Assembly: GCA_021819735.1 (NCBI GenBank)
Contig: JAKAFO010000012.1
Location: forward strand, 1 to 33,202
DNA: 33,202 nucleotides
Source: Deltaproteobacteria bacterium
Lineage (GTDB): Bacteria > Desulfobacterota > Desulfobacteria > Desulfobacterales > Desulfosarcinaceae
Reading direction: 5' to 3'
Under the pieces are notes generated by a model. It saw only the letters and a program-made list of their open reading frames with translations. It was not told where the DNA came from and did no database searches. The translations under genes and the position numbers were made by a program. Positions 1-33,202 of the stretch are shown here, one piece after another. Position 1 is the stretch's first letter; each line of letters starts with the position of its first letter.

Positions 1-663
1 CGCGTGCTGCCGGTCATCCAGAGATTGGCCGGCCGAATCCCCGTTCCCATCTCCATCGACACCGCCAAGGCCGTGGTGGCCGATGCGGCCTTGAGCGCCG
101 GCGCCGCCATGGTCAACGACATCGGCGCTTTAGGGCTGGATGCCGACATGGGCGCCGTGGCCGCCCGCCATCGCGTGCCGGTCATCATCATGCACATGAA
201 GGGGTTGCCCCGCACCATGCAGATCGACCCGGTGTATGCGGATCTGATCCAGGAGGTCCATCAATTTCTGCAAGCGGCCATGGGGCGCGCCCAAGCCGCC
301 GGCATTGCGCGCGAACACATCATCATCGATCCGGGCATCGGCTTCGGCAAGACCTTGGCTCACAACCTGCTGCTCATTCGACAATTGCAACGGTTCGCCG
401 ACTTGAAGGCCCCCATCCTCATCGGGCCGTCCCGCAAGGCGTTCATCCGCAAAATTCTGTCCGCAGATTTAGGTACCGAGCTCAAGGCCGACCGGCCCGA
501 AGTGGAAACCGGCACCCAGGCGGCCCTGGCCCTCTCCATCGTCAATGGCGCCCATATCGTGCGGGTGCATGATGTGGCCAATACGAGGGCCATGGTGCGG
601 GTGCTCGATGCCATCAGGACGGCGGAAAGTCTGCATCCGATGAATTCGACAGTTAAAAATTAA
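1..663 (+). CDS. folP: Dihydropteroate synthase, 3' part (N-terminus lies outside the window)
   Basis: ORF open from the window edge; DHPS-like motifs IDTAKAVVADAALSAGAAMVNDIGAL, MHMKGLPRTMQ, DPGIGFGKTLAHNLLL, GPSRKAFI. Confidence 0.93.
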   Translation, partial: RVLPVIQRLAGRIPVPISIDTAKAVVADAALSAGAAMVNDIGALGLDADMGAVAARHRVPVIIMHMKGLPRTMQIDPVYADLIQEVHQFLQAAMGRAQAAGIAREHIIIDPGIGFGKTLAHNLLLIRQLQRFADLKAPILIGPSRKAFIRKILSADLGTELKADRPEVETGTQAALALSIVNGAHIVRVHDVANTRAMVRVLDAIRTAESLHPMNSTVKN

Positions 664-676
664 AGGACACTTCGAT

Positions 677-1444
677 ATGCTGCTCGTCATTGATGTGGGA
701 AACACCAACATCGTCATGGGCGTTTACGATGGCGACAAGTTAATCGCCCATTGGCGCATCCGCACGGAACGCAACACCACCGAGGACGAATTCAACGTCC
801 TGGCTTCGGGGCTCTTTGCCCGCGGCAAAATGGATTTCAAGCAGATCCAGAAAACGGCCATCTCCAGCGTGGTGCCGCCCATGGTCAATATCCTGGATGC
901 CTTCGTGCGCAAATACCTGGGCCATGCCCCCCACTGGATCGATGCCAAGTCCTACCCGGGCATGCCGATTCTTTACAACAACCCCAACGAAGTGGGCGCC
1001 GACCGCATCGTCAATGCGGTAGCCGCTTACCAGCGCTACAAGACCGAACTGATCGTCATCGATTTCGGCACTGCCACCACCTTCGACGTCATCACCCAAA
1101 AGGGCGAGTACCTGGGCGGCGCCATCACGCCGGGCATCGGCATCTCCGCCGAAGCCCTCTTCGCCCGCGCCTCCAAACTGCCCCGGGTGGAGATCTTCAA
1201 ACGGCCGGCCAGCGTCATCGGCAAAGACACCATCGGCAGCATGCAATCCGGCATCATCTTCGGCTATGCCGGCCTGGTGGACGGCATGGTGCAGCGCATC
1301 CGCGCCGAACGCCAGGCCCAATCCAAGGTGATCGCCACCGGCGGCCTGGCGCCGCTGATCCAAAATGTGGCCACGACCATCGAATCGGTGGAACCGGACC
1401 TGACCTTGGAAGGGCTGAAGATTATTGCGGACAGCCTTCGCTGA
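677..1444 (+). CDS. coaX: Type III pantothenate kinase
   Basis: 255 aa; MLLVIDVGNTNIVMGVYDG start, GADRIVNAVAAY, DFGTATTFDVI, GGAITPGIGIS, ATGGLA motifs. Confidence 0.95.
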   Translation: MLLVIDVGNTNIVMGVYDGDKLIAHWRIRTERNTTEDEFNVLASGLFARGKMDFKQIQKTAISSVVPPMVNILDAFVRKYLGHAPHWIDAKSYPGMPILYNNPNEVGADRIVNAVAAYQRYKTELIVIDFGTATTFDVITQKGEYLGGAITPGIGISAEALFARASKLPRVEIFKRPASVIGKDTIGSMQSGIIFGYAGLVDGMVQRIRAERQAQSKVIATGGLAPLIQNVATTIESVEPDLTLEGLKIIADSLR

Positions 1445-1464
1445 GATCGCCCCGGTAGTCTCCG

Positions 1465-1590
1465 AGACTGTTGCATAGAAAAGCGTTCTCTCCCCTGGGC
1501 CGGGATGGACAATTCTGAAAAGCCGGATAGAAGAGGGTCGTTGGTCAGCAGGTAGTCCAGGCAGACTGGCTGAGTTGCCAGCGGCATGCA
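1465..1590 (-). pseudogene. Degenerate C-terminal fragment of an MBL-fold hydrolase, homologous to the 3' end of the gene at 14436-15383
   Basis: Minus-strand translation CLDYLLTNDPLLSGFSELSIPAQGRERFSMQQS aligns with CLEHLLANDPLLSGFAQLSTAAQGRERFFLNNS of the intact gene (22/33 identical by hand count); a frameshift follows, and no upstream portion of the gene is present. Confidence 0.8.
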
Positions 1591-1636
1591 ATGGGCGACG
1601 CATAAAAAGCTTACATACCGACGGCCGAATAGCCAG

Positions 1637-2659
1637 TTAAAGCTCGATAGCTCTCACCATCCGGTAATAATCCAATAGGCTGTGTATAAATGCTTTCCCA
1701 TACATCATGGTTTCAATCGATCCCCTGCAGGATGTCCAGCAAGAGCGGCATGAGTTGCCATGGAACGCCGCAACCAGTTTTTTCCGAATTGCGCCGGCCT
1801 CCTCGTTCAAGATGTTGCCGACTGGCCGGTGGATCGTATCGATGCACAAAGAAACATCGCCTTTATTGTCAATATTGCACAAATTCTTCCCGGCATAACA
1901 GCGGTTGGGGTGTTCGCCTCGTATCGCCGCGGAAAACCCCGCCAAATAGCCACTTAAGGCCACAAAATCATTGTATTTGCGCTTTAAGCGCCGCAACAGG
2001 GCGCTGGGGTCCGATACCGGCGGACGAAGGGTTTTCGCGCCACGCGAACCCGAATAGAGCGTCACCAGATAGGTGATGCCCATTTTTCGGCATAACCGGA
2101 TCAAAGGTTCCACTTCCGGCAAATTGTCATCCATGATGACGGTTATCATGTGGACACGCTGGTCGGGACGGACACGATTGGCATGCAGGATCTGCAGCGC
2201 GTGCACTGCGCGATCGAAGGCGCCATAGACGCCCCGCTGCGCATCATGCTTCATGGCATCGGCAAAATCCACGGACACGCTGATCTCATCCAGTCCAGCC
2301 GAAAACAGTTCGCGCGCGATCCGCTCTGTGACGAACCAACCGTTGCAGATCATCACCGGAAAATGGCAACGCGCTAGCACCCGCACGATGTCCACAATCT
2401 CGGGATGGAGCAAAGGCTCACCGCCGCCGATGGAGATGATTTGCGGTCCAATCTGGTTCAACTTTTCAGATATGATCTTCACCTGATTCAGGGATAAGCG
2501 TGCTGTATTCTGATAAAAGTCGTGCCAGAATCCGCAGATACGGCAGCGAAAATTGCAGTGGTAAAGAATCTGCAAATTCGTGTGAACTAATTTTCGCCCC
2601 ATGAAAGAGCCCAAATATCGCAGTTTTTTGAACTTATGGGAATACTCGAAAGGTGTCAC
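1637..2659 (-). CDS. Radical SAM protein (operon rSAM-4)
   Basis: CNFRCRICGFW (CxxxCxxC), IISIGGGEPLLHP, C-terminal Cys-rich segment (CYAGKNLCNIDNKGDVSLCID...CRSCWTSCRG). GTG start at 2659 overlaps the upstream TGA (GTGA) after a GAGGAG Shine-Dalgarno sequence; the longer 1637..2881 ORF overlaps the hydrolase gene. Confidence 0.87.
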   Translation of the reverse strand: MTPFEYSHKFKKLRYLGSFMGRKLVHTNLQILYHCNFRCRICGFWHDFYQNTARLSLNQVKIISEKLNQIGPQIISIGGGEPLLHPEIVDIVRVLARCHFPVMICNGWFVTERIARELFSAGLDEISVSVDFADAMKHDAQRGVYGAFDRAVHALQILHANRVRPDQRVHMITVIMDDNLPEVEPLIRLCRKMGITYLVTLYSGSRGAKTLRPPVSDPSALLRRLKRKYNDFVALSGYLAGFSAAIRGEHPNRCYAGKNLCNIDNKGDVSLCIDTIHRPVGNILNEEAGAIRKKLVAAFHGNSCRSCWTSCRGSIETMMYGKAFIHSLLDYYRMVRAIEL

Positions 2660-3654
2660 GATGGCTCCTCGGGTAGCCTCCGGACCAGAGGCAGTAAAAG
2701 CGTGGCCAGCCGATACCATTGTGCGAGATTGAACGCATTGGAAAAATCGACATGGTTGAGCAGATCGGTCACCAGCATGCGTGGGATTGTTCCAGAAGCA
2801 GATAGTTCCCGGGCAATACCACGGGCGTGCTCGGAAGGCACTAGGCTGTCGCCGGCAGCGTGCAGCAGTCCCACCGGGCATCGAATTGCATTCAGTTTAC
2901 CGGCGGGGGAGAGTTGTCCACAGAGTTCATCATTCATCATCGCCTTCTCAAGTTCTATCAACACCTCGCTGCCCAGGTGGCGCTGATAGAAAGTTCTCTT
3001 TTCTTCGATGGTGCTGGCATGGCAGTAACGCTCGAGTAAATCGGTCAATTCATGGATAACCGCTTCCGCCAATGGCAGGCGGGCGGCATGGCGCCTTGCC
3101 ATCGCCAATTGCAGATAGAGCCAATTATCCCAGTCCCTGGCTTGTTGCGGCCAGGTTCGGCCGAAGGTCATCTGATGCCGGAAGAGATCGCCCAGTGAAT
3201 AATAAGCGCCGAACGAAAGGACAAACCCGACGCGCGTTGCCACAAGCGGGTGGGCCGCGGCCATAAGGGCATAGCTGCCGCCATAGCTGAAACCGATCAG
3301 CCCGACGCGCGCCCCAAGACTGGAGAACTCATCAACCAAATCTACCAACCCAACAATATCATCAGGTATCCACTGGAACCGCGACAAGCCCGGCAGCGTA
3401 GGGACGATGCACAATGCGCCTGAAGCAGCCAGGCATTGCGCCAGATGCTGCAACCGAGGATCATCTTTGCCGTTCCAGGTGCCGCCGTGCAAGGCGATAA
3501 GGGTTGCGTCTGCGCGCCCCTTGGGCCTGAAAAGATCGTACGCCATCCCATGGGACGACATGGCGTTGCGCTGAACGTCGCCGACCCGCGACGCCCTGCG
3601 GCGCGCCACGCGCATGAACAAACCGATCAGTCTGAGTAGATCCGAGCCCTTCAA
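2656..3654 (-). CDS. Alpha/beta hydrolase
   Basis: 332 aa; LIALHGGTWNGKDD oxyanion-type motif, nucleophile elbow GFSYGGSYAL, late LLNHVDF. TTG start overlaps the preceding stop (TTGA). Confidence 0.8.
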   Translation of the reverse strand: MKGSDLLRLIGLFMRVARRRASRVGDVQRNAMSSHGMAYDLFRPKGRADATLIALHGGTWNGKDDPRLQHLAQCLAASGALCIVPTLPGLSRFQWIPDDIVGLVDLVDEFSSLGARVGLIGFSYGGSYALMAAAHPLVATRVGFVLSFGAYYSLGDLFRHQMTFGRTWPQQARDWDNWLYLQLAMARRHAARLPLAEAVIHELTDLLERYCHASTIEEKRTFYQRHLGSEVLIELEKAMMNDELCGQLSPAGKLNAIRCPVGLLHAAGDSLVPSEHARGIARELSASGTIPRMLVTDLLNHVDFSNAFNLAQWYRLATLLLPLVRRLPEEPS

Positions 3655-4982
3655 GACTCATTTTCCTTTTGGCCTGCAACAAGTTTAGATTGGGGTTGCT
3701 CGGCCCGAAACCAAAACTTCATTTCCATTCGATTCAGATATAGAAACCATCCCAATCCCACGATCAGAAAGAGCTCCGTGGCCTCTTCCCAAAAATCCAT
3801 CCACGCCGGCGATAAACGAAAAGCCTCCAGCAGAAAGAAGCGAAAAAGGGAAAAGCTCATCAACCCCATAGCGGTGAAAAATGGCAGCTGCGCCGATTTT
3901 AGGAATGCTACGCCTTTGAATGTGCGCGCCCAGGCGACGAAAAAGAATGCTGCTGCTAAAAAAGAGTAGAGCCGAAAGTCGGCCAATTGCAGGTTGATGG
4001 AGTAGGAGTAAAGGACGGGTGTGGCGAACACCATCGACTCCTGATGAAGCACACGCAACGGCGTGCACCAGGGCATCAACGCTGTAATGGCCAGGGCTGG
4101 TATCGCCAGCAACAGGAGCCGTTGCAATCGGCACGACACGTTCTGATATTTCCAGCAGGCACCGCAGAGCCGTTTGAAAGCGCAAGCCCGCGCAGGGGCG
4201 GTGACTGATAAAACGCGCTCATCCAGAAGGACCACCAGGCCCCAGCTGACCAAGGCGCCCATAAACACCATGCCCAATCCATGCAACGCATCGAACGAGT
4301 CGCTTGCGCCGCTGAAGATCAGATAGTTCAAGGCGCAGAAAGACTCGCCAACCAAAAAGGCGATCAGGCCCCCGCGAATCAAGGCGACGTCCCGGGACTT
4401 ATTCCCCCAAAGTCCAAGGATCAAAGCCAGGGTCAAGGCCATATAGGTCGGCTTGAACCCCAATCCAGAAATGGTGGCCGCCAATTGTTGTATGCGGCTC
4501 ATGGGGACCAAAACCGGTGAGAAATTCTCCGATCCAGCCGCACCATCGGTTGCACCCGCTTGCAGGACAAAGGCCTGGTTGCGCCACTGGGCCACTCCGC
4601 CATGCAACGAGACGACATTACCGAAGCCCTGTCCCTTGGCCACGGCGGCCGCCGGGACTGAAAGATAGCCGCTGGGACAGGTGATGACCAGCGGCTTGGT
4701 ACGATCCAACGATAGGCGCGGAAGCTGTTCCTCCAATTTTTTATAATCCACCCAGCGCGCACCGGGAAGGTGCCCTTCCAAATAAAATTGGCGGGGACCG
4801 ACATCGAGGAACTGAAACTCCTTGCCCGCCTGCAACGATCGCTGCAACTGTTCAGCCGATATGGACCCGACGCCAACGACCCACTCCAAGCCGGATGAGC
4901 AGCCCATGCATGTCAGGGTCCCGCATAGAATGATCAGGTGAATGACCATGGCCTTAATGATCTTGTTGCTATCAGAAGTCAT
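3651..4982 (-). CDS. Rhodanese-domain lipoprotein fused to a polytopic membrane domain
   Basis: Start at MTSDSNKIIK with SD GAGGAAGG; N-terminal hydrophobic segment with lipobox-like TCMGC; rhodanese domain with loop CPSGYLS and LHGGVAQWRNQ; then several hydrophobic segments. Confidence 0.75.
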   Translation of the reverse strand: MTSDSNKIIKAMVIHLIILCGTLTCMGCSSGLEWVVGVGSISAEQLQRSLQAGKEFQFLDVGPRQFYLEGHLPGARWVDYKKLEEQLPRLSLDRTKPLVITCPSGYLSVPAAAVAKGQGFGNVVSLHGGVAQWRNQAFVLQAGATDGAAGSENFSPVLVPMSRIQQLAATISGLGFKPTYMALTLALILGLWGNKSRDVALIRGGLIAFLVGESFCALNYLIFSGASDSFDALHGLGMVFMGALVSWGLVVLLDERVLSVTAPARACAFKRLCGACWKYQNVSCRLQRLLLLAIPALAITALMPWCTPLRVLHQESMVFATPVLYSYSINLQLADFRLYSFLAAAFFFVAWARTFKGVAFLKSAQLPFFTAMGLMSFSLFRFFLLEAFRLSPAWMDFWEEATELFLIVGLGWFLYLNRMEMKFWFRAEQPQSKLVAGQKENES

Positions 4983-6027
4983 GCCTTCCTCGCCGGGATT
5001 TGCAAAAGGCTCGCACCGAAAGATACGCCTCATGCGCCAAGGACAAAGGCTGATCCAGCATCAACGCAAAACTCAAGGCGCAAGCCGAATGGCAGCGGTT
5101 GTCACAACGCGGCTCCGGGCCGAAACTTCGTTTGCCCTGAATGCGCAGGAGGTGCAGATCTGCTGTCCGGCGCAGGTTACCGGCGATCGTCCCCCGCTCC
5201 AGGCAGGGATAAAACACGTCGCCTTGGGGCGCAACGGCCAGCACCGTGCTGGGACGGCAGGCGAAGCACGCCAGGTCACGCATATGCTGCAGGTAGCGCA
5301 CGGTGCCATTGATTGCTTCGCCGCGCCTTTTGGCCGTCAGCAGATCGTCGAAAATCTGCCGGTACGCACTGTTTTGGGCCAAGGCCGGGTGGGGCTTGAC
5401 CCCCAGCAACTGCGGGGCCAATGCAAAACGAAACCCGCGTTCACGGCAATAGCGATGAACTGCTCGAAGGTCGTCAAGGTTATCCGGGGTGGCTACGGCT
5501 GAAATGATGATCTCATAGGCACGCCGGGGCCACGTTGCGGCCGAATGGATGTTATGCAAAACTTTCTTCAGGGTGCCTGCACCTGCCCCGAACCAACGAT
5601 CCGCTTTGTCATGGTTTAGGGTATCGATGGAAAACACTAAATAGCGAACCGCCTTATTGATCAATGGCAGATAAGGCTTGATCGCATAACCATTGGTCGT
5701 CAGCACGATGCCGTCAAATCCCAGGGAGGGCAAACCGCGCAGCACCTGCCCGCAGGCCGCGTGGTTGAAAGGCTCGCCGCCGGTGATGACCAGATAATCA
5801 CAGTAACGCCGGATCGTTCGCAGCAATTCGAGCACCTCGGCGGCTGGCAGATCGGCGCGGGGCAATCGGTAGTAGGGGACATGGTTGCCATCGCTGCAAT
5901 ACGGGCAGCGGAAATCGCAGGCGTAGGTCAGATAGTAGACCGCCAGCAATGGATGCCAGCCCACAGGTTTTCTTGTGATGAAGTGAATCAAATAGTTGCG
6001 GACCGAACGCCACATCGCGTTAATCAC
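4972..6027 (-). CDS. Radical SAM protein with C-terminal Cys-rich (SPASM-like) region (operon rSAM-3)
   Basis: CDFRCPYCSDG, YLVITGGEPFNH, C-terminal CFACRPS...GDVFYPCLE...CDNRCHSAC. Confidence 0.88.
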   Translation of the reverse strand: MINAMWRSVRNYLIHFITRKPVGWHPLLAVYYLTYACDFRCPYCSDGNHVPYYRLPRADLPAAEVLELLRTIRRYCDYLVITGGEPFNHAACGQVLRGLPSLGFDGIVLTTNGYAIKPYLPLINKAVRYLVFSIDTLNHDKADRWFGAGAGTLKKVLHNIHSAATWPRRAYEIIISAVATPDNLDDLRAVHRYCRERGFRFALAPQLLGVKPHPALAQNSAYRQIFDDLLTAKRRGEAINGTVRYLQHMRDLACFACRPSTVLAVAPQGDVFYPCLERGTIAGNLRRTADLHLLRIQGKRSFGPEPRCDNRCHSACALSFALMLDQPLSLAHEAYLSVRAFCKSRRGRHDF

Positions 6028-7450
6028 CCATCAGATTGTTGCGCACACAGGCCGGCAGCAATTTTAGATCGGCCTGGGGATAGTGGTTGCAGCATTTGAC
6101 GGCCCTGGAAAGATCGAAAGTGGCCCGATCCATGAAGTGGTGGATAAAGATCGATTTGACATGACTGGTGCCCAACTCCAGCACGGCGCGATGGGGGGCG
6201 GCCGGCCCCAGGCGGTTGAGATCGGTCAGAATCCCCTTGATGGTCTTCAGCACCGCCTCGCGTTGGGGCACAATACCGTCCGAGGACCACAAGGAGTAAA
6301 GCGCATCTCGAACCCGCCGCAGTGAATCCATATCCGTGCCAAGCAGGGCCTGATTCTTGATGATGTCCAGATAGTCTTGCGTGGGAATAATGGACGGCAG
6401 CGACACCAGCGCACCTGCGTTGGTCTTGAGCAGATAGGTCAGTGCAAAACAGCTGGGATGGGAGCAGGGCAGCGGAGAGAAATCCGAATATTTCAATACC
6501 CCTGCCGCGGCCTCCACCAGAAGTTTCACCGCATCGGCGATGGTGATCACCTGCATGGCATCGCCCAGCCCGTTGGCCTGGGCCAGGGGCTGCACCATTA
6601 CGCTGAGAATTTCCTCATGGGCGAACAACAAACCGAGAATGCCACCCAATTCCCCCTCGTTGACCCCTTGGGCCAGGGTCACCGTGAGCGAAAAGCGCGC
6701 CTTCAGGGCGATCAAGCGCTCAACGAGACGCTGTTTGAGGTCGGCCAAATGGGCGACGCCGCGTAACGTCCGGTAGGTCTCGGGCCGAAATCCGTCGAAC
6801 TGCAGGGCAATGACAACACCCCGGTCGCGGAGCGCTTTGATCAAGTCATCGTTTCCGTCCAGGCGGATCCCGTTGGTGGAAACCGACACAATGCCCACCT
6901 CGGGTCTCAGGCAGGCATCCACAATCGCAAGGAAATGGGGATGCAGCGTCGGCTCGCCGCCGCTGAGCGTGAGCATGTTGAGCTTGCCTTCGCAGCGCAC
7001 CAGGCGCTTCATGATGGCATTCACCTGGGGCACGCTCAGTTCGGTCAAGGATCGGCCTTTGACCAGGCAGATGGGGCAGTTGAGATTGCACTGCGAAGTG
7101 ATTTCCAGGATGGGCACACAGGTATGCTGTTGATGTTGCGGACACAGGCCGCAGGAGTCCGGGCAGCCCACAAAGGTATCCACCGACCGTTCCAGGGGGC
7201 GGGTGCCGGGTTTGATGTAGGCCATGCTGTCCAGATACCATTTAGGGTCTGAGCTAACCAGGGCGCGGCTGATACCGTGATCGGGACACCATTTGACCAA
7301 AACCACCCGACCTGCTTCGATGCGAATCTGGGCATCGGTCAACCGCCCGCACTGGTTGCATAGCGCCTGGGTGGCCGTCAGGCACACCCCGGACGCTTGG
7401 CTGATCGGGCCCGATGCGCTGCCACGCGATCTGTCTATGTCTTCTGCCAA
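6020..7450 (-). CDS. Tetraether-synthase-like (Tes/MJ0619-type) radical SAM protein (operon rSAM-2)
   Basis: N-terminal CNQC...CPDHG pair, CPDSCGLCPQHQQHTC, CNLNCPICLVKG, LTLSGGEPTLHP, C-terminal KCCNHYPQADLKLLPAC: the multi-cluster cysteine layout of the Tes/MJ0619 family. Confidence 0.82.
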   Translation of the reverse strand: MAEDIDRSRGSASGPISQASGVCLTATQALCNQCGRLTDAQIRIEAGRVVLVKWCPDHGISRALVSSDPKWYLDSMAYIKPGTRPLERSVDTFVGCPDSCGLCPQHQQHTCVPILEITSQCNLNCPICLVKGRSLTELSVPQVNAIMKRLVRCEGKLNMLTLSGGEPTLHPHFLAIVDACLRPEVGIVSVSTNGIRLDGNDDLIKALRDRGVVIALQFDGFRPETYRTLRGVAHLADLKQRLVERLIALKARFSLTVTLAQGVNEGELGGILGLLFAHEEILSVMVQPLAQANGLGDAMQVITIADAVKLLVEAAAGVLKYSDFSPLPCSHPSCFALTYLLKTNAGALVSLPSIIPTQDYLDIIKNQALLGTDMDSLRRVRDALYSLWSSDGIVPQREAVLKTIKGILTDLNRLGPAAPHRAVLELGTSHVKSIFIHHFMDRATFDLSRAVKCCNHYPQADLKLLPACVRNNLMGD

Positions 7451-8856
7451 AAGCGATCATCCTTTTGCCGATAGAACAGGTTGTAGTTGCACGCCCCCAC
7501 GAGCCGCTGGGCATCCACCGGCACTTGATCCGAACAGCGCATGGCGCGACCGATCTCATAAGTGTCTTCATCCATGTGGGCATGGATATAGATGGTCTTA
7601 ACCATACTCTCCGCCCGTTGTTGACGTGCATGCAGGGTCAGATGCTCATCGGTGGGATAGACGTGGCGCAACATCCTTTTTACTACCGATAGCAATTGCG
7701 CCTGACCGCCCTGACTCCAGAGCCTGTCGATGGCCTCTTTCAGGGCGGTTTCCAATTCCGCCGAAGGCTGCATGAGATATCCGCCGACCAGGTTACGGGC
7801 CATGGTATCCCGATCGAGCAGCGCCCGAAAGGAATGCAGGGCATCTTTATCGCCGAGCAGATAGGACACCGCGTAACACAAGGGATGAACGCCGGGCAGA
7901 GGCATGAAGTCATCGGCCGAGAGGCGGCCGCGGCTGGCGGCTGCGATCCTTCGCACGACGCCATCCACGGGGATATGTTCGCGGGGCTCGAAAAAGGCGC
8001 CCCCCTGTCCGGTGTAGGTCATGGTTTGGATCGTCAGGCTGCGCACATGCTCATGGGTTAACAAGAGCGACCACAACGATTCAATCTCATGCTCGTTGAC
8101 GCCGCCCACCAAAACCATCAGCAACGTGGTCTGCACGCCGAATCGGCCAAGGTTCTCCAGGGCCGCCATTTTCTGAGCGGTGATATCCCGGCTGTGTAGC
8201 CTTTGACTGATGTCCCTATCCAATGTGTCCAAAGAGAGCACCACATAGACGCCCATTTCGGCCAACCGCGCCGCGATCTCGGGGTTGGCGGCCAGGGAAA
8301 GGCCGTTGGAGTTCAGGGTGATACGTCCGATGCGGGGGTGTCGGGCCCTGGCCAGCAAATCGAACAGTTGGGGGTGCAGCGTCGGCTCCCCTCCGGTGAT
8401 ATTCACCAGATCCACACCGCCAGTGGTTTCCACCACAAATTCAATCTGGCGCCCGAACTCTTCGGGAGACATGAAATAGATCTTGTCGCTGCGGTTATAG
8501 GTAAAGCAGATCGGACAGCGCAAATTGCAGGCATTGGTGATGGAAAAAACCGGCAGGCGGCAGGCCTGGGCATGGAAGGAACACGGTCCGCAGCCATCGG
8601 GACAGGCTTTTTGCTTCGGCATCGTTTTGGGCGGCGGGCAACCCGAAGATGGCCGTTGCATGGCATCCAGATACCAGGCCAGGCTTTCGGCCACCAAGGC
8701 CCGCGAACCGTAATGTTCCGGGCAAAGCCGCTCCAGATAGACCCGGTCCTGATCGGCCACATAGCGCACGGGAACCATCTTGCCGCAAACCCGGCACACC
8801 CCCCGCGACTGGGATAAGTAAGTGGGGGCCGCATTTCTGATGTCGCACTGCATCAT
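7435..8856 (-). CDS. Tetraether-synthase-like (Tes/MJ0619-type) radical SAM protein (operon rSAM-1)
   Basis: N-terminal CRVC...LCPEHYG, CPDGCGPCSFHAQAC, CNLRCPICFTYN, VNITGGEPTLHP, C-terminal RCSDQVPVDAQRLVGAC; paralogue of the next gene. Start overlaps the SDR stop (ATGA). Confidence 0.82.
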   Translation of the reverse strand: MMQCDIRNAAPTYLSQSRGVCRVCGKMVPVRYVADQDRVYLERLCPEHYGSRALVAESLAWYLDAMQRPSSGCPPPKTMPKQKACPDGCGPCSFHAQACRLPVFSITNACNLRCPICFTYNRSDKIYFMSPEEFGRQIEFVVETTGGVDLVNITGGEPTLHPQLFDLLARARHPRIGRITLNSNGLSLAANPEIAARLAEMGVYVVLSLDTLDRDISQRLHSRDITAQKMAALENLGRFGVQTTLLMVLVGGVNEHEIESLWSLLLTHEHVRSLTIQTMTYTGQGGAFFEPREHIPVDGVVRRIAAASRGRLSADDFMPLPGVHPLCYAVSYLLGDKDALHSFRALLDRDTMARNLVGGYLMQPSAELETALKEAIDRLWSQGGQAQLLSVVKRMLRHVYPTDEHLTLHARQQRAESMVKTIYIHAHMDEDTYEIGRAMRCSDQVPVDAQRLVGACNYNLFYRQKDDRFWQKT

Positions 8857-9587
8857 AACCCGCCGTCGATGACCATGCGCTGGGCATTAATATACGTGGC
8901 CCGCGCCGAAGCCAGAAACGCCACCATCTCGGCCACCTCCCGGGGGTCTCCCGGACGCCCCATGGAGCAATAGGCATTGTACTCCTCCAGTTGCCGCGGA
9001 GAGACATTGCTGCCGATGCCCCCTTCGATAAGACCAGGGCAGATTTCGTTGACACGGATGCCATAGCGGCACAACTCCTTGGCCAGCGACAATGTAAAAC
9101 CGCTGACCGCGGCTTTGGCTGTCGCATAATGCACCGGCACCTCCAGCAACCGGTGGCCGCCGATGGAACCCATGTTAAGGATGACCCCCTGCTTGCGGCG
9201 CACCATGCCGCGCAATACGGCTTTGGAGAAGAGAAACATGCTTTTAATATTGACCTGCATGATATCGTCCCAATCTTCTTCATCCAGCAGAGCAAACGGC
9301 ATGACTTGGATGATACCCAGATTGTTCACCAGAACATCGATGCGGCCAAATTCCTCTTCCACCCGCGTGCAGAAGGCTTCTATGGCTTGTCCCGAACGGG
9401 CTTCCACCGGCGCAAAGAAGACGCGCCGGCCCAAACTTTCGATCTCCGCGGCCAACTCGTGGGCCCGGGCTTCTTGCTTGTGAAAAGTAAAAGCGATATC
9501 GCTTCCATCCCGGGCCAACGCCTGACAAATGGCTTTTCCCACGGCGCCGGTGCCACCGGTGACCAGGCTGATCCGCTCGGCTGCCAT
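8853..9587 (-). CDS. Short-chain dehydrogenase/reductase (3-oxoacyl-ACP reductase-like)
   Basis: ISLVTGGTGAVGKAICQALA Rossmann motif, VNNLGI, catalytic YATAKAA, C-terminal VIDGGL. Confidence 0.88.
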   Translation of the reverse strand: MAAERISLVTGGTGAVGKAICQALARDGSDIAFTFHKQEARAHELAAEIESLGRRVFFAPVEARSGQAIEAFCTRVEEEFGRIDVLVNNLGIIQVMPFALLDEEDWDDIMQVNIKSMFLFSKAVLRGMVRRKQGVILNMGSIGGHRLLEVPVHYATAKAAVSGFTLSLAKELCRYGIRVNEICPGLIEGGIGSNVSPRQLEEYNAYCSMGRPGDPREVAEMVAFLASARATYINAQRMVIDGGL

Positions 9588-9605
9588 ATTCTTCCTCCCT
9601 ATAGT

Positions 9606-9995
9606 TTACTGCCCATGGTTCAGTTTCTTTTCGATGACTTTGGCGATTTCGCCCACTGTCAGCAATGAAGCCAATTGGTTGCGGGTGCTGCCGTGAACCA
9701 GATGATCCGCGGCCGGCCCAAAACGCCGGCGCAGCAGCTCCAGCGCCTTGGGTGTCAGGACTTCATCGACATGGATCTCTTCGTCGGCAATACCCAGTTG
9801 GGCGCTTAGACTCATGTCCTTTTTGCTCAAACGCAGATTGAATTCCTGCTCCATCAGGTACATCAGCTCCACCAAATCGAGAGAATCCGCCCCCAGGTCA
9901 TCGATCAGGCGGCTGTGCGCCTTGATATCAGCCGGCGCGATGGCCAGCACTTCGCCCAAGCATTTCTTGATCCGCTCCACGGTACCGAGTTCCAT
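9606..9995 (-). CDS. Acyl carrier protein, extended (129 aa)
   Basis: DLGADSLDLVELM phosphopantetheine motif; helical ACP fold motifs; a long insertion before the last helix (TVGEIAKVIEKKL). Confidence 0.9.
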   Translation of the reverse strand: MELGTVERIKKCLGEVLAIAPADIKAHSRLIDDLGADSLDLVELMYLMEQEFNLRLSKKDMSLSAQLGIADEEIHVDEVLTPKALELLRRRFGPAADHLVHGSTRNQLASLLTVGEIAKVIEKKLNHGQ

Positions 9996-10013
9996 TGATT
10001 CTCTTGCTCCTTA

Positions 10014-10766
10014 TCAAAAACCTGAAAAAGCGCCATCCACCGCGATCACGGCGCCATGAATATAGGCCGCCTCATCCGAGGCCAGAAAGGCCGCCACGGC
10101 GGCCACCTCCTGCACTGTGCCCACCCGGTGCAGGCCGATGCGTTCGAGGACCGCCGCGCCGGCCAGATTCATGACCGGGCGGGTCATATCGGTGGCGATG
10201 ATGCCGGGCGCGATGGCGTTGACACGTATCTGCTTGCGCCCCAGCTCGGCGGCCATGGCCCGGGTGAACGATTCGACATACCCCTTGGTGCCGGCATAGA
10301 CGGCGTTGCCGCGGCCGGGCCGAGCCGCCAACACGGAGGAGAAATTGATAATAACGCCCGATCGTTGTTTGAGCATCGGTTTCAGCGCTGCACGACTCAT
10401 CCAGGTCACACCCAACACATTGGTGGCCACCTGACGCTGGATCTCTTCATCTTCCAAGATACCCAAAGGCGCTTCGATCACGGCGCCGGCACAGTTCACC
10501 AGCACATCCAGGCGACCGAACCGGTGGAGGGCCAGCCGGACCATTTGCTCGGCTGTAGCCGCTTCTCCCACATCGGCGCACAGATAGACCGTTTCTGCTT
10601 CGTGGGCCATGCATGCCTCCGCCACAGCTTTCAGCGGCTCCTCCTTGCGACTGTTGAGGACCAGATGCGTCCGTTCCCCTGCCAGCCGCTCCGCCACGGC
10701 ACGACCAATGCCTCTGGATGCGCCTGTAATGACAGCCACCTTATTGTGTAATCCAGACAGCTGCAT
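10014..10766 (-). CDS. Short-chain dehydrogenase/reductase (FabG-like)
   Basis: VAVITGASRGIGRAVAERLA, VNCAG, YAGTKGYVESF, VNAIAPGIIATDM; start chosen by GGAGGT SD upstream of ATG at 10766. Confidence 0.9.
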   Translation of the reverse strand: MQLSGLHNKVAVITGASRGIGRAVAERLAGERTHLVLNSRKEEPLKAVAEACMAHEAETVYLCADVGEAATAEQMVRLALHRFGRLDVLVNCAGAVIEAPLGILEDEEIQRQVATNVLGVTWMSRAALKPMLKQRSGVIINFSSVLAARPGRGNAVYAGTKGYVESFTRAMAAELGRKQIRVNAIAPGIIATDMTRPVMNLAGAAVLERIGLHRVGTVQEVAAVAAFLASDEAAYIHGAVIAVDGAFSGF

Positions 10767-10788
10767 GGTTTGCGCACCTCCCATTTCC

Positions 10789-12075
10789 CTATCCTGGCTG
10801 CACGACGCCGGCCACGATGGCCGCATTCTGGCCGCCGAAGCCGAACGAATTGGACAAAAAGGTTTCGATGACAGCAAGCCGAGGCCGGTTGGGAACATAG
10901 TCCAGGTCACAGGCCGGATCGGGTTGTTCCAGGTTGATGGTGGCCGGAACGATCCCTTGGGTCAAGGCGAAAATGCCCGCCACGAACTCCACGGCACCGG
11001 CGGCGCCGATGAGATGACCGATCTGGCTCTTGAGAGAGCTGACCGGGATTTTGTCCGCCGCAGGGCCGCACAACCGTCGTATGGCCCGGGTCTCCACCGG
11101 ATCGTTTTTGGGTGTGCCGGTCCCATGGGCATTGATGTAACCGATCTGTGTCGGCGGCAGGCCGGCCAGTCCCAGTGCAGCTTTCATAGCACGCAGGGCA
11201 CCTTCGCCATCGGGATCGGGATCAGCCACGCCATGGGCATCCAGCGAGGCGCCATACCCCAGTACTTCCGCATAGAAGTGGGCTCCTCGCCGACGGGCGG
11301 CCCCATACTCCTCCAGGACCATGATGGCGCTGCCCTCGCCCAAAACAAATCCATCCCGCCGTGCGTCAAAGGGCCGCGAGGCCGCGTCTTTCAAATGATT
11401 GGCGCTCGACAGCGCACCAAGCATACAAAACCCGCCGACACCCAAGGGATTCACCATGCTGTCATAGCCGCCAGTCACGACCATGTCCGCCAACCCGCCG
11501 CGGATGGCCCAAAAAGCTTCACCGATGGCCTGGGTCCCGGCCGCGCAAGCCGAGACATTAACCACCAGGCGGCCCTTTACGCCCGCATGTCGGGCAATCG
11601 CCCGGGCAGCCAGGTGGGCGGGGATTTGCAGCCGGGAGTATACTGGCGACTGCTGGACCGTCTCCATGAGCGACCTGGCATCCACGCCCCGGTCGCCAAG
11701 GTGCTGGACCAAATCCACGAGCAGAAAGATTTCAAGACCGGAGGCGATAAAAGCGGAGATACGCGCGCCATCGTAAAAATCACTTGGCGCATGGCGGCCG
11801 AAAGCGTCAACCAGGGCCTGCTGGGCAGCGGCCAAGGCAAAACGAGATTTGGGGTCCCGCTCGATGGCGGCGTGTTGCGCTGCAGGCAACCAGCCGGGCA
11901 GCGCCACAGGTGCTTTGACTTCGCCGGCGATCTGGGTTGGAAAGCCCCGAGCGTCAAAGGATGCAATCGGTCCCACACCGCTTTGGGCCTGCCTTAGCCC
12001 TTCGTAAAAGGCTCCCAGACCGATCCCGATCGGCGTCACGACGCCAATGCCGGTCACCACCACGCGTCTTTTCAA
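10789..12075 (-). CDS. Beta-ketoacyl-ACP synthase (KAS II/FabF type), catalytically intact
   Basis: NVSACAAGTQAIG (active Cys), INAHGTGTPKND (His), SSLKSQIGHLIGAAG (His), NSFGFGGQNA. Confidence 0.93.
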   Translation of the reverse strand: MKRRVVVTGIGVVTPIGIGLGAFYEGLRQAQSGVGPIASFDARGFPTQIAGEVKAPVALPGWLPAAQHAAIERDPKSRFALAAAQQALVDAFGRHAPSDFYDGARISAFIASGLEIFLLVDLVQHLGDRGVDARSLMETVQQSPVYSRLQIPAHLAARAIARHAGVKGRLVVNVSACAAGTQAIGEAFWAIRGGLADMVVTGGYDSMVNPLGVGGFCMLGALSSANHLKDAASRPFDARRDGFVLGEGSAIMVLEEYGAARRRGAHFYAEVLGYGASLDAHGVADPDPDGEGALRAMKAALGLAGLPPTQIGYINAHGTGTPKNDPVETRAIRRLCGPAADKIPVSSLKSQIGHLIGAAGAVEFVAGIFALTQGIVPATINLEQPDPACDLDYVPNRPRLAVIETFLSNSFGFGGQNAAIVAGVVQPG

Positions 12076-13232
12076 GAGTGTGCCCCGATGCGTTTAAGGT
12101 GCACCGCCACGGGGATCTCTTCCGGGGCCCAAGCAAAGACGAGCATATCCCGGGCAGCTCCCAAGCCGCTCCAATTTTGGGCGGTTCCGCCAAGAAGGCA
12201 ATTGGCCGCCAATGCACAAGTCAGCGGTACGGCTGCGGCGGCCGCATATCCCAATTGTCTATCCAGGCTCAATAGCCGCAGCTTTTGCTCTGGCCAGGCT
12301 TGATCGCACGCGCATCGCATTCGCCTATCGTCGGCATCGTCCAGGCTGCCGGTCAGCAGAAGGCCATCCGGCGCATGGCTGGGAATCATGGTGCGCAACA
12401 GCTCCGCAAGTTCTTCCGATTGCTGGCCGTCTTTCCCCATGATCGTCACCCCCCCTATCTCGGCCATGGGACGGGCACTGCGCTCGGCAGCGGCCTGCTC
12501 CGATTCGAGCACCAGAAATGCCGCCGCATCCGCAAGCGCCCACCCGCTTCTTCCTTCCTGGGATACCCGCGCCACTCGACCAAGCCGCGCCAGGGTGGCG
12601 ATGGGAATCAGGCTGAGTCCTTGCACCCCTCCGCCGACCAGGGCTCTTTCGAAACGCCCGGATTGAATACCCTGGACGGCTGTTTCAAGCGCCAGACCGC
12701 CTTGGTCGGCGCCGGGATAGAGGATGAAATTCTCTCCTCCGATTCCATAAACAATGGAAACCAGGCCCAGCGGCATATTGAGCAGCATCTTAAACGGCAT
12801 GAGGGGATTACACAGCGGCAAGCCTTTTTCACCCATCTGCTTCAAATCCAGCGCCCGATCCGCTGTAATGCTGGCGCGCATGGCGTCCGTGACTCGGGAG
12901 AGGTCGAAGGCAATCAGGCCTGTGGAGATAAAAAGCGCCATCTCCCGACAGCAGACGTCATGGCGAAGGCCGGCATGCTCCAAAGCCATCCCCGCGGCCG
13001 CGACAGTCAGGGCAGTGGTTTGGTTCATGTATTTTGCCATTTTTCGATCAGGAAGATAAGCGCTCAAATCAAACGCCCTGGCGGGCGCCCCGAGGATCTC
13101 CGGAAAATCGGCGCCATCCGGACGGTAAACAGTTACCGCGCTCCGGCCATCGTCTAATGCCTGCCAGGTCTGTGCCAAATCGCCCAGTCCGCTCTGTAGT
13201 CCGATACCCGTAATAAAAACGCGCGGCATCAA
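12072..13232 (-). CDS. Degenerate beta-ketoacyl synthase, chain-length-factor-like partner
   Basis: KS-like start MMPRVFITGIGLQSGLGD; active-site region reads GENFILYPGADQGG, with no Cys where TAC is expected; no HGTGT or KSxxGH motif. ATGA overlap with the intact KS gene. Confidence 0.82.
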   Translation of the reverse strand: MMPRVFITGIGLQSGLGDLAQTWQALDDGRSAVTVYRPDGADFPEILGAPARAFDLSAYLPDRKMAKYMNQTTALTVAAAGMALEHAGLRHDVCCREMALFISTGLIAFDLSRVTDAMRASITADRALDLKQMGEKGLPLCNPLMPFKMLLNMPLGLVSIVYGIGGENFILYPGADQGGLALETAVQGIQSGRFERALVGGGVQGLSLIPIATLARLGRVARVSQEGRSGWALADAAAFLVLESEQAAAERSARPMAEIGGVTIMGKDGQQSEELAELLRTMIPSHAPDGLLLTGSLDDADDRRMRCACDQAWPEQKLRLLSLDRQLGYAAAAAVPLTCALAANCLLGGTAQNWSGLGAARDMLVFAWAPEEIPVAVHLKRIGAHS

Positions 13233-13690
13233 ACAAACCTCGTCTTACGGGTCAAATTGGCCAGCACCTCGAAACGGGCGGACTCCAGGCGATCATCGTC
13301 GATTTGAAGAAAAATATAAAGAAATTCGGCTTCGCATACCCGCTGCGAGTCCCGGGTCGTAATCACGGTGAGTTTGGCTGACTCTTCGTGACGCGAAAGT
13401 ATTTCGGCCTTCATCTGCAAGCAATCTCCGGGCCTCACAAAATCACGAAATTTGGCCTTGACCGTGGATACCACGCAGCGTGGGCAACGGATCATTTCAT
13501 CACGCAGTGAAAGCTCGAGCAAGGCGCCCCCCAGTTGGGCCATGGACTCGGTGAGCAAAGCGCCCGGGTAAACCGGTTGCCCCGGAAAATGGTGTTCGAA
13601 GCAATCCTCACTGAGCGTGATGCATTTGACGCCAGTGGCATAGGCAAACTTTTTTACTTCATCGATGCGATCAACCAACAGATAACGCAA
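13229..13690 (-). CDS. 3-hydroxyacyl-ACP dehydratase, FabZ/hotdog family
   Basis: EHHFPGQPVYPGALLTESMAQLGG matches the FabZ catalytic His and Glu region. Confidence 0.88.
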   Translation of the reverse strand: MRYLLVDRIDEVKKFAYATGVKCITLSEDCFEHHFPGQPVYPGALLTESMAQLGGALLELSLRDEMIRCPRCVVSTVKAKFRDFVRPGDCLQMKAEILSRHEESAKLTVITTRDSQRVCEAEFLYIFLQIDDDRLESARFEVLANLTRKTRFV

Positions 13691-13707
13691 GAGACGACTC
13701 CCTTTCT

Positions 13708-14337
13708 CTATTCCAGATGCCTGAGAATTTGTGCGATACTTCGCCGCTTGGGCGCAGGCGGGCTTTCATCCGGATAGCCCACGGGTATCAATGCTGAAAT
13801 GGCCCAACCCGCCGGCACATCGAGCAAGCGCTCCATGGCCGCGCGTGCTATCAAAGGGCCAGTCATCCAGCAGGCCCCCAACCCCAGGGTCTGCGCAGCC
13901 AGCAGCAGATTCATGATGGCCGCTGAAACAGAACAATAGACATTCGCGATAGCGTCCTTCTCGCTCACAACCTCTTGGTCGCAAAAAATGTTGAGCAGGT
14001 TGGTGCCATGCCGATGGATGGGCACGATGAGCAACGGTGCTCTGGAGAAAAAAAGGAAGTTTTCCGAATAGCGCATTGCTTGATCGCGATAGTCATCTCG
14101 CACCAGAGCTTGAATTCGCCATATTTCTTGCCTCACGGCGTCGGCCAGGGCAGATAGAACTTCACTACGAGTAACGGCAACAAACCGAAACCCCTGTTGA
14201 TTACCTGCGCTGGGCGCCCAGCGAGCCGCCTCCATCAACATATCGACACATTCATGCGGCACCGGTTGCGGTCGAAAACAACGGATACTTCTCCGCTGCT
14301 GCACAATCCTCAAAAATGAGCGATATTCAGCGGTCAT
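13708..14337 (-). CDS. Nitroreductase family protein
   Basis: QQRRSIRCFRPQPVP, AARWAPSAGNQQGFRFV, LLAAQTLGLGACWMTGP motifs. Confidence 0.87.
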   Translation of the reverse strand: MTAEYRSFLRIVQQRRSIRCFRPQPVPHECVDMLMEAARWAPSAGNQQGFRFVAVTRSEVLSALADAVRQEIWRIQALVRDDYRDQAMRYSENFLFFSRAPLLIVPIHRHGTNLLNIFCDQEVVSEKDAIANVYCSVSAAIMNLLLAAQTLGLGACWMTGPLIARAAMERLLDVPAGWAISALIPVGYPDESPPAPKRRSIAQILRHLE

Positions 14338-14365
14338 GCCTTTTTTGCCTTGAACGCCATTTATA

Positions 14366-14397
14366 AGAACAGAATGGATAATGAATAGTGCTGTTCT
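14366..14397. promoter_or_regulatory. Dyad AGAACAG-N18-CTGTTCT upstream of the biosynthetic operon
   Basis: Perfect 7-bp inverted repeat 29-60 bp upstream of the nitroreductase start, with an AT-rich spacer. Confidence 0.4.
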
Positions 14398-14435
14398 GAA
14401 CCAAATGAGGCCACTTTAATGGAAAGCTGGTTGTT

Positions 14436-15383
14436 TCACAAGCGATTGGATCGAGAAGCGATATTACCTGAATCGGCAAGATACCCCCAGTAGCCGCGTA
14501 CGCTGTTGTTCAAAAAGAAGCGCTCGCGTCCCTGGGCCGCTGTGGATAATTGCGCAAAGCCGGATAGCAGCGGATCGTTGGCCAGCAGGTGCTCCAGGCA
14601 GTCGGCCATGCCGTTTTTGGTATTCCGCGGATCGGCCTCGAACCAGGGCTGGATCATCCGTCGCCAATCGAGCAACTGGGCGCGGTGGGTTTGCAGCCGG
14701 GCGCACGCGTCGGCTTGTAGGCCAATGTGGCCGTAAGCCAGGCGTCCGGGACGGTGGGCAAGCAGATGGTCGATGCTCGCCAGATAAGTCTCCAGGTGCA
14801 ATTTCGGCGGTGTGGCCGGACGCATGTAAAAGCGGTCGTCGCCCAGCGAGATGCAGACCCCGCCGGCTTCGCCGGCAAACAACAGGTCGCCGATCAGATA
14901 GCTGTATTGATGGGGCGCATGACCGGGCGTTGGAATGGCGCTGATGCCCGGCGCCGTCAAGCGGTCCGCGGCCACCACCTGGGCTGCGGGCACCGGTGTC
15001 ATCGGCCCATAGCGCCGGGCCACATCCCCCAGGGTCTTGACGCTCCCTTCCCACAGCCGCTGGGGATCGATGACGTGCTCCATGGCCTTGGGATGACACA
15101 CCACGGGGGTCTGGGAAAAGGCGGCGGCAACCTCACCAATAGCGCCGGCATGATCCAAGTGGATGTGGGTCAGCAAGATCAGATCGGGTTGCCGAATGCC
15201 CATGCCGGCCAGGACTTCTATCAGATGGGCCGCGCCCGAAGAGGGACCCACATCCACCAGCACCACCGGGCCGCCGGTATAGAGCCAAGCCGTAACGAAG
15301 CCGTCGAAACCCTCGATGGGCACCGGCAGGGGGATCAGATAGAGATCATCATCTATTTTTTGGGTATCGGGTCCGGAGGACAT
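14436..15383 (-). CDS. MBL-fold metallo-hydrolase
   Basis: LLTHIHLDHAGAIGE (HxHxDH), PTPGHAPHQYSYLI, YGHIG. Confidence 0.9.
   Translation of the reverse strand: MSSGPDTQKIDDDLYLIPLPVPIEGFDGFVTAWLYTGGPVVLVDVGPSSGAAHLIEVLAGMGIRQPDLILLTHIHLDHAGAIGEVAAAFSQTPVVCHPKAMEHVIDPQRLWEGSVKTLGDVARRYGPMTPVPAAQVVAADRLTAPGISAIPTPGHAPHQYSYLIGDLLFAGEAGGVCISLGDDRFYMRPATPPKLHLETYLASIDHLLAHRPGRLAYGHIGLQADACARLQTHRAQLLDWRRMIQPWFEADPRNTKNGMADCLEHLLANDPLLSGFAQLSTAAQGRERFFLNNSVRGYWGYLADSGNIASRSNRL
14500..14610 (-). repeat. Right copy of the MBL 3'-end direct repeat (left copy 1465-1590)
   Basis: Shared blocks include cctgggccg, aaagccggatag, gatcgttgg/ggtcgttgg, cagcaggt and tccaggcag; same orientation. Confidence 0.75.
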
Positions 15384-15434
15384 TCCGCTCTTCCCAAAGG
15401 CGCTTGAATCGCCCGCTTTATCGACCGCGGGCCA

Positions 15435-16097
15435 TTATCCTTTCAGTGCCGTGAGCGACTCCTTGAATACCTTGAAGAAGAGACCGTAGTCGGCCAACCC
15501 GCGCTGCAGAATCTTGTCGAAGTCGTCCACGTTGCGCAGATTCAATACCATATTCACGCTTTTTTGAAACGCCGTCATTTGGTCCATGGTGCGATAGCGC
15601 GTGGTCAACAGGGTGACGAAGATATGGCGCCGGGTTTCCATGCCCATGCGTTCCAGGTAGATCATGACCGCATTGGCATCGGGATCGCGGGTATCGAAAT
15701 ACTCGTTGAGCAGGATCAGATCATAGTTGTGGTAGCGCATCTTCTTGAGCGCTTCGCGGCTGTTGGGCACTTCGGTGATGTGATACTCCAGGACATCCAG
15801 GGTGGGCTTGAGCTTTTCCCTCACGGTGGAATCCGATTCGCACACCAGGGCGGTTTTGCCCTCCTCCTCGATAAAGTCGAAGGGCTTTTCGGCCGCGTCG
15901 TAGCCGTCACCCTCATCTTCGCTGGGGGCAAACAGATCGTCGAACGAGGCTTCGGGCAGCTCCTGCTTGGGCGCGGGACGGGTCACCGTCACGCGCTCCT
16001 GGCAGTGGGGGCATTTGACCGTGGCCGATTTTCCCGCCGGCAGCTTATCATCGGGTATTTTGATTTTGCCTTCACATTTTTGACAAATGACGTCCAT
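15435..16097 (-). CDS. MJ0042-type zinc-ribbon protein with a receiver-like C-terminal domain
   Basis: MDVICQKCEGKIKIPDDKLPAGKSATVKCPHCQERV zinc-ribbon; receiver-like TALVCESDSTVREKLKPTL...YDLILLNEYFDTRD. Confidence 0.75.
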   Translation of the reverse strand: MDVICQKCEGKIKIPDDKLPAGKSATVKCPHCQERVTVTRPAPKQELPEASFDDLFAPSEDEGDGYDAAEKPFDFIEEEGKTALVCESDSTVREKLKPTLDVLEYHITEVPNSREALKKMRYHNYDLILLNEYFDTRDPDANAVMIYLERMGMETRRHIFVTLLTTRYRTMDQMTAFQKSVNMVLNLRNVDDFDKILQRGLADYGLFFKVFKESLTALKG

Positions 16098-16139
16098 GAC
16101 CGATGCGATGCTCCTTGCGTCGTGGGTTTGCCGAACAAC

Positions 16140-17306
16140 CTACATCTTTTTGCCGTACAGGCGATCCAGTTCCAGGTCCCGGATATCGGTGGTTGCCTCG
16201 CCGCGCGCGCTCTTGACCTTGTCGATGCCGCGGCTGGCCACGGCTTTGTGCGACGCATACGCCAGCGCCGTTTCCTGGGTGATCAAGCCCTTCTCGTAGA
16301 GTTCGATGATGTTCTCGTCGAAGGTGGTCATGCCGAAGGGCCGTCCGGCCTGCATCATCTCGTAATAGGTCTTGCCTTCGGACTCGCCGTTCAGAATGGC
16401 CTCTTTGACCCGTAAATTGGTGCGCAACACTTCGAAAGCCGCCACTCGGCCGCCGCCCACCTTGGGCAGCAACCGCTGGCTGACGACCCAGCGGATGGTA
16501 TCGGCCAGGCGGATGCGCACCTGCTTTTGCTCTTCGTTGGTGAACATGCCCAGGATGCGGTTGATGGTCTGGCCGGCATCCACGGTGTGCAGGGTGCTGA
16601 GCACCAGGTGGCCGGTTTCGGCGGCGGTCAGACCGATCTCCACGGTTTCGCGATCGCGCATTTCGCCCACCAGAATCACCTTGGGCGCCTGGCGCAGGGC
16701 GGCCCGCAGGCCATTGGCGAAACTGTCGAAATCCCGCCCCATCTCCCTCTGGTTGAAGGTCGCCTTCTTATGCGGGTGCTGATATTCGATGGGGTCTTCC
16801 AGGGTGACCACGTGCACGGCGCGCCGTTCGTTGATCTCTTCCAGGATGGCGGCCAGGCTGGTGGTTTTACCGGTACCGGTGGCGCCGGTGAAGATCACGA
16901 TGCCGTTAAGCTCCCGGCCCATTTCCGTAAACGACTCGGGCAGCTTCATTTCGCGGATCGTGGGCACCTTGGATTCCAACTGACGCAACACGATGGACAG
17001 GTGGCCCGACTGGGCGAAGATGTTCACGCGAAAGCGGGCCTTGCCGGGCAAGCTGTAGGACAAGTCGCAGGAACCGGTCCGCAGCAGGGTTTCGGTCAGA
17101 CGGCGGTCGGCGTCGATGAGGTTCAAGGCCACGATCTCAGTCTGAAAAGGGGTCAGGCTCTTGATCGCGGGCTTCATCTCCACGGGCAACAGTTCGCCGG
17201 AGCTTTCCACTTGCAGCGGTTTTCCCACGGTCAGGTTGAGATCCGACACATTGCTGTGGGAATCGAGCATGCGGGTCAGCAGGTGCTCTATTTCTTGTTT
17301 CTTCAT
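16140..17306 (-). CDS. PilT/PilU-type twitching motility ATPase (second paralogue)
   Basis: Walker A GATGTGKTTSLAAI, VTLEDPIEYQHPHKKATFNQREMG, ILVGEMRDRETVEIGLTAAETGHLVLSTLHT. Confidence 0.92.
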   Translation of the reverse strand: MKKQEIEHLLTRMLDSHSNVSDLNLTVGKPLQVESSGELLPVEMKPAIKSLTPFQTEIVALNLIDADRRLTETLLRTGSCDLSYSLPGKARFRVNIFAQSGHLSIVLRQLESKVPTIREMKLPESFTEMGRELNGIVIFTGATGTGKTTSLAAILEEINERRAVHVVTLEDPIEYQHPHKKATFNQREMGRDFDSFANGLRAALRQAPKVILVGEMRDRETVEIGLTAAETGHLVLSTLHTVDAGQTINRILGMFTNEEQKQVRIRLADTIRWVVSQRLLPKVGGGRVAAFEVLRTNLRVKEAILNGESEGKTYYEMMQAGRPFGMTTFDENIIELYEKGLITQETALAYASHKAVASRGIDKVKSARGEATTDIRDLELDRLYGKKM

Positions 17307-17348
17307 CGCGGTCCTCTTACAGATGTCGGCTTGCGCAGCGGCCGTGGG

Positions 17349-18431
17349 TTACGCCTCGGTAAAATCGGCGGGCGGCGCCTTGAGCAGCGGCCGGAAACGG
17401 CCCTTGTCGTTGGACTTGCTATAGGCGTCGTCGGCGCTGATCCGGCCTTTGTTGAACAGCTCCATGATGGCGTCGTCGAGCAGTTGCATGCCGTACTTTT
17501 TTCCAGTCTGGATCGAGGATGGAATCTGATGGGACTTGGATTCGCGGATCAGGTTGCGCACGGCCGGCGTGGCGATCAAGATCTCCAGGGCCGGCACCCG
17601 GCCTTTCTTGTCCACGCGTTTGAACAGGGTTTGGGAGATGATGGCCCGCACGCCGTCGGCCAGGGTGGAACGGATTTGCGCCTGCTCCTGGGCCGGGAAG
17701 ACCTCCACGATGCGGTCCACGGTTTTGGCCGCACTGGTGGTATGCAGCGTCGAGAATACCAGGTGCCCGGTGGAGGCCGCTTCGATGGCCAGACTCATGG
17801 TGGTCTGGTCGCGCATTTCGCCCACCAGGATGATGTCCGGGTCCTCGCGCAGGGCGCCGCGCAAGGCGGCCGCAAAGGATTTGGTATGGATGCCTACTTC
17901 GCGCTGGTTGACCAGGCAGCCCTGGCTTTTGTGCACGAATTCGATGGGGTCTTCGATGGTAATGATGTGATCGGCGCGCGTCCGGTTGGCCTCGTCGATA
18001 ATGGCCGCCAGGGTGGTGGACTTGCCCGAGCCGGTGGGCCCGGTGACGATCACCAGCCCGCGGGGCAACCCGGCCAGCTTGGAAATGACCTGGGGCAGTC
18101 CCAACTGCTCGCAGGTGAGAATGGTGCTGGGGATCTCGCGGAAGACGGCCCCCACGCCGTTTTTCTGCATAAAAAAGTTGGCCCGGTAACGGGCCAGACC
18201 TGGAATTTCGTAACCGAAATCCACATCGCCGGTTTCCTCGAAGGTCTTGATTTTATCTTCGGCAGCGATTTCATAGAGCATGGCCCGCAACTCATCGTTG
18301 TCCAGCACCTTGTACTTGACCCGCTCCACATCGCCATGCACCCGCAGGGCGGGCGGTTGTCCGGCCATTAAATGCAGATCCGATGCACTCTGCTCGTGCA
18401 TGAGTTTAAAAAAGGCATCTATCTTTGCCAT
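17349..18431 (-). CDS. pilT: Twitching motility ATPase PilT
   Basis: GPTGSGKSTTLAAIIDEAN, TIEDPIEFVHKSQGCLVNQREVG, ILVGEMRDQTTMSLAIEAASTGHLVFSTLHT. Confidence 0.93.
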   Translation of the reverse strand: MAKIDAFFKLMHEQSASDLHLMAGQPPALRVHGDVERVKYKVLDNDELRAMLYEIAAEDKIKTFEETGDVDFGYEIPGLARYRANFFMQKNGVGAVFREIPSTILTCEQLGLPQVISKLAGLPRGLVIVTGPTGSGKSTTLAAIIDEANRTRADHIITIEDPIEFVHKSQGCLVNQREVGIHTKSFAAALRGALREDPDIILVGEMRDQTTMSLAIEAASTGHLVFSTLHTTSAAKTVDRIVEVFPAQEQAQIRSTLADGVRAIISQTLFKRVDKKGRVPALEILIATPAVRNLIRESKSHQIPSSIQTGKKYGMQLLDDAIMELFNKGRISADDAYSKSNDKGRFRPLLKAPPADFTEA

Positions 18432-18592
18432 TCAAGACTCCTGAAGGCGTTGAAGGGTCACGAGGTCTAAAGACGATTGCGCACCGATAGTGTGGCAAAG
18501 ATCGATGAACCTCAGCGGTTATCGCTTCTCCTTAATTATCGGCGCATGGGGCGGCGGGGTTTAACTAAAAATCGGCCATTCCTGGATGGACA

Positions 18593-19108
18593 CTAACTAA
18601 AAGTGCTGGGCGGCTGTTTAAGCACGGTCACTTTGCCGTCGGACTCATCCAGCGCATCCATGGACTCTTTGCCGATCTCCAGGAGCTTGGTGTGTGACTC
18701 GATAATAGACCGAATTTGAACCTCAATCTGCATTCTCTGGCGCTTGAGCTCGGCAATATCCTCGTGCAGTTGGGAAAGACGGTTGTGGGCGCGATTCAGG
18801 ATTTTCTCGGCTTTGACCTCGGCATCGGCAATGATGATTTCGGCTGATTTACGAGCGTTTTCTTTCATCTGCTCCAAAACCTTCTGGGAGTTGAGCATGG
18901 CCCGTTTGAAGGTCTCTTCGCGCTCCTTGTACCCCTGGTTTTCCAACTTGAGCCGGCGCAGGTCTTCCTTGAGGCTCTTGTTTTCGGCGTGCATGGCGGC
19001 CAGACTCTCGGAAACCTGTTCGAGAAATCGATCCACCTCACGGATATCGAAGCCCCGGAAACGAATCTTGAACTGTTGCTGTTGTATATCCAGGGGGGTA
19101 AGACTCAT
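18593..19108 (-). CDS. DivIVA domain protein
   Basis: MSLTPLDIQQQQFKIRFRGFDIREVDRFLEQVSESL followed by a coiled coil. Confidence 0.9.
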   Translation of the reverse strand: MSLTPLDIQQQQFKIRFRGFDIREVDRFLEQVSESLAAMHAENKSLKEDLRRLKLENQGYKEREETFKRAMLNSQKVLEQMKENARKSAEIIIADAEVKAEKILNRAHNRLSQLHEDIAELKRQRMQIEVQIRSIIESHTKLLEIGKESMDALDESDGKVTVLKQPPSTFS

Positions 19109-19133
19109 GAAGGTATCCTCGCTTCGAGATAGA

Positions 19134-19439
19134 CTATGGCCTCAAAAAGGAGGCCCCTAAATGATCCAGACTGGGCACTATCCAGCCGTTGAGAAAAATG
19201 ATGGCCAAAATCAGCACCATGGGTGTAAAATCGATTCCACCGAAGTAGAGCGGCAGGCGCGCGCGCATCTTGGCCAGAACCGGTTCGGTGACATTATGGA
19301 TGAACCGCACAATGGGGTTGTAAGGATCGGGGTTGACCCAGGACAAAACCGCCCGGGCCACAATCAGCCACATATAAATGGTCAAGACCATGTTGAGGAT
19401 CTGTGCGAGGGCCCTGATGAAATATCCTATGAATGGCAT
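19134..19439 (-). CDS. YggT family membrane protein
   Basis: Two hydrophobic segments, WLIVARAVLSWVNPDPYNPIVRFIHNVTEPVL motif; located next to divIVA. Confidence 0.9.
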   Translation of the reverse strand: MPFIGYFIRALAQILNMVLTIYMWLIVARAVLSWVNPDPYNPIVRFIHNVTEPVLAKMRARLPLYFGGIDFTPMVLILAIIFLNGWIVPSLDHLGASFLRP

Positions 19440-19656
19440 CGTTACGTTCCTATTCCCAGAACATGTAAAAGGGTAGATGGAGCGTCCCCTGTATGCAGCT
19501 AATCCGCCCGCGGGACCGCGGTCGACAAGCGCGCCGAGCGCTTCGATTGGGCCGTGCCGTCACGCGTTTCCATCGGCGGATAGGTCCGATCGGTGCCCAA
19601 GATAAAGCCAACGCGCTGAATAAGTCAAGGTTTTTCGAGGGGTTCGGAGGTCACCC

Positions 19657-20088
19657 ATGGATTCGCCCGTCAACCGTCCCGACCACTATTGCGGCTTAAG
19701 ATCCTTATCCGACCAGGCTTTCCCCAAGCGCTGCCCGCGCTGCGGCCGGCACTTCGCCACGGCCGCGGAGTTTATCCGCTACACCCAAACAGTGAGGACC
19801 GGGGAGAGCGGTTTGAAAAGCGTACGGGATGAATCCGATCGGCCCATGGTGGAACTTTTTCGCAATTGTCCCTGCGGTTCAACGCTCATGGACCGCTTCG
19901 ACGATCGCCGCGATCTGAGCGAACCGGGCCTGAGACGCCGCAAACTGTTCGGTCAGTTATTGCAAATGCTTGAAAACAGGGGGATGACTGCCGAACTGGC
20001 CCGGGTCGAGCTTCTCAAGCTGATGCGCGGAGAACCCAGCACCATGTTGGCAGGCTTGGGTATTGAAGCCGGGGATCTGCAACCATAG
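19657..20088 (+). CDS. Hypothetical zinc-ribbon protein
   Basis: 143 aa; CPRCGRHF...CPCG cysteine pairs. Confidence 0.6.
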   Translation: MDSPVNRPDHYCGLRSLSDQAFPKRCPRCGRHFATAAEFIRYTQTVRTGESGLKSVRDESDRPMVELFRNCPCGSTLMDRFDDRRDLSEPGLRRRKLFGQLLQMLENRGMTAELARVELLKLMRGEPSTMLAGLGIEAGDLQP

Positions 20089-20097
20089 AACAACGAC

Positions 20098-21336
20098 CTA
20101 AGAGAGCGGCTGCCGTTTGGGGCCGCCCTGCTGAAGCGCTACCCAGAAAGTGGGACTCAAAGGGGTCTGCTTGCCCAGGCTATACTTGACATACTCTCGC
20201 ATCAGGACGGATACCAACTGGTTCTTGTCCATGAGCATCACATATTCCTTGGCATCCAGCTCTTGAATGAGCTTTTTCTTGCCCAGGGATTCATCCTGCC
20301 GGGCTTTCTGCAACACGTACTGGGTGACATCCATGGTTTTCTGTCGCAGCAGGGCCTCATCGGTCTCTTCCAGGGCCGCATAGACCCGCTCCAGGTCCGC
20401 CGGATCGGGCATGCGACGGGACTCCATCATGGCCTTGAACTGATCGGCATAACGCAACAAACCCCGGCGGATATGGTGGGTGTCCACGACGTTGAGGCCG
20501 GCCCATCCGGCCCCGAGCCACTGGAAGGCCCCCACCCGCACGATGCCCGGGCGGGCGTCATCCTCTAAATAACAGCAGACGGAAAAGAAGTTGTAGATTT
20601 TGGATTTGACCCATCCCAGGCCGGCTTTGTCCAGCCCCACCTCCTGGGTGTAAAGGTAGTTCCAATCCTGATCGTTGCCGACGATGAATCCCTTGCGCCC
20701 GACTTCCGAGGGAGCGGGCTGGAAAGACATGGACAGGACGATCCGGCTGGTTCCCCGGCGCTGGACGATAAAAGCCCGCCGCAGGTCATACGCATAGTGG
20801 GCACCGGTATGCAGGTCCGGAGAAATGAACTCGCGCACCACGCCCCGGGTAATCGTCGGGTCGGAGCCGCTTTCCAGGGACTTCCACATATCCGGCAGCA
20901 CCTGGCCGTTGCCGGCCACCTCTTTCCAAAAAGAGTAGTTGACCGAAGAAGGATTGATGGCGCCTTCGGGAATACGCCGGTTGTAAGCGTAGCGGATGAT
21001 GTCGGCCAAGGGCCGCTTGAGTTCGTAGACGACACCCGAACCGCGGATCTCATGACGGTCCTGAACCGCTTGGATGCCGGTCCGCGGCGTATTCTGCACA
21101 AAGGCCACCAGGGCATCGACCGGTTGCGGATCGATCTGCCGGCGATTGTTATCGGTGCAAAAGGCCACGAGCTGATCCAGGGCCTTTTCGAGATCATCGG
21201 AAATGAGCGGTGGTTCGGTGGCCGCCTGTAGCGGCGCCGCGAGCAACATGAGTGCCAGAACCAGGAGGCTCAACGGCTTACGACAAAAAAGCGCCCCGAT
21301 GGCGCGGCCTGAAGCAATGGAGATAATCATTGGCAT
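20098..21336 (-). CDS. Exported hypothetical protein
   Basis: 412 aa with signal peptide (PLSLLVLALMLLAAPLQAATEPP); long unbroken ORF. No family recognised. Confidence 0.7.
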   Translation of the reverse strand: MPMIISIASGRAIGALFCRKPLSLLVLALMLLAAPLQAATEPPLISDDLEKALDQLVAFCTDNNRRQIDPQPVDALVAFVQNTPRTGIQAVQDRHEIRGSGVVYELKRPLADIIRYAYNRRIPEGAINPSSVNYSFWKEVAGNGQVLPDMWKSLESGSDPTITRGVVREFISPDLHTGAHYAYDLRRAFIVQRRGTSRIVLSMSFQPAPSEVGRKGFIVGNDQDWNYLYTQEVGLDKAGLGWVKSKIYNFFSVCCYLEDDARPGIVRVGAFQWLGAGWAGLNVVDTHHIRRGLLRYADQFKAMMESRRMPDPADLERVYAALEETDEALLRQKTMDVTQYVLQKARQDESLGKKKLIQELDAKEYVMLMDKNQLVSVLMREYVKYSLGKQTPLSPTFWVALQQGGPKRQPLS

Positions 21337-21586
21337 ATGCGGTCAGCTTGCTGCGGTGGAGACAAAACCGCTTCTGAGATTTTTCGGTTTTCCCGAATTC
21401 AGCGCATCACTTAACCCTGAAAAAGAGCTTGGGTCAATAGCAATTCCGGCGGCACCCATCGCTCATTGCATTTGACTTGACCCGCCCGCACCGAATCTTT
21501 AAAGTGGCGCTTGGCTTGCGCCCGCAATAAACGCCTTGTAATTCGCACCATAACAAAAAAGACCATAGATGCAATGGAGCAATGGT

Positions 21587-22426
21587 ATGGCCCTGGAAAA
21601 CATGACCATCGGATTTATCGGCGCGGGGAACATGGCCGAAGCGCTCATCGGCGCCGTGCTGGACGCCGGCCTCTGCCCTCCGAACCGGGTAATTTGCGCG
21701 GACGTGCGCGCCGAACGGCTGCGGGAGCTGGCGCAGCGCTTCGGTCTGCGGACCTGCGCGGACAACCTCGAGGCGATTCGCCAAGCCGACGTGGTGCTCT
21801 ACGCCGTCAAGCCCCAGAGCATGGCGGCGGTGCTCCAGGAGACGGCCAAGGGCCTGGACAGCTCCAAAGTGATCATCTCCATCGCCGCCGGCGTGCCCCT
21901 ATCCACTCTATCCGCTTACGCGCCCCAGCCGCTGCGGATCGTACGCGCCATGCCCAATGTGTGCGTGGCGGTCAAGGCCGGGGCCACGGCCATCGTGGGC
22001 GGACCGCATGCCCGCAAGGAAGATTTGGCGCTGGCCGCAACCATTTTCAACGCCGTGGGACGTTGCATCGTGTTGAGCGCCGAGCACCTGCTCGACGGCG
22101 TCACCGGATTGAGCGGCAGCGGGCCGGCCTATGTCTTCATGGTCATCGAGGCTTTGGCCGACGGTGGGGTCAAGGCCGGACTGACCCGCGCCGAGGCGCT
22201 GCTGCTGGCGTCCCAGACGGTCATGGGCGCGGCGCGCATGCAATTGGAAACCGGCACCCATCCGGCCCAACTCAAGGATATGGTCACCTCCCCGGCCGGA
22301 ACCACCATCGCGGCCCTGCATGCTTTGGAAAAAGGCGGCCTGCGGGCCTTGCTCATCGATGCGGTGGAGGCCGCCACCGAACGTGCCCGGCAGTTGGGGG
22401 CCATGGCCGGCAAGGCGGACAAGTAA
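21587..22426 (+). CDS. proC: Pyrroline-5-carboxylate reductase
   Basis: MTIGFIGAGNMAEALIGAVL, IVRAMPNVCVAVKAGATAI, LDGVTGLSGSGPAYVFMVIEALADGGVKAGL; GGAG SD before ATG at 21587. Confidence 0.95.
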   Translation: MALENMTIGFIGAGNMAEALIGAVLDAGLCPPNRVICADVRAERLRELAQRFGLRTCADNLEAIRQADVVLYAVKPQSMAAVLQETAKGLDSSKVIISIAAGVPLSTLSAYAPQPLRIVRAMPNVCVAVKAGATAIVGGPHARKEDLALAATIFNAVGRCIVLSAEHLLDGVTGLSGSGPAYVFMVIEALADGGVKAGLTRAEALLLASQTVMGAARMQLETGTHPAQLKDMVTSPAGTTIAALHALEKGGLRALLIDAVEAATERARQLGAMAGKADK

Positions 22427-22432
22427 AATCGC

Positions 22433-22894
22433 ATGAGGGCCAGCCTGTCCGCCAACTGGATCGAACGCGGCGCCCGGCTTTTGCTGGGGATGGTCTTCCT
22501 CTACGCCGCGGCGGGCAAAATCGTCGATCCGGCCGACTTTGCCCAGGCCATCGCCAATTACCAAATATTGCCCTCGGCCTGGATCAATCTCACGGCCCTG
22601 TTTTTGCCATGGCTGGAGCTGGTGTGCGGTCTGGGCCTGGTGACCGGCGTTTGCAAGTACGCCAGCACCCTGCTGGTCACCCTCATGCTCGTGGCGTTCA
22701 CCGCGGCCCTGGCCTATGCCGCCTATCGCGGCCTGGATATCCACTGCGGCTGCTTTTCAACCGATGGGGGCGCAACGCCCCGCCTTTGGCTGGATCTTGC
22801 CCGGGACCTGATTTTGTTGAGCCTGGCGGCAATGGTGCTTTACCAGATCCGCCGATCGGAACCTTTGCCGCGCCCGGATAATGAGGGGCGCTGA
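22433..22894 (+). CDS. MauE/DoxX family membrane protein
   Basis: RLLLGMVFLYAAAGKIVDPADFAQAIANYQILP...PWLELVCGLGL, CGCF motif. Confidence 0.85.
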   Translation: MRASLSANWIERGARLLLGMVFLYAAAGKIVDPADFAQAIANYQILPSAWINLTALFLPWLELVCGLGLVTGVCKYASTLLVTLMLVAFTAALAYAAYRGLDIHCGCFSTDGGATPRLWLDLARDLILLSLAAMVLYQIRRSEPLPRPDNEGR

Positions 22895-22933
22895 ACCGCA
22901 CCACCCAGATTGGTGCGCGAGACGGACACACTC

Positions 22934-23638
22934 ATGTTTGAAGAAGTGGAATACGGCGCGGCTTTGATCGCAGGGTTACTTTCATTCTTTTCGCCTTGTA
23001 TCCTGCCCCTGGTGCCATCTTATTTTTGTTTCATCACCGGCATCTCCATCGAGGACTTGCGCCAGCCGGCCGATGCGGCCATGCGGCGCAAGATCGTTTG
23101 GAGCACCCTGGCCTTTGTGCTGGGTTTTTCCCTGGTGTTCATTCTGATGGGGGCTTCGGCCGCCTATTTCAGCACCCTGCTCCAGGGGGCCAAGGCCTAT
23201 ATCCGGGTGATCGGCGGACTCTTTGTATTGGTTTTGGGATTGCATTTGCTGGGCGTATTGCGCATCCGCGCCCTGGACGTGGAAAAACGCATTCACCTGA
23301 ACCGCAAGCCCGTACACTTTCTGGGTGCCTTTGTCATCGGAATGGCGTTTGGGGCCGGATGGAGCCCATGCATCGGCCCGCTGCTGGGATCGATCTTGAT
23401 TTTGGCCGGCAACCAGGATACGGTCCGCGACGGTATTTGGCTGCTTTCGCTCTACTCGGCCGGCGTGGCCCTCCCGTTCATGGTTCTGTCTGTGGCCATC
23501 CATTTTTTGATCGGCTTCGTGCGCAAAGCAGGCAAAGCCATTCGCCTGATCAATATGGGCGCCGGCATTTTGCTGGTCATCACCGGCCTCTTGCTGATTA
23601 CGGACAAAATGCGTCTGTTGAGCATTTTCTCCTTTTAA
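22934..23638 (+). CDS. Cytochrome c biogenesis protein CcdA/DsbD transmembrane family
   Basis: GLLSFFSPCILPLVPSY and GMAFGAGWSPCIGPLLGSIL paired Cys segments. Confidence 0.92.
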   Translation: MFEEVEYGAALIAGLLSFFSPCILPLVPSYFCFITGISIEDLRQPADAAMRRKIVWSTLAFVLGFSLVFILMGASAAYFSTLLQGAKAYIRVIGGLFVLVLGLHLLGVLRIRALDVEKRIHLNRKPVHFLGAFVIGMAFGAGWSPCIGPLLGSILILAGNQDTVRDGIWLLSLYSAGVALPFMVLSVAIHFLIGFVRKAGKAIRLINMGAGILLVITGLLLITDKMRLLSIFSF

Positions 23639-23646
23639 GGAACACC

Positions 23647-24111
23647 ATGATGAAACATCTCTTCCTTCTATTGACCCTGCTGTGCGGATTGCTGGCGCCG
23701 ATGGCTTCCCCATCCCTGGCCGAACCCGCGTCGGCCGTGGCCTGGCAAGACTATGAAGCGGCCCAAAAAGCGGCCCAGGGCCAATCGCGTAAATTTCTGC
23801 TCTACTTCTACACGGACTGGTGCGGCTATTGCCGCAAGCTCGAAAAAGAGACGTTCAGCGACAAAGCGGTGATCGAATACATCAACAGCAATTTCATCCC
23901 TGTGCGTATCAACTCCGAGAAAATGCCCAAGGTGGCCGGACGCTACAGCGTCAGCGGTGTGCCGGACCTGCGGTTTGTCTCGCCCAAAGGCGAAGACATC
24001 GCACGATGGCCCGGGTTTATCGAAGCGCCCAAATTGCTGCCCATGCTCAAGTATATCCATACCGACAGCTATCAAACCATGAGCTATGGAGACTTTATAA
24101 AAGGAAAATGA
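23647..24111 (+). CDS. Exported thioredoxin-family protein
   Basis: Signal peptide, YFYTDWCGYCRKLEKETF active site, VSGVPDLRFV. Confidence 0.88.
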   Translation: MMKHLFLLLTLLCGLLAPMASPSLAEPASAVAWQDYEAAQKAAQGQSRKFLLYFYTDWCGYCRKLEKETFSDKAVIEYINSNFIPVRINSEKMPKVAGRYSVSGVPDLRFVSPKGEDIARWPGFIEAPKLLPMLKYIHTDSYQTMSYGDFIKGK

Positions 24112-24384
24112 AGAGGATAGCCCAGCGGGCGCGGCTTCACCCGGGCACCTCCGCCATGCAGGCCTGCGACCGCCGCCCCCCAAACTATTGTCTCCCCCGC
24201 GTTTCGAACCCGTCTCCACCCAGTGGACATCCTCGAACCAGACGAAAACCGCCCCAGGGGCGCATGCCTTTATTTGCTCGAGATTCTTTACAAAAACTAG
24301 ATCTGGAAACGTTTTGATATTGGGCACGCAGTTTGCTAATTGTGAAACCAAATTTTTAAAATTGAAATTGAAGGGGATGCAACG

Positions 24385-25134
24385 ATGATTGACTTAGGAT
24401 TTCTCGGACAGATTCATTTCAACTGGCAATTCTTCACGGCATTGATGAGCATCGTTCTCATCGATTTGGTCTTGGCCGGAGACAACGCCGTGGTCATCGC
24501 CATGGCGGTCAAGAACCTGCACGGGCGTCAGCGCACCTGGGGCATCGGCCTGGGAGCGGCCGGCGCAGTCCTGGTGCGCGTGGTCTGCACATTCTTCGTG
24601 GCCAAGCTGCTCACGGTTTCGTTCATCAAACTGATCGGCGGCGCCGTGATTCTGTGGATCGCGGTCAAGCTGCTGGTGGAAGGCTCCGAGGAGCACGACC
24701 ACAAAGAGGCCGGCAGTATCTTGCAGGCGCTCTGGGTCATCATCGTGGCCGACATGAGCATGGGCATCGACAACATGCTGGCCGTCGGCGGCGCCTCCCA
24801 CGGCAACTTCTTCCTGCTGATCTTCGGATTGGGGCTGAGCATCCCCTTCGTGGTCTTCATGAGTTCCATGCTGGCCAAGCTGATGGATCGCTTTCCGATC
24901 ATCCTCTACATCGGCGCGGCGGTGCTGGGCAAGGTCGGCGGCGAGATGATGATCACCGATCCGGTGGTGCACAATTACCTGCACCCGACCAAGATGACCG
25001 AATACGGCGTGATGATCTTCTTCACCATCGGCGTGATCGTTATGGGCCGTTACTTTTTGGCGGCCAAAGCGAAGCGCCAAAGCACCGAAGCCACGGCCCC
25101 CATTCCCGTGGCCGTCCAGCCCAGCGCGGAATAG
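24385..25134 (+). CDS. TerC family integral membrane protein
   Basis: LIDLVLAGDNAVVIAMAVKNL, IVADMSMGIDNMLAVGGASHGN. Confidence 0.93.
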   Translation: MIDLGFLGQIHFNWQFFTALMSIVLIDLVLAGDNAVVIAMAVKNLHGRQRTWGIGLGAAGAVLVRVVCTFFVAKLLTVSFIKLIGGAVILWIAVKLLVEGSEEHDHKEAGSILQALWVIIVADMSMGIDNMLAVGGASHGNFFLLIFGLGLSIPFVVFMSSMLAKLMDRFPIILYIGAAVLGKVGGEMMITDPVVHNYLHPTKMTEYGVMIFFTIGVIVMGRYFLAAKAKRQSTEATAPIPVAVQPSAE

Positions 25135-25164
25135 CCAACCCGACGAAAGAAGCGATCTGAACCC

Positions 25165-25202
25165 GCACCGGCATCGTCATGCGCGATACCGGTGCTGTTT
25201 TT
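25165..25202 (+). terminator. Rho-independent terminator after the TerC gene
   Basis: gcaccggcatcg-tcatgcg-cgataccggtgc stem (11/12 paired) followed by tgttttt. Confidence 0.75.
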
Positions 25203-25210
25203 CCTGCCGG

Positions 25211-25483
25211 TTACGGTTCGCGATCCTGCAGATGGCGGTCATAGTAGCGTCGAAAGAGGCGGTAGCCGACCGAAATTCCCACGAAAAGACTCAGAAACAG
25301 CATGAGCGTCGGCACCCAGGTGTAGGAATTATATAAAGGAACGTAGCGCGCCGCAGCGATGCCGGCCCAACTGAAAAGCGCCACCAGCACCATGGCCGCC
25401 AAGAGGCCCCAGCAGGCCGCATTGCTGTCGTACCAGGGGGTAATGACCCGCCGGAACATGGGATTGGGATCGAGACGCATCAA
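25211..25483 (-). CDS. Small membrane protein, hypothetical
   Basis: 90 aa with two hydrophobic segments; overlaps the upstream gene stop. Confidence 0.65.
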   Translation of the reverse strand: MMRLDPNPMFRRVITPWYDSNAACWGLLAAMVLVALFSWAGIAAARYVPLYNSYTWVPTLMLFLSLFVGISVGYRLFRRYYDRHLQDREP

Positions 25484-26082
25484 CTTTTCTCCAACGGACC
25501 TTCAAGCCGGTCCGTATCCACCAACACCATCCAGTATTGGTTCAATTCACGATCCAGGGCTTTGGCATCGGGAATGATCCGCGCCAGTTCCGCCCAGAAA
25601 AGCGGACCGTGATTCTTGATGCGGGTATGCACCAACTCGTGCACCAGCGTGTAATCCATGAGCGCCGCAGGCAGTCGCACCAGATTGATGTTCAGGTTGA
25701 TGTTGTTCTGGCGGGAGCAACTGCCCCAGCGGGTGCGCTGGTTGCGCACGAAAACCCGGTTGTAGACAAAGCCATGCTGTTGCGCCAACCGGGCCAGGCG
25801 GGCCATTAGGATGCGCCGTGCCTGAACCGGATCGATGACTTCCGGCCCTTTCTGCAACGCCAGGATCTGCTGTTCGACGAGCACCATGCGGCCCAGGTGG
25901 ACTTTGAGCCAACTGCTCTTGGCATGGGCCACGGCCAGGGCTTGCTGAAAAGAGACCCCCCGGGGCACGGCGATGCGCACCCCCCTGAAGGGTTTGACCG
26001 ACAAATTGATGTGGCGGGCACGCCGGCTGCGCTCCAGCACCACCTCACCCACGCCTTGGAGATTGACCTTCTTCGATTCCAT
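25480..26082 (-). CDS. YgjP/SprT-like zinc metallopeptidase family protein
   Basis: RTRWGSCSRQNNINLNINLVRLPAALMDYTLVHELVHTRIKNHGPLFWAEL. Confidence 0.9.
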   Translation of the reverse strand: MESKKVNLQGVGEVVLERSRRARHINLSVKPFRGVRIAVPRGVSFQQALAVAHAKSSWLKVHLGRMVLVEQQILALQKGPEVIDPVQARRILMARLARLAQQHGFVYNRVFVRNQRTRWGSCSRQNNINLNINLVRLPAALMDYTLVHELVHTRIKNHGPLFWAELARIIPDAKALDRELNQYWMVLVDTDRLEGPLEKS

Positions 26083-26240
26083 CGTCCCCGCCCGCGCTCC
26101 ATGGACTTTTCGTTTAACACCGGATATCCTATCACACGATGCCGAATCCCGCAGCCCCTATATCAGAAAACCAGGCTGCGCAACGAGCAAGCCGCCCCGT
26201 CGATACAAAAAGCGGCGCTGACCCTAGCCTAAAGAGAACC

Positions 26241-26636
26241 ATGAAGCTATCTACTTCGCATTCAGCCTTGTGTAAGTCGCGCCGATGCTTGTGTGCCGCG
26301 CTTCTGGCGGGCCTGCTGCTCGTCGCCCAGGCTTCCGCCGACCGCTCGGTGCGCTGCGATGGACGCATTGTCTCCGTCGGCGCTTTTAAAGAACAGGTTC
26401 GGGAGAAATGCGGCGCACCGGATCACCTGGAGGAGTGGGAAGAGGGCCAAAATGCGGTCATCTCCGAATACTACGACTACGAAAAAGAGCGCTACATATT
26501 GCCCCGCTTCATCCCGGGCCCCATCCGCATGGAGCGCTGGACCTACAATTTCGGGTCCACCCGCCTGATCCACTATCTGTACTTCAAAAACGGGAAACTG
26601 CATCGCATCGAAACCGGAGACAAGGGCAGCGACTGA
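26241..26636 (+). CDS. DUF2845-like exported protein
   Basis: Signal peptide; RCDGRIVSVGAFKEQVREKCGAPDHLEEW...GKLHRIETGDKGSD; start at ATG 26241 after agagaacc. Confidence 0.75.
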   Translation: MKLSTSHSALCKSRRCLCAALLAGLLLVAQASADRSVRCDGRIVSVGAFKEQVREKCGAPDHLEEWEEGQNAVISEYYDYEKERYILPRFIPGPIRMERWTYNFGSTRLIHYLYFKNGKLHRIETGDKGSD

Positions 26637-26639
26637 AGC
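26588..26639 (+). repeat. Direct repeat copy 1 (native 3' end of the DUF2845-like gene)
   Basis: aaacgg(g/a)aaactgcatcgcatcgaaaccggagacaagggcagcgactgaagc; 51/52 identical to copy 2 by hand alignment. Confidence 0.95.
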
Positions 26640-26679
26640 AACGGCCTCAAGTAAAAGCGTTTGCATTGGGCCGACGACA

Positions 26680-27870
26680 CTAATGCCCTTTATGAAAATC
26701 CGGCATCGTCCTGCGCATGAAGGCATCGAAAAGCGGCACCGTGAAGGCCATATCCCCATGCGCCGGACTATATATCATCCCCTTTTTGATAAGACTGGCG
26801 CGAACCGGACCGAGCGTGGAGATTTTAACCCCGAGCGTATCCGCGATATCCGCTGTCCGGTATGGCCCCACACCCAATTGGGCCATGGCACGTAAATATG
26901 TTTTCTCACGTGGCGTAAGCCGATTGAAGCGCACGCGAAAAAAGTTTTCGTCGAGGCGCTGTTCCACCGTGGGAGTGGTCTCCTTCACGATGTGCGCAGT
27001 TATAGGCGATAATTCGGCATGGTTCCAAGCCTGATAGCCCCATTCCTGAAGAAAATAGGGGTAGCCTTCAGTTAATCGGAAAATGTCATGGAGCGCGGCC
27101 GCCTCTATTTCTTCACCGGCAGCTTCGATCGGTTCTCTGATGGCTTTGGCCGATTCATCTTCGGACAGCGGTCCGATATCCGGAAAGCTGAAAAGGCGCT
27201 CGGCATAAGACTTTGACTCACCGGCCATTCCCGGCAAAATGGGCAACCCCGCGCCGATAAGCAGTAAAGGGGATTGCCGTTGCTGCATTTTGTGCATGGC
27301 CATGATTAGGGCGCTTAATTCGGATGATCCTAAATACTGGATTTCGTCGATCAGAATGGCTACGCAGGTACGACGTTCTTCGGCGGCTTCGGCGACAGCG
27401 GCAAACAAATTAGGCAGGTCTATTTCCAGATCCCCGCTGTCGGCGGCACCACGTTCGGCATCGATGTCCAAGCCAAACTCGACATCGCCGATAGTCACCC
27501 TAACCCCTCCAATGAAACTTTTCAAAACCGCAATGCCGCGACGCACCTTGTCGCCGGCCCCTGCCATGCGGTCAAGGTCGAAGAGCAGGCGCCGCAACTC
27601 AGGGATAATCAGCAAAGCCAGTTTTTTAACTTCATGCGCTTCCATGAGAATCGTGCGATACCCGCCGCGCACCGCCATCCGCTCCATCTCGTTGAGCAGC
27701 ACGGTTTTACCCACACCGCGCAATCCGGTCATCAGGATGCTTTTCTCGGGGCGCTTTTCCTTGATGCGCCCGAGCAGGACCCGCGCCTGCTCCAAAATAG
27801 TGTCACGACCGGCCAGTTCCGGCGGCGGCGAGCCGGCCCCGGGCGAAAACGGGTTCTTAATCTTGTCCAT
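26680..27870 (-). CDS. AAA family ATPase with C-terminal winged-helix-like region (ORC1/Cdc6-like architecture)
   Basis: Walker A TGLRGVGKTVLLNEM, Walker B AILIDEIQYL, LTEGYPYFLQEWGYQAWN, C-terminal LTPREKTYLRAMAQLG...ADIADTLGVKISTLGPVRASLIKKGMIY. Confidence 0.88.
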   Translation of the reverse strand: MDKIKNPFSPGAGSPPPELAGRDTILEQARVLLGRIKEKRPEKSILMTGLRGVGKTVLLNEMERMAVRGGYRTILMEAHEVKKLALLIIPELRRLLFDLDRMAGAGDKVRRGIAVLKSFIGGVRVTIGDVEFGLDIDAERGAADSGDLEIDLPNLFAAVAEAAEERRTCVAILIDEIQYLGSSELSALIMAMHKMQQRQSPLLLIGAGLPILPGMAGESKSYAERLFSFPDIGPLSEDESAKAIREPIEAAGEEIEAAALHDIFRLTEGYPYFLQEWGYQAWNHAELSPITAHIVKETTPTVEQRLDENFFRVRFNRLTPREKTYLRAMAQLGVGPYRTADIADTLGVKISTLGPVRASLIKKGMIYSPAHGDMAFTVPLFDAFMRRTMPDFHKGH

Positions 27871-27880
27871 TCGGCTACCC

Positions 27881-27920
27881 CTTTATAGGAATTTATACCT
27901 ATTTATACCCGTTTATACGC
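27881..27920. promoter_or_regulatory. Four tandem 10-bp phased repeats upstream of the ATPase gene
   Basis: ctttatagga / atttatacct / atttataccc / gtttatacgc, exact 10-bp period, starting 11 bp upstream of the ATPase start. Confidence 0.75.
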
Positions 27921-27986
27921 CAAACATCGTATAGTGTCGAATAAATTCTTATAAGAGAACGAGGTGCCGGTGGCACGGTTCGCGCG

Positions 27987-28038
27987 AAACGGAAAACTGC
28001 ATCGCATCGAAACCGGAGACAAGGGCAGCGACTGAAGC
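27987..28038 (+). repeat. Direct repeat copy 2
   Basis: 45 bp identical (27994-28038 = 26595-26639), 52 bp with one mismatch; detached from any DUF2845 coding context. Confidence 0.95.
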
Positions 28039-28043
28039 GACTA

Positions 28044-28253
28044 TCAGGAGAGAAAAACCTTGCCGCAAGCATTGCAGGTAATCCTGATTTGGACGCTACC
28101 TTCCATTTGGGCCTCGAATGCACCTTCGATCCGATCGATCCGTCTGCTGAGTTTCCGGATGTACGGTTTGTCATCCTCGGATAGATGCAACCGGCCCGTT
28201 GCCCCGCACCCGCTGCATTCGATGGATGTGGTGTATTGATTTTTCGCGGTCAT
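28044..28253 (-). CDS. Small zinc-ribbon-like (2x CxxC) protein
   Basis: MTAKNQYTTSIECSGCGATGRL...RITCNACGKVFLS; strong SD gaaggaggcgct before ATG. Confidence 0.65.
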   Translation of the reverse strand: MTAKNQYTTSIECSGCGATGRLHLSEDDKPYIRKLSRRIDRIEGAFEAQMEGSVQIRITCNACGKVFLS

Positions 28254-28557
28254 AGCGCCTCCTTCGGGCTTAAGGGTGCCTATCATGGCATCAGCTATTC
28301 TTCAGCCATTGGGCCGCATCGCGAACCGAATCCTGGTCAAACTTGAAGCGGAAACGGACAAACGGCTCCCGGGATGTGAAGTTCGCACTGGAAAAGTCCC
28401 GGCCTTCGAAACCCGTAACATGATATCCGAGACTTATCCAGGCATTCCACACCAGATAGTTTTCATGACTGCCCGCTACATGGGAGACATTCGGGTTGAT
28501 AGGTAGGAAAATTCTACTCAGAAGCGGCGAAAAGGGCGGTTTCCGTTTAGCAGGGAC

Positions 28558-28902
28558 TTACTTCTGGATCTTTTTTTCAATCCGCACGACGGAAAAGTTT
28601 TCGTCGATAACCAGCCGGTCCGTTTCGAACAGGTACATGTCTCGATAGAATCGGTAAATCACAAGCTCCCTCGGGAAGCCCTTGATGAGATTGTCCGGTT
28701 CCACCTTGATCTGGAAATAGGGAGAGGATTCCGATTCAAGCTGGTAATAATCCGTCACCAGTTCTACGATGCGCCTGGCGTATTGCTGGTCCAGGGGCTG
28801 ACCGGTTTCGGATTTAAGTATGATAACGGGTATCTTTTGCTCTGCCATGCCACTACATGCAAATAAAATGATGGCTGCCAGCGTCATTGACAGAATTCGC
28901 AT
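28558..28902 (-). CDS. Small exported (possibly lipo-) protein homologous to the N-terminal domain of the adjacent caspase-like protein
   Basis: MRILSMTLAAIILFACSGMAEQ signal; shares PxxII.S, RI/xLV, VKV..D, L(V/I)..., D.Y.FET.R and RI motifs with residues following the signal peptide of 29017-30291. Confidence 0.65.
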   Translation of the reverse strand: MRILSMTLAAIILFACSGMAEQKIPVIILKSETGQPLDQQYARRIVELVTDYYQLESESSPYFQIKVEPDNLIKGFPRELVIYRFYRDMYLFETDRLVIDENFSVVRIEKKIQK

Positions 28903-28976
28903 AACGCCACCCTTTCTGTTCGTTGTTTTGGGCCGTTTGCGGACGCTGGTGGATAATCGTGAAACATCTGCTGCCT

Positions 28977-29009
28977 GCCGGCGTATGCCTTTCAAAAGCA
29001 TACGCCGGC
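28977..29009. other. Perfect 12-bp stem-loop between the caspase-like gene and the downstream small gene
   Basis: gccggcgtatgc-ctttcaaaa-gcatacgccggc; no T-tract follows on the minus strand. Confidence 0.85.
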
Positions 29010-29016
29010 GCAAGCG

Positions 29017-30291
29017 TTAATTGCATCCGCTACTGCTTCCGCTGCTAGTGTTGCCGTCGAAACTTGAACAAACGCCGACAAGATAGGTTTGTCCGCCATT
29101 TTCGGTGCGCAGGGTGGTGGTCGTGCTGCCGGATGTTCCCAGGCTCGCATTGGAGCCGTTCGCGTAATAGTAGGTTACCTGGCTGCAACCCATCGAAACG
29201 TTTCGCGTATAGGCCCTGCCGGCGGAAACATGCTGACTGTTGGTGGCAGTCCACTGTTGGCAAGCGGTTCCGCCGCTGCTGCTGCTGCTACTGCTGCTAC
29301 TGCTGGAGCTCGAACTTGAACTGCCGGCCGCGAAATAATCGCTGCCGTTGCCCGAGATCCCGTGTGCGCCGGTTTGTGGATATTTGCTGCGCTCGCAGGT
29401 GGTCAGGGATGCGGTCATGGCTATCTTTTGATTGATAACGCTGTTTAGCCAACATTTAAAGACCTCTTCCGAGGGGCCGACATAAAGATTGACATTGCCG
29501 CCGACATACTTTTGCACATTCGCGCCGACGATGGCCGGCTCCAACGGCGAGTTGTGGGTCTGGCAGGAGTTGAAATAGACCACCTTTTTGGTCAGGCCGC
29601 TTGATCCCAACCCCCTAAAAAAGTTGTAGTCCACCGTCCCATCACTGACGGCAATACTGCTTGAGGAGCCGTGGCCAACGCGGCCGATCATTTTCAAGTT
29701 GGAACATGCGAGCCAGTTGGCATAGGCCACCCTGTTCTCCGCGCTGCCTTTGAGCGTTTTGACCTTGTATCCTGCCGATTGGGCCAAGCTGGTGGCATAG
29801 TCAACGGCATTTACAGCCGTGGGGTATTGTGAGCTTGAGAGGTTGGTCGCAAAAATCATGTCCACTGTGTTGTCCGGGCATGCGGCATAGGTGTCCTGCA
29901 ACAAATCCCCATCCATCATATCCGCTTCAGTTTCGACATAGTCGCGTTGAATGGACCGGATGCGATAGCCGACCCCAAGGTTGACCCGCGCGGTTTCGAA
30001 ACTGTAGGTATCCTTGTCGAGAATGTGGACGATGAGATGATCGGGCCGGCCGCTTTCATCTTGATGGACCTTGACCATGACCCGGTGAATACGTTGTTCG
30101 TTTTTGCTGACTTGAAATGCCGAGTCGACCAGGTTCTTGATCTGGTCTGTATCGATGCCAGGCGCGGCATAGAGCCGGCTTTCGATAATGTCGATCGGCA
30201 CTTCGGCATAGGCGAGGCCGGTCGCCGATAGAAGAAGCAGCCCACAGAACAAAAATCTCAACATCTGAAAAAACCGATTGGATTTTCTCAT
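29017..30291 (-). CDS. Secreted caspase-like (clan CD) protein with poly-Ser linker and C-terminal secretory-esterase-type domain
   Basis: Signal peptide MRKSNRFFQMLRFLFCGLLLLSATGLAYA; candidate dyad RVGHGSS and VVYFNSCQTHN; run of about 16 Ser; C-terminal CQQWTATNSQHVSAGRAYT...YYYANGSNASLG...YLVGVC resembling the domain at the end of secreted PHB depolymerases/esterases. Confidence 0.6.
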   Translation of the reverse strand: MRKSNRFFQMLRFLFCGLLLLSATGLAYAEVPIDIIESRLYAAPGIDTDQIKNLVDSAFQVSKNEQRIHRVMVKVHQDESGRPDHLIVHILDKDTYSFETARVNLGVGYRIRSIQRDYVETEADMMDGDLLQDTYAACPDNTVDMIFATNLSSSQYPTAVNAVDYATSLAQSAGYKVKTLKGSAENRVAYANWLACSNLKMIGRVGHGSSSSIAVSDGTVDYNFFRGLGSSGLTKKVVYFNSCQTHNSPLEPAIVGANVQKYVGGNVNLYVGPSEEVFKCWLNSVINQKIAMTASLTTCERSKYPQTGAHGISGNGSDYFAAGSSSSSSSSSSSSSSSSGGTACQQWTATNSQHVSAGRAYTRNVSMGCSQVTYYYANGSNASLGTSGSTTTTLRTENGGQTYLVGVCSSFDGNTSSGSSSGCN

Positions 30292-30621
30292 CTTCCTACC
30301 CCCGTTGGCTTTAGCGTTTACCCCCCAGTGGCGTTGTCCGCATATTCTTAAATTCAAAGCGCCGATTGCCCTAACTTTTTCATGCCGCACATGCGGAGTC
30401 GCCTGACCGGCACCCCTCCTTTATTCAAATTCCCCATCAACGGGTCGCGAAACCGTTGTTAGGGAAATGACTGACGGATTTTTAATGGTATGTAACGGGA
30501 TTAAATTTAGAATATGTTCTATGTACGATATGCAACCTTGCCCTTCAAGCCGTGAAACTACTAAAAGGATATATCCAAAAACCTATATTGAGTGCCTGGA
30601 CGAGCTCGATTTCCGAGGGAC

Positions 30622-30653
30622 CGAAACCGGAGATAAGGGCCGCGACTGAAGCG
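30622..30653 (+). repeat. Direct repeat copy 3 (shorter, degenerate)
   Basis: cgaaaccggagataagggccgcgactgaagcga versus cgaaaccggagacaagggcagcgactgaagcga in copy 2: two mismatches. Confidence 0.85.
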
Positions 30654-30771
30654 AGAGCTTCACTCATATACTTCCGCACATACCGGCAGCCATCAATTCA
30701 GAATTGACATGCCGGATGCTCTGCCTAAGCATTGAAATTAAGACCAACACTCTTTTAAAAAAAAGGAGGCT

Positions 30772-31398
30772 ATGATGAGCACATCCTTCAAATATACGCG
30801 TTTATCCAAAGACGATGCCGCCTGCCTGCTGGTAGACCACCAGTCCGGCCTGATCTCACTGGTGCAGGATTTTTCACCCGGCGAGTTCAAGAACAATGTG
30901 CTGGCCCTGGCGGCCAGCGCCAAATATTTTCAGATGCCGACGATATTGACCACCAGCTTTGAGGAAGGACCCAATGGCCCCTTGGTGCCGGAGCTCAAGG
31001 AGATGTTTCCGGGGGCGCACTACATCCCTCGCCCGGGACAAATCAATGCGTGGGATAACCAGGACTTTGTCGGAGCGGTGAAACAGACCGGTCGCAAGCA
31101 ACTGATCATTGCCGGTGTCGTGACCGAGGTCTGTGTCGCTTTTCCTGCGCTTTCGGCCATCGAGGCCGGCTATGACGTGTTCGTGGTCACGGACGCCTCG
31201 GGCACCTTTAACGAGGTGACGCGGCATGCCGCCTGGGCGCGCATGGCCGCCGCCGGTGTTCAGCTTATGAACTGGTTTAGCGTGGCCTGCGAGCTGCACA
31301 GGGACTGGCGCAACGATATCGAAGGACTGGGAGCGCTTTTCTCCAATCACATTCCAAATTACAGGAATCTGATCACCAGCTACCTGGCGAGAAAATGA
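30772..31398 (+). CDS. Isochorismatase-family hydrolase (YcaC-like)
   Basis: ACLLVDHQSGLISLV, NAWDNQDFVGAVKQTGRKQLIIAGVVTEVCVAFPALSA; SD aaggaggc. Confidence 0.9.
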   Translation: MMSTSFKYTRLSKDDAACLLVDHQSGLISLVQDFSPGEFKNNVLALAASAKYFQMPTILTTSFEEGPNGPLVPELKEMFPGAHYIPRPGQINAWDNQDFVGAVKQTGRKQLIIAGVVTEVCVAFPALSAIEAGYDVFVVTDASGTFNEVTRHAAWARMAAAGVQLMNWFSVACELHRDWRNDIEGLGALFSNHIPNYRNLITSYLARK

Positions 31399-31464
31399 AT
31401 ATATCCGCTTTCTCCGGCCGTCTCGGGATAATCTTCAAACCCCGAGACGCCGGCGATGGCAAGC

Positions 31465-31875
31465 TTATGCTCTTCTGGCCATCAGCTCGAAAATCGCCCC
31501 ACCGGGTCCGCCTGCATCCACGTACGCAAAACGGCCCGGATCGTGTATCAGCAGATTGGCTCCGTTTTTCACAAGCCGAGCCACCTCGGCATCAACATCA
31601 TCCACGAAAAAACCGATGTGATGCACGCCTTCGCCCCACCGATCGAGAAACTTCGACTGGAATATTCGGCCTTCGATGCACTGAACGAGCTCTATCTCCG
31701 TGGGGCCGATATGCGTAAAGGCCATCCGTATTTTCCACGGGCGGCCTTTGGTATCTTTTCCGCCATTTTCCATGAACCGCCAGGGGCCAAGGCCGTAAAG
31801 ACGGGACCAGGCCGCCGTGGTCTTGTCGATGTCGGTTACCGCATAACTGATGTGATCTACGGTGCCGATCTGCAT
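31465..31875 (-). CDS. VOC/glyoxalase superfamily protein (methylmalonyl-CoA epimerase-like)
   Basis: VDHISYAVTDIDKTTAAWSRLYG, GPTEIELVQ, VHHIGFFVDDVDAEV, GPGGAIFELMA. Confidence 0.85.
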   Translation of the reverse strand: MQIGTVDHISYAVTDIDKTTAAWSRLYGLGPWRFMENGGKDTKGRPWKIRMAFTHIGPTEIELVQCIEGRIFQSKFLDRWGEGVHHIGFFVDDVDAEVARLVKNGANLLIHDPGRFAYVDAGGPGGAIFELMARRA

Positions 31876-31890
31876 AGGCTGCCTCCATTC

Positions 31891-32682
31891 CTATTGCTTC
31901 TCCAACCAGGATGGCTCTCCGTGAACCCGGCCGCCATCGATCACGATGGTTTCGCCGGTAACATAACTACCCGCCTGGGAGGCCAGGAAGACAACAATGC
32001 CCCCCAACTCTTCCGGCTCGCCCAGACGGAGCATCGGGATTTGGGCCACCGCTTTGGCATTGACCTTCGGATCTTTCCAAAGGGCCTCGCTGAGACGAGT
32101 TTTGATGACCCCCGGCGCAATGGCGTTCACCCGGATATTGTACTGCCCCCACTCCTTGGCCATCACCTGGGTCATCATGATGACGGCAGCCTTGCTCACG
32201 CAGTAAACCCCCAGATCGCCCGCCCGGATGCCGCCGATCGAGGAGGTGTTGACGATCGATCCGCCGCCCTGGGGCTTCATGATCTTGGCCGCCATCTGGC
32301 TCAGGAAGAACAAGCTCTTCAGGTTGACGTTCATGATGATGTCATAGGTCTTTTCGTCCTGGTCCATAATCTTCCCGAAATAGGGATTGGTTCCGGCGTT
32401 GTTGACGAGGATGTCGATGCGGCCGAACTCTTTCATGACCTGATCGATCAGGGCCTTTGAATCTTCCAGCTTGCCGACATGGGCGGCAATGGCCCTTCCC
32501 TTTACACCCTTGGCCGATATCTCCGCGGCAACCGGTTCGAGACCATCGATCTTCCGACTGCTCACGACCACATGGGCGCCGGCATCGGCCATGGCCAGTG
32601 CCGCGGATCGCCCAATGCCGCGGCTTCCGCCGGTGACGACGGCAACTTTGCCTTCAAGCGAAAACTTAGAAAAGTCCATCAT
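31891..32682 (-). CDS. SDR family oxidoreductase (FabG-like)
   Basis: GKVAVVTGGSRGIGRSAALAMADAGA, VNNAGTNP, YCVSKAAVIMMTQVMAKE, VIDGGRVHGEP. Confidence 0.92.
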   Translation of the reverse strand: MMDFSKFSLEGKVAVVTGGSRGIGRSAALAMADAGAHVVVSSRKIDGLEPVAAEISAKGVKGRAIAAHVGKLEDSKALIDQVMKEFGRIDILVNNAGTNPYFGKIMDQDEKTYDIIMNVNLKSLFFLSQMAAKIMKPQGGGSIVNTSSIGGIRAGDLGVYCVSKAAVIMMTQVMAKEWGQYNIRVNAIAPGVIKTRLSEALWKDPKVNAKAVAQIPMLRLGEPEELGGIVVFLASQAGSYVTGETIVIDGGRVHGEPSWLEKQ

Positions 32683-32739
32683 TCCTTCCTTTCGGGTAGT
32701 GTGAAAACGGTGTTAAAAAAACGGACCCGCCGGCAAAGG

Positions 32740-33202
32740 TTAACCGGCCACAACCATTTTTAAGATGGCCTTCAAAAGCGACACGCTGTGACCCAACTGC
32801 CGATAAGCCTCCTCCCGGGTCATACGGCGATTCTGCTCTTCCAGGCTGTGGCCGAGTTGCTTGGAAAGGTTGGCGATCCGGGCCACCTCCCTGGAAAGGT
32901 CAGCCTCGGATTGAATGGTGATTTCGTAGGTGGCAATCATATCCATATGTCCGAGAACCTCATCATTGACGATGCCATCGTTGTCAGAGTGGTTCTTGCG
33001 GTTGAAATCGTTGTACATGGTGTGATGCAAGGGCATGGAGAGGTCACCGATGTAGTGGACCAGGTAGGCCATCTGGCCTTCCGCATATCGGCCTTCGCGT
33101 TTAACTTTCAAGTAAGCCCGGAGGGACCCGATAATGGCACCATACAGATGCCCGTTGTGATCTTCTTTGTCATATAATTGAGCTTGCCCCAGAACCATTT
33201 CC
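32740..33202 (-). CDS. S1/P1 nuclease or zinc-dependent phospholipase C-like protein, C-terminal part (runs off the window)
   Basis: MAYLVHYIGDLSMPLHHTMYNDF matches the HxxGD...PLH zinc-binding pattern; ORF open to the right edge. Confidence 0.7.
   Translation of the reverse strand, partial: EMVLGQAQLYDKEDHNGHLYGAIIGSLRAYLKVKREGRYAEGQMAYLVHYIGDLSMPLHHTMYNDFNRKNHSDNDGIVNDEVLGHMDMIATYEITIQSEADLSREVARIANLSKQLGHSLEEQNRRMTREEAYRQLGHSVSLLKAILKMVVAG

Follow-up and report, generated by a model that had tools for sequence, protein, structure and literature searches.

Organization of the operon

The window, a stretch of 33,202 nucleotides from contig JAKAFO010000012.1 of a Deltaproteobacteria bacterium, carries thirteen open reading frames on the minus strand between positions 14337 and 1637, and their assigned domains were recovered by Pfam and NCBIfam searches (Table 1). 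The first-pass annotation had already described thirteen minus-strand genes with these domains and with overlapping or abutting ends. This description was confirmed, and the starts of three genes were corrected: KR begins with an ATG at about 10784 or 10766 and not at 10910, RHO at about 4982, and rSAM4 probably with a GTG at about 2659, where it overlaps ABH by 4 bases. Overlaps of 4 bases were also found at four other junctions (DH/CLF, CLF/KS, SDR2/rSAM1 and RHO/ABH), and the overlaps of rSAM1/rSAM2 and rSAM2/rSAM3 comprise 16 and 8 bases, respectively. The metallo-beta-lactamase-fold hydrolase gene upstream of NTR is a possible 14th gene of the operon; it was not found in the other clusters described below. 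Scans for promoters and terminators in the window performed no better than those of shuffled sequences.

Table 1. Genes of the operon and its upstream neighbour in the window.
Gene	Position	Strand	Product and features	Match
	14436..15383	-	metallo-beta-lactamase-fold hydrolase, 98 bases upstream of the operon	Pfam 2.5e-21
NTR	13708..14337	-	nitroreductase-family flavoprotein, BluB/FbiB-like	Pfam PF00881 3.2e-36
DH	13229..13690	-	FabZ-like hotdog dehydratase, TTG start	Pfam FabA 8.2e-18; fabZ 2.2e-27
CLF	12072..13232	-	chain-length-factor-like, degenerate KS	
KS	10789..12075	-	ketosynthase	fabF 2.5e-125
KR	10014..10784	-	FabG-like ketoreductase	Pfam adh_short_C2 6.4e-55
ACP	9606..9995	-	phosphopantetheine Ser in GADSLDL; C-terminal extension	Pfam PP-binding 1.1e-10
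SDR2	8853..9587	-	second SDR reductase, kept near rSAM1	Pfam 4.2e-55
rSAM1	7435..8856	-	Tes-like rSAM; rubredoxin-like, N-terminal and C-terminal auxiliary-cluster Cys	
rSAM2	6020..7450	-	Tes-like rSAM	phmmer to 7tol 7.5e-50
rSAM3	4972..6027	-	PTO1314-like rSAM	
RHO	3651..4982	-	rhodanese domain fused to polytopic membrane domain	Pfam Rhodanese 1.6e-11
ABH	2656..3654	-	alpha/beta hydrolase	Pfam Abhydrolase_6 7.6e-10
rSAM4	1637..2659	-	rSAM with SPASM-like Cys-rich C-terminus	

The genes for chain assembly have the make-up of a reducing type II polyketide synthase (PKS). In alignments, KS retains the Cys, His, Lys and His motifs, and thus the Cys/His/His set, and its best matches among solved structures are of the FabF type. 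The Cys and His residues are missing from the partner protein CLF, in which the position of the catalytic Cys is occupied by Ala in the window and by Glu in the clusters L071, L072 and L090. The ACP is a discrete protein, and the catalytic motifs are intact both in KR (TGASRGIG and YxxxK) and in DH, where the His and Glu motif was found in the alignment (HHFPGQPVYPGALLTESMAQ). An enoyl reductase was not recognisable in the operon. The highly reducing type II PKS systems for aryl polyenes, ishigamide and cispentacin (AmcF-AmcG) likewise combine a KS and its Cys-less partner with KR, DH and a discrete ACP, and they also have no recognised enoyl reductase. In contrast to these systems, the operon family adds four radical SAM enzymes, a nitroreductase and desulfurase or rhodanese genes, and a highly reducing type II PKS with such a set was not reported in the literature searched.

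Distribution and conservation of the gene cluster

In a synteny search, rSAM1 orthologues were found in 17 sampled genomes, 11 from the deltaproteobacterial side and 6 from Planctomycetota (6 of 294 genomes of this phylum carry a cluster-type rSAM1), and in most of these carriers KS lies in the same block. The gene set thus recurs, in varying form, in mostly uncultured bacteria of two phyla, which is beyond what chance would produce. NTR has an orthologue in most clusters, rSAM4 in most of the longer ones according to the alignment, and rSAM3 in L009, L121, L123/L129, L128 and L147. SDR2 is 66% identical to its counterpart in L009 and 46-52% identical to those in L090, L121, L123 and L147. The near relatives of the window genome that were searched contain Tes/TrsS-like proteins only and no cluster. 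Among open-access papers on type II PKS, radical SAM enzymes and cysteine desulfurases, no description of the cluster was found. The suggestion of the first-pass annotation, an undescribed operon in which Tes-like radical SAM chemistry is coupled to a type II FAS/PKS module, is therefore supported, the genes being conserved as a unit, and the operon belongs to a conserved and apparently undescribed family of biosynthetic gene clusters. Near the clusters L009 and L147, a DUF1571 protein was observed that is weakly similar to MucB/RseB.

A parallel to ladderane biosynthesis, which had been drawn initially, was not upheld. The FASII clusters of Kuenenia and Desulfotalea resemble the operon in their type II FAS genes, their inactive, degenerate KS paralogues and their several (four) radical SAM genes, and both cluster families are found in Planctomycetota and Deltaproteobacteria (PMC2649909). 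However, the Kuenenia/Desulfotalea clusters carry phytoene-dehydrogenase-like genes (PMC2649909), for which no Pfam match was obtained among the scanned cluster genes, and phenylacetyl-CoA ligase genes were not seen among these either. Moreover, about 17 presumptive anammox genomes gave no rSAM1 match, even a distant one, at E<=1e-50. Anammox status was here assigned from an HZS-alpha-type ORF of 800-860 aa, since the Pfam model HZS_alpha alone also matches many long ORFs in apparently non-anammox genomes and is unsuitable as a marker. Due to this distribution and gene content, a pathway to ladderanes or polyunsaturated hydrocarbons as in Kuenenia/Desulfotalea was rejected as very improbable.

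Maturation of a RiPP by the radical SAM enzymes, with the PKS genes providing an acyl cap or being unrelated neighbours, was considered in view of the similarity of rSAM3 and rSAM4 to maturases of the SPASM type. A small conserved ORF for a precursor was not noticed, short of a systematic search, and the conserved ORF of about 150 aa next to SDR2/rSAM1 can be aligned to the hotdog dehydratase, whose His it lacks; this explanation has hardly any likelihood.

Relationship of rSAM1 and rSAM2 to Tes and TrsS

Tes-like radical chemistry had been ascribed to the four radical SAM enzymes collectively. This holds for rSAM1 and rSAM2, which are the only Tes/TrsS-related ones and contain the HMPTM zinc-ribbon, and not for rSAM3 and rSAM4, which are PTO1314/SPASM-like. 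In the phylogenetic tree, rSAM1 and rSAM2 form sister clades with support of 100/100 each and 100/99 jointly, separate from the included Tes and TrsS-like proteins. Their distance matrices correlate with r=0.96, compared with 0.39-0.84 for other pairs of cluster genes, whereby such correlations partly mirror shared host phylogeny.

The pair shares the full-length fold and all cluster Cys ligands with Tes (GDGT-MAS, MJ0619; PDB 7tol/7tom), and an acyl chain is likely to be the common type of substrate. The AlphaFold2 model of rSAM1 matches 7tom with a TM score of 0.78 (E 1e-28). Equivalents of the Tes Cys ligands are present for the rubredoxin site and for the N-auxiliary, rSAM and C-auxiliary clusters: the ligands of the N-terminal and rSAM clusters are kept in all 28 rSAM1/rSAM2 proteins, as are the C-terminal Cys 338, 455 and 470 (Tes numbering), which from their conservation are the presumptive ligands of the C-auxiliary cluster. 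At the rubredoxin site, H36 is variable in part of rSAM1. Unlike Tes, the family has two co-evolving paralogues per cluster, and these lie within a type II PKS operon that also contains genes for sulfur supply.

Met439 is reportedly fully conserved in archaeal Tes. This labile residue is replaced by His in 28 of 28 rSAM1/rSAM2 proteins, and Tyr459 is kept in rSAM2 only and lost in rSAM1, so that the archaeal conservation of the two residues is not reproduced in the pair. C456 is not conserved in rSAM1 of the window and is lost in most type-A rSAM1. The scores of rSAM1 and rSAM2 are 168.3 and 206.8 bits for the Tes family (NCBIfam NF045702, cut-off 450 bits) and 196.7 and 219.5 bits for TrsS (NF045646, cut-off 490 bits). 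TrsS is the best NCBIfam match of both proteins and has the same domain layout, but the pair branches separately from the included TrsS/Tes-like relatives, and the three tabulated relatives from the order of the window genome keep Met at position 439. No indication of a selenoprotein form, as in TrsS, was seen, the TGA flagged in rSAM1 of L148 being its ordinary stop codon.

Sulfur-supply genes and proposed pathway

Genes for sulfur supply, which had been overlooked in the first-pass annotation, are present in several clusters. An IscS-type cysteine desulfurase is encoded in five of them, and in L071, L072 and L090 its gene lies 21 bp upstream of rSAM1 or overlaps it; the L071 enzyme has a C-terminal rhodanese domain. 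Three further clusters, those of the window, L009 and L147, encode the rhodanese-membrane protein RHO, which has an active-site Cys loop in its rhodanese domain and, together with its homologues, an invariant C-x5-C-x2-C-x7-C motif in the membrane domain. The rhodanese domain may be located outside the cytoplasm; the AlphaFold2 model of RHO (pLDDT 50.5) was too poor for use. Near L124, L125 and L127, the type-B clusters, some of them on incomplete contigs, neither a desulfurase nor a rhodanese gene was found, and a net demand for sulfur may therefore not be family-wide.

During Tes catalysis, a C-S bond to the auxiliary cluster of the enzyme is formed, and under limiting SAM a lipid with one added sulfur accumulates (PMC9433317). 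Since Tes works via this intermediate, sulfuration of the reducing type II PKS product by the rSAM1/rSAM2 pair, with net sulfur insertion, is the best reading of the operon, although our confidence in it stays somewhat short of even. KS/CLF, KR, DH and ACP would build an ACP-bound, probably unsaturated acyl chain. The pair, probably acting as a heterodimer or sequentially, would abstract hydrogen from an unactivated carbon, and one of the sulfides in the C-terminal auxiliary cluster, an [Fe4S4] centre, would trap the carbon radical. The C-S bond, which in Tes is transient on the way to C-C coupling, would be kept here and would leave sulfur in the chain, with re-supply by RHO or, in other clusters, by the cysteine desulfurase. 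Tailoring by rSAM3, rSAM4, SDR2 and the nitroreductase could follow, and ABH, a possible chain-release enzyme, may set the product free. The ligand set and the adjacent desulfurase are consistent with a sacrificial auxiliary cluster and net sulfur transfer. By analogy, in lipoyl synthase, biotin synthase and MiaB-type enzymes a substrate radical also attacks an auxiliary-cluster sulfide that needs re-supply; these belong to a different subfamily, and for the pair insertion is only proposed.

Of the initial interpretation, the conserved PKS/rSAM operon stands, the ladderane part does not, and cross-linking to membrane-spanning lipids becomes a rival reading. Net C-C coupling as in Tes, by which PKS chains would be joined or cyclised to a membrane-spanning or macrocyclic lipid with sulfur as a transient, is rather unlikely. 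Tes is the nearest solved relative, matching in full-length fold and cofactors, bacterial Tes homologues have been proposed as makers of bacterial membrane-spanning lipids (PMC8941075), and the DUF1571 protein hints at lipid trafficking. These points are opposed by the changes at Met439, Tyr459 and C456, by the scores far under the Tes cut-off, and by the genes for sulfur supply, which point to C-S rather than C-C chemistry; with regenerated sulfur, a dedicated desulfurase would be needless.

A different radical-based conversion of the acyl-ACP (desaturation, carbocyclisation, epimerisation or methylation) is likewise unlikely. Here, the desulfurase and rhodanese would only maintain Fe-S clusters; the desulfurase could indeed serve Fe-S assembly for several radical SAM enzymes and not substrate sulfuration. 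Four such proteins require many clusters, TrsS and kindred relatives have no assigned reaction, and the type-B clusters do without sulfur genes. Against this stand the position of the desulfurase directly at rSAM1 in three clusters and the passage of Tes chemistry through a C-S bond.

With net sulfur insertion, the family may, more tentatively, represent a novel type of anaerobic biosynthesis: a heteromeric Tes-derived pair with a dedicated desulfurase or rhodanese would thiolate a type II PKS chain at an unactivated carbon, and Deltaproteobacteria and Planctomycetota would thereby make a lipid or metabolite that contains sulfur. In the operon, polyketide/fatty-acid-type machinery of uncultured bacteria is linked to Tes-like radical chemistry that acts on inert carbons. 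The operon makes it possible to test if enzymes of the Tes family can halt at the carbon-sulfur stage, and provides a candidate gene set for a lipid or metabolite in two phyla with little-known natural products. A PEMT/ICMT-type methyltransferase and a hexapeptide transferase, which could contribute to tailoring, were observed in clusters other than that of the window.

The operon and its borders

The cluster family represented by the operon is real and conserved, and no prior description of it was found in the open-access literature searched. It probably combines a reducing type II polyketide synthase (PKS) with a pair of radical SAM proteins (rSAM1 and rSAM2), derived from the archaeal tetraether lipid synthase Tes, that work on the PKS product. 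ORF and domain scans recovered all thirteen minus-strand genes as stated in the first-pass annotation, with start codons revised for three of them. Several gene junctions have 4-base overlaps; rSAM1 and rSAM2 overlap by 16 bases and rSAM2 and rSAM3 by 8 bases. A metallo-beta-lactamase-fold gene located 98 bases upstream may or may not be part of the operon.

Coordinates of features in the window and in two other loci
Feature	Position	Orientation	Remark
Type III pantothenate kinase gene	677-1444	convergent to operon	downstream border of operon
rSAM4	start ~2659	minus	start codon revised
RHO (rhodanese/membrane protein)	3651-4982	minus	start codon revised (~4982)
KR (ketoreductase)	start ~10784	minus	start codon revised
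Cluster of L148	4376-14061		fragmentary
Gabija pair of L092	3500-7214		between rSAM1 and cysteine desulfurase

Recurrence and cluster types

Conservation of the gene order across genomes, which the annotation had proposed as a check, was borne out, the cluster recurring in Deltaproteobacteria and Planctomycetota. Cluster-type rSAM1 is carried by 17 genomes, window and L009 counted in; whole-genome searches located it in the window's phylum (G287, G508, G544, G553, G570) and class (G1061, G1141, G1193, G1228), and 6 of 294 Planctomycetota genomes have it (G970, G816, G726, G737, G842, G758). The distribution is patchy, because none of the 10 other genomes searched from the window's genus carries cluster-type rSAM1. 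Five loci of Planctomycetota that each have one Tes-like gene, used as negative control, contained no further cluster gene within flanks of up to 10 kb.

The longest order is DH-CLF-KS-KR-NTR-ACP-SDR2-DH2-rSAM1-HEX-rSAM3-rSAM4-rSAM2-PEMT-CYSD, from which cluster members differ by rearrangements and gene losses. L009 (Deltaproteobacteria MAG DeMMO6_18) reads KS-KR-NTR-ACP-RHO-DUF1571-SDR2-rSAM1-rSAM2-rSAM3, its SDR2, rSAM1 and rSAM2 being 66-67% identical to those of the window, and L147, from a genome (G1061) of the window genome's taxonomic order, holds DUF1571, rSAM4, rSAM3, RHO, DH, CLF, KS, KR, NTR, ACP, SDR2, DH2, rSAM1 and rSAM2. The clusters of L091 and L122 are truncated by contig ends, and KS is absent from the 13.6 kb contig of L092. 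L148 belongs to a one-contig 7.0 Mb genome (G1141); its shortened KS lies beside an IcmF-like gene and its rSAM2 ORF is joined to a creatininase domain.

Type A clusters comprise the window, L009, L071, L072, L090, L092, L121, L122/L128, L123/L129 and L147; judged from their ends, L123 and L129 of G726 would be two halves of one cluster split within rSAM3. Type B comprises L124, L125 and L127, with L149 and L150 added by CLF similarity. A class-III aminotransferase occurs in L125 and L127 as well as in L126 and L130, which are extra rSAM1 loci, and the type B clusters together with the extra rSAM1-SDR-aminotransferase modules of Planctomycetota (L124, L125, L126, L127, L130) suggest a second product class.

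Polyketide module and radical SAM pair

In the alignments the catalytic residues of KS are intact, its partner CLF lacks the Cys (Ala in the window, Glu in others), His and Glu are kept in the dehydratase DH, and YxxxK is kept in KR and in the second reductase SDR2. Because no enoyl reductase was recognised in the cluster, the chain is likely unsaturated, unless the nitroreductase reduces it. DH2, a second hotdog-like protein of ~150 aa without the catalytic His, lies beside SDR2 or rSAM1 in many clusters and is missing from the window. The cluster KS module is an additional one, since further KS genes, several in number, are present in the window genome. With several large ORFs of 1459-2370 aa that bear a ketosynthase, on contigs C41, C174, C290 and C509, this genome is rich in other polyketide genes.

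In the tree, rSAM1 and rSAM2 each form a monophyletic group (100/100), with joint support of 100/99; single-copy Tes-like proteins of Planctomycetota (L010-L014, L100-L113) form the nearest clades, and Tes and TrsS-like proteins fall outside. Pairwise distances of rSAM1 and rSAM2 correlate at r=0.96, versus 0.39-0.84 for other gene pairs. The rSAM2 alignment to Tes spans the full length (7tol, 7.5e-50), and the predicted rSAM1 model (pLDDT 76.6, pTM 0.81) has Tes as first match (TM 0.78, 504 columns). With the part of Tes aligned in the 7tol match as reference, numbered by residues named in the Tes paper, all 28 members keep the Cys ligands in the rSAM cluster and at the rubredoxin site, and for the N-auxiliary cluster both the Cys ligands and the His. 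Cys338, Cys455 and Cys470, likewise kept in 28/28, would by their conservation be the three residues that coordinate the C-terminal cluster. Met439 is replaced by His in all 28, Tyr459 is retained in rSAM2 only, and C456 is missing from most rSAM1.

Proposed ladderane likeness and possible sulfur supply

The likeness to ladderane biosynthesis claimed earlier was not upheld. In ~17 presumed anammox Planctomycetota genomes (presumed from an HZS-alpha-type ORF of 800-860 aa) no rSAM1-like match was obtained at E<=1e-50, and phytoene-dehydrogenase-like genes, which mark the Kuenenia/Desulfotalea clusters (PMC2649909), were not seen in the cluster genes that were scanned. Pfam HZS_alpha (PF18582) has many copies in long ORFs of non-anammox-looking Planctomycetota (e.g. 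G970, G838, G853); because it is frequent in such genomes, it is by itself no anammox marker. antiSMASH 'ladderane' calls have been reported, without assigned meaning, in non-anammox Desulfobacterota and other phyla (PMC9902471), and one may speculate that clusters like the window operon are among those in non-anammox genomes.

According to the Tes study, the substrate radical bonds to one of the C-terminal cluster's sulfides, and with limiting SAM a lipid with one added sulfur builds up (PMC9433317). A cysteine desulfurase is present in the clusters of L071, L072, L090, L092 and G726, preceding rSAM1 by 21 bases in L071 and overlapping it in L072 and L090; the L071 protein is IscS-like (3.5e-79) with a rhodanese domain at its C-terminal end, and the active-site Cys is present in L071 and L072. 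In its place the window, L009 and L147 have RHO, in which a rhodanese is fused to a membrane domain bearing an invariant C-x5-C-x2-C-x7-C motif; the only desulfurases found in the rest of the window genome are ~35% identical to the cluster type. From the C-S chemistry of Tes and these genes it can therefore be reasoned, tentatively, that there may be net insertion of sulfur. The Gabija pair of L092 is complete (GajA 9e-181, GajB 4.5e-209).
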